Assembly: GCA_023251435.1 (NCBI GenBank)
Contig: JAHEYU010000007.1
Coordinates: forward strand, 1 to 64,000
Reading direction: 5' to 3'
Length of the DNA: 64,000 nt
Origin: Bacteroidota bacterium
GTDB lineage: Bacteria; Bacteroidota; Bacteroidia; Bacteroidales; Prolixibacteraceae
The notes under the pieces: generated by a model
Told to the model about the DNA's origin: nothing
The model's input: the letters and a program-made list of their open reading frames with translations, nothing else
The model's database searches: none
Program-made: the position numbers and the translations under genes
In this document: piece after piece, positions 1-64,000 of the stretch
Layout: each line of letters starts with the position of its first letter
Position numbering within the stretch: the stretch's first letter is position 1

Positions 1-1239
1 ACCTGGGTTGGCTTTGGTAATCGACCAGCCAATAATTCCGGGAACAAGCATCAAACCAATATTTTGAATCCAGAAAATACATCCGTAGGCCGTTCCCAAA
101 TAACGGTCTTCAACAATTTTAGGTAACGATGGCCACATGGAAGCTGGAACCAGCGAAAAGGCTGTACCCAAAATGACGATAGTTCCTAAAGCCAGGATAT
201 AAGAAAAGCTTTCGTTGGGAACAAGGGCGAAAATCAAATGCGAAACAACCAGCAAAATGGCGCCATAAAGCATCATCGAAGCGCCTTTCCCCTTTAAATC
301 GAGGAACAAACCAATGAAGGGAGTTAAAACCATGGCACCGATGGGGAAAAAGGAAAACAGATTTGCTGCTTCGGTAATGGGAACATTCAATTTCGAAGAA
401 AGCATATCGGTGGCGAATTTCTGGAACGGAAAGATGGCAGAATAGAACAATACGCAAAGTCCGGCAATTGCAATAAACCCGGGATTGGTGAATATTTTTC
501 CAAGGTCGCTTAATTTGAATTCATCTTCAGGAGCAAGTTTAGCCGCATCGCCCAACTGTTTATCGAGCTTAGCATCCATGAAAACATACGTCAAAAAAGT
601 AAGAAAACCGATGCAAAGGAAAGCCAGCCCCATAAATACTGAATTGGCGGCATCCCATTCAGCAGGATTTTCGGCTGAAGCATTGGCGAAAATTGGCGAC
701 AAGCGGAAAACAGCGAAAACGCCCAAACGGGCAACAGCCATTTCGAGCCCCATAGCCATCGCCATTTCCCTGCCTTTAAACCATTTGACGATGGTTTTGG
801 ATACAGTGATTCCGGCCATTTCGACCCCAACACCAAAAATGGCAAAGCCTACATACGCAAACGCAGCGGTAGTTGGCAATTGCCATCCGAAAACGGTGGT
901 CACCGATGCATGATCGACGTATTTTAATGCAGAAAATTTGATGGCCGCACCTGCTACCATCGTGATGGCTGATAGCATTAATGTGAACCGGATACCCATT
1001 TTATCGAGGATAATTCCGGAGAGAATCAGAAAACCAACAAAAACATTCAGAACAAATTCAGATCCACCTAAATAGCCAAATACTTCGGGTGACCAGTTAA
1101 AATTGGTAAGCATCATTTTTTGCAGAGGTGCTACCACATCAACAAAAAAGTAGGCAAAAAACATGGTTGACGAAATAAGAAGAAGCGCGATCCATCTGGC
1201 AATTGCTGAATCGTGAAGTGTTTTTCTCAAAGTTTGCAT
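1..1239 (-). CDS. MFS transporter, MFSD1-like (3' end outside window)
   Basis: A major facilitator superfamily membrane carrier, reading in from the ATG at 1239 and still open at base 1, so the C-terminus is missing. I translated it by hand; 413 codons are visible. The order of features resembles the MFSD1 (lysosomal dipeptide carrier) branch: an N-terminal helix ending in VDVVAPLQ, a glycine-rich GVGVEMAG helix, the loop VKWFKGREMAMAMGLEMAVA, and a second-half segment MWPSLPKIVEDRYLGTAYG followed by IQNIGLMLVPGIIG. All look like hydrophobic helices joined by short charged loops. It lies 38 bases after a DUF4831 gene on the same strand, so the two may be co-transcribed. The substrate is not evident; peptide transport is only an inference from the MFSD1 resemblance. 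Confidence 0.85.
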   Translation of the reverse strand, partial: MQTLRKTLHDSAIARWIALLLISSTMFFAYFFVDVVAPLQKMMLTNFNWSPEVFGYLGGSEFVLNVFVGFLILSGIILDKMGIRFTLMLSAITMVAGAAIKFSALKYVDHASVTTVFGWQLPTTAAFAYVGFAIFGVGVEMAGITVSKTIVKWFKGREMAMAMGLEMAVARLGVFAVFRLSPIFANASAENPAEWDAANSVFMGLAFLCIGFLTFLTYVFMDAKLDKQLGDAAKLAPEDEFKLSDLGKIFTNPGFIAIAGLCVLFYSAIFPFQKFATDMLSSKLNVPITEAANLFSFFPIGAMVLTPFIGLFLDLKGKGASMMLYGAILLVVSHLIFALVPNESFSYILALGTIVILGTAFSLVPASMWPSLPKIVEDRYLGTAYGCIFWIQNIGLMLVPGIIGWSITKANPG

Positions 1240-1277
1240 AGAAAAGAGATTAAAGTTTTGGTTTGAAAGTTCGTTAA

Positions 1278-2414
1278 TTATTTTTTGTCTGTTTTATTTT
1301 CTTCTGAACTTTCCATGATCTTAACGACTGACTTTACAGCTCCCGAATTTGAATGAAATTCGAGCATGTAGGTGCCATCAAGCAAGTCTTCAGGAATTGA
1401 AGAAATAGTACCGAACTGCGCAATCGAAGCACGTGTTCCGGCCAATTGGGCTCCTCCATCCATAATCCTGATTTCGGCCATTCCCGGCATACGGTAGAAA
1501 ACCCCGCTTTTCCCGGCATTCGGGTTTTCAGATAAACTTAGACCGTTTTGTTTGGAAGCCAGATTTTCAATTTTGGTTACATCGATTGTAATCGGGCGCC
1601 CCGACAAATCAGATTTTGGCAAAACACCCCGATCATCACTGAAGCGAAAGAAAACCTCACCTTTCACGGTTTTTTGTCCGGGAACAAAATCAAAGCTGAA
1701 TTCATATCTTTCTTTTACCGATTTACCGATAAACAAAGCGAGATAATTTTCTTCCATTTTTCCGAGTTCCTGGGTCATTACTTCAAACGATTTCCCATCG
1801 GGTAGAGGTTCATCGTCGGCATTGGTGAGCAGGGCAAAGCGCGAATTACGCAGATTAAAAATGGTTTCAGCAGCTTCGGCAGCCTTCTGTTCCATACTTT
1901 TTGAAACAACCTTAAACCGTTTGGTGGAATCGGCAGGCGAATAAAAACTCCAAATCGAAAGATCGGTAAACTTTACCTGTTTATCCAGATTTTTGGTTAA
2001 AAACGTCTGTGTATTAATGACAAGTTCCGAAGTTTCTACTGTTTTATTTATACCGGCAATAATTCCTGATTCTGTTAAGCTTAACATTTGAGCGGCAGGG
2101 CCAAGAGCTTTATAAACCTGCTCGGCATCGGGTTCGCTAAACACTTCGAGCTGCATTTCGTCCATGTTCCAGCGATCGACATCGGTGGCCGACACGTTTT
2201 CGATGCCCAACATTTTTTGTGCGTATGTGGAGAATGGTCCGTGTACAAATCTTTCGCGGGTGGCAATTATATGCACTCGAATTCCGGTTTGGGGCAAACT
2301 GTAAACAACACCCTCAACCGGAGTGGCTACTGCGCCCGGTTGTACTTTTTTCTGCGCAGTTGCCAGAGTAACTGCGAAAAAAGATAAAACAATGATTAAT
2401 ATTGAAATTCTCAT
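1278..2414 (-). CDS. DUF4831 family secreted protein
   Basis: A 378-residue protein with a Sec signal peptide (MRISILIIVLSFFAVTLATAQ). The segment VVYSLPQTGIRVHIIATRE followed by a YAQKMLGIENV motif is what I associate with the Bacteroidota family DUF4831, whose role is unknown. The length is typical for that family. The protein is probably periplasmic or surface exposed, rich in beta structure, with a lysine/glutamate-rich tail. It is the first gene of a likely two-gene unit with the downstream MFS carrier. I see no catalytic motif. The start is the only ATG that gives a signal peptide. Confidence 0.75.
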   Translation of the reverse strand: MRISILIIVLSFFAVTLATAQKKVQPGAVATPVEGVVYSLPQTGIRVHIIATRERFVHGPFSTYAQKMLGIENVSATDVDRWNMDEMQLEVFSEPDAEQVYKALGPAAQMLSLTESGIIAGINKTVETSELVINTQTFLTKNLDKQVKFTDLSIWSFYSPADSTKRFKVVSKSMEQKAAEAAETIFNLRNSRFALLTNADDEPLPDGKSFEVMTQELGKMEENYLALFIGKSVKERYEFSFDFVPGQKTVKGEVFFRFSDDRGVLPKSDLSGRPITIDVTKIENLASKQNGLSLSENPNAGKSGVFYRMPGMAEIRIMDGGAQLAGTRASIAQFGTISSIPEDLLDGTYMLEFHSNSGAVKSVVKIMESSEENKTDKK

Positions 2415-2516
2415 GATTTGAAATTTAAATGGTTTCTGTTTTCCTGTTTAATTAATCCTGAAGTTCAGGCTACAAACTTCAGCCGATTTTAAAAGAACCC
2501 AAAAATAGCCAAAATA

Positions 2517-4025
2517 TTATACCAATTGCAGAAATGCACCACCCAACTGTTCAACAATATCGCCCGCAATCATCGCCTGCATTCCCCAATTTGCAGCTGC
2601 CAGGTCTCCCGCCAGTCCGTGAAGGTAAACTCCGGCAAGTGCTGCATCAACGGGCAGGTAATTTTGGGCAAGCAAACCGAGTATTATACCGGTGAGTACA
2701 TCGCCGCTACCGGCAGTTGCCATTCCCGCATTTCCTGTACAATTGAAGGAAACCCGTCCATCAGGAAAAGTGATGCAGGTATGCGCTCCCTTTAAAACCA
2801 CAATAACTTTGTATTTTGCCGAAAACTGAAGTTGCAATTGTATTCGCTCAAACGAATTGGAAGCAGAACCGGCCAATCGCTCAAATTCTTTGGGATGCGG
2901 GGTAAGTATCGAATTTTCAGGCAAAAGGCTTAGCCAATCCCGATTTTCAGACAGAATATTTAAGGCATCTGCATCAACAACCAATTTATTAGGTTTTGCC
3001 TGAAGTAATTGTTTTAAAGCCTGCTGTGTTTCCGGGTTTTTATCCAGTCCGGGACCAATCCCTATGGCAGAAAACGAAGATAAATCCGGAACTTCAGAAA
3101 AAACTGTTTCAGAAGAATCAATCGAAGTCATTGCTTCGGGAACTGAATTCTGAATAACTTCATAGCCCAATTTCGGAACATGACTGGTGAGCAAACCAAC
3201 TCCGGCGCGCAAACAAGCTTTCGATGCCAGAACTGAAGCTCCCATTTTCCCGTAACTTCCGGCAATTAGTAAGGCGTGACCGTAAGTTCCCTTGTGCGAA
3301 AACTTGTCCCGCTTTTGTATTTTTCCTGAAATGAATTCTTTATCCGGATAGCAATAGTTGTTTTCGGTTTGTGTGATTGCTTCGGGATGCAAGCCGATGG
3401 GTAAAACTTCCCAACTTCCTACAATCTGGCTGTTTTCAGGAAAAAGGAAACTAAGTTTTGGAAACTGAAAAGTGAGTGTGTAATTGGCACAAATCACATT
3501 TGAAAGATTGTTTGCAGAATTGTCTTCACCAAACAATCCGCTCGGAATATCGATAGAAATGACCGTAGCGCCCGATTGGTTGATTTTTTTTACAATTTCT
3601 GAAGCCAATCCATTGAGCGGCTTATTTAAGCCGGAGCCGAACAATCCGTCGATCACAACAACTTCAAAGGGAATTTCAGGAATCAAACGTTCTGAATCAA
3701 TTCTTTTTAGTGAAACTTTATCCTGTTCTTCAAGTCGTTGCAAGTTAATGGCCGGATCGCCCTTCAGTTCGCGACCGAAAGTTGCAAGAAAAACAGTACA
3801 ATTAAAACCGGCATAAGCCAACATTCGTGCAACAGCCATCGCGTCGCCGCCATTGTTTCCGGGTCCTGCAAAAAACATGAAAGGCCGGTCGCGGTCAATA
3901 TGCTGAATCAACCAATCGGCTACTTCCGTTGAGGCACGTTCCATCAGGTCGGTGGACGAAATGGGTTCAAGATCGATGGTTTTTCTATCAATTTCGGCAA
4001 TTTGAGAGCAGGTAAAGAGTTTCAT
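2517..4025 (-). CDS. nnr: Bifunctional NAD(P)H-hydrate epimerase / ADP-dependent dehydratase
   Basis: This repairs NADHX and NADPHX, the hydrated damaged cofactors. An N-terminal epimerase domain (YjeF_N) carries GPGNNGGDAMAVARML near residue 55, and a C-terminal ribokinase-like dehydratase domain carries LTPHPKEFERL and the GNAGMATAGSGDVLTG motif containing the catalytic aspartate. With the start at 4025 (MKLFTCSQIAEID) it has 502 residues, normal for the fused enzyme. An upstream in-frame start at 4085 would add a non-conserved hydrophobic stretch and is not preferred. The leader holds an AAAGT-type degenerate repeat at about 4037-4068. It is cytosolic housekeeping, divergent from the POT transporter across a region holding a structured repeat. 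Confidence 0.95.
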   Translation of the reverse strand: MKLFTCSQIAEIDRKTIDLEPISSTDLMERASTEVADWLIQHIDRDRPFMFFAGPGNNGGDAMAVARMLAYAGFNCTVFLATFGRELKGDPAINLQRLEEQDKVSLKRIDSERLIPEIPFEVVVIDGLFGSGLNKPLNGLASEIVKKINQSGATVISIDIPSGLFGEDNSANNLSNVICANYTLTFQFPKLSFLFPENSQIVGSWEVLPIGLHPEAITQTENNYCYPDKEFISGKIQKRDKFSHKGTYGHALLIAGSYGKMGASVLASKACLRAGVGLLTSHVPKLGYEVIQNSVPEAMTSIDSSETVFSEVPDLSSFSAIGIGPGLDKNPETQQALKQLLQAKPNKLVVDADALNILSENRDWLSLLPENSILTPHPKEFERLAGSASNSFERIQLQLQFSAKYKVIVVLKGAHTCITFPDGRVSFNCTGNAGMATAGSGDVLTGIILGLLAQNYLPVDAALAGVYLHGLAGDLAAANWGMQAMIAGDIVEQLGGAFLQLV

Positions 4026-4158
4026 TTCTTTCAAGATTAAAGTCAAAAGTACAAAGTTAAAAGTTATAAAATCAGGAAAAATCACCCTATTTACTCATCT
4101 CATTTTTCGACAATTTTTACATGCTAAATGAAAATTATCCGATATTTTTCATGCGTGA

Positions 4159-4244
4159 ATAATTTGTTTTTTAATAGTCGTATGGAACTCGCATGTCGAC
4201 ATTCTCATATTCTTGAATGTAAGCAATTTACATGCTCGTTTCAT
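4159..4244. repeat. Structured dispersed element, copy A
   Basis: An 86-base element in the 404-base gap between the nnr start and the POT transporter. A second copy lies at 52857-52937. Shared blocks are ATAATT(T)GTTTTTTAAT, ATGGAACTCGC, CATTCTC, GCAATTT and TCGTTTCAT. Copy A can fold as a nested hairpin: outer ATGGAAC/GTTTCAT (one G-T pair), middle GCATGT/ACATGC, inner CATTC/GAATG. Read on the minus strand it also holds a 31-codon ATG frame starting at 4244 (MKRACKLLTF...). The function is unknown; see findings. Confidence 0.7.
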
Positions 4245-4343
4245 TTAGTAAGAAAGTGTAAACCACCTGAAAATGAAATTTCTTATCGCGAGAGGTCGTA
4301 TTTGTAGTCGATTTAAGCTGTATAATACATGATTAATATCCCA

Positions 4344-4373
4344 TTGTACGATTTAAAATCTTGTTTATATTTG
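4344..4373 (+). promoter_or_regulatory. Bacteroidota-type promoter for the POT transporter
   Basis: TTG at 4344-4346, exactly 19 bases, then TATATTTG at 4366-4373. This matches the known Bacteroidota primary sigma consensus (TTTG or TTG, N19-20, TAnnTTTG). The start of transcription would be near 4380, giving a leader of about 50 bases before the ATG at 4430. Confidence 0.75.
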
Positions 4374-4429
4374 CCAGTATTGCAAAAACTTAGATTATAC
4401 AATATTAATTCATTTAAAAAATTTGAAAT

Positions 4430-5926
4430 ATGATTAAAGGACACCCGAAAGGACTTATTGCAGCGGCGTTGGCTAACATGGGCGAACGATTTGGTTTCTA
4501 TACTATGATGGCGATTTTAGTTTTGTTTTTAATGGCTAAATTTAATTTAACAGGAACTGAAGCCGGCGCCTTGTATTCGATTTTTTATGGCTCTATTTAT
4601 ATTTTGGCTTTAGTTGGTGGATTAATTGCCGACAAACTAAGAAATTACAAAGGAACCATTATAGTCGGTCTGATTATTATGTCGCTTGGTTATACCTTGT
4701 TAGCTATGCCAATGTTAATTACAACCAAATATATTGCATTAGCTGCTTTGTTGGTTATTGCATTTGGTAATGGATTATTCAAAGGTAATTTACAAGCCCT
4801 TGTAGGCCAGATGTACGACAATGACGAGTTTCGTAATAAAAGAGATTCCGGATTCCAGATATTCTACATGTTTATTAACATCGGTGCAATGTTTGCTCCT
4901 ATCTTGGCGAGCTGGGTAAGAAATACCTTTGTTAAGATGCAGGGATATGCCTATAATGCCGAATTGCCGGGTTTGTGTCATCAATATCTTGATGGAAAAA
5001 TGGCCGAAGAAGTTGCTTCAGGTAAGTTCTCTGAATTGGCAAAAACCGTGTCGAATGGCGTTGCTCCAAATAGTTTGTCTGACTTTGCAACCAGCTACTT
5101 AGATGCTTTCAATACAGGATTTCACTATGCATTTTTAACAGCTGTGGTTGCCATGGCAATTTCGCTTGTTATATTTGTAGTATCAAAAAAGACTTTACCA
5201 ACTCCAAAAGCAAAAGTTAAAACTGTTTCGAATTTGACTGCAGATCAAATTAAAAAAGATGCACATGAAATTAAACAGAGGATTTATGCTCTACTGGCTG
5301 TATTTGGTATCGTAATTTTCTTTTGGTTCTCATTCCATCAGAATGGACTAACTCTTACCATGTTTGCCAAAGATTATACCCTACTTGGCGGATTTTTATC
5401 AGCAGAACTTTTCCAATCTGTAAATCCTTTCTTAGTCGTATTCCTTACGCCACTTGTAATTTTCATATTTAGCTTTCTTGAAAAAAGAGGTATTGTACCA
5501 TCAACTCCAAAAAAGATTGGTATAGGTATGGGTATTGCTGCCCTTGCATTTATTGTAATGGCTTTGGGTTCGATTGGTTTACCGGTATTGAGTGAAGTGG
5601 AAGCGCAGGGTGGTCTCGATGCATCATTAAAAGTTACTCCCTGGTTATTGTTTGCGACTTATTTTATTTTAACCGTTGCTGAATTGTTTATTTCGCCTCT
5701 TGGAATCTCTTTCGTATCGAAAGTTGCCCCGGCACATATGCAAGGTTTAATGCAGGGTGGCTGGCTAACTGCCACGGCGGTTGGGAATTTCTCCTTGTTC
5801 CTTGGAGCAATGATGTATGACAATATTTCAATTTCAATCACCTGGAGTGTGTTTGCTCTTGTTTGTTTGCTATCAATGTTAATCATGCTGGCGATGGTAA
5901 AATGGCTCGAACGGGTGGCTAAATAG
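4430..5926 (+). CDS. POT/PTR family peptide transporter
   Basis: A proton-dependent oligopeptide transporter of the inner membrane, 498 residues with about 12-14 hydrophobic helices. The N-terminal signature is NMGERFGFYTM (residues 16-26), followed by FYGSIYILALVGGLIADKL and the PTR2-type segment FQIFYMFINIGAMFAPILASW. In the classical POT motif ExxERFxYY the first glutamate drives proton coupling; here that position is asparagine (N16), while E19, R20 and F21 remain. A Bacteroidota subgroup with NMGERF seems familiar to me, so this may be a clade feature rather than a defect. It is a single-gene unit with its own promoter and a strong terminator at 5952-5984. Di- or tripeptide import is the family role; the exact substrate is unknown. 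Confidence 0.92.
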   Translation: MIKGHPKGLIAAALANMGERFGFYTMMAILVLFLMAKFNLTGTEAGALYSIFYGSIYILALVGGLIADKLRNYKGTIIVGLIIMSLGYTLLAMPMLITTKYIALAALLVIAFGNGLFKGNLQALVGQMYDNDEFRNKRDSGFQIFYMFINIGAMFAPILASWVRNTFVKMQGYAYNAELPGLCHQYLDGKMAEEVASGKFSELAKTVSNGVAPNSLSDFATSYLDAFNTGFHYAFLTAVVAMAISLVIFVVSKKTLPTPKAKVKTVSNLTADQIKKDAHEIKQRIYALLAVFGIVIFFWFSFHQNGLTLTMFAKDYTLLGGFLSAELFQSVNPFLVVFLTPLVIFIFSFLEKRGIVPSTPKKIGIGMGIAALAFIVMALGSIGLPVLSEVEAQGGLDASLKVTPWLLFATYFILTVAELFISPLGISFVSKVAPAHMQGLMQGGWLTATAVGNFSLFLGAMMYDNISISITWSVFALVCLLSMLIMLAMVKWLERVAK

Positions 5927-5951
5927 TAACTTTCTTCCTGAAAAGAATATT

Positions 5952-5984
5952 AATAAGAGCGGCCCAGGTCGCTCTTATTTTTTT
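5952..5984 (+). terminator. Rho-independent terminator after POT gene
   Basis: A ten-base stem, AATAAGAGCG paired with CGCTCTTATT, with an 8-base loop, running into a T tract. It lies 25 bases past the stop codon. Confidence 0.9.
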
Positions 5985-6097
5985 GTGGATAAATGTCAAT
6001 CGGCTGATGGGTTTCATTCAAAAAAGTGTCAACGCCCTGATGTTTTTACTTTATTGTAATAAGCCGGAACAACCAACAGATAAAAAATATACTTTTG

Positions 6098-6124
6098 AAG
6101 GAGCGGCCTTGTCTGCTCCTTTTT
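6098..6124 (+). terminator. Terminator-like hairpin in front of the beta-lactamase
   Basis: AAGGAGC pairs with GCTCCTT across a 10-base loop and is followed by TTTTG. It lies 28 bases before the ATG of the beta-lactamase and directly after a TACTTTTG (-7-like) box at 6090-6097 that has no good -33 partner. It could be a second barrier to read-through or an attenuator in the leader; the sequence alone does not decide. Confidence 0.4.
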
Positions 6125-6152
6125 GTTGCCTCAAATACCGAAATAAAAAACT

Positions 6153-6971
6153 ATGCGAACATCAATTCATCCTATTTGGCTGCTTGCCATTTTGTTTATC
6201 TCGCTGGATTCCTGCACAGTAAAGCCGGCCAAAGATGTCTCGCCCAACTTTCAGCCTTTTTTTCAGGAGTATGGAGTTGAAGGTTGTTTTTTGTTGTACG
6301 ATTTGAATAACGATTTGTACCAGATCTATAATTCCCGCCGCTGCGAGGAAGGTTTTCTTCCGGCCTCAACATTCAAAATCATAAATGCATTGATTGCTTT
6401 GGAAACAGGTGTGGTTACTGGTCAGGACATGGTAATTCCCTGGGATGGAGAAGTCCGTTCGGTAGAAGAATGGAACAGAGATCATACGCTGGCATCAGCA
6501 ATTCAATACTCGTCAGTACCCTATTTTCAGGAAGTTGCCCGACGTATTGGTCCCGAAAGAATGAAAGAATATGTGGATGACTCCGATTTTGGCCGAATGG
6601 ACATCAGTCCGGAAACCATCGACCGTTTCTGGCTTTGGGGAAATTCGCGGATAACTCCCTGGGAACAAATGAATTTCATTATTCACTTCTACACTAACAA
6701 ATTACCTTTTTCACAGGAGCATATTGATCTGGTAAAAAAACTGATTATCCTGAAACAATCAGACAAATGGATTTTTAGCGGCAAAACCGGCATGACTGTT
6801 CAGGATGGGAAAAATATCGGATGGCTGGTGGGCTATTACGAGGAAAACGGGCATACATGGCTGTATGTCTGCAACGTTGAATCAGGCCAGGAAAACTCAG
6901 CCAAGTTCCGGGAAAGCCGCCGCGGGATCACCGAAAAGGTATTCAAATCGATGGGATTGATGGAAGAATAA
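6153..6971 (+). CDS. Class D (OXA-type) beta-lactamase
   Basis: A serine beta-lactamase of class D that hydrolyses beta-lactams in the periplasm. All main class D landmarks are present: S72-T-F-K75 with the lysine expected to be carboxylated, S120-S-V122, W160 in DRFWLWGNSRITPWEQ, and K211-T-G213. The normally conserved YGN triad reads FGR (146-148, in SDFGRMDIS). The N-terminus is hydrophobic and ends LDSC at Cys21, a weak lipobox, so it may be a lipoprotein. At 272 residues it is of usual length. No mobile element, integron site or other resistance gene is adjacent, suggesting a resident chromosomal enzyme. The spectrum of activity cannot be read from the sequence. Confidence 0.93.
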   Translation: MRTSIHPIWLLAILFISLDSCTVKPAKDVSPNFQPFFQEYGVEGCFLLYDLNNDLYQIYNSRRCEEGFLPASTFKIINALIALETGVVTGQDMVIPWDGEVRSVEEWNRDHTLASAIQYSSVPYFQEVARRIGPERMKEYVDDSDFGRMDISPETIDRFWLWGNSRITPWEQMNFIIHFYTNKLPFSQEHIDLVKKLIILKQSDKWIFSGKTGMTVQDGKNIGWLVGYYEENGHTWLYVCNVESGQENSAKFRESRRGITEKVFKSMGLMEE

Positions 6972-7040
6972 AAAGTGGTCAGTGTTCAGTCTCAGTTTTC
7001 AGTTCCCATTTCTGATTACTAAACACTGCGACTGATAACT
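6972..7040. repeat. Degenerate CAGT-type intergenic repeat
   Basis: The short gap between the convergent beta-lactamase and acs genes is filled by variations on CAGTGTTCAGTC and CTGCGACTGA. The same motif family recurs at about 21261-21290, 23931-23976 and 50947-50972, always just beyond a gene end. Confidence 0.5.
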
Positions 7041-7043
7041 TTC

Positions 7044-8957
7044 TTATCGCTTCACCTCAACCAATGCGCCGTCAATGATCTTCACAACAACTTCTTCGTC
7101 GAGTAAAGTTGTGATGTCGCCCAAATTTGATGCATCGCCTTCAGCCACTTTCCGAAGTATTCGCCGCATTATTTTTCCTGAACGCGTTTTTGGCAATCCG
7201 GGAACCAACTGAATCAAATCGGGCCGTGCAAATGGGCCAATCAGATTGGTAACTGCCAATTTGATACTTTTGCGAATTCCTTCCTCACCTCCGGTTGAAA
7301 GCTCGCCGCAAACCACAAAAGCATAAATTCCTTGTCCCTTAATCTGATGAGGATAGCCAACTACAGCCGATTCGTTGACCAGCGGTTGGGCGTTAATCGC
7401 ATTTTCAATTCCGGCAGTTCCAAGCCGGTGCCCTGATACATTGATCACATCGTCAACACGTCCGAGAATCCGGTAATAGCCATCTTCGTCGCGCTGCGCC
7501 CCATCTCCGGTAAAGTAGAGATTTTTGTATGTCGAGAAATATGCTTCTTTGAAACGGTTGTGGTCGCCCCAGATAGTCCGGGCGATTCCTGGCCATGGAA
7601 ACCGGATACAAAGATTACCTTTCACACTATTCCCGCTTAGTTCCTTTCCTTCCACATCAACAATAACCGGTTGAATTCCGGGCAATGGAAGGGTTGCGAA
7701 TGAAGGTTTTGTAGGAATAATCCCGGGCAATGGACTGATCATCACTCCCCCGGTTTCGGTTTGCCACCAGGTATCTACAATCGGACAACGGTTGCGTCCG
7801 ATATGATCGTGGTACCAGTGCCATGCTTCTTCGTTGATCGGTTCTCCAACCGTCCCTAACACTTTTAGCGACGATAAATTTTTATCGTTGATGTGTTCCA
7901 TCCCAAGTGCAAGCAACGAACGAATTGCGGTAGGTGCCGTGTAAAACTGACTAACCTTGTACTTATCTACAATATCCCAGAAACGTCCGGCATCGGGCCA
8001 GGTCGGAACACCTTCAAACATCAGGGTTTGTGCGCCGTTCAGGAGCGGACCATAAACAATATACGAATGACCTGTAATCCAACCAATATCGGCAGTACAA
8101 AAATAAATATCGCCCGCATTGTACTGAAATACATTTTTAAAAGTGTAGCCTGTATAAACCATGTAGCCACCGGTGGTGTGCACAATTCCTTTTGGTTTTC
8201 CGGTCGATCCCGAAGTGTAAAGTATAAAGAGGATATCTTCGGCCTCCATTTCTTCAGCAGTACATTCATCCGATTGACCATCGATGGCTTCGTGCCACCA
8301 AATATCGCGACCATCAGTCATATTGATTTTCGATTTAGTGCGTTCGTAAACCACCACCGTTTCAACACAAGTACAACTTTCGAGTGCTTCGTCAACAATT
8401 TTTTTGAGCGGCGTAATTTTTTCACCCCTGAAACCGCCATCAGCAGTCAGCACGACTTTGGCTTCTGCATCGTTAATGCGATCGGCCAGCGAAGCAGCCG
8501 AAAAACCAGCAAAAACGACTGAATGAATTGCTCCGATTCTTGCACAGGCCAGCATCGCTATGGTCAATTCAGGAATCATCGGCATATAAATAGCCACTCG
8601 ATCTCCTTTTTTAACCTGAAATTTCTTCAGCGTATTGGCAAACCTGTTAACTTCTTTCCAAAGTTCCAAATAAGTCAGTACCCGACCTTGCTCTTCAGGA
8701 TTATTAGGTTCCCAAATAATAGCAGGCTGGTTGCCCAAAGTGTAAATATTCCGTTCAAATATATTTTCAGTAATATTTAACCGCCCACCTGAATACCATT
8801 TTATGGAAGGAACTTTGAAATTCCATTCCAATACTTTATCGCAGCGTTTATGCCAATAAAATGTTTCGGCAATTTCGGCCCAAAAAGCTTCGGGATTGGC
8901 CAGACTTTTCTGATACTCGTGTATGTAACCGCTTAAACTGTGGATTTTTGTGGTCAT
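7044..8957 (-). CDS. acs: Acetyl-CoA synthetase (AMP-forming)
   Basis: Activates acetate to acetyl-CoA through acetyl-AMP in the cytosol. The 637-residue protein has the ACS N-terminal segment (WYSGGRLNITENIFERN), the adenylation P-loop YTSGSTGKPKG from Tyr247, the DTWWQTETGG motif, the hinge region YFTGDGAQRDEDGYY and the C-terminal PKTRSGKIMRR with the catalytic lysine at about 595. That lysine is the residue controlled by acetylation in characterised ACS enzymes; no acetyltransferase or deacetylase partner is adjacent. Length and motif order are standard. It is a single gene with a 200-base upstream gap shared with the divergent isomerase gene. Confidence 0.97.
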   Translation of the reverse strand: MTTKIHSLSGYIHEYQKSLANPEAFWAEIAETFYWHKRCDKVLEWNFKVPSIKWYSGGRLNITENIFERNIYTLGNQPAIIWEPNNPEEQGRVLTYLELWKEVNRFANTLKKFQVKKGDRVAIYMPMIPELTIAMLACARIGAIHSVVFAGFSAASLADRINDAEAKVVLTADGGFRGEKITPLKKIVDEALESCTCVETVVVYERTKSKINMTDGRDIWWHEAIDGQSDECTAEEMEAEDILFILYTSGSTGKPKGIVHTTGGYMVYTGYTFKNVFQYNAGDIYFCTADIGWITGHSYIVYGPLLNGAQTLMFEGVPTWPDAGRFWDIVDKYKVSQFYTAPTAIRSLLALGMEHINDKNLSSLKVLGTVGEPINEEAWHWYHDHIGRNRCPIVDTWWQTETGGVMISPLPGIIPTKPSFATLPLPGIQPVIVDVEGKELSGNSVKGNLCIRFPWPGIARTIWGDHNRFKEAYFSTYKNLYFTGDGAQRDEDGYYRILGRVDDVINVSGHRLGTAGIENAINAQPLVNESAVVGYPHQIKGQGIYAFVVCGELSTGGEEGIRKSIKLAVTNLIGPFARPDLIQLVPGLPKTRSGKIMRRILRKVAEGDASNLGDITTLLDEEVVVKIIDGALVEVKR

Positions 8958-9159
8958 TGATTTGATTGTTAGCAGTATTGAAAAAAGATATTTAAATCTG
9001 AATTAGTAAAACACTTAACAAGTCAAAATAAATTTGGTTGATGAACAACTGATTAGAATTCATATAGCTTGTCAATTTATTTTTCAACGAGAGCTCGGAT
9101 TAACACTTGAGAATATAAAAAACACTAATTTCAGGAAGTAAATAATAAACGACCTAACA

Positions 9160-10155
9160 ATGAAAACGAAACTCATTTTCTGTCTATTGATCTCCATTTT
9201 TCTGTTGCCCGAAAATCTGCTGGCGCAAAAATTACCTTCAGGAAATCCAAAAGATTTTAAAGTAAAGACCTGCCTGCATTCGGTAAGTTACATGGGAATC
9301 TGGCGTGAACAGCCACAGTTGACCGTTGATCAGTTTTTGTTAAAAGCCAAAGAGTTGGGTTATCAGGGGGTGATGATTGCAGCCAAACGGCCACATCTTT
9401 CTCCGCACGATTACGACAAAGCAGCCAGAATCAAATTGAAAGCTAAAATTGATTCACTTGGCTTAACGCTCGTTGGATTGGCCGGATACACCGATTTTAC
9501 TGCCGGAATCGACAAGCCCGGAATACCGAATGCCGAAATTCAGGCAGCATGGGTGGGTGAGTTGGCCGAACTTGCCAGTGACCTCGGAACAAAAGTTGTT
9601 CGCGTATTTACTGGCTACGAACGCCCGGGAGTTCCATACGACAAGCAATATGCTGAAGTTGTAAGTGGGCTGAAGATGGCTGGAAAGTTGGCGGCAAAAT
9701 TTGGAGTTACATTGGTCGTGCAAAATCACCACGATATTGCCCTTCATCACGATGCCATGTATTGGATGCTGAAAGAAATAAACATGCCCAATGTGTTGGC
9801 CGGTTGGGATGCCTGGTCGCCAGCACTCGAAGGACTTAGTTCCGAAGAAATGCGGCAGTCCATTCTGAAAATGAAACCATTTTTGGTTCAGACTATTGCT
9901 GCCGATTATGTGCGGCATCCAAGGTTTAGCTATGTCAACGAGTTGACCAATTATTCGGCACAGCAACCGGTTATGCGTGCCACCCAAATGGGTAAAGGAA
10001 TCATCGATTATAAAACATGGTTCAACACACTTAAAGAAATAGGCTATCAGGGTTGGGTGATTTACGAAATGTGCGAAGTTCTTGAAGGGGGCGGCTCAAT
10101 GGAAAACATGGACCTCACCGCCAAAGCTTTTCTCGATTACATGAAACAGTTTTGA
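9160..10155 (+). CDS. Secreted sugar phosphate isomerase/epimerase-like TIM barrel protein
   Basis: A 331-residue protein with a signal peptide (ISIFLLPENLLAQ) and a xylose isomerase-like TIM barrel fold (AP_endonuc_2 family). Visible metal-site features are QNHHDIALHHD around residues 187-197, an aspartate after the next strand (AGWDAWSP) and a C-terminal WVIYEMCEV glutamate. Bacteroidota encode many such exported proteins, often near polysaccharide or 3-keto-glycoside metabolism genes. Here the neighbours are acs and, after a GNAT remnant, a GH140-like hydrolase on the other strand. Substrate and reaction cannot be assigned from sequence. Confidence 0.82.
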   Translation: MKTKLIFCLLISIFLLPENLLAQKLPSGNPKDFKVKTCLHSVSYMGIWREQPQLTVDQFLLKAKELGYQGVMIAAKRPHLSPHDYDKAARIKLKAKIDSLGLTLVGLAGYTDFTAGIDKPGIPNAEIQAAWVGELAELASDLGTKVVRVFTGYERPGVPYDKQYAEVVSGLKMAGKLAAKFGVTLVVQNHHDIALHHDAMYWMLKEINMPNVLAGWDAWSPALEGLSSEEMRQSILKMKPFLVQTIAADYVRHPRFSYVNELTNYSAQQPVMRATQMGKGIIDYKTWFNTLKEIGYQGWVIYEMCEVLEGGGSMENMDLTAKAFLDYMKQF

Positions 10156-10164
10156 GAAGAATAA

Positions 10165-10359
10165 TTACTATTGATTGATGCTTTAAAGCGAAGTTATGAA
10201 ATTTCGCTAAAAAGCATTGGTTCAATGGCAGTTGTCGTTTTACCTCTTGATAACGAAGCTGAAGCATTTTATCAAAAATACGGTTTTATCAGATTACCCG
10301 ACTGTGGAAAAATGTTGTTGCCAATGAAGACTGTTGCCCAACTGTTTACATCACCGTAA
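10165..10359 (+). pseudogene. C-terminal remnant of a GNAT acetyltransferase (TacT-like toxin type)
   Basis: The frame reads LLLIDALKRSYEISLKSIGS, then AFYQKYGFIRLP and LPMKTVAQLF. This matches the second half of GNAT acetyltransferases of the kind paired with ribbon-helix-helix (DUF1778) antitoxins: an IDALKRA-type helix, the AxxFYxxxGF motif and the L-P-hydrophobic end. The first half with the acetyl-CoA P-loop is absent: a TAA stop (10162-10164) and the stop of the previous gene lie directly upstream in the same frame. The only possible start is a TTG at 10171, giving 62 codons. No antitoxin remnant is seen. I read it as a decayed toxin gene. Confidence 0.75.
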
Positions 10360-10371
10360 AGAAAAAAAGAA

Positions 10372-11766
10372 TTATTTCCCCGGAACTCCAAATCCTGCGT
10401 TCTTGTCGTCAATCACCAAAACCCAGTCGTTCCCACGGCCACCTTTTTCAGGTCTAAACTCCTGAATGCCTTTGTTGGTAATATCTTTTAATTTCGAGGA
10501 TTCGCCGGTACGCGGATTAAACCACCAAACGACCGATTGCTTCCAACCCAGTTTGTCAAGATCGACCCTTGCTCCGCCACCAGTCGGTATGTAAACAAAC
10601 GCGTAGTTTTTTCCTTTGGTTGCCACAATATATTCTGTCTCGGGCATGTATCCGTTGGCTAATAATTCCTGAAATGGTATTCGCTCTGTAATTGGACGGC
10701 TTTCCATCAATCGGCGTACATTGAGCATATCGCCGGCTCCGGGCAAATCCATATCTGCCTGCCAGGAGTTGCGGGCAAATCCAACCGGTGTTCTTCCGGG
10801 AGCAAGCATTTGCCAGATGGCATGACATCCGTAGGTATGGCCAAATCCTCCGGCAAACAGGTTCCAGTAAGCTGCCTGGCGAACATCAGCATCGTCGAAC
10901 CACCCCAGAATTTCGGGTTTCCAGTCGTGTGGATGGTCTTCGTAACGAGGCTCTCCATCGAAGGTCGGTTTTACTGGCTGAAGGTTATAATCAGGAATCA
11001 GTAATTTTTTATAGGCAGCGTACGAACGTTCTCCGTGCCCGGTTTGCATCATGTTAAAATCCAGCCAGTCCTGATTGTGAAACCATTTCGAAGAGCTGTT
11101 CCCACCCATTGGATGAAAAGTCATCAAATGGTTTTTATCAACCGATTTTATGCCGTTGGCCAGTGCATTCCAAACAGCCAGATTGTCGCCCCCACCCTGC
11201 CGGTCGCCTCCGTTGATCCAGATGATATTTTGATAATCTTTGTACCGGGTGCCAATCCATTTGCCATATTGAAACGCATTTTCAGGATTAAAAATTACCG
11301 GGCCAACGCCCCATTGCTTGTCAACTTTATCGCCCCAGGTGGGCAGCAGTCCGACGAACATTCCTTTCTCTTCAGCTTTTTTGATTACCCAATCCATATT
11401 AGCGAAGTACTTTTCGTTGGGTGTGGCCGGATCATTGTTTATCAATGGCTTTTCACCTTCCATATTAGGCACATTCAAGCCATCCAGTTCTGCCAAAGCC
11501 ACCGCCTGAATAACCGTAAATCCCTTTTCCCGTCTGTTTTCGAGGTACTTTTCGGCATCCGTTTTTGTTAACCGGTGAAACAATTCCCAGGCGGTATCGC
11601 CCAGATAAAAAAACTGAGTGCCATTCTGAAATTCGAGGAAACGCTTGTTGGCAGAAACTTTCAACTTCCCGTTTTTGAAGTCAACAGATGGACCTTGCCA
11701 TTTCACATCCTGGGCTTGCGACGACCAAAATCCGAAGAATAAAATAATCAATAGAATTCGTTTCAT
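10372..11766 (-). CDS. Secreted glycoside hydrolase, DUF4038 / GH140-like
   Basis: A 464-residue exported protein (signal peptide ending FWSSQAQ). The segment FFYLGDTAWELFHRLT is characteristic of the DUF4038 catalytic barrel, and a C-terminal collagen-binding-like beta domain follows from about residue 375. Candidate acid residues lie in IWINGGDRQ (aspartate) and TFDGEPRYED (glutamate), in the positions expected from GH140 apiosidases acting on rhamnogalacturonan II side chains. The match is to the fold; the sugar linkage cut is uncertain because DUF4038 proteins vary. It is a single gene, not part of a visible SusCD polysaccharide locus, so it is probably an orphan glycosidase. Confidence 0.8.
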   Translation of the reverse strand: MKRILLIILFFGFWSSQAQDVKWQGPSVDFKNGKLKVSANKRFLEFQNGTQFFYLGDTAWELFHRLTKTDAEKYLENRREKGFTVIQAVALAELDGLNVPNMEGEKPLINNDPATPNEKYFANMDWVIKKAEEKGMFVGLLPTWGDKVDKQWGVGPVIFNPENAFQYGKWIGTRYKDYQNIIWINGGDRQGGGDNLAVWNALANGIKSVDKNHLMTFHPMGGNSSSKWFHNQDWLDFNMMQTGHGERSYAAYKKLLIPDYNLQPVKPTFDGEPRYEDHPHDWKPEILGWFDDADVRQAAYWNLFAGGFGHTYGCHAIWQMLAPGRTPVGFARNSWQADMDLPGAGDMLNVRRLMESRPITERIPFQELLANGYMPETEYIVATKGKNYAFVYIPTGGGARVDLDKLGWKQSVVWWFNPRTGESSKLKDITNKGIQEFRPEKGGRGNDWVLVIDDKNAGFGVPGK

Positions 11767-11936
11767 GATAGGTTTTATGTTGTTGGGTTATTACGCTTTA
11801 AAAATAAATCTATTCCGGATTAATGCAAAATAGATACAACATATAAAACAACTCTGAATAAGATTATTCTAAACAATTTGGTAAATTCATGGTTTCGTAA
11901 TTGCTAATAAAAGCATCACCCAAATCTCAAAAAACT

Positions 11937-12995
11937 ATGAAATCAATTGATCGTACAAAACCGGTTTTGGTAACCGGGGGAACAGGATATCTGGCATCGT
12001 GGATCGTTAAACAATTGCTCGACGACGGGCTTGAGGTCAGAACAACCGTGAGGAACCTTGCGCAAAAAGATAAATACGCACATTTAACAGCCCTGGCAGT
12101 GAAGAGCAAAGGAGTACTTCAGTTTTTCGAGGCCGATTTACTGAAGAAAGGAAGTTTTGCCGAAGCAATGGACGGCTGCGAATTGGTGATACACACCGCA
12201 TCGCCGTTTAAAATTACAGGAATAAAAAATGCACAAAAAGAACTTGTGGAACCAGCCATGGAAGGCACCCGCAATGTGCTCGATACAGTAAATGCAACCG
12301 AAAGTGTTAAGCGTTTAGTGCTAACATCGAGTGTTGCAGCCATTTATGGTGATGCGATTGATATTCTCAAAACCGAAAAGGGAATTTTCACCGAAGCATA
12401 CTGGAATACAACAAGTTCGTCGGAACATCAGCCCTATCCGTATTCGAAAGTTCAGGCCGAAAAGCTGGCATGGGAAATGGCCGAAATGCAAAGTCGATGG
12501 GATCTGGTAGTTATCAATCCAGGGTTCATAATGGGTCCATCACTTACAAAACGTATTGATTCAACAAGTGTCGAAATAATGATCCAGTTGGCTACCGGAA
12601 AATTCAAAACCGGTGCTCCTTCCGGAGATATGAGTTTTGTGGATGTGCGCGACACTGCTAAAGCCCACATTTTGGCAGGATTTACGCCCAATGCTTCCGG
12701 AAGGCATATTTGCACTTCTGCTGATAAAAGTTTCCTTGAAATGGCCGATGTCATCCGCGCCGAACATCCTGAATTGCCTCTGCCAACGAAATTTGTGCCG
12801 AAATGGTTGTTTAGTTTCATAGCGCCTTTTATAGGCTTTTCCCGCAAATATGTGAAACTAAATGTCGGCTACGATCTTAGGATGGACAACAGCTACATCA
12901 AAAAAGATCTGGGGATGGAGTTTTTGCCGTTTGGGCAAACCATTTCCGACCATTTCAACCAGTTGGTAGCCGATGGAATCATTAAAAAATCTTGA
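11937..12995 (+). CDS. NAD(P)-dependent epimerase/reductase, dihydroflavonol-reductase-like SDR
   Basis: An extended short-chain dehydrogenase of 352 residues. It has the Rossmann motif TGGTGYLASWIVKQLL at the N-terminus, the strand LVIHTASPFK, the catalytic serine region RLVLTSSVAAIYG and the YPYSKVQAEK motif holding the Tyr and Lys of the active site. The family reduces aldehydes or ketones, as in dihydroflavonol 4-reductase and cinnamoyl-CoA reductase. I took the ATG at 11937; an upstream TTG (11901) would add a 12-residue non-conserved extension. The next gene, another Rossmann protein, begins 2 bases after this stop, so the two are probably translated together. The substrate is unknown. 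Confidence 0.85.
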   Translation: MKSIDRTKPVLVTGGTGYLASWIVKQLLDDGLEVRTTVRNLAQKDKYAHLTALAVKSKGVLQFFEADLLKKGSFAEAMDGCELVIHTASPFKITGIKNAQKELVEPAMEGTRNVLDTVNATESVKRLVLTSSVAAIYGDAIDILKTEKGIFTEAYWNTTSSSEHQPYPYSKVQAEKLAWEMAEMQSRWDLVVINPGFIMGPSLTKRIDSTSVEIMIQLATGKFKTGAPSGDMSFVDVRDTAKAHILAGFTPNASGRHICTSADKSFLEMADVIRAEHPELPLPTKFVPKWLFSFIAPFIGFSRKYVKLNVGYDLRMDNSYIKKDLGMEFLPFGQTISDHFNQLVADGIIKKS

Positions 12996-12996
12996 T

Positions 12997-13638
12997 ATGG
13001 GAAAAGTAGCAAATGTTATCGGAGCAAGCGGATTGGTTGGGCAACAATTAATTGCGCAACTACTTGCCCATCCTGAATTTGACAAAGTGCGTTCGTTTGC
13101 CAGGCGTCCTTCAGGAAACATGCATCCGAAACTCGACGAAATTGTGATTGATTTTGACCAGCCTGAAAGCTGGAGTGCACACGTGCAGGGGGATGTACTA
13201 TTTTCAAGCCTTGGAACTACCATTAAAACGGCCAAAACAAAAGAGAACCAGTACCGGGTTGATTTTACCTATCAGTTTGAATTTGCCAAAGCGGCCGCCG
13301 AAAATGGTGTTCCGGCATATATTTTGGTTTCGTCGATGGGTGCAGATGCCAAATCATCGGTTTTTTATTCAAAAATGAAGGGTGAACTTGAAGAAGAAGT
13401 TGCAAAATTATCGTTCAGGAAAACAATTATAGCACGACCCTCTATTCTTGATGGAGATCGCAAAGAACAACGAACAGGCGAAAAAATTGGTTTGGTAATC
13501 AGTCGCTTTCTTACCCGGTTTATCCTGAAGCAGTACCTGCCAACTCCGGTTGATGTGCTGGCTGCTAAAATGATTAATTTATCTCTTGATCAGAAACAGG
13601 GATTCAGGATAATAGAAGGGCTGGAGATATTTTCTTAG
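12997..13638 (+). CDS. NAD(P)-binding Rossmann protein (HTATIP2-like atypical SDR)
   Basis: 213 residues with the N-terminal dinucleotide motif VIGASGLVGQQLIAQL and the segment YILVSSMGADAKSSVFYSKM, in which S-M-G and Y-x-x-K-like spacing match atypical SDRs of the TIP30/HTATIP2 group. The end VDVLAAKMINLSL is also typical. I chose ATG 12997, directly after the previous stop (12995), over an overlapping ATG at 12973. It forms a two-gene unit with the upstream reductase. The role is likely redox or NAD-sensing in the cytosol; no specific reaction can be given. Confidence 0.82.
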   Translation: MGKVANVIGASGLVGQQLIAQLLAHPEFDKVRSFARRPSGNMHPKLDEIVIDFDQPESWSAHVQGDVLFSSLGTTIKTAKTKENQYRVDFTYQFEFAKAAAENGVPAYILVSSMGADAKSSVFYSKMKGELEEEVAKLSFRKTIIARPSILDGDRKEQRTGEKIGLVISRFLTRFILKQYLPTPVDVLAAKMINLSLDQKQGFRIIEGLEIFS

Positions 13639-13701
13639 TTTGAACCTCAACATAAACAGCTTTCATCCGTTTAGAATCGAAACATTAAAATTTCAGAAAA
13701 C

Positions 13702-14136
13702 ATGTATACTGGTTTTTTACATTTACACGACGTACTTCGTTGGTTACTTTTAGTTAGTTTGGTTGTTACACTTGCAAAATATGTAGCCGGTTGGTTGGGA
13801 AATCATTCCTGGAAAAAGACAGACAACATTTTGGGTATCATATTTACTTCGCTGATGGACTTGCAGTTACTTACAGGATTGGTACTATATTTTTTCCTAA
13901 GTCCGCTTACAAAAATTGCCTTTTCAGACTTTGGCGCTGCGATGAAAAACGCCGATTTGCGATTTTATGCAGTGGAACATTTTGCCATGATGCTGATCGC
14001 TGTGATTTTGGTACATATTGGCCGGGCAAAATCGAAAAAAGCCAAAACCGATCAGGGTAAATTTAAAATTGCATCTATTTTCTTTTTAATCGCAATGGTG
14101 CTGATGGTTGTTGGCATTCCTTGGAACAGGTTATAG
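13702..14136 (+). CDS. Four-helix membrane protein, cytochrome b561-like
   Basis: A 144-residue integral membrane protein with four hydrophobic helices (about residues 10-32, 42-66, 90-108 and 122-140). Histidines fall within or next to helices (HLHDVLRW, VEHFAMM, LVHIGRAKSKK), the pattern of small di-haem or quinone-linked membrane proteins often annotated cytochrome B in Bacteroidota. Basic residues sit on the cytoplasmic loops. A clear terminator follows at 14154-14198, so it is a single-gene unit or the last gene of one. Haem binding is an inference from histidine placement. Confidence 0.7.
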   Translation: MYTGFLHLHDVLRWLLLVSLVVTLAKYVAGWLGNHSWKKTDNILGIIFTSLMDLQLLTGLVLYFFLSPLTKIAFSDFGAAMKNADLRFYAVEHFAMMLIAVILVHIGRAKSKKAKTDQGKFKIASIFFLIAMVLMVVGIPWNRL

Positions 14137-14153
14137 AAACAATTTCAGGAATG

Positions 14154-14198
14154 AAAATCGCCACTATTGGGAAAACTGATGGTGGCGATTTTTTTTTA
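14154..14198 (+). terminator. Rho-independent terminator
   Basis: AAAATCGCCAC pairs with GTGGCGATTTT around a 17-base loop and is followed by a run of T. It closes the unit of the four-helix membrane protein. Confidence 0.9.
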
Positions 14199-14245
14199 CT
14201 TCCGCCTGAACCTTTCATTTTTCGCGTGTACAGCAATAAAAAAGT

Positions 14246-14458
14246 ATGGTCTTTCAGAAAAATAAATACATCGGATTGATCCTGATTGTGAGTTTACTAA
14301 CTTTGGGTTTCATTCTGATGAGCGGCGGAGGTTCCAATGACCCGAATGCTTTTAATGAAAATATTTTCAGTTTCAGGCGTATAACTTTAGCCCCAATAAT
14401 CATTTTGAGTTCGTATATTTCTTTGATTTGGTTAATCCTGAAAAAATCGTCGAATTGA
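14246..14458 (+). CDS. DUF3098 small membrane protein
   Basis: 70 residues with two transmembrane helices, and the family signature FILMSGGGSNDPNAF then SFRRITLAPIIIL, which I recognise as DUF3098. In many Bacteroidota this gene lies between ftsX and uppP; here it stands instead before an ECF sigma factor. Its stop (TGA, 14456-14458) overlaps a likely TTG start of the sigma gene, hinting at translational coupling. The function of the family is unknown; the usual ftsX/uppP neighbourhood suggests an envelope or division role. Confidence 0.85.
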   Translation: MVFQKNKYIGLILIVSLLTLGFILMSGGGSNDPNAFNENIFSFRRITLAPIIILSSYISLIWLILKKSSN

Positions 14459-15033
14459 TATTCCGGAAAAAAAATAAGATTTACACCGATGGTGAGTTAA
14501 TGCAGCAAATCGTTTCGGGCGATCAGGCGGCATTTGGCGAGTTGTACCTCCGCTACAAAAGCCGGATGTATTACTATTTCTACCGGATGTTGGGAAACTC
14601 GCCGGAGCTGGCCAACGATTTTTTGCAGGAACTTTTCATGAAGCTTATTGAAAAACCAGAAAGGTACAATCAGGCTTATCCTTTCTCCACCTGGTTGTAT
14701 TCGGTGGCCAATAACATGTGCAAAAACGAGTATCGCCGCAGGGAAGTCCGCAAAGAATTTCAGGCAGAAGAAGCGTTGGAAACAAAACTTGATTTTGTGA
14801 ATGACACCTTGTTTGAACATGAACAATTGATAGAAAAGGTGTTTCAAACCCTCGATCAATTGGGAGAAGAGCACCGTTCGGCCTTTTTGCTTCGCTATCG
14901 CGAAGGATTTTCGATACGTGAAATCGCCGAAATACTGGAACTTCCGGAAGGCACCGTGAAATCGCGGCTGTTTAACGCGAAAAAGATATTGGCCGAAAAG
15001 TTGAAGTACTTAAAAGATGAAGTTGAATTTTAA
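14455..15033 (+). CDS. ECF-type RNA polymerase sigma factor
   Basis: About 192 residues. Region 2 is LYLRYKSRMYYYFYRMLGN and FLQELFMKLIEKPERY; region 4 is AFLLRYREGFSIREIAEILE followed by LPEGTVKSRLFNAKK, the DNA-binding helix-turn-helix. The start is uncertain: TTG at 14455 overlaps the previous stop, TTG 14428 lies inside the DUF3098 gene, and ATG 14500 would remove the conserved TDGEL segment. The next gene, 11 bases on, encodes a single-pass membrane protein that may be its anti-sigma partner. There is no FecR-type anti-sigma or SusCD receptor nearby, so it does not look like a polysaccharide-uptake sigma. Confidence 0.9.
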   Translation: MIFRKKNKIYTDGELMQQIVSGDQAAFGELYLRYKSRMYYYFYRMLGNSPELANDFLQELFMKLIEKPERYNQAYPFSTWLYSVANNMCKNEYRRREVRKEFQAEEALETKLDFVNDTLFEHEQLIEKVFQTLDQLGEEHRSAFLLRYREGFSIREIAEILELPEGTVKSRLFNAKKILAEKLKYLKDEVEF

Positions 15034-15044
15034 TAGTAAACGCT

Positions 15045-15407
15045 ATGAAGAAAAAGAATCAAGACCAATTGTTTGCCCAGCTGCTTTACAACGACCGGAT
15101 TGGCGAACCTGACAACGCGATTCAAGATCGGTTGATGTATTCTTTTTTGCTAAAAAACAGCGGCTCGAAGCTGAGGCAAAACTCATTTTCCAGCTTTTTC
15201 GTTTGGTTATTTTCTGCCCAAAGTCTTGGACTAAAAACAGGGTTGGTATCGGTTATCCTCTTCTTTTCGGTCATAAACAATCAGTTAACTATTGATTCAG
15301 GGACTATTGGAGGTAACGACACGGTATTTACAAAACGTGTGCTGGTGGCCGATTCTACAAGTTTCATTCAAACCATCGATTCAATTAGAACCGACAGCCT
15401 GAATTGA
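15045..15407 (+). CDS. Small single-pass membrane protein, possible anti-sigma partner
   Basis: 120 residues. A charged N-terminal cytoplasmic part (KKKNQDQLFAQLL, then IQDRLMYSFLLK) leads to one hydrophobic helix (about residues 60-78, LGLKTGLVSVILFFSVI) and a polar C-terminal tail. It starts 11 bases after the ECF sigma gene. Size, topology and position suit a non-canonical anti-sigma or sigma-linked regulator, but no zinc anti-sigma (HxxxCxxC) motif is present. I do not recognise a family, so the role is inferred from position only. Confidence 0.65.
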   Translation: MKKKNQDQLFAQLLYNDRIGEPDNAIQDRLMYSFLLKNSGSKLRQNSFSSFFVWLFSAQSLGLKTGLVSVILFFSVINNQLTIDSGTIGGNDTVFTKRVLVADSTSFIQTIDSIRTDSLN

Positions 15408-15504
15408 TTTTGCCAAAATACTTAAAACTATTGCGCATGAAAAATGATTTCCTGCTTAGGAAAATAAATCCCTTGGGCAGAAAATCGCTTCTTAATTATA
15501 GCTT

Positions 15505-18492
15505 TTACTCCATTTTTCCGGCAAACGCCATCAACTTTTCTTTCATACTTTTTAATTCAGCTTCGGAAAGTGTATCCGCAGCTTGGCTGATCAGTTCGTT
15601 GTACAAGGAAAGCTGATATCCGGCGTCATCACTAATGGATTTTTTCTGGTTGGTGGGGAATGATCCGAAATAAGCCAGTTGTTCTTCCAGTGATGCAGCC
15701 AATTCCTTAAACCGGTTTTCACCCAATTGTTTTTGTCCGTTGCGGGCATAAAGTTGAGCCATCAGAATACTGTGATAATCCACCGGCCAAAGTTTCAAGC
15801 TGACGGTTTGTTCTGCTTTGTTTAGCACTTCAATGGCTTTGTCGGTTTGCTTTTCTTCTGTCAGACTTTTGGCTAAGCGATAAAAAGCATTACGTATTTG
15901 CATACTGGCCAGCATCCGGCGGTGGTGCCAGTCGAAATAAACATCAGAATTAGCCAGATTGTCCCAGTTGCATTTTTGCATCAGGTTGGTGTACAGATTC
16001 TCTGTTTCAATTTTCCCCATATCGAGCACCGAATTGCTGTCGGTTTTCTGATCAGTCAGCCTGAAAATCAGTCCATCAAAAATCAGGTTGCTTTTCAATC
16101 CGTGTTCCTCCGGATCGACCCACGAGGTGAAACAGACCGGGCGTTTCCCTTTGTTGGTGGCAATAATGTCCCAAAAAACCAGATCGCCTTTGTTGATTGC
16201 CCGCTGCTTCAATTCCAGATGAATGGGTTCTTTTCCGGCCATTTCCAATCTCATTTTATCAACAGGAATGTAACTGATTTGCCTCTGTCCTTCGACAGTT
16301 AATTTGGTTTTCGACGAGTCGCTGGCCACGAATTCAAGAATGTCGGTCAGCGGTTGTTCTGTTTCAATCTTCGGCACAACATACACGTAATCAAGTTGCC
16401 CCGACTGATATTTTTCCAGCGGGATTGTCATCCGAAGCGCTTCATTACTGTAAATTTTTCGCTGTAATTGCTCAATGTACCATTCTGCCTGTAAATAGGG
16501 CATTACCACTACGCGAACATCGCGTCGTATTCCTTCCACTTCCTGGCAGTACCACAACGGATAGGTATCATTGTCTGCATGGGTAAACAGGATCGCATCT
16601 TTTTCGCACGATTCCAGATAATTCCGGGCCAAATCGCGGGCCGAATATCTTCCGGAGCGGTTGTGATCGTCGAAGTTTTGTGCAAGAAGTATGATGGGTG
16701 AAGCTGCCAGGCAGATGGCCAATGCAGAAAGTGCCGCCATTCGTTCTTTCAATAGTTTCTGAAGTTGACTAAAAATGGACAAAACGCCCAGGCCAATCCA
16801 GATGCAGAAAACATAGAAAGATCCAACATACACGTAATCACGTTCACGCGGAGTGTTGGGCACTTCGTTGAGGTAAACCACCAGCGCAAAACTCATCAGG
16901 AAAAAGAACAAGCCGGTGCTTATAAAGTTCTGCGGGTCGTTTTTGTATTGAAAAAAGATACCAAAAATGCCGATCAGCAATGGCAGAAAATAGTACGAGT
17001 TACGACCTTTGTTCTCTTTTGCAGCCGAAGTAAGATGCGTTTGAGGGCCTGCAATGTGATTGTCGATAAAGGAAAATCCGGATTGCCAGTTCCCATTTTG
17101 CAGATCGCCGTTGCCCTGAACATCGTTCTGTCGTCCGGCAAAATTCCACATAAAATAGCGCAGGTACATAAACCCCAACTGGTATTTCAGGAAGAATGAA
17201 ACATTTTCCTGAAAGGTTGGAAGGATGGTGTTGGTCAGCTTGCCTTCGTCGTCCTGAACAGAAATCTTCCGTCCTTTTAAATCGACCCAGTTTTTATACG
17301 ATTCCAGATGTCCGGGTTCATTGCTGTGCATACGTGGAAAGAACCCGATGGTATTTTTATCATACTCAATATCAGGATTCAATGGGCTTTTGATGTATTT
17401 CCCTTTCAAGGCAATCCATGTATTTCTTTCCTGATAACCGGTTACTGTTGAACCGAAATTTGCTCCGTACAAAACCGGGCGTGTTCCGTATTGTTCGCGG
17501 TTCAGGTAATTTAATAAACTGAAAGTTGTTTCCGGATTCCCCTGATTGATGGGCACACCGGCAGATGCCCGAACGATGGTTGCAATATATGAAGTATAGC
17601 CAATCAGCAGAAATGTAAGGCACAAAATAGCGAGGTTTAGCCTGGGCAATTGTTTGCGATGCGTGTAAAACAATCCTGCTATTATTGTTCCAACCAACAA
17701 AATGAGGTAGGTAAACAATCCTGAATGAATGGGAAAATGAAGTTCGTTGACGAAAAACAATTCCAGATTTTTGGAAAGGTCAAGTAGTCCGGGAATCAAT
17801 AATTTTAGTAAAGCAATAATTCCAATTCCGCTGATGATGAGGGCGGTGAACAGTCCTTTTAGCGAATACTTGTATTTCCGGAAATAGATAATCAGACCAA
17901 CTGACGGAATAACCAGTAAATTCAATAAATGTGCTCCGATGGAAAGTCCAGCCAGGAAGAATATATGTATAATCCAGCGCGAAGAATTGGGCTCATCAGC
18001 TTCGCGTTCCCAACGGGTTGCCGCCCAAAGAATAATGGCGCTGAATAAGGATGAAAGTGCATAAACTTCGGCTTCAACTGCCGAAAACCAGAACGAGTCG
18101 GTGAAAGCAAACGACAAAGCTCCAATGGCTGCTGCTCCAAACTTCAGAGGCATTGGAAATAATCTTTCTTGTTTTTGCTCTATTTTTGAAACCAGCCATA
18201 CGATGGTCCAAAACAAGAACAAAATTGTTGCAGCACTCGAAACTGCCGAAACGAGATTTATGGTGTAGGCAGCCTTTGTCGGATCACCAAAACTGAATAG
18301 GGAAAAAAATCGTCCAAGAAGCATAAACAATGGTGCACCGGGGGAATGGTTAATTTCCAGTTTATAGGCAGATACCAGAAATTCGCCGCAATCCCAGAGG
18401 CTAAGTGTTGGTTCGAGAGTGAGAATGTAAACGAAAAGTGAAAGGCAGAAAACGACCCATCCGGTCACGTTGTTTATCTGTTGCTGATTCAT
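15505..18492 (-). CDS. DUF2723 membrane protein (TMEM260-like, predicted glycosyltransferase)
   Basis: A 995-residue membrane protein. The N-terminal half has about 12 hydrophobic helices with the family signature DCGEFLVSAYKLEINHSPGA near residue 34, the aspartate/glutamate loop of GT-C type enzymes. The C-terminal half is soluble, with a DNDTYPLWYCQEVEGIRRDV segment and a TPR-like region near residues 830-900. Animal TMEM260, a distant relative, is a protein O-mannosyltransferase, and Bacteroidota members are thought to glycosylate exported proteins. That fits a protein of this lineage but is not proven here. It is a single gene, convergent with the sigma/membrane protein pair. Confidence 0.9.
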   Translation of the reverse strand: MNQQQINNVTGWVVFCLSLFVYILTLEPTLSLWDCGEFLVSAYKLEINHSPGAPLFMLLGRFFSLFSFGDPTKAAYTINLVSAVSSAATILFLFWTIVWLVSKIEQKQERLFPMPLKFGAAAIGALSFAFTDSFWFSAVEAEVYALSSLFSAIILWAATRWEREADEPNSSRWIIHIFFLAGLSIGAHLLNLLVIPSVGLIIYFRKYKYSLKGLFTALIISGIGIIALLKLLIPGLLDLSKNLELFFVNELHFPIHSGLFTYLILLVGTIIAGLFYTHRKQLPRLNLAILCLTFLLIGYTSYIATIVRASAGVPINQGNPETTFSLLNYLNREQYGTRPVLYGANFGSTVTGYQERNTWIALKGKYIKSPLNPDIEYDKNTIGFFPRMHSNEPGHLESYKNWVDLKGRKISVQDDEGKLTNTILPTFQENVSFFLKYQLGFMYLRYFMWNFAGRQNDVQGNGDLQNGNWQSGFSFIDNHIAGPQTHLTSAAKENKGRNSYYFLPLLIGIFGIFFQYKNDPQNFISTGLFFFLMSFALVVYLNEVPNTPRERDYVYVGSFYVFCIWIGLGVLSIFSQLQKLLKERMAALSALAICLAASPIILLAQNFDDHNRSGRYSARDLARNYLESCEKDAILFTHADNDTYPLWYCQEVEGIRRDVRVVVMPYLQAEWYIEQLQRKIYSNEALRMTIPLEKYQSGQLDYVYVVPKIETEQPLTDILEFVASDSSKTKLTVEGQRQISYIPVDKMRLEMAGKEPIHLELKQRAINKGDLVFWDIIATNKGKRPVCFTSWVDPEEHGLKSNLIFDGLIFRLTDQKTDSNSVLDMGKIETENLYTNLMQKCNWDNLANSDVYFDWHHRRMLASMQIRNAFYRLAKSLTEEKQTDKAIEVLNKAEQTVSLKLWPVDYHSILMAQLYARNGQKQLGENRFKELAASLEEQLAYFGSFPTNQKKSISDDAGYQLSLYNELISQAADTLSEAELKSMKEKLMAFAGKME

Positions 18493-18550
18493 GTCTGAAA
18501 TTTTTCTATTCAGTACACGCAGAAATGGAAAAGTTCAGACATGCGGTAAT

Positions 18551-19051
18551 CTACTGCCCGATGAAATCATAATTTGCAACCAAAATCAGGCTTTTTAATG
18601 CTGTTTGTAAATCGGCCAGGGCCAAATTTGCATCAGATGAAAATGAACCTCCGTTTATAAAACATGGAGAAGTGGTGATAAAATACGCTTTGGTTTCGCC
18701 ATAATAAATCGGGATACACCACGAGAAGATTTGTTGCGACCGGATGAAACGAATCAATTCCTCTTTTTTAGCGATGGGGTGGAAATTGAGGATCAATGAA
18801 GGATTTACTTCTGTACTGCCGAAGGAGGTAAATTTTTTATCCCGGTTAATGTATTTAATGATCGCCATGGGTTGTTCCGTATTTTTGGGAATGTCGTTTA
18901 GGTTGAAGTTTTCCTGAATGATCTCACAGTCCCAGCCAGCGGGTGCAACAGTACAAAAGTCATCCAGACCCGGATTTGGTTCATTTTTGTCACATCGATT
19001 AAAAAGAGTGAAAAATACGGTAATCACAAACAATTGAAAAAGTGTTTTCAT
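18551..19051 (-). CDS. Unrecognised secreted protein, downstream partner of 19073-19843
   Basis: 166 residues. The hydrophobic N-terminus ends FTLFNRC, an unusual lipobox (Arg at -1), so export is likely but lipidation is doubtful. Four later cysteines (DDFCTVAPAGWDC, SWCIPIYYG and SPCFINGG) could form two disulfides. The segment AIIKYINRDKKFTSFGSTEVNPSLILNF suggests a beta-rich fold. It begins 21 bases after another secreted protein gene, so they are probably an operon. I recognise no domain. It is AT-rich like its neighbour. Confidence 0.65.
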   Translation of the reverse strand: MKTLFQLFVITVFFTLFNRCDKNEPNPGLDDFCTVAPAGWDCEIIQENFNLNDIPKNTEQPMAIIKYINRDKKFTSFGSTEVNPSLILNFHPIAKKEELIRFIRSQQIFSWCIPIYYGETKAYFITTSPCFINGGSFSSDANLALADLQTALKSLILVANYDFIGQ

Positions 19052-19072
19052 CTTTTCTTAATAAAAGGGATT

Positions 19073-19843
19073 CTATTTTGATGACAAATAGCTTGTTATC
19101 ATTTCTTCAACTTGTTTAATTACTTTTTCAGGAGGTAAACCTACTCCGGTAAAATAGCCAGCAAGTTTGGCATCTTCGGAAGAAAGGTTACCATTAGAAT
19201 CACTTTTAATAATTGGGATTAAGGCCCGGTAAGTTGAATTCAGATAATTATGCGGAAAGTCACCCGGTTGAGATTTTTTGAGATTAAGCTTTGAATTTAA
19301 TTCAGTAGCTACTTCTTTTCTCTGTTGTGCTGAAAATTTTGAAATTACCGATGGGGCAGAAAGGATATATTCAACTACAGAAATCCTGAAAATAAAAAAG
19401 ATGGAGGAATACATTTTCGCGTTGTCAAGGGTTAACTGTTTGTAGTAACTGTAAATAACCACAGCGGCATCGCTTCTCTGATAAAATTCTCTTATGCCGT
19501 TAAAATTTCTTTCATAGGCGGCATAACCGTCAGAAAAAAAGTTGAAAGCGCCAATATCCAATAATAAAGGATATTTTAGGCAGATCAGAAGTAATTCTTC
19601 CGTTGACAGCCCTGAAAGCACACTTTTCGGGATTTGGCAAGCTTCCACCATTTCCATTCCCGACTGAAATGTTTTCCACTTTTCTGATCCGGGCTTCACA
19701 GGATAATCCCAACTCAGTGCATTCTCATTTGGAAATTGGATTTCATCAAAAACTGAAGCATTCGGTTCAACTTCATTGCAACCTGAAAGCGTGATGACCA
19801 CAAACAAAAATAGTAAGTTGATTTGCGCGAAAGTCTGGCTCAT
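19073..19843 (-). CDS. Unrecognised lipoprotein, family seen in other Bacteroidota
   Basis: 256 residues with a convincing lipobox (VVITLSGC, Cys22). After it the protein is largely alpha-helical: ACQIPKSVLSGLSTEELLLICLKYPLLLDIGAF and a later FNGIREFYQRSDAAVVIY segment, which resembles a family of Bacteroidota lipoproteins I have seen without a known function. It has no enzymatic motif. It is first of a two-gene unit with 18551-19051. Convergent context is absent, since both neighbours run on the same strand, so a promoter probably lies in the 294-base upstream gap. Confidence 0.7.
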   Translation of the reverse strand: MSQTFAQINLLFLFVVITLSGCNEVEPNASVFDEIQFPNENALSWDYPVKPGSEKWKTFQSGMEMVEACQIPKSVLSGLSTEELLLICLKYPLLLDIGAFNFFSDGYAAYERNFNGIREFYQRSDAAVVIYSYYKQLTLDNAKMYSSIFFIFRISVVEYILSAPSVISKFSAQQRKEVATELNSKLNLKKSQPGDFPHNYLNSTYRALIPIIKSDSNGNLSSEDAKLAGYFTGVGLPPEKVIKQVEEMITSYLSSK

Positions 19844-19977
19844 GAGTTGTAATTTAATTTTAATGTAAAGATGCAGAAATAAGGTGACTGGTTGCTTTTA
19901 TGAGAAAAAATCTGATTGGTTTCGAGAACCAAACAATTAATACCAAATGCAAATCTAAATCAGTCCAAACCCATTCT

Positions 19978-20060
19978 GGTATAATGCCGATGAATAGAAA
20001 TGTAAAGTCCAATCGAGTGTGCGAAGATTGGACTGTTATATTTCTTTAATCGGTATAAAA
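19978..20060. repeat. Long imperfect palindrome
   Basis: AGTCCAATC (20006-20014) pairs perfectly with GATTGGACT (20026-20034), and the pairing continues outward with small bulges: AGAAAT with ATTTCT, CCGAT with ATCGG, TATA with TATA. Arms are about 35 bases around an 11-base loop. It lies between the GT2 gene and the lipoprotein pair. No T tract follows directly, so it is not a standard terminator. It may be a small non-autonomous insertion or a structured RNA. Confidence 0.6.
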
Positions 20061-20137
20061 AAGAAATTTGAATCGGGCGAGCTAAAGGGTAAATTCGTAT
20101 CGTGCCATCGAATTCAGAAAATGGGCAACACAAATTG

Positions 20138-21160
20138 CTATAACCAGGTCTTAAATTGTTTCTGTTTCTTCCAATAGAATTGGTAAACAATGCTGGTGGG
20201 CATGATCTCTTTAGGAAGTTTTGAGTGTTTTTTCGGACGAGTTAATGTCCTTTTTCGGTTCAACGCGGGAATGGACAAGTAAAAGTGACAATGTGCTTTT
20301 AAAACGCTTACAATTCCATTCAGATTGAATTCTGCAAGTAGTTTAAAGGCTGCCACTGCATCCAAAATCATCCTGACAAATAGCGTATAAAGAAGCCGAT
20401 TCCCAGGTAAATTTTTGTATAAAAGCCATAGGTTGTTCCTGAAATTCAGGAATAATTTATGGGGATTGTCGTACGAAAGAGTGCCGCCACCTAAATGATA
20501 CACAACACTTTCCGGAGTATAAACGATTCGGTATCCCTTGTTTTTCAAACGCCAGCAAAGGTCGATTTCTTCCTGATGCGCCCAGAAATCGGCGTCGAAA
20601 CCACCATTCTCGACAAACAACTTTGCCCTGACAAACATGCATGCACCGGTTGCCCAAAAAATATCGACAGTATCGTTGTACTGACCATTATCGGCTTCCA
20701 GTTCGTTAAACATCCGTCCCCGGCAAAACGGATAGCCAAACTTGTCGATAAACCCACCGGCAGCACCCGCATATTCGAAATGAGTTTTTTGCTGATAGCT
20801 TAATATTTTAGGCTGAACCGCTGCAATATTTTTGTCCGATTCCATTAATCTGACTGGGGATTCCAGCCAACCGTCAGTCACTTCCACATCCGAATTCAGG
20901 ATCACAAAATAATCGGCTTCAATTTGTTTCAACGCTTCGTTGTAACCGCGTGCAAAACCGTAATTCTGCTTTAGGTCTAGAATTTTTACTTCCGAAAAAT
21001 TTTGCTGAAGGATTTGCAGCGAGTCGTCGGTTGAACCATTGTCGGCCACAATAATTTTGGTTGAATCATTTTTACTGAATTCAATTACCGAAGGCAAAAA
21101 CTGCTTTAACAGCTCAGCTCCGTTCCAATTGAGTATGACAATGGCTACTTTAGGGTTCAT
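20138..21160 (-). CDS. Glycosyltransferase family 2
   Basis: A GT-A fold sugar transferase of 340 residues: VAIVILNWNGAELLKQFLPS at the start, IIVADNGSTDDSL with the nucleotide-binding aspartates, VILNSDVEVTDGWL with the DxD-type metal motif, and the acceptor region GGFDADFWAHQEEIDLCWRL. It resembles rhamnosyl- or N-acetylglucosaminyltransferases of the WbbL type (GT2_RfbF-like). A basic hydrophobic tail (LRPKKH-type charge pattern) may hold it at the membrane. I used ATG 21160; ATG 21175 adds five residues before the conserved start. Other polysaccharide genes are not adjacent. Confidence 0.92.
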   Translation of the reverse strand: MNPKVAIVILNWNGAELLKQFLPSVIEFSKNDSTKIIVADNGSTDDSLQILQQNFSEVKILDLKQNYGFARGYNEALKQIEADYFVILNSDVEVTDGWLESPVRLMESDKNIAAVQPKILSYQQKTHFEYAGAAGGFIDKFGYPFCRGRMFNELEADNGQYNDTVDIFWATGACMFVRAKLFVENGGFDADFWAHQEEIDLCWRLKNKGYRIVYTPESVVYHLGGGTLSYDNPHKLFLNFRNNLWLLYKNLPGNRLLYTLFVRMILDAVAAFKLLAEFNLNGIVSVLKAHCHFYLSIPALNRKRTLTRPKKHSKLPKEIMPTSIVYQFYWKKQKQFKTWL

Positions 21161-21186
21161 TAGAGACTGAAGCATTGATTTATTCT

Positions 21187-21255
21187 GTTGCGGGTTTCGG
21201 GTTACGAGATTCGGGTAAAAGCAAAACTCGCAACCCGTATCCCGAAACTCGCAAC
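21187..21255. repeat. Inverted repeat of GGGTTTCGGGTTACGAG type
   Basis: The left arm begins GTTGCGGGTTTCGGG (21187) and the right arm ends CCCGAAACTCGCAAC (21255); the arms are near complements with about 18 bases between. It lies between the GT2 gene start and the end of the gene at 21295. GC content is higher than the surroundings. It is one of several low-complexity intergenic repeat families in the window. Confidence 0.55.
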
Positions 21256-21294
21256 AATAGTTGGTTACTGCGACTGAACATTGAACATTTGATT

Positions 21295-21765
21295 TTACGG
21301 AATAAGCAACTTGGCCAGCACTACCGCCATATTTTCCTTTTCAAGGTTGTAAATCATGTTGGCGATTTTCTCCATTTTTTCCGGGTCGTCCGACTGCAAA
21401 ACAAGTTTGATTTCGCGAATCTGTTTGCCCGTCATTTCCTCTTCGAGCAACGACCAGATTTTCTGGTTTTCTTCTTCCTGTTTCGGAATTCCGAGGTGCT
21501 CCAATTCAAGTTTGGTGGCTTCCAATATTTCACGCGCTTTCATGATCACCGGATCGGCATCTTTGCCTGTACCGGCAGCATCGCGCAAACTCCAGCTCGA
21601 ATAATTGTAATTAAGTTCTTTGATCATCCGAACTTTACTGCTTTCTTTTCCGAAAATACGTTCAAGAAAAATTACGGTATGACTTTTCCATGCTTCCAGA
21701 TCGAAGTTTTTGGCAGTCAGGCTTTCGAGCTGTTTATTAATGAGGGAAATTTCTTTTTCTACCAT
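21295..21765 (-). CDS. Unrecognised small helical protein
   Basis: 156 residues, cytosolic, predicted almost wholly alpha-helical and acidic, with coiled-coil potential at the start (EISLINKQLESL). The segment DLEAWKSHTVIFLERIFGKES then VRMIKELNY has the W-x3-T-x3-L-x2-IFG pattern I associate with N-terminal regions of some TIR-like or abortive-infection-linked proteins, but no effector domain follows. The second half (PEKMEKIANMIYNLEKENMAVVLAKLL) is different. I chose ATG 21765 over a TTG at 21792. The next gene upstream is suhB, 39 bases away on the same strand. Confidence 0.65.
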   Translation of the reverse strand: MVEKEISLINKQLESLTAKNFDLEAWKSHTVIFLERIFGKESSKVRMIKELNYNYSSWSLRDAAGTGKDADPVIMKAREILEATKLELEHLGIPKQEEENQKIWSLLEEEMTGKQIREIKLVLQSDDPEKMEKIANMIYNLEKENMAVVLAKLLIP

Positions 21766-21804
21766 TTTATTTTGATTGTTAGTTGGTTGCAATTTAGTAA
21801 AAGT

Positions 21805-22596
21805 TTACCCCAGATGTTTATTTACAATCTCATAAAATTCATCAAAATAATTGGCGTTACAGGCTATCATTTCGCCGCCGAAAAGGTAATTTTCTCCACC
21901 ATTAAAATCACACACTCTGCCACCTGCCTGTTTGATGATGATAATTCCGGCAGCCACATCCCACGAGTGCAGGGCATGTTCGTAAAAACCTTCGAATCTT
22001 CCGGCAGCCACATAAGCCAAATCAGCTGCTGCCGATCCTAAACGACGCATGCCGTGAGAATTACGCATGAAAAAATTCATTGCTTCGAGGTAATTATCGA
22101 GCTTCGAGAAATCGTAGTAGGGAAATCCGGTGGCTATCAGTGCATCGGCGGTTGTTGCTGCATTTGAAACCCGAATTTCGCGACCATTCAGAAAAGATTT
22201 GCTGCCACGCCATGCATAAAACATTTCGTCGAGGCTTATTTCGTAAATCACACCCATCACAATTTCCTGATCTTCCATGAGTGCAATACTCACAGCAAAC
22301 GGCGAAATACCATGAATGAAATTGGTCGTACCATCGAGCGGATCGATTACCCAGCGGAACTTTTCGCCATTGTCGTGGGCAGTTCCCTCTTCAGCAATAA
22401 ACCCTGAACCGGGCAGCAGGTCGCGCAAAGCAGTCACAATTTTCGACTCTGCCGTTTTATCGACATAAGTAACCATGTCGGATTTTCCTTTGTGAATAAT
22501 ATCGTCGGAGGTAAATTTCAGGCGCTCATCAAAAATAAACCGGCCAACTTCGCGGGCCAATGTCTGAACTTGAGTGCAAAGTATTTCGAGATTCAT
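21805..22596 (-). CDS. suhB: Inositol monophosphatase family protein
   Basis: A magnesium-dependent phosphatase of 263 residues that hydrolyses inositol-1-phosphate and related sugar phosphates. Metal-site motifs are complete: EEGT (after GSGFIA), the WVIDPLDGTTNF signature near residue 82, and the C-terminal HSWDVAAGIIIIKQAGG. Length is standard. It shares a strand with the small helical protein downstream. The symbol follows the family; in Bacteroidota its in vivo substrate is not certain. Confidence 0.93.
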   Translation of the reverse strand: MNLEILCTQVQTLAREVGRFIFDERLKFTSDDIIHKGKSDMVTYVDKTAESKIVTALRDLLPGSGFIAEEGTAHDNGEKFRWVIDPLDGTTNFIHGISPFAVSIALMEDQEIVMGVIYEISLDEMFYAWRGSKSFLNGREIRVSNAATTADALIATGFPYYDFSKLDNYLEAMNFFMRNSHGMRRLGSAAADLAYVAAGRFEGFYEHALHSWDVAAGIIIIKQAGGRVCDFNGGENYLFGGEMIACNANYFDEFYEIVNKHLG

Positions 22597-22678
22597 AATA
22601 ATCAGGATAAGGTTTTGAATTAAAATCCAAAGGTAAGTGCTTGATTGGATAAATTAAATTAATTCCTGATTAACATTT

Positions 22679-23464
22679 CTATTTCGAACTGCTTTTATCC
22701 GTTCCTGAAGTTGCTTTCATCTCTTCAATTGCTTTCTGTCGTTCAGCCTCGGCTTGCTCCAGCAAACCAGTTCTAAAAATATTCCTTCGCAATGCTGAAC
22801 GTTTGTTTAAGGTCGAGATGATACTGTTATCCAACGCAAATTCGCTGGTCTTTGGTGTTTTATCCGGTTCGGCACCAGCCAAAACACCGGCTTCTTTTAA
22901 TCGCGGAAAAATAATTGCCGATGTCGGGCAGTTTCTCCCGCAGGCCGGACAGTTATTTTTACATGCCAGCGGATTCACTACTTTTAGTTCTTTATTCCCA
23001 AACGTATAAACACCGAATAAACAGAATTTAAAGCATTTTCCGCAGTCGATGCAAAGTGGCTGATCGATCACCGGATACCAGGCCGGAACATCGAGCCCGC
23101 TCTTTACAGAGGTTTCGGTAGCTTTTCCTTCAGCAAACAAAAAATCATTTTTGAGTTTCGATTCAATTTCCGGAGCAGAAAGTTCCCTGAAATTCAAAAC
23201 TTCCAATCCCGAAAGTTCCAAATCGTTTTGTGCCAGCAGGTTTTTAATTGCACGTGGATAGCAGGCAACCATTATTTTCCGGTCGTATTTCTGATCGATT
23301 GCCCTGATGAAATCCTTCCGGTTAAGAACAATTCCACAAAAATCGTCTAACTGGAAAAGGTCAGCCTCGAGTGACTCCAACATCGATTTGATTTGTTCTG
23401 ATTTATCTGAAGTGATTACTCCGGCGCCACATTTACAAAATAGAATACAGGTTTTTGGAATCAT
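22679..23464 (-). CDS. 4Fe-4S ferredoxin-like protein with HdrA-type N-terminus
   Basis: 261 residues. The N-terminal half reads ILFCKCGAGVITSDK, then FCGIVLNRKDF and RKIMVACYPRAIKNL, the same order as the N-terminal region of heterodisulfide reductase subunit A (C-x-C-G, then a cysteine strand, then VxAC-x-PR). The middle holds cluster motifs CIDCGKCFKFC and CKNNCPACGRNCP. The tail is a charged helix. No FAD-binding domain is present and no Hdr or Flx partner is adjacent, so this is a small stand-alone relative. It is probably an electron-transfer or sulfur-carrier protein in the cytosol; the partner is unknown. Confidence 0.75.
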   Translation of the reverse strand: MIPKTCILFCKCGAGVITSDKSEQIKSMLESLEADLFQLDDFCGIVLNRKDFIRAIDQKYDRKIMVACYPRAIKNLLAQNDLELSGLEVLNFRELSAPEIESKLKNDFLFAEGKATETSVKSGLDVPAWYPVIDQPLCIDCGKCFKFCLFGVYTFGNKELKVVNPLACKNNCPACGRNCPTSAIIFPRLKEAGVLAGAEPDKTPKTSEFALDNSIISTLNKRSALRRNIFRTGLLEQAEAERQKAIEEMKATSGTDKSSSK

Positions 23465-23663
23465 TTAATTTCCGTATTTGGAATACAGTTTAAAATAACC
23501 AAAAATTGTTCCTTCCGGAAAACAGATTGGAGGTTAAAAGCAGTTCTGTTAACAAACATTAGATAAATTACATGGAAAAGACCTGCAATAGATGTTTCAG
23601 AAGTAATTTCAGAATTGCTTAATTTCGTATTCAAAATCAACTTTCTAACAATCATCTCGATAA

Positions 23664-23930
23664 ATGACACAAATAATCGCGTTAACCCAATTACCAAATA
23701 TTGGCAAGGTAGTTTCAGAAAAACTCTTTCAGGTTGGGATTACCACTCCGGAAGAACTGAAAGCCATTGGCAGCGAGCAAGCCTTTATCCGCCTGCAAAC
23801 CATCGACGAAACAGCTTGCCTGAGCATGTTACAAGCACTTGAAGGAGCGGTTCAGGGAATTCGCTGGCACAATCTTTCCAAAGAGAGAAAGGAAGAACTA
23901 AGGGAGTTTTTCAACATGAGAAAGATTTGA
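23664..23930 (+). CDS. TfoX C-terminal domain protein
   Basis: An 88-residue protein that is a single TfoX_C helix-hairpin-helix-like domain: ALTQLPNIGKVVSEKLFQVG, then TPEELKAIGSEQAF and the ending ALEGAVQGIRWHNLSKERK. In proteobacteria this domain is the C-terminal half of the competence regulator TfoX/Sxy; stand-alone copies are common in Bacteroidota and have no proven link to competence. It is divergent from the ferredoxin-like gene. The adjacent 23465-23663 gap shows no further gene. Confidence 0.88.
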   Translation: MTQIIALTQLPNIGKVVSEKLFQVGITTPEELKAIGSEQAFIRLQTIDETACLSMLQALEGAVQGIRWHNLSKERKEELREFFNMRKI

Positions 23931-23976
23931 AAGTGTTCAGTGTTCAGTCGCAGTTTCCAATCTAAGAGATCGCACT
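23931..23976. repeat. Degenerate CAGT-type repeat after TfoX_C gene
   Basis: Contains GTGTTCAGTGTTCAGTCGCA and a later weak copy, directly past the stop codon. Same family as 6972-7040 and the start of 50944-51075. Confidence 0.45.
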
Positions 23977-23991
23977 ACTACTGCCTACTTC

Positions 23992-25896
23992 CTATGTCGG
24001 CGGATGCAACCTTTTTTGAAACCATACACGCACCGACTGCATTTTTTCCAATTGGCTGGCAGGCACACGACGTTTGCAAGTCGATCGTTCTTCACTGTTT
24101 TCGGGCGCTCCCCAGCGAATTTCAGCGCCATCGTTCGGATTGTAAGCCATTTCAAATGCATCACGCCTCTTCAATATTTCACTAATTGTCAGAACCTGAT
24201 CAGTTCCGTTGCTTCGGGTATATGTAATCGAAAGTTCTGTCAACTTCTTGTTTAGGAGTTCCTGTAAATTTTCTTTTACCTTCTCCTGAGATTGCAGCAT
24301 GGGTATTTTATAATCGTCGGGTGTGCGCATAACTTTGTCCGGGAAATCGAGTACCGCGTCCATCGCGATTAACAGGCGCAAATCACGGTTTGGGGTCGAA
24401 AAATCTTCCCAAACGCCGCCCGTCTGAAACACTCCTGCAGCCCGACCCGGCATCGGAATTACCGTTCCGGGATGCGCTTTCATGTATTTTTCGCCATTCT
24501 CAACCGATGTAACCCGCACAACAAGCTGTTCGTGCAATGCTTTTATCAAATCGAGCATTGCCATTTCAGGATCAAGCGGTTCCGGATTAATGATCTGTTC
24601 CATTGTGTGATAAAATACATTGCTTTCCATTCCCTTTTGCTGAAGTGAAAATGGCAGCAGTCCTGATTCAGCGGTGATCTCTTCGGTTTTCAAAAGCCTT
24701 AGCTTGCCTTCAGTTACAACAATTGGCCGGAATGCCTTAAATCCGGGTTCGCCAATCACTTCCGCTTCATTCGTATTGAATAAAAAATTTCCTTTCCAGA
24801 AACGTTTGATTCCGACCGTTCCGTCAGGCTGGGCATCAACAGAAAGCAGAACCCCGGGACTATCGTCTGTTTGAGGCAACTGACCTACCAGAATGAGCGT
24901 ATGTCCATAAGGATCGGCATATACAATTCCGGGGCGAATAGTCTCCTTGCTAAGCGAGACGGGATAATAATCCGAGTTTTCGTTGTCAAGTGCGGTTCGG
25001 GCGGTTCCTGAATGAACTCCATTCATCACCATTCTCGCAAATGTGTTGAATTTCTGAATCGGATTTGATTTCGATAAGATTACCTCATTGGTAATCCATC
25101 GTCCTGTTTTTGGCGCTCGCCCCAAACCTCCCCGATCTGCCTCATGATATCCGAACGGAAGTCCAAGCTTCCATGCAAAATAAGCCCGCAGAAAATATGG
25201 GTTATCGGCACAATCGGGTTCCATCAGCACTTTGATTTTGCCCGAAGCGTCATCTTCGCCCAGAGAGTGGTGGTTATATAGAAAATTAAGCTCCTGATTT
25301 TGTGTAATTTCATTCAGTGCACCCCACGACGATCGTTCATCTGTTCCCTGAAACAAGGCATTTACCCATGCAGAATAAAGCGCTTCCGCTTTGCTGTCCC
25401 AGCCCTGCTTCGTTTTCCAAACTGACTGTGATGTTGAAATCGCTGGCTTCCCGGTTACTGTAAATTCAAGACTTTCAGTCGTTGTCTTGGTTTGAAAAGT
25501 AAGCTTATAATTGCCTTCTGTTCCGGCAATAAATTCGTCAATCCTCCAATAAGGCAATCCCTCTCCGCTCCTGCTTTTCTCCGCTTTAGTTTCTCCGGAA
25601 GGACTGTTTACCTCGATTTTTGCTTTCCGAATACTTTTACCACCAGTTACCATTACACGAAATGTTTCACCCGGACTTGGATTTTCAGGAGAAACCAAAA
25701 TGCCATTTACCTGCTGTAAATCGCCTAAATCATCAGGCTCTTCAATAGAAACAACCGCCGAATCAGAGGCGGATTTACTTTTATCTCCGGCAGTACGATT
25801 GCCGCAAGAGAATATCCCGATAAAAATCGCAGCTATTGAGATTATTTTCAGTAACGAACGAAAGGTGATTCCTGACATATTATTTTTTGGTTTCAT
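23992..25896 (-). CDS. Large lipoprotein with a possible papain-like Cys/His pair
   Basis: 634 residues. A lipobox (FIGIFSC) follows a hydrophobic N-terminus, then a serine-rich linker and an Ig-like beta domain (about residues 60-150, SPGETFRVMVTGG). The central region has DCADNPYFLRAYFAWKLGLP with Cys229 at a helix start and, about 100 residues on, YADPYGHTLILVG with His332; this order is that of NlpC/transglutaminase-like folds. The C-terminus is highly conserved in appearance (NPNDGAEIRWGAP, then STCKRRVP, then VWFQKR). I recall relatives in distant phyla, all uncharacterised. It may be a cell-surface cysteine hydrolase; this is inference. A second start (25878) is possible. Confidence 0.7.
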   Translation of the reverse strand: MKPKNNMSGITFRSLLKIISIAAIFIGIFSCGNRTAGDKSKSASDSAVVSIEEPDDLGDLQQVNGILVSPENPSPGETFRVMVTGGKSIRKAKIEVNSPSGETKAEKSRSGEGLPYWRIDEFIAGTEGNYKLTFQTKTTTESLEFTVTGKPAISTSQSVWKTKQGWDSKAEALYSAWVNALFQGTDERSSWGALNEITQNQELNFLYNHHSLGEDDASGKIKVLMEPDCADNPYFLRAYFAWKLGLPFGYHEADRGGLGRAPKTGRWITNEVILSKSNPIQKFNTFARMVMNGVHSGTARTALDNENSDYYPVSLSKETIRPGIVYADPYGHTLILVGQLPQTDDSPGVLLSVDAQPDGTVGIKRFWKGNFLFNTNEAEVIGEPGFKAFRPIVVTEGKLRLLKTEEITAESGLLPFSLQQKGMESNVFYHTMEQIINPEPLDPEMAMLDLIKALHEQLVVRVTSVENGEKYMKAHPGTVIPMPGRAAGVFQTGGVWEDFSTPNRDLRLLIAMDAVLDFPDKVMRTPDDYKIPMLQSQEKVKENLQELLNKKLTELSITYTRSNGTDQVLTISEILKRRDAFEMAYNPNDGAEIRWGAPENSEERSTCKRRVPASQLEKMQSVRVWFQKRLHPPT

Positions 25897-26335
25897 TTGG
25901 GCAACAAAGATAAACGGAAAACGGTTACACTTATAATACAGGTTAATCGTTTCTTACAGATTCCAGATTCATCGTCAGAAAACAGAACAAACCTCCTATG
26001 TAACTACTTTTTCAAGAACGTTTCTGTTACGTCCGAAAGGTCTTCAATGCTTTGTTCAGCGCCATATAGCGAACCTCATTCATCATTCATTTTCTGTTTC
26101 TACAAATATTTCGCACCTCTGATGCTGAGAAATGTTGTCTTTGTGTTAATTCAGGCTTGTTTTCAGGAGTTTAAAAATCAAACTGTTTTGATATAGAAAA
26201 TTAAATTACCTTTGCGCCCAGATTTTAGGGGTCGGTTAATTTCCTTTTTGCCTGGTTTATGGCAGGAGCATCTAACTGTCTCCTTCCATTACAGGGATCA
26301 GCGTTTTGCTGATTCACAATTTAAAAGGATTTAAT
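25897..26335 (+). promoter_or_regulatory. 439-base gap with promoter-like boxes and structured leader of the DEAD-box gene
   Basis: No convincing gene lies here. TACCTTTG at 26207-26214 matches the TAnnTTTG box, with TTTG at 26187-26190 16 bases upstream (shorter than the usual 19). The predicted leader of about 115 bases can form GCCTG/CAGG-type and GGAG/CTCC pairings and a perfect stem ATCAGC/GCTGAT at 26297-26313, just ahead of AAAGGA and the ATG. Leaders of cold-responsive helicase genes are often regulatory; that is inference here. Confidence 0.5.
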
Positions 26336-28132
26336 ATGACATTTGAAGAAACTGGCCTAAAGCCGGAAATCTTAAAGGCGATCGCTGAAATGGGGTTCGA
26401 AAACCCTACGCCTATTCAGGAGCAAACTATCTCGCACCTGATTTCATCAACCAATGATTTAGTGGCTTTGGCCCAAACCGGAACCGGCAAAACCGCCGCA
26501 TTCGGACTCCCAGTAATCAACAATACCTCGATGCAAATCAAAGAGGTTCAAACATTGATCCTTTGTCCAACCCGTGAGTTGTGTCTACAAATCACCCGCG
26601 ACATGGACAAATACTCGAAATACATTCCCGGGTTTAAAACAATTCCGGTTTATGGTGGCGCCGATATTACCAAACAAATCAGGGAACTGAGAGCCGGAGG
26701 ACAAGTTGTTGTTGGCACTCCCGGACGTGTGCATGATTTGATCCGCCGTAAAATGCTGAACATCTCTGCAATTCGCTGGCTGATTCTTGACGAAGCGGAC
26801 GAAATGCTGACAATGGGTTTCAAAGAAGAATTGGACGCCATTTTGTCAACCACTCCAAAAGAAAAACAGACACTGCTGTTCTCGGCTACCATGCCAACCG
26901 AAATTGCCTCCATGAAATCCAATTATCTTAAAGATGCAATTGAAATTTCAGTAGGAAAAAGAAATGCTGGAGCCGAAAACGTGGAACACCATTATTACAT
27001 GGTTCAGGCCAAAGATAAATACGAAACATTAAAACGTATTGCTGATAATTATCCAGACTGTTACGCGATTGTTTTCTGCCGCACCCGAATGGAAACCCGC
27101 GATGTGGCCGAACAATTTATGGCCGACGGATACAATGCCGATGCTTTGCACGGCGATCTTTCGCAGGCACAGCGCGACCAGGTAATGGCACGTTTCCGCG
27201 GAAAACAGCTGCAAATGCTGGTTGCAACCGATGTGGCTGCACGCGGACTGGATGTTACCGAATTGACCCACGTTATCAATTATTCTTTGCCTGACGATCA
27301 TGAGGTGTACATTCACCGCAGCGGACGTACCGGAAGAGCTGGCAAAAGCGGTATTTCAGTTTCAATTATCAACCTGAAAGAAACAGGTCGTTTGAAACAA
27401 ATTGAAAAGATTGCAAGGAAGAAATTCGAGCGGAAAATGGTTCCGGGCGGAGACGAAATCTGCGAAAAACAATTGTTTCACCTGATTGACCGTGTACAAA
27501 ACGTTGAAATCAACGAAACTCAAATAGGAAAATACCTTCCGCAGATTCTTGAAAAATTTGAAGGAATGAGCCATGACGATATCGTTAAACATTTTGTATC
27601 GCTCGAATTCAATCAATTACTTGATTATTACAAGAATTCACGCGACCTGAACGTACGGGCTGAAGGCCCGCGCGATTCGTTCCAGCGCAACGACCGCGGC
27701 AGCGACCGTGACCGTGGTGGCGATCGCATGAGTTTCTCCAAACTGTTTATCAACGCCGGAAAAAAACAAAACCTGAACGCTTCCGGATTGATCGGTCTGA
27801 TCAACCAATACTCAAGCCGCAGGAATGTTGAAATCGGTAAAATTGATATTCAGCGTAAATTTTCATTCTTTGAAGTTGACAGCAATTTCGAAAAAGATTT
27901 GGTAAAAGCATTGAATAATGTGGTGATTGAAGGCCATGTAATCAATATCGGCAAAGTTGAATCGACTGCTGAAACCCAACCACGCGAGCGCACATCTTTC
28001 CGTAGAGAAGGAAATAGTGGCGGAGGTGGTTATGCTGGAGGACGTCGAGAAGTTCGCAGAGAACCTGCATTTAGCGATCGTGGCGACAGAGGTGGCGACC
28101 GTGGCGATCGTCCAAGACGGAAAAGAAACTAA
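26336..28132 (+). CDS. deaD: DEAD-box ATP-dependent RNA helicase
   Basis: 598 residues. Helicase motifs in order: Q motif (NPTPIQEQTI), motif I AQTGTGKTA, PTRELC, VGTPGRVHD, DEAD in WLILDEADEMLTMGF, SAT, and the C-terminal lobe with DVAARGLDV and HRSGRTGRAG. Then comes a DbpA-type RNA-binding domain (FSKLFINAGKKQNLNA to EGHVINIGKVE) and an RGG/RDRGGD-rich basic tail. This architecture is that of CsdA/DeaD, which unwinds RNA in ribosome assembly and cold growth. The start at ATG 26336 has an AAAGGA ribosome site 7 bases upstream; an earlier in-frame start at 26306 is unsupported. A degenerate AAAGTTT repeat follows its stop. Confidence 0.95.
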   Translation: MTFEETGLKPEILKAIAEMGFENPTPIQEQTISHLISSTNDLVALAQTGTGKTAAFGLPVINNTSMQIKEVQTLILCPTRELCLQITRDMDKYSKYIPGFKTIPVYGGADITKQIRELRAGGQVVVGTPGRVHDLIRRKMLNISAIRWLILDEADEMLTMGFKEELDAILSTTPKEKQTLLFSATMPTEIASMKSNYLKDAIEISVGKRNAGAENVEHHYYMVQAKDKYETLKRIADNYPDCYAIVFCRTRMETRDVAEQFMADGYNADALHGDLSQAQRDQVMARFRGKQLQMLVATDVAARGLDVTELTHVINYSLPDDHEVYIHRSGRTGRAGKSGISVSIINLKETGRLKQIEKIARKKFERKMVPGGDEICEKQLFHLIDRVQNVEINETQIGKYLPQILEKFEGMSHDDIVKHFVSLEFNQLLDYYKNSRDLNVRAEGPRDSFQRNDRGSDRDRGGDRMSFSKLFINAGKKQNLNASGLIGLINQYSSRRNVEIGKIDIQRKFSFFEVDSNFEKDLVKALNNVVIEGHVINIGKVESTAETQPRERTSFRREGNSGGGGYAGGRREVRREPAFSDRGDRGGDRGDRPRRKRN

Positions 28133-28168
28133 GAAGTTTAAAGTTCAAGGTTTAAAGTTTAAAGTTTT
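28131..28168. repeat. Degenerate AAAGTTT repeat after deaD
   Basis: Direct repeats of GTTTAAAGTT(C) type immediately after the stop. The same motif occurs at 39687-39722 and, in a looser form, at 4037-4068 and 28679-28703. Confidence 0.5.
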
Positions 28169-28226
28169 TGCATTCCATTTATACAAAACTTAAACTCAAC
28201 AGAAACATTGAACTAATACATAATTC

Positions 28227-28280
28227 AAAAGTTCCAAATTTCAGGTTAGCACAGCCTGGAATTTGGAACTTTTGTTTTTG
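28227..28280. terminator. Bidirectional terminator between deaD and DUF1801 gene
   Basis: AAAAGTTCCAAATT pairs with AATTTGGAACTTTT, with a further CAGG/CCTG inner stem, flanked by an A run on the left and T runs on the right. It serves the convergent deaD and DUF1801 genes. Confidence 0.85.
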
Positions 28281-28282
28281 AT

Positions 28283-28660
28283 TTATTTCTTCTTTGTTTT
28301 CGCTTTTTCCAGATTTTCAAATACCCGGAACTCTACAATCTGGGCAATCAATTCATAAGGAATTGGCTGGTTGATCGGAAACTGGACGGATCCTTTTCCC
28401 TGCTTGTATTTTGATAGTTCTTTCGCAAATTCTGTATGTCCGGAAGGAGTGGCATAAAAGCCGATGTGGTTTTTAAATCCGGCAAAATAGACCAGCACTT
28501 TCCCCTTTAACTTATAAGCTGGCATTCCGTAACTTATACTTTCTTCTGCATCCGGCGCAGCCTGTTTAATGGTTGCCCTTACTTGATTAAGAATCAGTTG
28601 TATATCGTCCGGAAAACCAACGATATACTCGTCTGTGGTGTTTGGAACATTCGGATTCAT
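28283..28660 (-). CDS. DUF1801 (YdhG-like) protein
   Basis: 125 residues. The features TTDEYIVGFPDDIQLILNQ, ESISYGMPAYKLKGKVLVYF and GHTEFAKELSKYKQGKGSVQFP match the DUF1801 / YdhG family, a small alpha-beta fold sometimes called an iron chaperone from a frataxin-like comparison. It is cytosolic, with a lysine-rich tail. It is convergent with the helicase gene and shares its terminator. A specific role is not known. Confidence 0.88.
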   Translation of the reverse strand: MNPNVPNTTDEYIVGFPDDIQLILNQVRATIKQAAPDAEESISYGMPAYKLKGKVLVYFAGFKNHIGFYATPSGHTEFAKELSKYKQGKGSVQFPINQPIPYELIAQIVEFRVFENLEKAKTKKK

Positions 28661-28705
28661 TTCTTGTCAGTTTTTTAAAAGCTAAACCTGAAACTTGAAA
28701 CTTCC

Positions 28706-30571
28706 CTACATCTTCAATCTCTTGATAAATGCGTCAATATCGAAATTCATGTTGATTTTTGGCAGTCTGAACCTGCCGCCAGGCTGTTCTTTGGAAACTG
28801 AATAAATTTCGTCGATGATTGTTTTGTATTTCGCCGCCACGTAGTTCCTTTTCAGCTTTAATGTTGGCGACAATTCCCCGCTCTGCGGAGTCCATTCGTC
28901 GCTCACCAGCCTGAACCGTTTGATTTCTTCGTGCTCGCCCAATGTTTTATTGATTGTGACGACCTCTCTCTGAAGTTGTGCAAGTACTTCGGTATTTTGA
29001 ATCAACTCTTCGTTGTTCTGAAAGTGAATTCTTCGTTGACTGCACCACTCATGCAAATAAACAAAGTTGGGTGAAATAAGCGCACTGGCAAATTTCTCAC
29101 CTGCTCCGATTACCATGATCTGTTCAATAAAAAACGAAGCTTTCAGTTTGTTTTCAATCATCTGAGGAGCAATATATTTACCCGCCGAAAGCTTGAACAT
29201 TTCCTTTTTACGGTCAGTAATTTTCAGGTATTTACCATCTTCCAGTATCCCGATATCGCCTGTATGAAACCAGCCGTCCTCATCAATTACTTCGGCAGTC
29301 AGGTCGGGCGCTTTGTAATAGCCTTTCATTACGCCGGGACCTTTGCAAAGTATTTCGCCATCTTCGGCAAATTTCAGCTGCACATTGCTCAGTACCTCGC
29401 CAACCGTTCCAATTTTCATGGATCCGGTAGCTGGATTATTTACAGCAATTACGGGCGAAGTTTCGGTTAAGCCATAACCTTCGAGGTTTAACATACCCGC
29501 CATTCCCAAAACCCTGGCAATTCGTGGTTGTAAAGCAGCTCCTCCCGAAACTACATAAACAATATTTCCGCCGAGCGCTTCTCTCCATTTCGAATAAATC
29601 AGTTTGTCGGCTATTTTTATCCTGATTTTCAGGAAGAAATTATACTTTTTGTTGTATTCAAAATGCCGGGTAAGGTTCAGCGCCCAGAAATAAATCACTT
29701 TTTTGATTCCTTTCAGTTCTTTGCCTTTCGACACAAAACCATCGTAAACCCTTTCGAGCAAACGAGGTACCGAGTTAAACATGTGAGGTTTAATTTCCTT
29801 GATAGCCGAAACAATTTGCCCGAGATTTCCGACATAATAAACGCCCATTCCTTTGTACTGAAAATGGTAATTTACACTGCGTTCGTAAACGTGGCAAAGA
29901 GGCAGAAAACTAATTACACGGTGATCTTTACCTAAATGGTGCATTTGCGAATGTTCCAGAAAATTCGAAACAAGGTTGGTGTGTGTAAGCATCACTCCTT
30001 TTGGAACGCCTGTTGTTCCTGAAGTATAAATGATGGTCGCTAAATCTTCAGGATCAACCTCGCTTTTAATTTGCTCCAACTGATTGGCTAATTCTCCTTT
30101 TTGGCTTTCTCCAAGTTCAATCAATTCCTCAAAATAAGGAACTCCATCAATTTTCTCGAAAGAATAAACATGAGTAATTTCGGGTAACAGGGCGACCAGC
30201 GGACTTAACTTTTCGTGCAGTTTTTTATCGCCTACAAAAAGAGCTTTTATTTCGGCATGTTCGAGTATATAACTGTACTCTTCCTCGCCAATTGTCGGAT
30301 AAATCGGAACATGTACGATGCCCGTCATAGCCATTCCCATATCAGCAAAATTCCATTCCGGACGATTGGTTGTTACTGTTGCTACTTTATCACCTTTTTT
30401 CAGCCCTAAATGCATTAATCCCATTGCGAACTGATGCGACTTTTCAACATATTCGGCGGTGCTGTAAACATACCAGTCTTTGGTGTCTTTTCCGCCCAAT
30501 GCATCTTTTCGCGGAAATTCCTGAAGACATTTGTCTAAAATATCGAAGGTTCTTTTCACAAGGGTTGCCAT
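28706..30571 (-). CDS. Long-chain fatty acid-CoA ligase, AMP-binding
   Basis: A 621-residue ANL superfamily enzyme: P-loop IIYTSGTTGVPKGVMLTH, the segment LSFLPL-type SFLPLCHVYERSV, GYGLTETSPV, and the hinge GWFHTGDIG with KITDRKKEMFKLSAGKYIAP. The K at the very end of the usual C-terminal lobe is in SPTLKLKRNYV. It most resembles FACL15/long-chain acyl-CoA synthetases that activate fatty acids for lipid synthesis or beta-oxidation. I start at ATG 30571 (MATLVKRTFD); an upstream in-frame start at 30649 adds a non-conserved stretch. No other fatty acid genes are adjacent. Confidence 0.93.
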   Translation of the reverse strand: MATLVKRTFDILDKCLQEFPRKDALGGKDTKDWYVYSTAEYVEKSHQFAMGLMHLGLKKGDKVATVTTNRPEWNFADMGMAMTGIVHVPIYPTIGEEEYSYILEHAEIKALFVGDKKLHEKLSPLVALLPEITHVYSFEKIDGVPYFEELIELGESQKGELANQLEQIKSEVDPEDLATIIYTSGTTGVPKGVMLTHTNLVSNFLEHSQMHHLGKDHRVISFLPLCHVYERSVNYHFQYKGMGVYYVGNLGQIVSAIKEIKPHMFNSVPRLLERVYDGFVSKGKELKGIKKVIYFWALNLTRHFEYNKKYNFFLKIRIKIADKLIYSKWREALGGNIVYVVSGGAALQPRIARVLGMAGMLNLEGYGLTETSPVIAVNNPATGSMKIGTVGEVLSNVQLKFAEDGEILCKGPGVMKGYYKAPDLTAEVIDEDGWFHTGDIGILEDGKYLKITDRKKEMFKLSAGKYIAPQMIENKLKASFFIEQIMVIGAGEKFASALISPNFVYLHEWCSQRRIHFQNNEELIQNTEVLAQLQREVVTINKTLGEHEEIKRFRLVSDEWTPQSGELSPTLKLKRNYVAAKYKTIIDEIYSVSKEQPGGRFRLPKINMNFDIDAFIKRLKM

Positions 30572-30763
30572 AGTTTTATAGTTTAGTTTTTTTAACAAGC
30601 CTCTAAATATAAAACTATTTTGACTTTTGGGTGAAAAGCTAAAAATCAAAAAATACCTGTATTCTATCCCTCCAACTTCACATAAAACGTTAAACGTTAC
30701 ATATCAACAGATTAACACAAATCAAACTTTAAAATTCTTTGGCACTAAATTTCTGATAAATAC

Positions 30764-33700
30764 TCAGTTTTCAAATTCCAGATTCTTTTGTTTGAAATTT
30801 GAAATAAGCATTAATCCGGCAATAACAGCAATCATTACAAAAACCGACCAGTGAACTGAATCGACAGAACCGCGGCCATAAGAATGTAAGCCACTCAAAT
30901 AGTAATTCACACCGAAATAGGTCATCAGCACCGAAGCAAAACCAAGGACAGAGGCAATCGTATAGTTGAAGATGCCTTTAAGCGAAGGAATGAGGCGCAT
31001 GTGAGCGATAAATGAATAAATCACAACAGTAATCAGCGCCCAGGTTTCTTTCGCATCCCAGCCCCAGTACCGGCCCCAGCTTTCGTTGGCCCAAACGCCA
31101 CCCAGAAAAGTACCGATGGTGAGCATATACAAACCAATTGTGACCGACATTTCGCTGATTGCCGTAAGCTGAAGTATAAACCCTTTCACATTTTTGCTGT
31201 TCTGCGCATTGCTGATGCTATACAGAACCAGCACCAACAGGCCAATGAACGCACTCAATCCCAGAAAACCATAACTGGCAGTAATAATTGCCACGTGTAT
31301 CATCAGCCAGTAGGAGTTTAGAACCGGCACCAAATGTGTAATTTCAGGGTTCATCCAGTTCAGGTGGGCCACAAAAAGTGTAATTCCTGAAAGCATTGCA
31401 GCAGTTGCAAGAACCATCGGGTATTTCCGGCCAAAAATTAAACCTGCCAACATGGCTGCCCATGCAACATAAACCATCGATTCGTATCCATTGCTCCACG
31501 GAGCATGACCTGCAATATACCAGCGCATTGCCAAACCTGCAGTATGAATCAAAAATCCCAGGCTTATCAACGAAGTGAAGGCAATACGCATTTTTGAACC
31601 CATGCTTTTTTGCCTGAAAATATTCACAAACGAAACGATCAGCAATACGAATCCAACCAGTAAATAAACAGGGAACAGACGTTTAAACGGGTTTATATTA
31701 TTGTAGATAGCTTCCGTTTTTTTATGGGTATCGGTGGGCAAATACTCCGCGCCAAATTTTGCCTGATAATTAGCAATTGCTTCAAGAATCTGCCGGCTAT
31801 TTATTTCACCATTGCCTTTAATCGATTCCTTTAGAAGTTCGAACCCACGGTTTACAAACAGCGAATCCTGTGAAGATAAACCAACAGGAGTTCCCCCGGT
31901 GGCAAGCCATTTGTCTTCTTTTGTAGGACCCGGAAACAGTGCAAACATATCGCCGTTAATTACCATGAAACAGATATTTACCCGTTCATCTACATTGATG
32001 ATTTCTTTTTCAAGCATATTTCTGAAAGCGGGTGCCTTGGCATAAGCGGCTTTTACCGGTTCAAGCAGCTTGTAATTTCCATCGTTATCGAAAAAAGAAG
32101 TCAGCGGAATGCGGCCTTCGGTGACGCCAAGCATTTCCTTCAACTTATCGTTTGAAACTTTTACGAGCGAAACATTTCTCCAAAGTTCAGGATACAGATG
32201 CAATCCCAACATTACCTCTTCAGCTGAACGACCGTAGAAATCTGATTTGCGCGTAACTTTCCGGAGTACTTCCGAAGCCAGTGTCGAAACCGGTTCTATT
32301 CGTCCATCGGGGCCCTGAACCCACAATCCGGAGAAATCTTTGATTAGTTCTGCATCAATTGGAGGAATACCAGCTATTTCAGAACTATTTGCCGAAGCCT
32401 GACCTACATTCAGGAGCAATAATAGAAAAACAAGCGAAGCCGTGGTTTTGGAATACTCATTTAAGCGAACAATCAGCCGGTGGAAATAGGCTGTTTTGCT
32501 GAACAATGCCAGAATAAATCCAAGTCCCAAAAGGAAATATCCGATGTAAGTTACGATTGTTCCCAATCCGTCGGCATTCACCGAAAGGATGGTGCCTTTT
32601 TCATCCTGATCGTAGGACGACTGGAAGAATTTATATCCCCGGTAATTGAGTGTATTATTCATGAAAACCCTTTCGTTGCGTGTAATATTTCTCTCCGAGT
32701 CCTTTAAAATTAATTCACTTGCAAATGACGCCGGACTATCTGATCCCGGATATTTTTCAAGCTGAAACTCGACCAATTGCAGCGCAAAAGGCAGGTAAAT
32801 CGGATCGGCGCCATAAGTAATCTCCAATTTTGTATTGCCAACAGTTACAGCAAAAGGCTCGCCTTTCATTCCATGACGACCAAATACGTTTACCACCTGT
32901 TTGTTCGATCCATCAGTAATCTCAAGAACCACGGCATCTTCAGCAGTATTTCCTGAAGCATCTTTGGCAACACGAATCACAGCTTTGGGATGAAAATTCT
33001 TTACAATCAACATATAATTATCGATGGCATACAGGTTCATCGGCATAACGGCCAGCGTATCGTTTGCATTCACGGGTACAGGCTCTCCTCCGGTCATTGA
33101 ACGTATTTCGAGCGCCCGGTCAGGAACCAGGAAAAGACTGTCGCCCCGGTTAAAAAATTGAAGATTTGCATTGGGAACTTCGTATCCAACCACCAATGAA
33201 CCAAGATCGATTTGGTTCCCTTTCGCGAAAACAAAATTCTCGCGTCCCTGTCCAGCAGAAATCACAAAATCAATCAGTTCTGCTCCGGTAGGATGATCCA
33301 TTACCGTGCGCACAGCATTTTTGATGAATCCAACAGATTTCACCCTGACCTTTTGGCCATCAATTGTAATTTTCTCATCAAAACCCTTGTAGGACAATTC
33401 CGAGAAAAGAACAGTATTGCTCACAGTCAGATCGCTACTTTTGATCGTAAGATAATCATCAGAAGAAAGGATAAAATCGGACGATTGCCCTTCGCGGATA
33501 TGCATCACACCTTCGAAACTGATGTAACGTGTAATTCCGGCACCAATCAGAATTATAATGAACGAGAGATGAAACAATCCGACTGCGATACGTTGCCGGG
33601 TGTACATTTTATACCTGATAAAATTGACCGACAGATTTACCGCAAGGAGCAAGAGTATCAATTCGAACCAGAATGACTTGTATATCACCCCCTGCGCGGC

Positions 33701-33814
33701 TTCAGTACCATAACTGCTTTCAACAAAAGTGGCGATGGCCATCGAAAAAGCCAATATCAACAACAAAAAGCCCATAAAAGGGAATGAAAACAGGAAGTTC
33801 AGAAATTTCTTCAT
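30764..33814 (-). CDS. ccsBA: Fused cytochrome c biogenesis protein CcsB-CcsA
   Basis: 1016 residues. The N-terminal part is ResB/CcsB-like with four helices and a large periplasmic loop; the C-terminal part is CcsA with WGWDAKETW, the haem-handling tryptophan-rich motif, and flanking histidines (WYIAGHAPWSNGYE, FVAHLNW, HSYGRGS). The fusion makes a system II cytochrome c synthase that exports haem and attaches it to c-type apocytochromes. A mid-protein periplasmic domain (residues about 490-690) is larger than in simple CcsA and is typical for Bacteroidota. Single gene; no nrfA or other cytochrome gene is in the window. Confidence 0.95.
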   Translation of the reverse strand: MKKFLNFLFSFPFMGFLLLILAFSMAIATFVESSYGTEAAQGVIYKSFWFELILLLLAVNLSVNFIRYKMYTRQRIAVGLFHLSFIIILIGAGITRYISFEGVMHIREGQSSDFILSSDDYLTIKSSDLTVSNTVLFSELSYKGFDEKITIDGQKVRVKSVGFIKNAVRTVMDHPTGAELIDFVISAGQGRENFVFAKGNQIDLGSLVVGYEVPNANLQFFNRGDSLFLVPDRALEIRSMTGGEPVPVNANDTLAVMPMNLYAIDNYMLIVKNFHPKAVIRVAKDASGNTAEDAVVLEITDGSNKQVVNVFGRHGMKGEPFAVTVGNTKLEITYGADPIYLPFALQLVEFQLEKYPGSDSPASFASELILKDSERNITRNERVFMNNTLNYRGYKFFQSSYDQDEKGTILSVNADGLGTIVTYIGYFLLGLGFILALFSKTAYFHRLIVRLNEYSKTTASLVFLLLLLNVGQASANSSEIAGIPPIDAELIKDFSGLWVQGPDGRIEPVSTLASEVLRKVTRKSDFYGRSAEEVMLGLHLYPELWRNVSLVKVSNDKLKEMLGVTEGRIPLTSFFDNDGNYKLLEPVKAAYAKAPAFRNMLEKEIINVDERVNICFMVINGDMFALFPGPTKEDKWLATGGTPVGLSSQDSLFVNRGFELLKESIKGNGEINSRQILEAIANYQAKFGAEYLPTDTHKKTEAIYNNINPFKRLFPVYLLVGFVLLIVSFVNIFRQKSMGSKMRIAFTSLISLGFLIHTAGLAMRWYIAGHAPWSNGYESMVYVAWAAMLAGLIFGRKYPMVLATAAMLSGITLFVAHLNWMNPEITHLVPVLNSYWLMIHVAIITASYGFLGLSAFIGLLVLVLYSISNAQNSKNVKGFILQLTAISEMSVTIGLYMLTIGTFLGGVWANESWGRYWGWDAKETWALITVVIYSFIAHMRLIPSLKGIFNYTIASVLGFASVLMTYFGVNYYLSGLHSYGRGSVDSVHWSVFVMIAVIAGLMLISNFKQKNLEFEN

Positions 33815-33990
33815 CGGAAGTTATTTTTATATTGAGTGATTCGATTACAATTTTTGACAAAAAAATGTCCGAAATAAATTGGACGTTGCAGTATAACAGC
33901 AAAAAGCAGGATTGGGTTGAGATATAGATGGAGATTCTCAATAAATATGTCAATTTACAGGTAAAAGCCCTGTGTTGTTAAATTCATCTG

Positions 33991-34700
33991 TGACCGTCGG
34001 CTAAAGCCAGAGGGCAAAGGATAACAATACATTCGATGATAATTTGAGACAAAATAATTGATTTACATTCTGAAAATATTCTCGAAAGGCCTTATTCAAA
34101 GCACTATCCTTTGCCGTCACATTCATGTGACGGATGAAGATCATCCCATTTTCCTGGCTTTAGCCCAACCCTTCCAATGCCAAAAAATAAAAAAAAATTA
34201 GCAACCCATTTATGCCTGATATTCATTAAATTAGTGGATCCACCTAAAACAACAACTATATGTCTTATGTCAAAATCTGGCTTCATTGTGTTTGGAGCAC
34301 AAAAAACAAAACCTGCATTATACCAAAGTCTTTTCGTCCGGCCTTGCTAAAACATTTCAGGGAAAACGCCAATGAAAAAAACATTGTTTTGGATTACATC
34401 AATGCGCACGAAGATCATGTTCATGCACTCGTTAATTTGGGCAAACAACAAAATATGGCCACTGTAATGCAATATCTGAAAGGAGAAAGTTCATTCTGGA
34501 TAAACAGCCAGAAAATCCTGCCTTGTCAGTTTTCCTGGCAAGATGATTATTTTGCAGTTTCTGTAAGTCATTCTCATGTTGACAGAGTTAGGCAATATAT
34601 TAAAAATCAGGATGAGCATCATAAAAAGATTAGTTGGGAAGAGGAGGTCGAGCTTTTTCTGAAGAAATATGGATTTGAAAGAATTAAGGGCTAAAGTCTC
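33991..34700 (+). mobile_element. REP-associated tyrosine transposase unit with inverted REP sequences
   Basis: The 445-base gap before the transposase holds paired REP-like sequences. GGCTAAAGCCAG (33999-34010) is the exact complement of CTGGCTTTAGCC (34154-34165), and GGCAAAGGATA (34013-34023) of TATCCTTTGCC (34105-34115). Inside lies a perfect hairpin CCGTCACA-TTCA-TGTGACGG (34114-34133). A third half, GGGCTAAAG, sits at the transposase stop (34688-34696). The REP core and Y1 gene together define a RAYT unit. It is not a classical IS: there is no second gene and no target duplication I could see. Confidence 0.75.
34260..34694 (+). CDS. REP-associated tyrosine transposase (IS200/TnpA_REP family)
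   Basis: A 144-residue HUH endonuclease of the Y1 transposase fold. VKIWLHCVWSTKNK opens it, the metal motif is H53-V-H55 in AHEDHVHALV, and the candidate catalytic tyrosine is Y113 in VRQYIKNQDEH. An IS200-type segment MQYLKGESSFWIN lies between. The flanking GGCTAAAG palindromes are its likely DNA substrates. Members of this group maintain and spread REP sequences and usually no longer jump as IS. The gene appears intact. Neighbours are ccsBA and mtgA, both housekeeping. Confidence 0.93.
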   Translation: MSYVKIWLHCVWSTKNKTCIIPKSFRPALLKHFRENANEKNIVLDYINAHEDHVHALVNLGKQQNMATVMQYLKGESSFWINSQKILPCQFSWQDDYFAVSVSHSHVDRVRQYIKNQDEHHKKISWEEEVELFLKKYGFERIKG

Positions 34701-34705
34701 GCCTC

Positions 34706-35401
34706 CTATTTGAATTTCAATGTTCCCCATTGCCCCATTTGCCCGACAATCCATCCAATGCGCTCCTGAACATACGGGCCGGGAGGGTTGGCGCTGTATT
34801 TCCGGGGATTGGGTAATATGGCTGCAATGGCTGCTGCCTGATGTCGTGAAAGTTTTTCGGCACTGGTTTTCCAGTATTGATTTGCTGCGGCTTCGGCGCC
34901 ATAAATGCCAATTCCCATTTCGATGCTGTTCAGGTAAACTTCCATGATGCGTTCCTTGCTCCAAACGAATTCGATCAGCACAGTGAAATATACTTCGAAT
35001 CCTTTTCTGATCCAGCTTCTGCCCGACCAAAGAAATACATTTTTGGCTGTTTGCTGCGAAATGGTGCTCGCTCCCCGCAGTCGTTTTCCCTTTTTCGATG
35101 CTTCTACTGATTTCTCAATGGCTTCAATATCGAATCCTGAATGGTTCATAAAATTTTGATCTTCGCTGCAAACCACCGCCAGTGGAAGGTGTTTGGAAAT
35201 TTTATCGATAGAAACCCAGTCGTGTTTCAGCTTCATTTCTTTTCCGGCGAACAACTGTTCACCGCAGCGGATAAGCATCAATGGAGTGACAGGCACCGGA
35301 ACAAACCGAAAGAAAACCACAAAAAAGATGGACAATCCGAAAAACCATGCAGCAGTTTTCCAGATAATTCGAAAGATTCGTTTCCCCAAGTTTTTTCCCA
35401 T
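34706..35401 (-). CDS. mtgA: Monofunctional peptidoglycan glycosyltransferase
   Basis: Polymerises lipid II into glycan strands at the outer face of the inner membrane. 231 residues from ATG 35401: one N-terminal helix (FGLSIFFVVFFRFVPVPVTP), then GT51 motifs EDQNFMNHSGFD with the catalytic glutamate, GASTISQQTAKNVFL, KERIMEVYLNSIEMG and the ending LPNPRKYSANPPGP. An in-frame upstream start (35539) would add 46 residues running across the alaS terminator and is rejected. It has no transpeptidase domain. It is 12 bases from the tyrosine transposase on the other strand. Confidence 0.93.
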   Translation of the reverse strand: MGKNLGKRIFRIIWKTAAWFFGLSIFFVVFFRFVPVPVTPLMLIRCGEQLFAGKEMKLKHDWVSIDKISKHLPLAVVCSEDQNFMNHSGFDIEAIEKSVEASKKGKRLRGASTISQQTAKNVFLWSGRSWIRKGFEVYFTVLIEFVWSKERIMEVYLNSIEMGIGIYGAEAAANQYWKTSAEKLSRHQAAAIAAILPNPRKYSANPPGPYVQERIGWIVGQMGQWGTLKFK

Positions 35402-35470
35402 GACAAACGGTTTGAAGTATTGACAAGACGTAAATTTACAAAAATTGCAACGCCAAATTTTTTTCCATAA

Positions 35471-35520
35471 AAAAAGAGGATTCCAACTTACTGGAGAAAT
35501 CCTCTTCTGGTTTTTTTTTG
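35471..35520 (-). terminator. Terminator of alaS (may act both ways)
   Basis: On the minus strand, AGAGGATTT pairs with AATCCTCT (about 14 bases in the loop) and is followed by seven T. On the plus strand the same stem is followed by a T run too. Confidence 0.85.
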
Positions 35521-35564
35521 ACGCTGACAGGTTTTTCAAACGCTGTCAGGTCACCCGACTTTTT

Positions 35565-38183
35565 CTACTTCACAAACGATTTCGCTTTTTCAACAGCAGC
35601 GGAAAGTCCTGATAGGTCTTTCCCTCCGGCGGTTGCATAAAACGCCTGTCCACCGCCGCCACCCTGCATTTCTTTGGCAGCTTCGCGAACAATGGTTCCG
35701 GCATTCAAGCCTTTTTCAGCCACCAAATGATCGGCAATCATCACAGTTATTGATGGCTTTCCGCCAATTGCAGAACCCAGAGCAAGGAACAGATTGTCAA
35801 CTTCGCCTTTCAACTGGAATGCCAAATCTTTCACAGCCTGTGCCGAATCGAGTTGAATCACTTCAGCAATTACATTAACGCCATTAATTTGCTGTACTTT
35901 ATTCTTCAGTTCCTGCTTAATTCCTGAAGCCGCTTTGCGCTCGAATTCCTCTATTTGTTTTTGCAGATGACTGTTCTGAGCCAACACATCTTCAACCGAT
36001 TTTTTCAGGTTTTGGGTATTATTGAGCAGTCCTTTTACTTCAGAGAGTTCATCCAGATGTTTTTTCACAAACTCTTCGGCACGATCGGCTGTGATGGCTT
36101 CCAGACGTCGAACTCCAGCTGAAATAGCGCTTTCAGAAGTAATTATAAACGAACCGATCTGACCTGTTGCGGGAACGTGTGTTCCTCCGCACAACTCCAC
36201 CGATTCGCCAAATTTGATGACACGCACCACATCGCCGTATTTTTCGCCGAAAAGCATAATTGCGCCCAAATCTTTGGCCTGATCAAAAGCAACCTCCCGG
36301 CTTTCTTCGAGCAGCAGGTTTTCGCGAACCATTTCATTTACGCGCGCCTGAATGCGATCCAGCTCCTCTTTGGTCACTTTCTGAAAATGCGAAAAGTCGA
36401 AACGAAGGTATTCACTGTTCACCAGCGATCCTTTTTGTTCCACGTGCGTTCCGAGTACTTCGCGCAATGCATGGTCTAGCAAATGGGTGGCCGTATGATT
36501 GTTCATTGTCAGCTTACGTTTCCCGTTATCAACCACTGCGGTGAAAGTTGCTACAGGATTTTCAGGAAGCTTGTTGGCAATGTGAATGGTCAGATTGTTT
36601 TCTTTCAGCGTGTCCACAATTTTGGTGCGGTGTCCATCGGCTAAAATGTATCCTGAATCGCCTACCTGTCCGCCGGATTCGCCGTAAAACGGTGTTTTGT
36701 CAAATACCAGATGGTAAAATTCCTTACCCTTTTGAGTGACTTTGCGGTAGCGCGAAATATGAACTTCAGTTTCCAACTGATCGTACCCAACAAATTCAAC
36801 CTGTTCAATCTTTTTCAGCTCCACCCAATCGTCGGTTTCCTGTGCTGCAGCGTTGCGTGAACGGCTTTTCTGTTTTTCCATTTCAGAATTGAACCCGGCT
36901 TCGTCAACTGTCATTCCTTTTTCGCGAAGGATCAGACTGGTCAAATCGAAAGGGAAACCAAATGTATCGTAAAGTGTGAAGGCATCTTCGCCACCAACTT
37001 CAGTTTTGCCTACCTGTTTGGCTTTGGCAACCAGCTCATCCAACAAGCGAATACCGGTTTCGAGTGTCCGAAGAAACGATTCTTCCTCTTCCCTGATCAC
37101 ATTTTCAATCAATCCCTGCTGCGAAACCAATTCAGGGAACGCATCGCCCATCTGTTCTTTCAGCACTTCAACGAGTTTCCATATAAATGGCTCTTTGAAC
37201 CCGAGGAAAGTATAACCATAACGGACAGCACGGCGCAAAATCCGTCGGATCACATATCCGGCTTTGTTGTTCGAGGGCAACTGGCCATCGGCAATTGAGA
37301 ATGAAATGGCGCGCAAATGGTCAGCAATTACCCGCATCGCAATGTCTGCCTGAAGGTTTTCGCCGTATTTTTTATTGCTCAGACTGGCAATTTTTGCAAT
37401 TGTAGTCTGAAAAACGTCGGTATCGTAGTTTGATTTTTTGTTCTGCACCACCATGCACAAACGTTCGAAACCCATTCCGGTATCAACATGTTTGTCGGGA
37501 AGTTCTTCCAGACGTCCGTCAGCTTTTCGGTTAAACTGTATAAAAACGAGGTTCCAGATTTCGATCACCAGCGGATTGTCCTTGTTCACATGATCGCGTC
37601 CGGGGCTTTTTGCACGTTCTTCATCGTCGCGCAAGTCAACATGAATTTCGGAACATGGTCCACAAGGACCGGTATCGCCCATTTCCCAGAAGTTGTCTTT
37701 TTTGCTTCCGTTGATAATCCGGTCGGCAGGCAAATATTTACGCCACAATTCAAAGGCTTCATCGTCACGTTCGAGTTTGTCGTCGTCGCTTCCTTCAAAA
37801 ACCGAAGCATACATGCGGTCAGCAGGTATTTTCAGCACATCGTGCAGTAATTCCCACGCCCAGTTAATCGCGTCTTCTTTGAAATAATCGCCGAAAGACC
37901 AGTTACCCAGCATTTCGAACATGGTATGGTGATAGGTATCATGACCCACTTCTTCTAAATCATTGTGTTTTCCTGAAACCCTCAGACACTTTTGAGTATC
38001 GGCCACACGAACACTTTTTGCAGGTTGGTTGCCCAGAAAAATATCCTTAAACTGGTTCATCCCTGCATTGGTAAACATCAATGTCGGATCGTTTTTTACG
38101 ACCATCGGCGCCGAACTTACAATCTGATGTTCCTTGCCTGCAAAAAAATCTAAAAACGCTTTTCTGATCTCCTTCGAATTCAT
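35565..38183 (-). CDS. alaS: Alanyl-tRNA synthetase
   Basis: 872 residues, normal for bacterial AlaRS. The class II catalytic core opens with [20 protein letters not shown] and [15 protein letters not shown]; motif 3 lies near GRILRR-type sequence [14 protein letters not shown]. The editing domain has [11 protein letters not shown] (metal HxxxH) and CGGTH (C-x3-H). A DHHA1 / C-Ala domain ends the protein with [16 protein letters not shown]. It charges tRNA-Ala and edits mischarged Ser and Gly. It is divergent from the M23 peptidase gene with a 184-base gap, and ends in a strong terminator. Confidence 0.98.
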
Positions 38184-38300
38184 CTATTTCTGTATTTTCT
38201 ATTTTAAAAATTGTTAAAAATCCCCAATTAACGAAAGCTTGCCTTTTATTTTCACTGAAAACAGTAGTTTTGCATCCTGTTAACCGGAATTTTCAAAATC

Positions 38301-38330
38301 TTGCAAAGTTAGATTAATTACTTAAATTTG
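38301..38330 (+). promoter_or_regulatory. Bacteroidota-type promoter for the M23 peptidase/merR unit
   Basis: TTG at 38301-38303, 19 bases, TAAATTTG at 38323-38330. It is an exact fit to the lineage consensus. A second TAGTTTTG box without a good partner lies at about 38268-38275. Confidence 0.75.
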
Positions 38331-38367
38331 TTTCCGCTCGAAAAATAAATTCCATAAACCCCGTTTT

Positions 38368-39339
38368 ATGGCGAAAGTCAAGTACAGATTTAATGCTCAC
38401 ACACTTAGCTACGACAAAATCGTAATAAGCTTCAAAACAAAAATAAAGCGTTTCCTGGCCTTATTTTCAACTACACTGGTGTCCTCGGTGCTAATTGCAA
38501 TAGGTATTCTTCAATTCTACGAATCGCCCCGGATGCGCAGCCTGAGCAAAGAAAACGAACGTCTTTCCACCCAATACGAATTGCTGTATAAAGATTTGAC
38601 CAACGTCGAAAAAGTACTCGACGAAATTGAACAGCGCGACAATAATCTGTACAGGGTTATTTTCGAAAGCGATCCAATTCCTTCGACCATTCGTAAAGCA
38701 GGTTTTGGCGGTGTAAACAGGTATTCGCAGCTCGAATCGTTTGACAATTCGGAGTTAGTTATTAAAACTGCTGAAAAACTGGACATTCTCTCGAAGCAGG
38801 CTTACATTCAGGCAAAATCGTATGATGAAGTAATGAACATGGCGCTCAACAAGGAAAAGCTTGTGGCAAGTATGCCAGCAATTATGCCGATTTCGAACAA
38901 ATCGCTGAAAAGTACTGCCTCCGGTTGGGGCTTCAGGATTCACCCGATTTACAAAATCAAACAGTTTCACTACGGAATGGATTTTACCGCGCCAATTGGC
39001 ACCAATGTTTATGCTACCGGCGATGGTGTTGTGAAAGACGTGCAGACCATTGGCAGCGGCTACGGAAAATGGATTTTAATTGATCATGGATTCGACTACC
39101 AAACCCTTTACGGACATTTAAGCGGGTTCAATGTAAAAATAGGTGATCAGGTAAAACGCGGTGAAGTGATTGGCTACGTCGGAAATACAGGGACATCGAC
39201 GGCACCTCACCTACATTACGAAGTGCATAAAAACGGGGCGCCAGTAAATCCGCAACATTACTATTTCAAAGATTTGAATGCCCGTGAATACGAAAAAATG
39301 GTCACCATCTCATCAAATATTGGTCAAACTTTTGATTAA
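38368..39339 (+). CDS. M23 family peptidoglycan endopeptidase, membrane anchored
   Basis: 323 residues. A single N-terminal membrane helix (residues about 33-50) is followed by a coiled coil (SLSKENERLSTQYELLYKDL) and a LytM domain. Zinc ligands are H201 and D205 (HYGMD) and H283, with H281 as the catalytic base in HLHYEVHKNG; all are present, so it should be active. It cuts peptide cross-links in the periplasm. The C-terminal ending after NPQHYYF is standard. A MerR-like regulator starts 11 bases later, a neighbourhood common in Bacteroidota. Confidence 0.94.
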   Translation: MAKVKYRFNAHTLSYDKIVISFKTKIKRFLALFSTTLVSSVLIAIGILQFYESPRMRSLSKENERLSTQYELLYKDLTNVEKVLDEIEQRDNNLYRVIFESDPIPSTIRKAGFGGVNRYSQLESFDNSELVIKTAEKLDILSKQAYIQAKSYDEVMNMALNKEKLVASMPAIMPISNKSLKSTASGWGFRIHPIYKIKQFHYGMDFTAPIGTNVYATGDGVVKDVQTIGSGYGKWILIDHGFDYQTLYGHLSGFNVKIGDQVKRGEVIGYVGNTGTSTAPHLHYEVHKNGAPVNPQHYYFKDLNAREYEKMVTISSNIGQTFD

Positions 39340-39350
39340 AAATTAAAACC

Positions 39351-39686
39351 GTGCCATACAAAAAACCAAAAATCGAGAAAGTTTTTTATTCGATCGGCGA
39401 AGTGGCCGATTTGTTTGGAGTGAATACATCCAACATACGTTTTTGGGAGAACGAGTTTGATATCCTGAAACCGCACAAGAACAATAAAGGTAACCGACTG
39501 TTTACCAACGAGGACATCGAAAATCTGAAAATTATATACCACCTGCTGAAAGAAAGAGGCATGACCATTAAAGGAGCACAAAAAAAACTAAAAGAAAACA
39601 AAGAAGATACGCTTCAGAATTACGAAGTTGTTAACCGGCTTCAGGAAATAAGGCGAATGCTGATTGAGATAAAAGAAGAACTTTAA
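39351..39686 (+). CDS. MerR family transcriptional regulator
   Basis: 111 residues. The helix-turn-helix and wing (YSIGEVADLFGVNTSNIRFW, then GNRLFTNEDIENLKIIYHLL) are MerR-like, with a short C-terminal coiled coil and no effector-binding cysteines or metal ligands. The start is GTG at 39351, 11 bases after the M23 gene, so they form one unit. It resembles the small MerR proteins that follow M23 genes in Bacteroidota; the target genes are unknown. Confidence 0.92.
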   Translation: MPYKKPKIEKVFYSIGEVADLFGVNTSNIRFWENEFDILKPHKNNKGNRLFTNEDIENLKIIYHLLKERGMTIKGAQKKLKENKEDTLQNYEVVNRLQEIRRMLIEIKEEL

Positions 39687-39722
39687 ATCAGTTTAAAGTT
39701 TCAGGTTCAAAGTTTAAAGTTA
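39687..39722. repeat. Degenerate AAAGTTT repeat after merR gene
   Basis: GTTTAAAGTTTCAGGTTCAA and a following copy lie just past the stop. Same motif family as 28131-28168. Confidence 0.5.
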
Positions 39723-39755
39723 CGCTTCACCCAGTCTTAATCAGATAAATAGTCC

Positions 39756-40853
39756 ATGCAAATCAAACATATCACTCAATTTATTGAATCCATTGCCCCG
39801 CTGTCGTTTCAGGAATCGTACGACAATTGCGGACTGATTGTTGGCCGGCAGGAGGATGAAATTTCTGGAGTATTAATTACACTGGACATTACTGAAGAAA
39901 TTGTGGATGAAGCCATCAGCAGAAAATTAAACCTGATTGTTGCTCATCACCCGATCATATTTGGAGGATTGAAAAAGCTGAACGGGAAAAACTACATCGA
40001 GCGCTGCGTGGCAAAAGCAATTAAAAACGATATAGCCATTTATGCGGCACACACCAATCTCGACGGTGTTTTTGGAGGGGTGAACAGCAAAATCTGCGAA
40101 AAACTTCAGCTGCAAAATTGCCGCATGTTAATTCCGATGCAGAATTTCCTGAAAAAGCTGGTAACTTTTGTGCCGGTAAACGATTCTGAAAAGGTCAGGC
40201 AAGCTTTATTCGCAGCGGGAGCCGGAAATATTGGCAACTATGATTCCTGCAGTTTCAGTCAATCAGGATTGGGAAGTTTTAAAGGAAATGACCAAACCAA
40301 TCCATACATCGGCGAAAAAAATCAACTTCATTTCGAAGAAGAAACCCGAATCGAAACTATTTTCCCGAAACATATTCAGAACAAAGTAATTCAGGCACTT
40401 CTGGAAGCACATCCTTATGAGGAAGTTGCGTACGATATTTATCCACTCGAAAATGATTTTACACAGGGCGGAACCGGTATGATTGGCGAACTTGCCGAAC
40501 CAATGAATGAATTGGTTTTTCTGAAAAACCTGAAAGAAATTTTTAACTGTAGGGTAATTAAACACACGCAATTACTGGGAAAACCTATCAAGAAAGTGGC
40601 AGTTTGCGGAGGCTCCGGAAGTAGTTTCCTGAACAAGGCAATTGCTCAAAATGCCGATATTTATATTTCAGGAGATTTTAAATACCACCAGTTTTTTGAT
40701 GCCGAACAACAAATTATTATTGCAGATATTGGGCATTATGAAAGTGAACAATTCACTAAAGAAGTTTTTTATGAATTACTTACAAAAAAATTCCCTAAAT
40801 TTGCAGTCCATTTATCGGAAATAAGCACCAATCCGGTAAATTATCTGATTTAA
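39756..40853 (+). CDS. Nif3-like dinuclear metal-centre protein
   Basis: 365 residues. SYDNCGLIVGRQ at the start, IVAHHPIIFGGLKKL and IYAAHTNLDGVFGGVN hold the histidine and aspartate ligands, and HYESEQFTKEVFYELL closes the metal site. A PII-like insertion (about residues 130-230, RIETIFPKHIQNKVIQAL) is typical of the longer Nif3 forms. Nif3/YbgI proteins form metal-binding hexamers and their substrate is unsettled; some databases label them GTP cyclohydrolase I type 2, which is not a safe inference. The adjacent downstream zinc-ribbon gene is a frequent partner. Confidence 0.94.
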   Translation: MQIKHITQFIESIAPLSFQESYDNCGLIVGRQEDEISGVLITLDITEEIVDEAISRKLNLIVAHHPIIFGGLKKLNGKNYIERCVAKAIKNDIAIYAAHTNLDGVFGGVNSKICEKLQLQNCRMLIPMQNFLKKLVTFVPVNDSEKVRQALFAAGAGNIGNYDSCSFSQSGLGSFKGNDQTNPYIGEKNQLHFEEETRIETIFPKHIQNKVIQALLEAHPYEEVAYDIYPLENDFTQGGTGMIGELAEPMNELVFLKNLKEIFNCRVIKHTQLLGKPIKKVAVCGGSGSSFLNKAIAQNADIYISGDFKYHQFFDAEQQIIIADIGHYESEQFTKEVFYELLTKKFPKFAVHLSEISTNPVNYLI

Positions 40854-40875
40854 AAAAAGTTAAACAATTATAAGT

Positions 40876-41652
40876 ATGAACACTCAGTACGTTAGAGACG
40901 AAAATAAAAGTGTGCCAATCAGTTCAAAGCTTAGAGCCCTTTTCGAACTGCAAAATGTTGTTTCAGAAATCGACAAATTCAAAACCCTTCGTGGTGAATT
41001 GCCTTTGGAAGTTCAGGATTTGGAAGACGAGATCACTGGTCTGAAAACCCGCGTCAGCAATTACGAAGACGACACCAAAGATCTGGAAACAGCCATTCAC
41101 AACAAAAAAATTGCAATAAAAGAATCAGAAGCACTGATTGCAAAATACACCGAACAGCAAAACAATGTTCGTAACAACCGCGAATTCGATTCTTTGAGCA
41201 AAGAAATTGAATTCCAGAAACTCGAAATTGAATTGTCGGAAAAACGTATTCGTGAGTTCACCATCGAGCTCAATACGAAAAAAGAATCGATTGGATCATC
41301 TGCAACACTTTTGAAAGAACGCCTCGAGGATTTGGATCGCAAACAACGCGAACTGGAAGAAATTACCGCTGAAACTCAAATTGAGGAAGAAAGATTAAAA
41401 GCTAAATCAGAAAAAATTGAAAGCAATATCGAAGCCCGTTTGCTAACCGCTTTCAAACGTATCCGCAAAAATGCGCGCAACGGACTGGCAGTTGTTACCG
41501 TGCAGCGTGATGCCTGCGGAGGTTGCTTCAACAAAATCCCGCCACAGCGTCAAATGGACATCGCATCGCGCAAAAAAGTTATCGTTTGCGAGTACTGCGG
41601 CCGTATTCTGGTTGACAAGGATATCCTTGATTCGATAGAAACAGTAGATTAA
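40876..41652 (+). CDS. Zinc-ribbon coiled-coil protein (CdsZ-like)
   Basis: 258 residues. A long antiparallel coiled coil (residues about 30-190, DDTKDLETAIHNKKIAIKES and many heptads) is followed by a C4 zinc ribbon with DACGGCFNKIPPQRQ and IVCEYCGRILVD. This is the family following Nif3-like genes in many bacteria, described in Chlamydia as CdsZ. It begins 22 bases after the Nif3 gene, so they share an operon, and a good terminator closes it. The exact role is unknown; a nucleic-acid or scaffold function is usually assumed. Confidence 0.93.
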   Translation: MNTQYVRDENKSVPISSKLRALFELQNVVSEIDKFKTLRGELPLEVQDLEDEITGLKTRVSNYEDDTKDLETAIHNKKIAIKESEALIAKYTEQQNNVRNNREFDSLSKEIEFQKLEIELSEKRIREFTIELNTKKESIGSSATLLKERLEDLDRKQRELEEITAETQIEEERLKAKSEKIESNIEARLLTAFKRIRKNARNGLAVVTVQRDACGGCFNKIPPQRQMDIASRKKVIVCEYCGRILVDKDILDSIETVD

Positions 41653-41671
41653 TCACTCATAAAATACTTTG

Positions 41672-41699
41672 AAAAGCCGGCTTTATGTCGGCTTTTTTT
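41672..41699 (+). terminator. Terminator after the zinc-ribbon gene
   Basis: AAAAGCCG pairs with CGGCTTTT around a short loop, ending in seven T. It closes the Nif3/zinc-ribbon operon. Confidence 0.9.
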
Positions 41700-41719
41700 A
41701 TTTATTTTGACTATCAGTC

Positions 41720-43309
41720 ATGCCCTCGAAAATGAATAAAAACTACACCTGGAAAGACCTTTTCTTTTACGCTTCAGTTTTCCTGTTTGCAGCATCATTG
41801 CCACTTTCAGAATTCATGATTAGTTTGAGTGCTGGACTGCTGGTCATTGGATGCCTGCTGACCGGTCGTTTCAACGAAAAGCTTCAACGACTTAAAAATC
41901 AACCTGCTGCCCTGCTTATAATCTCCATTTTCTTTGTTTATGTTTTCGGTGTCTTTTTCACCCAAAACCAGGCACTGGCCATGTACGAACTGCAAAAAAC
42001 AGCTTTTATTCTGGTCGTTCCGCTTTGCTTAGCCATCGGTCCTTCCATCAGCTATTCAATTTTCCGGAAAGTTCTGATTACATTTTTGGCCGCTTTAAAC
42101 CTTGCTTCACTTATCGCAATTTTCAGATTGATTTTCAGGGAACAATTTGGCATTCACGAAATCTGGGAAATTCTGTTTGTTTCGCACATTGGGTTCAGCT
42201 TTCAAATTTTGCTGGGTGTTTCTATCCTGCTTTACGAACTGTACCACCACCATTCTATCAGCAAAAAATTACGGCTACTGCTTATTGCCGATATATTTTA
42301 CCTGATATTGTTCCTGTTTATCCTGAAATCGCTTACAGGACTTGTCACTTTTGCAGTGCTTTTGGTGGTCCATCTGTTTTTTGTAATTTGGAAAATACGA
42401 ATCAGAAAATGGAGAATATTCGCTTTAACCATGATACCTGTTCTGATTTTTGGTGGATTTTTCTACCTCGGATCGTGCATTTACCGCTTTTACGATACCG
42501 AACAAATTGATCCCGCCAAACTACCGGAAAGGACCCAAAATGGAAATATTTACCTTCACGATCTAGAAGATAAAACACTTGAAAACGGGCATTATACAGG
42601 GTTGTTTATTTGCGAGAAAGAGTTGAAGAAAAGCTGGGAGCAGCGTTCGTCGTTGGGTTATAACCAAAACGCCCCTAATGGATTTCCGGTTTCGGCTTCG
42701 CTAGTGCGCTATCTAACCTCCAAAGGTCTGACGAAAGACTCTGCCGGGATGTCAAAACTACTTCCTGATGACATTCGCTTCATCGAAAAAGGAATTGCCA
42801 ATCATATTTATACCCAACGATTTTTCTCTCTCTATCCGCGTATCTATCAAACAATCTGGGAATTAGATGTTTATTTCAAAACCGGCGATCCGAACCTGAA
42901 ATCGCTGGCACAACGTATCGAATTTGTAAAAGCTGCCAGAACAATCATAAGCGAACACCCGCTTTTTGGTGTTGGAACCGGAAACTGGAAACAGGAATTT
43001 ATCGATGCCTATCAGAAAAACCAGTCGAAACTCGATCCGCAACATTACGGAAGTTCGCACAACCAATACCTGAATTATCTAGTCAAATTCGGCATACTTG
43101 GCTTTCTGTGGATTATTTTCGCATGGACTTATCCATTATTCCTGACCAACAAACATCGATATTATCCGGCAGTAATGCTGTTGCTAATTTTGGGTATTGC
43201 CAATTTCTCCGACTCAAACCTTGAAGCACACATGGGAATCAGCTTTTTTATTTTCTTCTACAGTGTATTTCTGTTTAGCGAAACCCAACAACCAGAGCTT
43301 AAACAATGA
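41720..43309 (+). CDS. O-antigen ligase family membrane protein
   Basis: 529 residues with about 10-12 hydrophobic helices and a large periplasmic loop (residues about 255-400). The Wzy_C signature is HPLFGVGTGNWKQEFIDAY followed by SSHNQYLNYLVKFGILGFLW. This family joins or polymerises sugar chains on lipid A or other carriers at the periplasmic face. A start at 41732 is also possible. The stop overlaps the next glycosyltransferase start (ATGA, 43306-43309), so they are translated together. No other surface-polysaccharide genes are in the window. Confidence 0.88.
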   Translation: MPSKMNKNYTWKDLFFYASVFLFAASLPLSEFMISLSAGLLVIGCLLTGRFNEKLQRLKNQPAALLIISIFFVYVFGVFFTQNQALAMYELQKTAFILVVPLCLAIGPSISYSIFRKVLITFLAALNLASLIAIFRLIFREQFGIHEIWEILFVSHIGFSFQILLGVSILLYELYHHHSISKKLRLLLIADIFYLILFLFILKSLTGLVTFAVLLVVHLFFVIWKIRIRKWRIFALTMIPVLIFGGFFYLGSCIYRFYDTEQIDPAKLPERTQNGNIYLHDLEDKTLENGHYTGLFICEKELKKSWEQRSSLGYNQNAPNGFPVSASLVRYLTSKGLTKDSAGMSKLLPDDIRFIEKGIANHIYTQRFFSLYPRIYQTIWELDVYFKTGDPNLKSLAQRIEFVKAARTIISEHPLFGVGTGNWKQEFIDAYQKNQSKLDPQHYGSSHNQYLNYLVKFGILGFLWIIFAWTYPLFLTNKHRYYPAVMLLLILGIANFSDSNLEAHMGISFFIFFYSVFLFSETQQPELKQ

Positions 43310-44103
43310 AGATCAGTCTCATAATTGCCACCTATAATAAGCCGGAATATCTTTCTCATTGTTTGAAAAGCATTGCAGAACTCGACGAATTTCCGGATGA
43401 AATTATTGTGGCCGATGATGGTTCAGGAAAAGAGACTTCCGATTTAATTGAAAAATTCAGGAATCAATTTTCGGTTCCGTTCATTCATGTTTGGCAGGAA
43501 GACGTTGGCTACCGACTGGCCCGAAGTCGCAACAACGGCCTGATAAAAAGTACTGGAGATTACCTTATTTTCATTGATGACGATCTTATACTTCACCCAA
43601 AGTTCATTGTGGATCATCGGAATTTTGCGACAAAAGGTTTTTTCTATTGCGGGACAAGGGTCAGGCTTGGCTCAACCAAAACCGCTGAAATCATGAAAAC
43701 ACACAGGAACGTAGTTTCATGCCTGGAAGGCGACCTTCAATCGAGACTAAATACCATCCGGATTCCTTTTCTTCATAAAATCATAACCGGGCCAGGTTAT
43801 ACCTATAAACGGCTAAGAGGTTGTCACATGGCATTTTGGAAAGACGATCTGATCAAAATCAACGGTTTCGACGAACGATATACCAGCTGGGGACGCGAAG
43901 ATTCGGATATTGCCATGCGAATGATGCACGCAGGCGTAAAGCGTATCAACCTGAAATGGGCAGCTATTTGTTACCACTTGCATCACCATGTGGCGCAAGG
44001 AGCTTCGAAAAACGACCATTTAATGTTTGAGGTTATCAGAAATAAAACGATCCGTTCACAAATCGGAATTGATCAACACGCTGTTATATCCGACAACGAT
44101 TAA
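43306..44103 (+). CDS. Glycosyltransferase family 2 (galactosyltransferase-like C-terminus)
   Basis: 265 residues. ISLIIATYNKPEYLSHCLKS, IIVADDGSGKETSDLI and the DxD-type FIDDDLILHPKF are GT2 hallmarks. The end, GCHMAFWKDDLIKINGFDER and TSWGREDSDIAMRM, matches the glyco_transf_7C type acceptor region seen in chondroitin- and galactosyltransferases. Translation is coupled to the O-antigen-ligase-like gene. It probably adds one sugar in the same surface glycan. Its stop codon shares four bases (TTAA) with that of the next, convergent gene. Confidence 0.92.
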   Translation: MKISLIIATYNKPEYLSHCLKSIAELDEFPDEIIVADDGSGKETSDLIEKFRNQFSVPFIHVWQEDVGYRLARSRNNGLIKSTGDYLIFIDDDLILHPKFIVDHRNFATKGFFYCGTRVRLGSTKTAEIMKTHRNVVSCLEGDLQSRLNTIRIPFLHKIITGPGYTYKRLRGCHMAFWKDDLIKINGFDERYTSWGREDSDIAMRMMHAGVKRINLKWAAICYHLHHHVAQGASKNDHLMFEVIRNKTIRSQIGIDQHAVISDND

Positions 44104-46532
44104 TCAGTCACATTGTACCGGCTAACTCCCCTGCACAATTTTCCATCACTGGTGATTCCTTCAACAACTACCTGCACTTCGCCGGGTTGATCGCTGTTAA
44201 AAAAAGATACATTCGTTCTGCCCAGCGAATCTGTTCTGACAATAGGATTCCAGTATAGTGTACTCCGGAAATCATTCTTCATTTCTGCAGGCTGCTGCGA
44301 TTCGTAATTCGGAGCATAAAACTTCCGGATAACAGAATAGCCTATAATTCTGGTGCTTTTCATTCCCAATGCATCAGTTGGGGCATTCACAAACTTTTCT
44401 CCCCGCTTGGTGTAAAAGAAAATAGCACCACCTGCTCCTTTAGAGCCAGCCATTGGGGCAAATTTTAATATTTCAATCTTATCGAAAGTCTTACTTGAAA
44501 ATGTTGACAGCAACTCAAAATCGACCGGGACTGCATCAAGATACAACATTGCAGGTATTTCTCCCCTTATACAAAATTTCTTCTCAATCGGATCAAATCT
44601 CACACCTGGTATTCTGCCATCCAGCATATCATATATGTTCCCATAAACATCATCCTGATTATCCAGATCAAAGACAAAATCGGCATCAGCATATAGTCGT
44701 ACATGTCCGTCACCTTTTTTAATCTTTTTTGTCATCACATTAATATCGCCCAATAAAATAGTATCACTTAAATGCCATTTCTTATTAATGACGCTACTAT
44801 TAACCTCACTTAAATAGATTGTGGTATTAACCTGATTGCCATTATCATATTTGTAAGTAAGAGGCAAAGACCCAGCCTTTGGCGAAATCAATGATTTCCT
44901 GTCCAGTTCAATCCAGTTTGTTCTTCTACCTTTTTTATTAACCGCCTGAAGTGATACATAAACGGTGTCGTTGAAATACAGGTCGGAAAATAAAAATCTA
45001 CCCAAGGAATCGGTTGTTTGATCGTGCAGACCAAACTGACTTTTAACGAACATCATAGTCACCTGGGCATCAGAAACAGGTTTGCCCTGAAAACTCGATG
45101 TTACAATTCCCTTTACCTGAATACTTCCCTCTGGTTGATATTGAATTTCAGGATACTTATCGTCTCTGATTGCTTCCCATTCAAAATGCCGGTAACCGTG
45201 AGTAAGCATCAGATTATCAAGATTCAGAAGTGTGGAAAAGCTATCGTCTTTGAAATAATAAGCCGGATCTTCAATTGTTCCTTTTAACTCAGAATTAAGC
45301 AGAAATTGGGATAGGATTGTATTGGGGTAATCTTCTAATTTCAGTTGTGTTTCTGGATTGTACACCGACATCGAAAGGTTCGAGAAACAAGGAATTCCAT
45401 CGTCTGTAATTGTATTAATATCCATTTGAACCTTCTCGCGGGTGCGATACATAGGCTTATCTGGCTCGATTTCAACAGTTATAAAATCGTAATGATTAAT
45501 GAAAACCAGTCTTTCACAGCGTGGAATCATTTCCTCATCAAATAAAGTGAACTGAACAATCCCATTTGGCAAAAGCGACTTTTCAATTTCGAAATTAAAA
45601 ACCTCCGTATTCATCGTGATTTCTTTACTGTAAAAAATCACACCATTTGACTGACCTACCAATAAATAGCTTTTTGCAGGATTGGTTTCTGTTCCTGTTG
45701 ACCGGTCGTAAATATTTATAAAAACTTTATCTGTATCTGTGGGATTAATTGCCAGTGCGACTCCTTGTGCCTGAGCCCTCGGAAGATCAATGTTCAGTAA
45801 AACATTACCCGCTACTGTTATCTGAGCTTTGTATTTTCTTCCTTCTTTGGGCTGAATCTGAAAGCTGCCCATTCCTTTGAAATGACTTTTAAACTCAACC
45901 ACTACATTGTCCAAATCGTCAACAACTTTACCAATTACCTCCAATCCCTTGCCATTATTATCAGTTGCTTTAAAGGCCAATTTGTTTGAAATACCAGTAA
46001 GAAAGGTTCCGCCTTCAGGAAAAAACTGGAAATCGATATCTTTCTGGCTAATATTATTCAGCTCATTCTCCGAAAGTTTATCCCGAAGATTCCAGATTAC
46101 CAGGTTTTGACGAAAAAACCATACATCGTCAAAATTGCGCATCCAGTTGGTATAAGCTCTTATCTGGTAAACTCCGCTCGAAATGGTATCGGCCACATGA
46201 AGATCGCCATAAGCAAGACCATTCTGAGCCCAGTACATTTTTTTCTGAAGAACCGTTCCTGAAGAATTTAGAAGCTCAACATACAAATTGCAATCGGGAA
46301 TTGGTGAATTTTTTAGATACGCTTTAAACCAGATATCGTCATTGGCCCAATAGGAAGGCCTGTCAAGATGAAGGTAAATTTTTTCCTGTGGAAACTGAAG
46401 ATTAAAAAGGTTGGTTTTGGCCAGCAACTGTTTGTCGCTGTTATTGGGAAATGGTGCAGGATAAAATGCAAGAGAAATAAAAAAAATCAGAAAAAGGGAA
46501 GGCAAAATGAATAGTGTGGTCGTTTTTTTCAT
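44100..46532 (-). CDS. Secreted MG2 / TonB-plug domain protein
   Basis: 810 residues from ATG 46532. A signal segment is followed by an MG2-type beta domain (QFPQEKIYLHLDRPSYWAND, DIWFKAYL), beta-sandwich repeats (YRTREKVQMDINTITDDG), a carboxypeptidase-regulatory-like domain (GIVTSSFQGKPVSDAQVTMM) and a plug-like region near residue 640 (NIYDMLDGRIPGVRF, then CIRGEIPAMLYLDAVPVDF). No barrel follows, so it is not a receptor itself. This combination forms a conserved Bacteroidota family of unknown function, probably periplasmic or on the outer membrane. A start at 46574 is rejected because it would add a non-secreted extension. Confidence 0.82.
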   Translation of the reverse strand: MKKTTTLFILPSLFLIFFISLAFYPAPFPNNSDKQLLAKTNLFNLQFPQEKIYLHLDRPSYWANDDIWFKAYLKNSPIPDCNLYVELLNSSGTVLQKKMYWAQNGLAYGDLHVADTISSGVYQIRAYTNWMRNFDDVWFFRQNLVIWNLRDKLSENELNNISQKDIDFQFFPEGGTFLTGISNKLAFKATDNNGKGLEVIGKVVDDLDNVVVEFKSHFKGMGSFQIQPKEGRKYKAQITVAGNVLLNIDLPRAQAQGVALAINPTDTDKVFINIYDRSTGTETNPAKSYLLVGQSNGVIFYSKEITMNTEVFNFEIEKSLLPNGIVQFTLFDEEMIPRCERLVFINHYDFITVEIEPDKPMYRTREKVQMDINTITDDGIPCFSNLSMSVYNPETQLKLEDYPNTILSQFLLNSELKGTIEDPAYYFKDDSFSTLLNLDNLMLTHGYRHFEWEAIRDDKYPEIQYQPEGSIQVKGIVTSSFQGKPVSDAQVTMMFVKSQFGLHDQTTDSLGRFLFSDLYFNDTVYVSLQAVNKKGRRTNWIELDRKSLISPKAGSLPLTYKYDNGNQVNTTIYLSEVNSSVINKKWHLSDTILLGDINVMTKKIKKGDGHVRLYADADFVFDLDNQDDVYGNIYDMLDGRIPGVRFDPIEKKFCIRGEIPAMLYLDAVPVDFELLSTFSSKTFDKIEILKFAPMAGSKGAGGAIFFYTKRGEKFVNAPTDALGMKSTRIIGYSVIRKFYAPNYESQQPAEMKNDFRSTLYWNPIVRTDSLGRTNVSFFNSDQPGEVQVVVEGITSDGKLCRGVSRYNVTD

Positions 46533-46624
46533 TGATTTAGGTTTTAGTTTATTTAAAAAAGGGCAACCCCACACCGATCAGATCCAACACCATATCACCA
46601 ACGATTTTATGTCAAATTTTATAC

Positions 46625-46668
46625 CAAAAAAGTCCATTATAGTCTGTTAACCTATAATGGACTTTTTG
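46625..46668. terminator. Strong terminator between the TPM operon and the MG2 gene
   Basis: AAAAAGTCCATTATAG pairs with CTATAATGGACTTTTT around a 9-base loop, with A and T runs on both sides. On the minus strand it ends the lemA-TPM-TPM unit. Confidence 0.9.
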
Positions 46669-46697
46669 TGAGACATATTTTGCTAATTTGCAGTAAA

Positions 46698-47498
46698 CTA
46701 CCAACTTCCGCCGGCACCGCCTCCGCCGAAGCTTCCTCCGCCGAATCCGCCAAAACCACCTCCGCCGCCACCAAAGCCGCCGCTTCCGCCTGAGAAACCT
46801 CCGAAAGAACCACCTCCCCGGTTGCCGCTTCCCAGCAAACTCAATGCAATCCAGAAAGGAATGCTGCTTCCTCCATTGTAATGGCGACCCCGGCCACCTT
46901 TAAACAGCGACACAAGAACTATAATTACAAGAATAATAATGAAAAATGCGCCGCCTTCCGATTTCTTTCCCCCTGCTTTTTGCTGATAATCCTGTGCAGT
47001 ATATTCCTGTGCAGCCAAACTCATCAATACCTTTGTTCCGGCATACAATCCTCCAAAAATATCATTGTTTTTAAAACGCGGAATCATTTCATTTTCAACA
47101 ACAGTGCGGTTGGCAACTGCATCGGGAATAATACCTTCAAGGCCATAACCTACAGCAACAAATACTTCACCTTTTTCGTTCCCCGTTTTTTGCTTAAAAA
47201 CAACTACAATCCCGTTGTTTTTATCCTTACTGCCAACTCCCCATTTTTCACCAAGTCTGAATGTAAAATCGGATATTTCATTGCCTTCAAGGCTGGGTAC
47301 GGTTACGATGGTTATCTGGGTCGAAGTCGACTGATCGAATTGCACCAATTCAGACTCCAGCTGCTGTTCTTCCTGATCTGACAGAACATTTGCCAAGTCG
47401 TTGACCAACCTTGGTGGATTGGGCCGTTCAGGAATGTCTTGCGCAAAAACGGAAAGAACAAAAACAGAAAGAAATATAGTCAGTAATAATTGCTTCAT
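46698..47498 (-). CDS. TPM domain protein (YgcG-like), Gly-rich tail
   Basis: 266 residues. A signal peptide (FVLSVFAQ) leads to a TPM domain: PRLVNDLANVLSDQEEQQLE, ITIVTVPSLEGNEISDF, FVAVGYGLEGIIPDAVANR. A membrane helix (residues about 182-200) is followed by a strongly glycine/serine/phenylalanine-rich tail. Family members may be phosphatases or envelope-stress factors; the function is unsettled. It overlaps none of its neighbours and starts 2 bases after the next TPM gene. Confidence 0.93.
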   Translation of the reverse strand: MKQLLLTIFLSVFVLSVFAQDIPERPNPPRLVNDLANVLSDQEEQQLESELVQFDQSTSTQITIVTVPSLEGNEISDFTFRLGEKWGVGSKDKNNGIVVVFKQKTGNEKGEVFVAVGYGLEGIIPDAVANRTVVENEMIPRFKNNDIFGGLYAGTKVLMSLAAQEYTAQDYQQKAGGKKSEGGAFFIIILVIIVLVSLFKGGRGRHYNGGSSIPFWIALSLLGSGNRGGGSFGGFSGGSGGFGGGGGGFGGFGGGSFGGGGAGGSW

Positions 47499-47500
47499 GA

Positions 47501-47944
47501 TTATAGGTTTTTATCGAAAGAAATTTCATCCGACAGTTCGTTAACATCTTCTTTATGAAATGGGAAATGGGTTTTTAATTGTTCTCCGGCCATTAGGATT
47601 CCTTTTGATAGTCCGTCGGCAAATTTTCCTTCTTTAAAGTAACCAAGCATGGTTTCCTTTATTTGGTCCCAGAAATCGGCAGGAACCAGTTGATTGATTC
47701 CGGCATCGCCCAGAATGGCAAATTTATGATCGTGTACAGCCAAATAAAACAAAACGCCATTTCGCTGCGCTGTTTTATGCATTTCAAGTTTTCCGAATAC
47801 ATAAGCTGCCCGGTCGAGTACATCTATTTTGCAGTAGCCTTCAGCATGTAATTTTATTTCTCCGGAAGTATTGAACTCGGCGCTGGCAATTGCATCGGTA
47901 ATCTGTTTCTTTTCCTCTTTACTGAAAAAATTTTCGACTGACAT
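47501..47944 (-). CDS. TPM domain protein, soluble form
   Basis: 147 residues with no signal peptide. The TPM core reads ADAIASAEFNTSGEIKLHAE-like (EFNTSGEIKLHAEGYCK), then KTAQRNGVLFYLAVHDHKFA and ILGDAGINQLVPADFWDQI. It is a short, cytosolic-looking companion of the next gene, which starts 2 bases after this stop. The lemA gene lies upstream across a 234-base repeat-bearing gap. LemA plus two TPM genes is a common Bacteroidota set. Confidence 0.93.
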   Translation of the reverse strand: MSVENFFSKEEKKQITDAIASAEFNTSGEIKLHAEGYCKIDVLDRAAYVFGKLEMHKTAQRNGVLFYLAVHDHKFAILGDAGINQLVPADFWDQIKETMLGYFKEGKFADGLSKGILMAGEQLKTHFPFHKEDVNELSDEISFDKNL

Positions 47945-47997
47945 GGTTTTGTGGATTTTTGTTTATTAAAAAATGCATATCCGAAAATTTACCCATT

Positions 47998-48178
47998 GTT
48001 ATAAAAGTTATTCAATGGTCATTGGATGGTCATTAAGTTGTCTGGAAATGACAACAGAATGACAATAAATGACCATTAATGACTGACTTAAAATACCAGA
48101 AAGGTAAAAGAACTGACAATCATATAAGAAACTAACTTCCGGCAGCTGGGATTTGCCAGAAGCCAGTAGCCAGTAGCA
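47998..48178. repeat. Degenerate GGTCATT/AATGACC repeats between lemA and TPM genes
   Basis: Repeated ATGGTCATTGGATGGTCATT, then AATGACCATTAATGAC in the opposite sense, which can pair with each other. It ends with direct repeats of CCAGTAG (48160-48176). A close relative lies at 50944-51075. It occupies the intergenic space of one apparent operon. Confidence 0.55.
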
Positions 48179-48769
48179 TTAAAATTTCACTTCAGGTGCT
48201 TTCTCAGCACCAGCATCAGCCTCGAAGTATGCTTTCTTTTCGAATCCGAACATTCCGGCAAAAAGATTTTTAGGAAATTTACGGATGAAAGTATTATAAG
48301 CCTGCGCGCTTTCATTGAATTTCATACGTTCAACCGTGATCCGGTTTTCAGTACCTTCTAATTGAGCCTGCAAGTCCAAAAATCCCAGATTGGCTTTCAG
48401 ATCAGGGTATTTTTCAACCACCACCATCAATTTGCTTAATGCAGACGACAAACCCGACTGGGCATTCTGGAAATTCTGAATTGATTGGGCATCCAACTTA
48501 TCAGGATTAATATTCACAGAGGTAGCTTTTGCACGGGCTTCAATCACCTGAGTCAAAGTCTCTTTTTCAAAATCTGCATAACCTTTTACGGTATTTACCA
48601 AATTTGGGATCAGATCGGAACGGCGTTGATAAACATTCTCGACCTGCGACCACTGTGCGGTCACTCCTTCTTCCATACTAACCATGCTGTTGTATGAATT
48701 TTTAACCGACGAATAAGCAACCAGAAGCAAAACGGCAATAACTGCCAGAATAATCCACGTCTTTTTCAT
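48179..48769 (-). CDS. lemA: LemA family protein
   Basis: 196 residues. One N-terminal helix (WIILAVIAVLLLVAYSS) with a short cytoplasmic tip, then the LemA core: VTAQWSQVENVYQRRSDLIP, NLVNTVKGYADFEK, and the ending IRKFPKNLFAGMFGFEKKAYF, the most conserved signature. It forms a long helical bundle on the periplasmic side. A promoter-like pair at 48798-48827 precedes it. LemA proteins are linked to envelope stress but their activity is not established. Confidence 0.95.
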   Translation of the reverse strand: MKKTWIILAVIAVLLLVAYSSVKNSYNSMVSMEEGVTAQWSQVENVYQRRSDLIPNLVNTVKGYADFEKETLTQVIEARAKATSVNINPDKLDAQSIQNFQNAQSGLSSALSKLMVVVEKYPDLKANLGFLDLQAQLEGTENRITVERMKFNESAQAYNTFIRKFPKNLFAGMFGFEKKAYFEADAGAEKAPEVKF

Positions 48770-48797
48770 TTTATTTACTTTTTAATTTATAATCTTA

Positions 48798-48827
48798 CAA
48801 TACTATTTCCGAACAATCAATGACAAA
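48798..48827 (-). promoter_or_regulatory. Possible promoter for lemA
   Basis: On the minus strand, TTTG, 18 bases, then TAGTATTG, one mismatch from TAnnTTTG and one base short of the usual spacing. Confidence 0.4.
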
Positions 48828-48941
48828 AATAAGTTCGGCAAATGTTGCAAAACTGCTGCCATCTCACATTAAATTATCGGGGAATGTAGCAATTTTACCG
48901 CTATACGCACTACATCAAAAGGTGAACCACAATTGAAAATT

Positions 48942-50957
48942 ATGAATAAAGCCGAATTCAAATCAATAATACAGGAAGGAATCCCCGAAATTCTACCTGA
49001 AACAAAACCGGTCAATCCTTCTGTTAATCATGCCCCTAAGCGCAAAGATATACTTAACAAGGAGGAAAAGAAGCTGGCAGTTCAGAATGCGCTAAGATAT
49101 TTTAAACCTGAACATCATGTCCTATTGGCATCTGAATTTCTTGATGAATTGCGACAATTTGGCCGTATTTACATGCATCGGTTACGCCCCGACCATGAAA
49201 TGAAGGCTCGTCCACTGGAAGATTATCCACACAATTCAATTCAGGCGGCCTCAATAATGATGATGATTCAGAATAATTTGGATCATGCTGTTGCCCAACA
49301 CCCGCACGAACTGATCACTTACGGCGGAAACGGGGCTGTTTTTCAGAACTGGGCGCAATACAGGCTCACAATGAAATACCTGTCGGAAATGACCGACGAG
49401 CAAACACTGGTGATGTATTCCGGGCATCCGATGGGACTTTTCCCTTCGCACAAAGATGCTCCCCGCGTGGTGGTAACCAATGGCATGGTCATCCCGAATT
49501 ACTCGGGGCGCGACGATTACGAGCGAATGAATGCGCTCGGCGTTTCGCAATACGGACAAATGACTGCCGGTTCGTTCATGTATATCGGTCCACAGGGAAT
49601 TGTGCACGGAACCACCATTACCTTGCTGAATGCAGCACGGATGCGTGGAGACGGACAGATCGCCGGTAAAATAGTTGTTTCGTCGGGACTTGGAGGTATG
49701 TCGGGCGCACAGCCCAAAGCGGCAGTGATTGCCGGCATGGTGGCGGTGATTGCTGAAATTAACCCGAAAGTGGTAGCTTTGCGCCATCAGCAAGGTTGGG
49801 TGGATGAAGTTTTTGAAGATTTGGACAAACTGATCATACGGATGCTTAAAGCCAGCCAAAACAAAGTAGCAGTTTCGCTGGCCTACCAGGGAAATGTAGT
49901 CGATCTGTGGGAGAAACTCGCTGCGGAAAACATTGCTGTTGATTTGGGAACCGACCAGACTTCGCTGCACAATCCGTTTGCCGGAGGTTATTATCCTGCC
50001 GGACTTTCGTTGGAAGAATCGAACCGGATGATGGCCGAAAATCCGGCACTTTTTCAGGAGAAAGTGTATGAAAGTTTGTGCCGACAGGTAAATGCGATCA
50101 ACCAACTTTCGGCAAAAGGAATGTATTTCTGGGACTACGGAAATGCCTTTCTGCTCGAAGCCAAACGTGCAGGTGCCACAATAACCAAAACTGACGGAAG
50201 TTTTAGTTACCCTTCATACGTTCAGGATATCATGGGACCTTTGTTCTTCGATTACGGGTTCGGACCATTTCGATGGGTTTGCTGCTCGTGTGATCCGGAA
50301 GATCTTCAGAAAACCGACGAAATTGCACTTCAGGTATTAACAGAAATAGCAAAACAAACTCCTTCAGAAATAAAAAACCAGTTGCAGGACAACATTCACT
50401 GGATTGCTGAAGCAGGCAAAAATAATTTAGTGGTTGGCTCACAGGCACGCATACTGTATGCCGATTGCGAAGGACGAACCAAAATTGCAGAAGCGTTCAA
50501 CAAAGCGATCCGTGATGGAATTATCAGCGCGCCGATTGTGTTGGGACGCGACCACCACGACGTTTCGGGAACGGATTCTCCCTACCGCGAAACCTCCAAC
50601 ATTTACGACGGATCAGCTTTTACAGCCGATATGGCGATTCAGAATGTGATTGGCGATTCGTTTCGCGGTGCTACCTGGGTTTCTATCCACAACGGCGGCG
50701 GTGTGGGTTGGGGTGAAGTGATCAATGGTGGTTTTGGAATGACAATAGATGGCTCCGAAGAAGCCGGTCGGCGATTGAAACAAATGCTTCACTGGGACGT
50801 GAACAACGGGATTGCACGTCGTAGCTGGGCCAGAAACGAACCAGCCCTATTTGCAATTAAACGCGCCATGCAGGAAAATCCCAACCTGATTGTTACACTG
50901 CCAAATCTGACGGATGATAAGCTGATTGATGGGTTGTTTGAAAAAAGTGGTCAGTGA
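48942..50957 (+). CDS. hutU: Urocanate hydratase
   Basis: Converts urocanate to imidazolone propionate with tightly bound NAD in histidine breakdown. 671 residues, the longer form of the family. Landmarks are YSGHPMGLFPSHKDAPRVVV, the NAD-binding VVSSGLGGMSGAQPK, the cysteine-containing FRWVCCSCDPEDL, and the C-terminal SIHNGGGVGWGEVINGGFG. The start is ATG 48942; a TTG at 48933 is less likely. No hutH, hutI or ftcD gene flanks it, so the pathway is split in this genome or elsewhere. A GGTCATT repeat follows its stop. Confidence 0.96.
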   Translation: MNKAEFKSIIQEGIPEILPETKPVNPSVNHAPKRKDILNKEEKKLAVQNALRYFKPEHHVLLASEFLDELRQFGRIYMHRLRPDHEMKARPLEDYPHNSIQAASIMMMIQNNLDHAVAQHPHELITYGGNGAVFQNWAQYRLTMKYLSEMTDEQTLVMYSGHPMGLFPSHKDAPRVVVTNGMVIPNYSGRDDYERMNALGVSQYGQMTAGSFMYIGPQGIVHGTTITLLNAARMRGDGQIAGKIVVSSGLGGMSGAQPKAAVIAGMVAVIAEINPKVVALRHQQGWVDEVFEDLDKLIIRMLKASQNKVAVSLAYQGNVVDLWEKLAAENIAVDLGTDQTSLHNPFAGGYYPAGLSLEESNRMMAENPALFQEKVYESLCRQVNAINQLSAKGMYFWDYGNAFLLEAKRAGATITKTDGSFSYPSYVQDIMGPLFFDYGFGPFRWVCCSCDPEDLQKTDEIALQVLTEIAKQTPSEIKNQLQDNIHWIAEAGKNNLVVGSQARILYADCEGRTKIAEAFNKAIRDGIISAPIVLGRDHHDVSGTDSPYRETSNIYDGSAFTADMAIQNVIGDSFRGATWVSIHNGGGVGWGEVINGGFGMTIDGSEEAGRRLKQMLHWDVNNGIARRSWARNEPALFAIKRAMQENPNLIVTLPNLTDDKLIDGLFEKSGQ

Positions 50958-51075
50958 TCAGTCGCAGTGGTCATTGATGGTCATTATATTTCATGTCATA
51001 AGTGGTCATTTATTGTAAACAAACTGTTTAAAACTATGAATGACTACAAATGACTCAATGACTATTGAATGACTG
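50944..51075. repeat. Degenerate CAGT and GGTCATT repeats after hutU
   Basis: Starts with GGTCAGTGATCAGTCGCAGT, then GGTCATTGATGGTCATT and inverted ATGAATGACTACAAATGACT copies. It merges the two repeat families seen at 6972-7040 and 47998-48178. Confidence 0.5.
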
Positions 51076-51080
51076 AATCT

Positions 51081-51410
51081 TTAATCAAACATCATTGAAT
51101 ACGGACGATGAATTTCGGCGCGTAATTCATCGATGCCAAAGGCCCGGCTTTTGCGGATTGTTTCGCGACCAGCAAAGAAAACGACTACTGTTGGAGCGGC
51201 AAAAACACGGTTTTGGGCAGCCAATTCGGGCAGTTTATCTGATTCTACAAAAACCATTTTCATCAATGGAAATGATTCGGAAATCATTTCTGAAACTTTA
51301 GGCTTCAAAACTTTGCAAACTGAGCAGATTTCAGTAGAAAAATATGCCAGCACAGCATCCTGTTCGGCCAAAAGTTCTTCAAATTCCTGAATAGATTGGA
51401 TTGTTTCCAT
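51081..51410 (-). CDS. Thioredoxin-like protein
   Basis: 109 residues, thioredoxin fold without signal peptide. The active site is C29-S-V-C32 (FSTEICSVCKVLKP) instead of CGPC, and the cis-proline loop is FAAPTVVVFFAG. The altered dipeptide should shift the redox potential compared with TrxA. It begins where the CoA-binding gene stops (TAATG at 51409-51413 on the minus strand), so they are coupled. The partner is unknown. It is distinct from the typical TrxA at 61101-61472. Confidence 0.85.
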   Translation of the reverse strand: METIQSIQEFEELLAEQDAVLAYFSTEICSVCKVLKPKVSEMISESFPLMKMVFVESDKLPELAAQNRVFAAPTVVVFFAGRETIRKSRAFGIDELRAEIHRPYSMMFD

Positions 51411-51772
51411 TACTCGAATTGCCCGGTTGCCAGTAGAACCAAAGTGCAGGCGATTTCAGGATAAATACCCACCGCCTCTAATTGCGAAATGAATTCAGGA
51501 TTTTCGGTGCCGGGATTAAAAATTACCCGACGAGGTTTTAACCCAATAATATATGAATAGTATTCCGGCTGATTTTGTGGCCCAACATACATTGTTACGG
51601 TATCGATATTTTCAAATTGATTTTTTTCGGTATGGAAAGTAACTCCTTCAACGGCACCATTTTTCAATCCCAAAGCAACAACTTCGTGATTGTGCGATAA
51701 CAAAGCCTTAATCGCCTTGTTCGAATATCTTTCGGGCTTTTCGCTGGCCCCGATTACGAGTGTTTTTTTCAT
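51410..51772 (-). CDS. CoA-binding domain protein (YccU-like)
   Basis: 120 residues. The Rossmann-like CoA_binding fold: TLVIGASEKPERYSNKAIKA, then VVALGLKNGAVEGV, TVTMYVGPQNQPEYY and the ending RRVIFNPGTENPEF with IACTLVLLATG. It is cytosolic. Stand-alone members bind CoA or acyl-CoA; the reaction is unknown. It is coupled to the thioredoxin-like gene by overlapping stop and start. Confidence 0.9.
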   Translation of the reverse strand: MKKTLVIGASEKPERYSNKAIKALLSHNHEVVALGLKNGAVEGVTFHTEKNQFENIDTVTMYVGPQNQPEYYSYIIGLKPRRVIFNPGTENPEFISQLEAVGIYPEIACTLVLLATGQFE

Positions 51773-51790
51773 TCTGAATTATATTATTAA

Positions 51791-52108
51791 CTAAAGGTCA
51801 AGATCATCATCATTTTGAATGATATTTCTAATTAAGCGGGAACAATTATGGACAGTTAAAATATCAATACGCTCATAATTAACAATCTTGTAAACAATTC
51901 TATAATTTCCACAAATCAACTCTCTTATTGATTGTGATGAAAATTCAGGAACCATCTTCCCTGCATTTGGATGATTAATCAAAATTGATGGTGCTTCAAA
52001 CAAGTTTGAAACTGTCAGTTCTGCATATTTAGGTGAATCTTTAAAGATGTATTCCCCGATCTCGTTCAAATCTTGAATCGCAAAATCAGTCCAGATTATT
52101 TCAACCAT
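51791..52108 (-). CDS. ParE/RelE family toxin
   Basis: 105 residues, the ParE/RelE fold: EIIWTDFAIQDLNEIGEYI, SILINHPNAGKMVPEF, IRELICGNYRIVYKI and ILTVHNCSRLIRN. The arginine-rich IRELICGNYRIVYKI strand and C-terminal basic residues are typical of type II toxins; a ParE-like gyrase poison is slightly favoured over an mRNA interferase, but this is not decisive. It overlaps its antitoxin by 13 bases with the antitoxin first, the classical arrangement. Probably a complete, functional pair. Confidence 0.92.
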   Translation of the reverse strand: MVEIIWTDFAIQDLNEIGEYIFKDSPKYAELTVSNLFEAPSILINHPNAGKMVPEFSSQSIRELICGNYRIVYKIVNYERIDILTVHNCSRLIRNIIQNDDDLDL

Positions 52109-52278
52109 TTATTTAGCTTTATTTTAGCCTCTTCAACAGTATTTATCCGTCCTTTTTCCGAATCATCCAATCCCTTACGGACTTTATCCACAAAAATCAA
52201 ATGCTCGATAACCTGCTCAATAGTCACATTTTCAGGCAAACTATCAAGGGTATTCATTATTTGTGCTTTTGTAATCAT
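52096..52278 (-). CDS. Antitoxin of the ParE/RelE pair
   Basis: 60 residues from ATG 52278. MNTLDSLPENVTIEQVIEHL, then FVDKVRKGLDDSEKGRI, NTVEEAKIKLNKW, a helical antitoxin with an acidic core. A TTG start at 52320 would add a non-conserved stretch. It precedes and overlaps the toxin. A TAAATTTG -7 box lies at 52296-52303. It shows no clear DNA-binding fold, so autoregulation is uncertain. Confidence 0.85.
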   Translation of the reverse strand: MITKAQIMNTLDSLPENVTIEQVIEHLIFVDKVRKGLDDSEKGRINTVEEAKIKLNKWLK

Positions 52279-52366
52279 GATATCAAATATTTGTTCAAAT
52301 TTACTAAAAGACAAAGACAATTGTTACTTTGCTTAACCGACAAAATGAATCAGAATTATTTATTGC

Positions 52367-52849
52367 TCAACAAACTCGCTCAAGTAATACAACCGCATGA
52401 ACCGAAATGCCTTCTTCCCTGCCTTCAAACCCCAGCTCTTCGGTAGTGGTAGCTTTGATTGAAACAGCATCCACATCAACCCCAAGAATTCGGGCAATGG
52501 TTTCTTCCATTTCAGGAATAAACGGTTTTAGTTTGGGCTGTTGCGCGGCCACCGTTACATCCAGGTTTTCCACCCGATAGTTTTTTGTTGCAATCAGCTC
52601 ATTGGTTTGTGCCAGCAAAATCTTGCTGTCGATATTTTTGAAATCTAAAGAAGTGTCAGGAAAATGGCGGCCAATATCGCCCATTTTAGCAGCGCCCAAC
52701 ATGGCATCGCACAAAGCATGAAGCAGAACATCACCATCGGAATGTGCAACAGTACCTTTACTGTGAGGAATAAGAACACCGCCCAACCACAAGGTTTCGC
52801 CCTCGGCTAAGCGGTGTACATCGTATCCGTATCCAATCCGGAATTTCAT
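52367..52849 (-). CDS. ispF: 2-C-methyl-D-erythritol 2,4-cyclodiphosphate synthase
   Basis: 160 residues. Metal-site motifs D10-V-H12 (GYGYDVHRL) and HSDGDVLLHALCDAML are complete, as is the CDP site KATTTEELGFEGREEGI. It acts in the MEP isoprenoid pathway in the cytosol as a trimer. An imperfect palindromic element (52857-52937) lies just upstream of its ATG. No other MEP genes are in the window. Confidence 0.97.
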   Translation of the reverse strand: MKFRIGYGYDVHRLAEGETLWLGGVLIPHSKGTVAHSDGDVLLHALCDAMLGAAKMGDIGRHFPDTSLDFKNIDSKILLAQTNELIATKNYRVENLDVTVAAQQPKLKPFIPEMEETIARILGVDVDAVSIKATTTEELGFEGREEGISVHAVVLLERVC

Positions 52850-52856
52850 CTGTTTA

Positions 52857-52937
52857 TAATTTGTTTTTTAATTGCCAGATGGAACTCGCCAATAATCATT
52901 CTCCTGTGTGAGAAGCAATTTTCATGGTTCGTTTCAT
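52857..52937. repeat. Structured dispersed element, copy B
   Basis: Second copy of the element at 4159-4244, in the 100-base gap between porV and ispF, starting 8 bases before the ispF ATG. Its stems are outer ATGGAAC/GTTTCAT (one G-T), middle GCCA/TGGT, inner TTCTC/GAGAA, while copy A has other bases in the inner two stems at matching places. The minus strand carries two short reading frames (13 and 14 codons) in place of the 31-codon frame of copy A. Confidence 0.7.
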
Positions 52938-52949
52938 ATTATTGAGATA

Positions 52950-54077
52950 TTATCTTCTCTGCTTTTTAAACGCATCGAAGTCGAACGACAAGGTAAACCG
53001 AAGGGTATTGTCGAGTGGATTATTTTGTGCTACAGAAATTAAATAGGAAAAATCAAGTGCAAAGACATTCATTTTCAATCCGGCACCTACCGTAGCATAT
53101 TTCCGGTTTCCTTTGTAAGCATCTTCATGATTATATCCGGCGCGAATTGTAAACTGTTTGTTGTATTCATACTCGGCACCGGCAGAGAGGCTAACTTCCT
53201 GCAACTCTTCTTTTACTCCTCCCGGAGCATCGGAGAAAGATTGAAACATGCTTGCAATTACCGAAGTCCCGTTATATTCTTCATAAGTTTCATCGGAGTT
53301 GGGCGTTTTAACCAGTAATTTATTGGCATCGATATAAATGGCAAAAGCATTGTATTTATCGAGCTCTGTTTTATAACCAACTCCCAATCTAAGATTAGTA
53401 GGAATAAAATCTTTTGTATTTCCTTTATCGTAGGATATTTTCGATCCGATATTCGAAACATTGATACCCGCAGAAATCAGGCTGCTTTTACGGTTGATGC
53501 GCAATTCCTTCTGATAATAAAAGGCGACATCCGAAGCATACGCAAACCCGGGATAGTAACCATCAACATTTAAGGCAAAGTCAGAATTGATGATTCTCAA
53601 AGCAACGCTTCCTGAAAAACTTTCGGATAACAAACGGGTATAGGCCACATCAAGCGAAAATTCATTCGGACTGGATTGTCCGGTGCTGCCTCCATATTCA
53701 TCGGTCAAAAATATTTCACCCAATGTAAAATAGTTCAGCGAAGCGCTAATCGTCTGCATATCATCGAGACGTTTGTATCCGGCAAGCGACGAAAGACCAA
53801 TATCAGTAACAAGTCTCTTTAACCAAGGCGTATATGATAATCCAATACCCATATCCTCTTCAATAAAAGCATATTTGGCAGGATTCCAGTGCTGCGAAAA
53901 TAAGTCGGGAGCACTTGCAGCTCCAACATCACCTTTACCGCCGGCAATCGCATCGGGACCGATGGTCAAAAACGGGACTCCCGTGGTCACGGCATTAATT
54001 TTATCCTGTGCATAAGCATGCTGTCCAAGTAATCCAACCATTACAAATACAGCTACTAATAGTTTTTTCATCTTCAT
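52950..54077 (-). CDS. porV: Type IX secretion outer membrane protein PorV
   Basis: 375 residues, a FadL-like outer membrane barrel with signal peptide (LGQHAYAQ). PorV features are VTTGVPFLTIGPDAIAGGKG, then GDVGAASAPDLFSQHWNPAK and YTPWLKRLVTDIGLSSLAGY. In P. gingivalis PorV shuttles cargo from the translocon to the PorU sortase. It has its own strong promoter (54106-54135). The upstream neighbour on the same strand is PorU and the opposite one is GldJ, as in Flavobacterium johnsoniae. Confidence 0.95.
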   Translation of the reverse strand: MKMKKLLVAVFVMVGLLGQHAYAQDKINAVTTGVPFLTIGPDAIAGGKGDVGAASAPDLFSQHWNPAKYAFIEEDMGIGLSYTPWLKRLVTDIGLSSLAGYKRLDDMQTISASLNYFTLGEIFLTDEYGGSTGQSSPNEFSLDVAYTRLLSESFSGSVALRIINSDFALNVDGYYPGFAYASDVAFYYQKELRINRKSSLISAGINVSNIGSKISYDKGNTKDFIPTNLRLGVGYKTELDKYNAFAIYIDANKLLVKTPNSDETYEEYNGTSVIASMFQSFSDAPGGVKEELQEVSLSAGAEYEYNKQFTIRAGYNHEDAYKGNRKYATVGAGLKMNVFALDFSYLISVAQNNPLDNTLRFTLSFDFDAFKKQRR

Positions 54078-54105
54078 TTTAATTCTGTCAAAATTTTTGA
54101 ATTCG

Positions 54106-54135
54106 CAAATATACAGCTTTGTATGGGTGTTGCAA
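54106..54135 (-). promoter_or_regulatory. Bacteroidota-type promoter for porV
   Basis: On the minus strand TTG (54133-54135), 19 bases, TATATTTG (54106-54113): an exact fit. The start is about 28 bases ahead of the ATG at 54077. Confidence 0.8.
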
Positions 54136-54208
54136 TCTGTGGCAACTTAAAAAGTTAAACGTACTTTATCCTGAAATAGTATTGAAAATTTTGCACCTGC
54201 ACCATTAT

Positions 54209-57200
54209 TTAGCGATAGACATAAACCAATCTTCCAGATCCGCTGCTGGTTTTGCCATCGGTTGTAACTGTCATTCGGTAAATATAAACGCCTGGAGCCA
54301 TACTTACCGACCTTGAAGAAGGCGACCATTCAAGAGAAAAGCTTTCGGTTCCCTGCGAACCTACCTTCTTTTGAATCATATCAACTCGTGTACCTGAAGT
54401 TTGGAAAACTTCGAGCGTTACATCGAAAGTTTCGTCGGGCTGATTGTGTGTGAAAACAAAATTGGTTTGTTCGCGCATTGGATTCGGGAAACACAAAACA
54501 CTTTCAATTCTCAAATCGTCTTTCACCACAAAATGAATTTCCTTTTCTGATGAGTTATTCAGAACATCCCACACTTTAACTTTCAAGGTATGATTTCCTT
54601 CAGGAAGATTCGACAACGGGAAAACGATGGTTCCTTCGGTGTATTTATCCAACCCCGACTGGAAATAATCGTTCAGCACCATAATATTCGAATAATCGTC
54701 GTTGAGAACTGCAGTAATGTCGTGACCAATTCCGATACCTGCAGTATTTATTCCTGTAATATCACTGATATTGGCTATCAGAACCGAACTTGCACTCACC
54801 CTTCCGCCATCTTTAAACGATTCTGAATTCAGGAACAAATCAATTGTTGGGCCCTGCGAATCGGTAATCGCCGTGCTGGTCGATCCTCCAAGGTAGAAAC
54901 CGTCGAAATATCCTTGTGCATCGCCTGTTTTGTTATAAGCGTAATAAAGTATTTTGCCTTTATCGAGTTTATACGAAATATCTTTGGGTACAAAAAACGA
55001 GAATTCAAATTCACCATTTTTAACGCTGGCCAATCCGCGATAAATGATACTGTTCTGAACTGAATAATCCATTTGCTCTTCGCCGGCATTTCCCAATGTC
55101 TTAACTGACATTACTTTATCATATACCGTGGGAATAATTTCACCATTAAACGAAGTGAGTTTTGCCCCTTTGCTGTCGGCTACAAATCCCTTAATTGTCA
55201 CAACCGACAAAGTTCTGATGGTGTCAACCCCGGTTTCGACATTTTTACCATTGATGCTGGTAGTTTTTACCTGAAGTGCAGGATTTGCCATACGCAAAGC
55301 AGGATCGGCCAGCAAAGTAAAATTCAACTGATTGATCCCTGTGTTGGCTTTTGATTTTGCCAAACGCATCACATCTCCCAGCCGAAGGTTATTCCCATTC
55401 TCGTCTTTTTGAAAAACATGCCTGAAGAACTGGTCTGTCAGTACAAAATTAGCCCCTGAATATACCAAACGGGTGGTCGAAAAAAGACCCACACCTCCAC
55501 CTATCGGGTTAAAAAGAAAGTGTTCACCAGCCGATTTTTCGTTTGAATCGAAGCGGCTAAATTCGCAGGTAGCAGTTACAAAAACCGGCAATCGCTTGTA
55601 ATTGTTCCACGAGTTAATAATACCGACATCCACCACGTTTTCATCTGCCAGATTTTTTTCGTTGGCATGTCCGATATAATTCATCAGCAAAGTACCCTGT
55701 TTTACACGATTAGTAATTGCAGTTGTTACATCAGGATATTTCTCTCCACCCGAAGTTGACAGTTGACGATAAGCATCGAAGTAAATTTTGTCGGTAAAAA
55801 ATGCCGGATAGGTTTTATTCATGTAGTTTGCAAGGCGATCTGCCTGATCCATGTGAGTGCTGTTATCGCCGTCGTCGCCAATAAAAGTCACAACATTCCG
55901 CCAGTTCCCAATGGTTTCCTCTTTTTGGTAGTTCTTTATTTTCTCCAATACAGTTTCCGCTTCATCAAGCGTTTTTGCAGGAATCCGGCCAATTCCCAAA
56001 TCAATAATTCCGGATGCCCCACCTTCATTTTCATCAAGCATCACGAAAAAATCGTCAGACACAAACGATTCGGTAGGCGAAAGTGAATTTGCAGACTGAA
56101 AAGTTGGGAGAACATTTAAGTTTTTTTCAAGAATATTCCGGTTATCAAACGAACCATCGCCTAACAACAAAACATATTTCAATGTATTTTTTCCTGAAAT
56201 TTTTCCACGATCATAACACATCCTGAAATAGTTGCGAATTCCTGCCGGATCGGGCAATCCACCCGAAAACTCATTGTAAATCATTTCCGGAGTGACCACC
56301 TTAACAGTCATTTGGTCGTTTTTTCTGCGAAAATCAGCCAATGTGTCGGCCACACTTAAAAAATCGGGATGCGAAACAATAATCATTTGAGAAAGATCGC
56401 TTTGATGCAAATTCTGATTGGCAACCGCTCCCTCTCCCACTAATTCGGGTACCGGGATATTGATTCCTGATGGGTTAAAAGCCACATATTCGTTGAACGC
56501 AGATGAATTAGACTTAAATTTCAATTGACCGTTTGAAAAAGCAGCAGGCACCTCAACCGTTTGATGGGGATTGGTTACATTCAGTATTTTTACTCCCGAA
56601 CTTGCATCCGAAAGTACAAACTCCGAAATGGTAGTTGCTCCCTCAGCCCCCCTTCCCCTAAAATTAAGCACTTCGGAACTCATGCTTAGCGGACTCTGGT
56701 AGTTAATACCAATGTAATTGAGCCATGCTTCGGAGGTACTGTTCGATGCACTATAAATTAACCTTAGCACAATTGTTTTGGTGGGAAGAGTTTCAGTAAA
56801 ATCTGTAATTTTCTCGTTGGCATAATACGAAGTTACATCGCTTACAGCTGTTGCCTGAAATGAAATAGTCCCTATTGATTTCGCGTTTAAAAGCACATCC
56901 ATATTGCTAGCTGCTGAAGATCTTGCCGCAGCCGAAACCGCTATTGAAGCAGGTTTGGTCAAATCAGGATTATCAAGAGAAATATTAACCGATTGAGCCG
57001 AACCCTGCATAAACCGCTCGCCAAACCATTGGCTTCCCGACGAAATTAAGTTGAGCAACTCCTTTTCATAAAATGTATAGTTAGGAAACGAAGTTACTTG
57101 TCTGCCGGCTGAACCTGAAATTTCAGCAGCTTTCTCAATCAGAAGTGGAGTTCCCTGGTCGGTCAGATAAAAATAAGTTTCGGTCGAATAATAATTTTGC

Positions 57201-57961
57201 TGATGCGAAATCAACCCAGTTTGATTACTCCTTGTCTGCGAAATATTTCCTTGCGAATAGAAAAATAAACAATCTTTGTTGGCATTATCCTTCCCTTTCC
57301 AAACCGGATAAATTAAAAGATCATCAACCTGCATATCACTGTTTAATGTTGGCATCATAAATCCCCCATTCCCATACAGGCTAACTTTTTCAGGATTAGC
57401 ATAGCCCCAGGTTTTTAACTGGTCATAAGATATCTTGTAGATACCTTTATTTTTAATCCTGATTTTTGTCCATTTCCCGGAACCAAGCACTGATGTTGGC
57501 TTCCATGAATAATTTGCAGTCGCCGATTTCAACAAATTCGGATTTTCATTTACTGAAAGTGTGAATTTTGTCAATTTCAATACCTGATTATTCCTTTTAA
57601 CAAATGGAAAAACAGAAACCCGAATAAAAGATTTGCCTGCAGAGGTTCCTGTTTCTGTAGTATATTTCAGCTCTGTACCTGTCGTATCCGGCAAAATAAA
57701 CGAAATATCACTGAAAGGTTCAAATACCGTATTTATAATTTTGACCTCTGCATTATTCGACTGTAATTCGAAATTATCAGACCAAAAGGGCAAATTTACA
57801 TCTCCTGAAAAAACAGCCCCTTCAAATAAATCACCTGTACGACGACTCTCATGCTTTTCGTCTGAAGCAGTTGGAAACCAAACAATAGTTCGCTGATAAT
57901 CAACAGCCCACATTGAGGTAGTAACAAAGAAACCCACCAGAAAAAGAAATATTCTTCGCAT
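54209..57961 (-). CDS. porU: Type IX secretion sortase PorU
   Basis: 1250 residues. A signal peptide, an N-terminal beta-rich region, a gingipain-like C25 domain and a C-terminal type IX-like segment (CFPNPMREQTNFVFTH, then SLEWSPSSRSV, GVYIYRMTVTTDGKT). In the C25 region H765 (YIGHANEKNL) and C799 (VTATCEFSRFDSNEKSAGEH) stand 34 apart, the spacing expected for the PorU catalytic pair. PorU removes the C-terminal signal of T9SS cargo and attaches it to A-LPS. Single copy; next to porV and gldJ. Confidence 0.95.
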   Translation of the reverse strand: MRRIFLFLVGFFVTTSMWAVDYQRTIVWFPTASDEKHESRRTGDLFEGAVFSGDVNLPFWSDNFELQSNNAEVKIINTVFEPFSDISFILPDTTGTELKYTTETGTSAGKSFIRVSVFPFVKRNNQVLKLTKFTLSVNENPNLLKSATANYSWKPTSVLGSGKWTKIRIKNKGIYKISYDQLKTWGYANPEKVSLYGNGGFMMPTLNSDMQVDDLLIYPVWKGKDNANKDCLFFYSQGNISQTRSNQTGLISHQQNYYSTETYFYLTDQGTPLLIEKAAEISGSAGRQVTSFPNYTFYEKELLNLISSGSQWFGERFMQGSAQSVNISLDNPDLTKPASIAVSAAARSSAASNMDVLLNAKSIGTISFQATAVSDVTSYYANEKITDFTETLPTKTIVLRLIYSASNSTSEAWLNYIGINYQSPLSMSSEVLNFRGRGAEGATTISEFVLSDASSGVKILNVTNPHQTVEVPAAFSNGQLKFKSNSSAFNEYVAFNPSGINIPVPELVGEGAVANQNLHQSDLSQMIIVSHPDFLSVADTLADFRRKNDQMTVKVVTPEMIYNEFSGGLPDPAGIRNYFRMCYDRGKISGKNTLKYVLLLGDGSFDNRNILEKNLNVLPTFQSANSLSPTESFVSDDFFVMLDENEGGASGIIDLGIGRIPAKTLDEAETVLEKIKNYQKEETIGNWRNVVTFIGDDGDNSTHMDQADRLANYMNKTYPAFFTDKIYFDAYRQLSTSGGEKYPDVTTAITNRVKQGTLLMNYIGHANEKNLADENVVDVGIINSWNNYKRLPVFVTATCEFSRFDSNEKSAGEHFLFNPIGGGVGLFSTTRLVYSGANFVLTDQFFRHVFQKDENGNNLRLGDVMRLAKSKANTGINQLNFTLLADPALRMANPALQVKTTSINGKNVETGVDTIRTLSVVTIKGFVADSKGAKLTSFNGEIIPTVYDKVMSVKTLGNAGEEQMDYSVQNSIIYRGLASVKNGEFEFSFFVPKDISYKLDKGKILYYAYNKTGDAQGYFDGFYLGGSTSTAITDSQGPTIDLFLNSESFKDGGRVSASSVLIANISDITGINTAGIGIGHDITAVLNDDYSNIMVLNDYFQSGLDKYTEGTIVFPLSNLPEGNHTLKVKVWDVLNNSSEKEIHFVVKDDLRIESVLCFPNPMREQTNFVFTHNQPDETFDVTLEVFQTSGTRVDMIQKKVGSQGTESFSLEWSPSSRSVSMAPGVYIYRMTVTTDGKTSSGSGRLVYVYR

Positions 57962-58282
57962 TATCGAGTTTATTTACATTAGTGATTTAACGATCAGCCG
58001 ATCTCTATATTGTTTTTCCAGTCTATAAATCACGAAATTTACTGTACACATTCGTTTAAAGAAAAGCAAAATTATGCACAACAAACAAATATCCACAAAA
58101 AAAAGATTGAATAACCGGACAATATCAATTCAACAATTTAGTTATATTTGTGAGTCTTAAAAAATAGGAAATAATTAAATGAAGGGATGAGCCATGTGAA
58201 TTACTCCTAGATAAGGGTGGTAAAATACAAGCTGACGAATGGAAGGTCTCTTCTGACAATAAAAAAAATAAATTATACGCAA
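57962..58282 (+). promoter_or_regulatory. 321-base divergent gap between porU and gldJ
   Basis: AT-rich, without an evident gene. TATATTTG at 58143-58150 is a good -7 box on the plus strand but has no TTG at 19-20 bases, so its promoter status is partial. A second ATG just upstream of the GldJ start is not used. Confidence 0.4.
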
Positions 58283-59734
58283 ATGAAATTGAAATCCATA
58301 ATGTTATTTGGTCTTGCTGTTCTAATTGCAGGATGCGGATTACTTGGAAAAGGAAAGGGCAAAAGATCAGATGTTTCTCATTCTACAGGATGGGAATTCG
58401 GTGATCCTGATTTGGGTGGTTTTCAGTCTGACGATAATTATGCACAGGAAACCGGACCGGGTTTAGTTTTCATACAGGGAGGAACCTTCTCTATGGGTCG
58501 TGTAGAACAAGATGTTATGTACGACTGGAACAATGTTCCAAAAAGAGTTACGGTTGCCTCTTTTTATATGGATGAAACCGAAGTTTCGAACCTTGATTAC
58601 CGTGAATATCTTTTTTGGCTGAAAAGAGTTTACCCTGCAAATCCTGAAAAATACCTGGCTGCCCTTCCGGATACTTTGGTTTGGCGCGAAGAATTGGCCT
58701 ACAACGAACCCTACGTTACCAACTATTTACGCCATCCGGCTTACGGAAACTATCCGGTAGTAGGTGTTTCGTGGAAACAGGCCGACACTTATTCTAAATG
58801 GAGAACCGACCGGGTTAACGAAAAAATATTGATTTCAAAAGAAATCATTTCTCCTGACAATGCTCAAAACGGTCAAAACGTATTCACAACAGAATCATTC
58901 CTTGCAGGACTTTATCAGGGAACTGAAGGTAAAAAGCCATTACAGGATGCTGCCGGAACTGGCAGGCGGGTGCGTTGGGAAGATGGAGTTTTACTACCTA
59001 ACTACAGGCTTCCTACCGAAGCTGAATGGGAATATGCAGCACTTGGCCTTGTTGGAAATACCGAAGAGGAACTTCTGACCGACCGCAAATTATATCCATG
59101 GAACGGAAGCTATCTGCGCAATAGTGATAAGAAAAACAAAGGTCAAATGATGGCCAACTTTACCCGTGGACGAGGTGACTTGATGGGTATGGCAGGCGCA
59201 CTTAATGACAATGCAGACATTACTGCACCGGTTATTTCATACCAGCCTAATGATTTTGGATTATATTGTATGGCAGGTAATGTGAACGAATGGGTGTACG
59301 ATGTTTATCGTCCGCTGTCGCCAAATGATGTAGCTGAATTTCAACCTTTCCGTGGAAATACATTTACAAAATACCGCACCGATGCTGATGGGAAACTTGT
59401 ACGCGACCAGTATGGCGAATTAGTTAAAGATACCATTGCTGACAGCCGTAACTTCAAAGACGGAGATTATCGTTCACAGATCATTGAAGGTGACGACTGG
59501 AATGCTCAAAAAGACAAAGCAACTACCAATTCGATGTATATCCAATCAAACAAAGATGGCCAGTTCTCTTCGATGATTACTGACAATGCCCGCGTTTACA
59601 AAGGTGGAAGCTGGAAAGACAGACCATACTGGCTTACACCAGGAACAAGAAGATTTAAAGCTGAAACTGAAGCTGCCAACGATCTAGGTTTCCGCTGTGC
59701 GATGACACGCGTGGGAAGTCCTGACGGATTTTAA
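58283..59734 (+). CDS. gldJ: Gliding/T9SS lipoprotein GldJ
   Basis: 483 residues from ATG 58283, with a lipobox (AVLIAGC, Cys18). It is a formylglycine-generating-enzyme (SUMF1) fold: FIQGGTFSMGRVEQDVMYDW, FYMDETEVSNLDYREYLFWL, RLPTEAEWEYAALG and MAGNVNEWVYDVYRP, then the ending KGGSWKDRPYWLTPGTRRF with GFRCAM. It lacks a clear catalytic cysteine pair, as expected for structural relatives. GldJ is a lipoprotein of the gliding and type IX machinery. The next gene, murF, follows after a terminator. An upstream in-frame start (58217) adds an unsupported extension. Confidence 0.94.
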   Translation: MKLKSIMLFGLAVLIAGCGLLGKGKGKRSDVSHSTGWEFGDPDLGGFQSDDNYAQETGPGLVFIQGGTFSMGRVEQDVMYDWNNVPKRVTVASFYMDETEVSNLDYREYLFWLKRVYPANPEKYLAALPDTLVWREELAYNEPYVTNYLRHPAYGNYPVVGVSWKQADTYSKWRTDRVNEKILISKEIISPDNAQNGQNVFTTESFLAGLYQGTEGKKPLQDAAGTGRRVRWEDGVLLPNYRLPTEAEWEYAALGLVGNTEEELLTDRKLYPWNGSYLRNSDKKNKGQMMANFTRGRGDLMGMAGALNDNADITAPVISYQPNDFGLYCMAGNVNEWVYDVYRPLSPNDVAEFQPFRGNTFTKYRTDADGKLVRDQYGELVKDTIADSRNFKDGDYRSQIIEGDDWNAQKDKATTNSMYIQSNKDGQFSSMITDNARVYKGGSWKDRPYWLTPGTRRFKAETEAANDLGFRCAMTRVGSPDGF

Positions 59735-59755
59735 TGAAGTTAAAAAACATTCAAT

Positions 59756-59795
59756 AAAAAACCTCATTTTGAAAAAGTGAGGTTTTCCTTTTTTA
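59756..59795 (+). terminator. Terminator after gldJ
   Basis: AAAACCTCA pairs with TGAGGTTTT around a loop of about 10 bases, followed by CCTTTTTT. It lies between gldJ and murF. Confidence 0.9.
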
Positions 59796-59802
59796 TAAAA
59801 AC

Positions 59803-61095
59803 ATGGAAATAGCCAAACTATATCAAATATTCAGTCAATATCCGGTCGTAACAACCGATTCAAGAAATATTCCTGCAAATAGTATTTTTTTCGCTTTGAA
59901 AGGAGAAAGTTTTAACGGTAATAAATATGCAGGTGAAGCATTGCAAAAAGGAGCTGCTTTTGCGGTAATTGATGAGCCGGAATTTGCAACTTGTAATGAG
60001 ATGTTACTGGTTGATGATGTTTTGCTTTGCCTTCAGGAATTAGCCAGATATCATAGAGACAAGTTGAATTTACCGATTCTGGCCATTACCGGAACAAATG
60101 GTAAAACAACAACCAAAGAACTAATTGCCGCAGTACTATCTAAAAAATTCAGAATAAATTTCACACAAGGCAATCTGAATAACCATATTGGCGTGCCATT
60201 GACTTTACTGTCAATGTCAGACGAAACTGAAATCGGAATTGTTGAAATGGGTGCAAATCATCCTGGCGAAATAAAAATACTGTGCGATATTGCCAATCCT
60301 GATTTTGGAATCGTTACAAACATGGGGAAAGCGCATTTGGAAGGTTTTGGCTCATTCGAGGGAGTAATCAGGACAAAGACGGAACTATATGACTTTCTTC
60401 GCCGAAAAGGTGGAAAGTGCTTTATTAATGCAGACAATCAGCTATTAATAAAACAAGCAGCCGGGCTTGAGCAAGTTTGTTATGGAAAGTCTGAAGCTTG
60501 CTTTTTAACCGGAGAATTGGCTTCAACAAGTTACAATCTGGTAGTAAAAGCGCTCTTCCCCAAAGGTTGGCTTTACTTAAAATCAAAATTAGTTGGTGAC
60601 TACAATTTGGAGAATTTATTAGCTGCCGCCTGTGTTGGTAAATATTTTGAAGTTGATCCATTGCAAATTCAGGAAGCACTTGACGAATACATGCCGTCGA
60701 ATAACCGTTCGCAACTGATAAAAAAAGAAAAAAACATACTAATCATGGATGCCTACAATGCCAATCCAACCAGTATGATGATGGCTTTGTCGAATTTTGC
60801 AAACATTCGGAACGACCAAAAATGTGTCATTCTGGGCGACATGCTCGAACTGGGAGCAGTATCGGACGAAGAACACCAGAAGATCGCTGATTATATTGAA
60901 TTACAGAATTTTGAGGAGGTTTTTCTGGTTGGACCAGAATTTAAAAAGACGGTTACAGGGGATAAAAAAAAGAAGTTCGACAATGTCGAACTCCTTTCTA
61001 ACTACCTAAAAACACAACCTATTGAAAACAAATTTATTCTTATAAAAGGATCAAGAGGAATACACCTCGAGAAAATTCTGGAATTATTGCCTTAG
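59803..61095 (+). CDS. murF: UDP-N-acetylmuramoyl-tripeptide-D-alanyl-D-alanine ligase
   Basis: 430 residues. The N-terminal domain has TDSRNIPANSIFFALKGE; the ATPase motif is ILAITGTNGKTTTKELIAAV, followed by VEMGANHPGEIK and the C-terminal KNILIMDAYNANPTSMMMAL and KCVILGDMLELG. It adds D-Ala-D-Ala to the UDP-MurNAc-tripeptide in the cytosol. In several Bacteroidota murF follows gldJ, as here. No promoter is evident close to it, so it may rely on read-through past the terminator or on an internal site. Confidence 0.97.
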   Translation: MEIAKLYQIFSQYPVVTTDSRNIPANSIFFALKGESFNGNKYAGEALQKGAAFAVIDEPEFATCNEMLLVDDVLLCLQELARYHRDKLNLPILAITGTNGKTTTKELIAAVLSKKFRINFTQGNLNNHIGVPLTLLSMSDETEIGIVEMGANHPGEIKILCDIANPDFGIVTNMGKAHLEGFGSFEGVIRTKTELYDFLRRKGGKCFINADNQLLIKQAAGLEQVCYGKSEACFLTGELASTSYNLVVKALFPKGWLYLKSKLVGDYNLENLLAAACVGKYFEVDPLQIQEALDEYMPSNNRSQLIKKEKNILIMDAYNANPTSMMMALSNFANIRNDQKCVILGDMLELGAVSDEEHQKIADYIELQNFEEVFLVGPEFKKTVTGDKKKKFDNVELLSNYLKTQPIENKFILIKGSRGIHLEKILELLP

Positions 61096-61100
61096 CAAAA

Positions 61101-61472
61101 TTAATTTACGTCTGGTTTTTGAACTTTCAATACTTCTGAAATCGCCTGTTCGAAAGTTGATTTTGGAAGTGCGCCCATTGCCATTTGTGGTTGTCCCTCA
61201 ACCGGAACAAACAACATTGACGGAATGCTTTGAATACCGAATATCGCCGATAATTCGCGTTCATCTTCAGTATTTACCTTATATATAACCAGATTCTGAC
61301 CGTATTCTTTCTGTAATTCTTCAAGGACAGGAGCCACCATTTTGCATGGACCACACCAATCAGCATAAAAATCAATCAAACATGGTGTTGTTCCTTCAAA
61401 TTTCCACTCTTTATTGACTTCAAAATTGAATACCTTTTCCTTGAATGTCTCTTTTGTTAAATGTTCTAACAT
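61101..61472 (-). CDS. trxA: Thioredoxin
   Basis: 123 residues with a canonical C40-G-P-C43 active site (FYADWCGPCKMVAPVLEEL) and cis-proline loop (QSIPSMLFVP). A short N-terminal extension (residues 1-20) precedes the fold. It is a general cytosolic disulfide reductase. A CAAATATA sequence at 61493-61500 (TATATTTG on the minus strand) lies close before the ATG; with no TTG at the right distance it is only a partial promoter. Confidence 0.95.
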   Translation of the reverse strand: MLEHLTKETFKEKVFNFEVNKEWKFEGTTPCLIDFYADWCGPCKMVAPVLEELQKEYGQNLVIYKVNTEDERELSAIFGIQSIPSMLFVPVEGQPQMAMGALPKSTFEQAISEVLKVQKPDVN

Positions 61473-61652
61473 GGCTTTAATTTTTTATATTGCAAATATA
61501 TACATTTTTATATATGTCCATATCAATTCAAATGCCAAAAAATTTAAAAGTTGTAATTGAGAGCTAAAAAGCAAATAATTGTAATTTTGTCACAATTAAA
61601 AACAAATTGTCATATCTAATTATTTATATATGACAATTCCGGAAGTTTTAAC

Positions 61653-63068
61653 ATGAAGAAACACCTGCAACATTTTATATTTTCAGTCATTTCTGAAATC
61701 GCCGACCAATTAAATCAGGAAACCTACGTCATTGGTGGTTTTGTCAGAGACCTTATTTTGAACCGGCCATCGCCCGATATCGATGTGGTTACAGTTGGCA
61801 ACGGCATTCAGCTTGCCGAAATGGTGGCCAAAAAGCTTGGACCAAATATTAATGTCAGTGTTTTCAAGACTTTCGGAACAGCCATGCTAAAATACCAGTC
61901 GCTTGAAGTTGAATTTGTTGGTGCCCGTAAAGAATCGTATAATGAGGATTCGCGCAAGCCGATGGTTGAAAACGGCACCCTTGAAGAAGACCAAAACCGG
62001 CGCGATTTCACCATCAACGCACTGGCTATTTGTATAAACAGTAGCCGGTTTGGAGAGTTGATCGATCCATTTGGCGGAATTCAGGACATCGAAAATAAAA
62101 TCATACGTACTCCGCTCGAACCCGGAATTACTTTTTCCGACGATCCATTGCGAATGATGCGCGCCATTAGATTTGCCACCCAGCTTGGCTTTACGATCGA
62201 AGAAAAAACACTCGAAGCTATTTCGCTCAATAAAAACCGAATCAACATTATTTCCAAAGAACGAATTGGCGAAGAACTCAATAAGATAATTCTTTCTGAC
62301 AAACCTTCGGTAGGATTTAAATTGCTCGATAAAACAGGGTTGCTTGAGTTAATTTTTCCTGAATTGCACCGCATGAAAGGCCGGACAGAAGTGAATGGTA
62401 TTGGTCACAAAGACAATTTTTACCATACGCTGGAGGTTCTCGACCGGATTGTACCAAACACGAATAATCTGTGGCTCAGGTGGTCGGCGTTACTGCACGA
62501 CATTGCAAAACCAGCGACAAAAAAATACACGCCTGAATTTGGCTGGACTTTCTACTCGCACAACTTCGTTGGAGCCAAAATGGTACCGGCACTTTTCAAA
62601 AAAATGAAGTTCCCGATGAACGAAAAAATGAAATACGTTCAGAAGATCGTTGAACTTCACATGCGCCCCATCGTACTTTCCGAAGAAGAAGTAACCGACT
62701 CAGCCATCCGGCGGCTATTGTTTGAAGCAGGTGACGATATCGACGATTTGATGACTTTGTGCGAAGCCGATATTACTTCAAAAAATCCGGAAAAGGTTAG
62801 AAAGTATTATGGAAATTTTCAATTGGTAAGGCAGAAACTAAAAGATCTGGAAGAAAGAGATCATATCCGGAATTTTCAGCCGCCAGTTACCGGAGAAACC
62901 ATTATGGAAGTTTTTGGACTGGCTCCCTGCCGCGAAGTGGGACTGATAAAATCGGCAATTAAGGATGCTATTCTCGACGGAATTATTCCTAATCAACACG
63001 ATCCTGCCTATCAGTTTATGCTTAAAAAAGGAAAAGAACTTGGCTTAACTCCTGTCGTAAATCAATAG
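61653..63068 (+). CDS. cca: CCA-adding tRNA nucleotidyltransferase (HD domain)
   Basis: 471 residues. The nucleotidyltransferase head is TYVIGGFVRDLILNRPSPDID with the GG and DxD motifs, followed by RRDFTINALAI and the tRNA-binding part with DDPLRMMRAIRFATQLGF. The HD domain starts HTLEVLDRI and has LLHDIAKPATKKY with paired His and Asp. It makes or repairs the CCA end of tRNAs; the HD domain is a phosphohydrolase in bacterial members. Its 3' end overlaps the next, convergent gene by 7 bases. Confidence 0.96.
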   Translation: MKKHLQHFIFSVISEIADQLNQETYVIGGFVRDLILNRPSPDIDVVTVGNGIQLAEMVAKKLGPNINVSVFKTFGTAMLKYQSLEVEFVGARKESYNEDSRKPMVENGTLEEDQNRRDFTINALAICINSSRFGELIDPFGGIQDIENKIIRTPLEPGITFSDDPLRMMRAIRFATQLGFTIEEKTLEAISLNKNRINIISKERIGEELNKIILSDKPSVGFKLLDKTGLLELIFPELHRMKGRTEVNGIGHKDNFYHTLEVLDRIVPNTNNLWLRWSALLHDIAKPATKKYTPEFGWTFYSHNFVGAKMVPALFKKMKFPMNEKMKYVQKIVELHMRPIVLSEEEVTDSAIRRLLFEAGDDIDDLMTLCEADITSKNPEKVRKYYGNFQLVRQKLKDLEERDHIRNFQPPVTGETIMEVFGLAPCREVGLIKSAIKDAILDGIIPNQHDPAYQFMLKKGKELGLTPVVNQ

Positions 63069-64000
63069 TTTACAAGCCTATACCTGACTAAAATCGGAAG
63101 ATGGTCTGAAAATCCTTCCTGAAATTTGAACCCGACATAAGTACGCTTGGGTTTTACTCCACCATATTTTTTGTCAGGTTCCAATAAAAATGCGGCATCA
63201 AATATTTCAGCTGTCTGAAATTTTATGCATTTACTTTTTTCAATAAAATAATCAGAAACAATAAATTGATCAAACACTTGCCAAGAATACAGGTTTTTCA
63301 GGGTTTGAACCGGTTGCGATATCCATTCTGACGAAAGATTGACCATCTCTCCCCTCAAATCAGGATTGTCTGTTTTTACAGCTTTCAAAACGCCTGACAA
63401 ACTTTCTTCTTCAGGCGTATCGTTAAAATCGCCCATACAAATAATCTTTGCCTTTGGATACTTGGCAAACAATTTTTGAATCGCATTCTTTAAAAATCCG
63501 GCAGCAAGTTTTCGATATTGAATGGTTTCCATTATTCCACCGTATCTCGATGGCCAGTGATTTACAAAAACATGAAGAGTATCGCAATTATTTAAAATCC
63601 CACTTACAAGCAAAATATCTCTGGTTTTAAATTCAGGATTAAGTGGATCAGAAACCAGAATAGCCTGATATTCAAAAGGCACAAATAAGTCAGGACGATA
63701 AATCAAAGCGACATCAATTCCCCGTTCATCGGGCGAATCTTTGTGAATGATTTTGTAATTATAATTTCGGAGAGGAGTTTGCTTTGTAAGCACTTCTAGA
63801 GCCTGCTGGCTTTCTACTTCGCAAAGACCTGCAAAAACCGGTGGATTCCATTTTCCTGCAGCTAAAATCACCTTTGCAAGTCGGTCGGCTTTTTCGTGAA
63901 AACGACTAAAGTTCCATCTTCGATCTCCATCAGGGGTAAACTCATCATCCTGTGTAAGTGAATCATTTTCACAATCAAAGAGATTCTCGACATTGTAGAA
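63062..64000 (-). CDS. Endonuclease/exonuclease/phosphatase family protein (5' end outside window)
   Basis: The frame is open at base 64000, so the N-terminus is missing; 312 codons plus stop are visible. It begins FYNVENLFDCEND, the first conserved strand, then AVIQ-type spacing and the motifs EVESQQALEVL, SRYGG-type WPSRYGGIMETIQYRKLAAG, ICMGDFNDTPEEESL with catalytic aspartate and asparagine, and the ending EGFSDHLPILVRYRL with the SDH motif. The fold acts on DNA, RNA or phosphoesters. Bacteroidota carry a group of exported EEP proteins of unknown substrate. I infer a magnesium-dependent phosphoesterase. Confidence 0.9.
   Translation of the reverse strand, partial: FYNVENLFDCENDSLTQDDEFTPDGDRRWNFSRFHEKADRLAKVILAAGKWNPPVFAGLCEVESQQALEVLTKQTPLRNYNYKIIHKDSPDERGIDVALIYRPDLFVPFEYQAILVSDPLNPEFKTRDILLVSGILNNCDTLHVFVNHWPSRYGGIMETIQYRKLAAGFLKNAIQKLFAKYPKAKIICMGDFNDTPEEESLSGVLKAVKTDNPDLRGEMVNLSSEWISQPVQTLKNLYSWQVFDQFIVSDYFIEKSKCIKFQTAEIFDAAFLLEPDKKYGGVKPKRTYVGFKFQEGFSDHLPILVRYRLVNY

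Follow-up and report, generated by a model that had tools for sequence, protein, structure and literature searches.

A mobile DNA family of Bacteroidota with two covarying stems and a bias towards start codons

The PATEs of Haloquadratum were described in PMC3119063 as elements with no inverted terminal repeats, target duplication or transposase gene. They carry a near-terminal palindrome with longer spacing on the 5' than on the 3' side and a targeting sequence of 4-6 bp, and their terminal-only forms may be mobile (PMC3119063). In the IS200/IS605 family, according to PMC6006769, a short sequence immediately 5' of the hairpin foot serves as a guide that pairs both with the target in the left flank and with the terminal bases at the right end; our comparison with this family also draws on PMC7290912. 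REP/RAYT systems, as described in PMC3733652 and PMC6006769, form many dispersed palindromic copies, as does the element reported here, and according to PMC3733652 the orphan CGTC REPs also have no dedicated transposase.

The window, that is, the whole 64-kb stretch of DNA analysed here, contained two copies (A and B) belonging to a mobile DNA family of about 90 bases in Bacteroidota. The element resembled PATEs in having no inverted terminal repeats or target duplication, in being too short for a transposase, and in its near-terminal palindrome, longer 5' spacing and short targeting sequence, with the terminal-only PATEs being the closest. However, its host belonged to Bacteroidota, we found no transposon of the IS605 type that shared its ends, and it had a covarying left stem and a strong start-codon bias. 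Similar to IS200/IS605 transposons, it had a short fixed target and a sequence at the hairpin foot that was complementary to both the left target and the right end. In contrast to them, it had no tnpA and would use one hairpin for both ends, and the pairing could include six target bases and three covarying pairs inside the unit. Compared to REPs (20-40 nt), the element was longer (~90 nt), had neither the GTAG nor the CGTC foot in our alignment, did not flank a Y1 gene and was located before start codons. The attC sites of integrons have paired 7-nt arms (RYYYAAC/GTTRRRY), a bulge and a variable tip. Our element was similar in layout, with 7 nt in each paired arm, a bulge and a tip that varied, but its arms did not fit the attC consensus, there were no cassette genes, and the genus had no integrase over the cut-off. 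We consider the element ordinary in kind, as a non-autonomous element of the PATE or REP sort, and new in its anatomy, target and host.

Copies in the window and range of the family

The repeat was laid out as a host TTTCAT, a variable triplet xyz, a T-rich core, the triplet x'y'z', ATGGAA, a hairpin and a terminal TTTCAT, and both A and B started at a host TTTCAT and ended with their own. Copy A was located on the forward strand at the host target TTTCAT in positions 4147-4152, the CAT of which was the 5' arm of the left stem. Its mobile unit (4153-4244; model match 4145-4246, 88.8 bits) contained GCG as xyz, the core, CGT, the proposed guide ATGGAA (4182-4187), assigned to the 5' foot of the right hairpin from the sequence and the pairing columns of the alignment, the right hairpin and the right end TTTCAT (4239-4244). 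Copy B, also on the forward strand, was located at a TTTCAT (52844-52849) that was the complement of the start ATGAAA of ispF (PF02542). Its unit (52850-52937; model match 52842-52939, 103.3 bits) consisted of CTG as xyz, the core, CAG, the candidate guide ATGGAA (52879-52884), the right hairpin and the right end TTTCAT (52932-52937). A possible third, degenerate copy was found on the reverse strand at 58180-58282 (model match 58180-58290, 32.9 bits, E 0.0016 for the window), where it abutted the ATG at 58283 of a predicted forward-strand gene (58283-59734); this copy was too weak for the genome-wide list. Copy A was itself nested in another palindromic repeat (4126-4152 and 4245-4252; TAAATGAAAATTATCCGATA..TTTTCATTTA type) that recurred in relatives, and other copies of that repeat ran through TTTTCATTT uninterrupted, at sites that were not orthologous.

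The original prediction had pointed out exact blocks shared by A and B, and both copies and all the quoted blocks were indeed present in the window, with 77% identity over 60 nt. The repeat that it outlined was real, but its left boundary was set 7-13 nt too far to the right, missing the 5' arm of the second stem. That account did not recognise the repeat as an inserted mobile element whose target and ends can be defined, nor did it include the second stem or the tendency to abut start codons.

The block ATGGAACTCGC occurred 21 times in the 5.73-Mb host genome, compared to no occurrences of the reversed block, and 18 of the 21 contexts were the element, as judged by eye. In the same genome, a 95-nt query produced 45 BLAST matches at E<=10, and the covariance model identified at least 40 copies at E<=0.01, with 150 of the 4522 first-look candidates scored for this genome count. 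The expectation of further copies in related genomes was borne out: 83 of 149 genomes matched (own genome included), representing 31 of 82 genera, and the matches covered all 23 genomes of the genus. A pattern scan of named genomes returned at least 113 stretches, many from Prolixibacteraceae and others from other Bacteroidota, including Labilibaculum; among the matches listed, a few had other labels, such as one Candidatus Atribacteria MAG (labels as recorded). There were no matches at E 1e-5 in plasmids or phages and one match among viral contigs. Consistent with the earlier statement that no named element of this form was known, Rfam had no matches in the window at gathering scores and only matches far below the cut-off on A and B, and no description of the element was found in searches of open-licence papers.

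We collected 143 distinct copies by a fixed core pattern, which made the core invariant by construction, and close relatives were kept in. The units were mostly 87-99 nt long, and none of the 143 had a gene inside or was an autonomous or long form. In the alignment of 66 copies no inverted terminal repeats were seen, and a palindrome was located near the unit termini with longer spacing on the 5' side. Some units (L043, L154, L160, L179 and others) carried a nested palindrome of the TCCCGATTAATCGGGA or CCGCCAGCTGGCGG type in the variable stretch or beside ATGGAA.

Insertion sites and gene starts

The mobility of the element was well supported. At the ispF start, copy B was absent in all 21 genomes of the genus that had both flanks, and in six of the 21 the aligned flanks were at most 7 nt apart. 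The site read GGAATTTCAT|ATT in G001 and G004, compared to GGAATTTCAT, a unit ending in GTTTCAT and then ATT in the host genome. At the nnrE start, a unit was present in G011, and the site was empty in G014, G009, G002, G022 and G007. Moreover, a unit with a model span of 144 nt interrupted the 3' end of a Y1 gene in G005, and related Y1 genes continued uninterrupted at that point. The pairs of filled and empty sites demonstrated clean insertion 3' of TTCAT. In three genomes (G015, G009 and G021; loci L202, L204 and L218) the ispF-porV spacer held an unrelated insert of ~320-600 nt where the window has B.

Tandem units had one TTTCAT in common. One locus (L293) had three different units in a row, with ACG, ATG and CTG as xyz, where the second and third paired fully and the first at two of the three positions. 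The two ends differed in their constancy. The left TTCAT was not preceded by T in 15 of 142 copies, and any base could stand before the host TTTCAT. The right end was TTTCAT in 132 of 143 copies, reading GTTTCAT or ATTTCAT, and among the other 11 only one (L099) had an ATTCAT string nearby. This difference was suggestive evidence against target duplication, with p = 4.7e-5 being approximate since the right end was searched as TTTCAT. No replication-strand bias was seen among the copies in G012 (21 vs 28 of 49 by hand count, with the origin placed roughly from 20 samples).

Insertions were strongly biased towards gene starts. For 119 of 142 copies, the left TTCAT coincided, in reverse complement, with the start codon of an ORF of 60 or more codons, compared to 33% of the 1501 other TTTCAT sites in the loci, coding sites included. 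We also compared occupied and unoccupied sites in the 113 loci from the scan, using crude gene calls. Occupied TTCAT sites were at starts in 71 cases, intergenic in 24 and interior in 2, and the corresponding numbers for unoccupied sites were 228, 501 and 2166. For TTTCAT in these loci, there were 63 start, 20 intergenic and 1 interior sites among the occupied, and 127, 191 and 878 among the unoccupied. Thus, the share of starts among the non-interior TTTCAT sites was 0.76 for occupied (63/83) and 0.40 for unoccupied ones (127/318), an odds ratio of 4.7. For TTTTCAT, 41 start and 9 intergenic sites were occupied vs 83 and 77 unoccupied. In two genomes with model-found copies, where 58 of 60 loci could be placed, 45 of the 58 placed copies abutted an ORF start; a trend with age was unclear, as a start was abutted by 25 of 30 higher-scoring vs 20 of 28 lower-scoring copies.

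The proteins encoded downstream were diverse. Of 78 that were eligible, 20 were scanned, and 16 of these had a Pfam family, for example adenylosuccinate synthetase, a LytTR regulator, a transpeptidase and two HlyD proteins. Because of this diversity among the 20 scanned, we rejected the idea of a common regulon.

Two covarying stems

The second stem, which we call the left stem, had the form CATxyz...x'y'z'ATG and covaried. Among the 142 copies with the left TTCAT, 125 paired at all three xyz positions, and the mean pairing was 0.951 vs 0.718 in shuffles, where the maximum of 1000 shuffles was 0.770. The pairs were of many types, including CTG/CAG, GTG/CAC, ATG/CAT, CCG/CGG, ACG/CGT, TCG/CGA, CAG/CTG and TTG/CAA. 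The xyz triplet was fully Watson-Crick in 17 of 20 intergenic copies and in 53 of 63 copies at start codons. Since intergenic copies kept this pairing, the stem was not kept for translation control alone.

To assess both stems together, 131 full copies were thinned to 77, of which 70 were listed; six short, cut or carrying long inner inserts were dropped, and the two window copies were added, giving an alignment of 66. Standard pairs made up 96.8% of the cells (87.2 +/- 0.7 in shuffles), with a covariation score of 0.275 (0.096 +/- 0.010 in shuffles). None of 500 shuffles reached the observed value of either measure, although these counts are not probabilities because the copies are related. 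When the partners were slid by 1-3 columns, the covariation score was at most 0.066. The signal came from four column pairs (12/41, 13/40, 48/121 and 51/118). Two cruder measures were not above shuffles: four pairs had double changes, and 483 of 500 shuffles reached this number; for the further pair types (12), 117 of 500 shuffles did so. The element was accordingly supported as structurally constrained, in agreement with the original prediction of compensatory changes and selection on structure.

That prediction had also proposed a three-level hairpin. The right-hand parts of A and B did fold in this way as RNA, with z -3.54 for A (0 of 200 shuffles as good) and z -1.51 for B (10 of 200), but the energy was weak for B. 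Whole units were not unusual (z -1.04 for A and -0.57 for B). When DNA parameters were used, the right-hand part stood out for A (z -2.59) and was no better than shuffles for B (z +0.39). Since the folding energy was weak for B, the structural case rests on covariation across many copies. The proposed middle stem was partly supported (columns 51/118 and 52/117), and the inner stem fell in a stretch that varied in length and sequence. The cells that were not Watson-Crick did not favour the proposed strand: there were 8 G-T vs 7 A-C cells in the left stem, and 4 G-T vs 15 A-C cells at positions 1, 4, 5 and 6 of the right stem. The ATGGAA sequence was common to both stems and could pair with one of two TTTCATs, that of the host on the left or that of the right end; therefore, the full left and right stems were mutually exclusive.

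Putative mechanism and the moving enzyme

We think it probable, though by no means certain, that the family represents non-autonomous single-hairpin mobile elements with an IS200/IS605-like target logic, similar to PATEs, that are moved in trans. According to this model, one strand of a single-stranded DNA intermediate would fold into the right hairpin, with ATGGAA at its 5' foot acting as a guide. The host target TTTCAT was complementary to ATGGAA in the alignment columns, and during transposition the guide would pair with it, the pairing being extended by the three covarying pairs into the unit, as well as with the right-hand TTTCAT that ends the unit itself. An enzyme acting in trans, presumably of the HUH type, would cut after both CATs, and the excised unit would be joined 3' of another TTCAT. 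As ATGAAA is complementary to TTTCAT, insertion would often place the unit directly before a start codon, where the A-rich sense strand of the unit would become a new leader that the gene may tolerate.

In the genus, the Y1 transposase family PF01797 matched in all 23 genomes. Among 132 loci around these matches (35 + 20 + 77, with flanks of ~1-2 kb, or less where a contig ended), the element was present at the G005 locus alone, inside the Y1 gene itself. Three weak matches to the element model near Y1 genes were at chance level (L360, E 0.16; L369, E 2.2 and 2.6). In 30 loci from relatives that had a Y1 of the G005 type, there was no element other than G005's own, and a local Y1 profile found nothing in the ORFs of the loci scanned. 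G005 and G013 had one Y1 match each, and these were of different types. An IS605-type transposon with related palindromes was not found around the Y1 genes of the genus or in the searched part of other clades. The lack of a linked enzyme is what most weakens the Y1 reading. The window had a Y1 (IS200-like) transposase gene of its own (34260-34694, PF01797), which was preceded by its own palindromic repeats of the GGCTAAAGCC type (33990-34694 in all), and such palindromes were also beside the Y1 gene at L055. Many of the inspected Y1 genes had palindromes of their own nearby, and by eye several Y1/RAYT types of the family (L053, L329-L342, L359-L369) each had a different palindromic repeat next to them, such as GGGGCGTTAGCCC, GCCCTTTCAGGGC, GTGCTGATTTGCAATCAGCAC or GACTTAGGAAAGTC. 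A gene between two elements in G012 (L290) was considered as a candidate and did not look transposase-like by eye.

Alternatively, the moving enzyme may be of a class other than Y1, such as a tyrosine recombinase, an integron-like enzyme or an undescribed class recombining at the short TTCAT core. The lack of a linked Y1 or TnpB (PF07282 had no match in the 23 genomes of the genus) agrees with this possibility, and the arms ATGGAAC/GTTTCAT, with an unpaired 2x2 bulge next to them, may be seen as attC-like. Additionally, tyrosine recombinases matched the integron-integrase model TIGR02249 in 21 of the 23 genomes; however, all of these matches were below the cut-off, which no genome exceeded. 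Only one of 22 distinct recombinase places (25 loci, including three duplicates) had the element, which abutted the recombinase start codon, so there was no regular linkage, and the occurrence of any base before TTTCAT excludes a G^TT core. We therefore regard such an enzyme as unlikely. Equally doubtful in our view is a distinct orphan class of elements, suggested by the missing enzyme and moved by one that belongs neither to a resident Y1 nor to a TnpB-linked or integron system, where the guide would find complements of ATGAA starts and a start-competent leader of the element's own would take the place of the gene's 5' leader, making the insertion tolerated. Tyrosine recombinases in frames of ~530-600 aa recurred in the genus (L505-L508, L523), and the one in G010 had the element at its start codon.

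Three other explanations were considered. The element might be a cis-acting RNA switch in 5' leaders, where TTCCAT pairs with the gene start or with an upstream ATGAAAC and controls translation. The position of most copies next to start codons, the mutually exclusive pairings of ATGGAA and the excess of right-stem A-C cells, which would be G-U on the sense strand, fit this idea. However, the stem was also kept away from starts, the sense strand would have an A-C mismatch at the invariant G-T in both stems, the downstream proteins were diverse, and the sites were empty in relatives, making a switch improbable. Even less credible, and disfavoured by us, was a DDE-type MITE with TTTCAT as a 6-bp target duplication: TTTCAT was present on both sides and the empty sites were clean, but no terminal inverted repeats were seen, and 14 of the 15 copies with a variant left first base had TTTCAT on the right, which is suggestive given that the right end was searched as TTTCAT. 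Finally, the competing view that a conserved short peptide is encoded on the minus strand failed as an account of the conservation and has practically no chance of being correct. The right end did provide a minus-strand ATGAAA, and the commonest closed class was a 13-codon frame (20 of 131 copies), but the frame lengths were scattered from 2 to 30 codons, the frame was open through the unit in 34 of 131, the unit length fell in all three frames, and the stems covaried.

Bacteroidota genomes contain an abundant and structurally constrained repeat that has no match in Rfam, and the identity of the moving enzyme becomes a concrete question. If the model of guided insertion is correct, the target choice would be encoded in a short guide that has to fit the target, with gene starts as the preferred targets. 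The element would then rewrite 5' leaders in nature, and guide-directed single-strand insertion could be studied on it as a simple test case.
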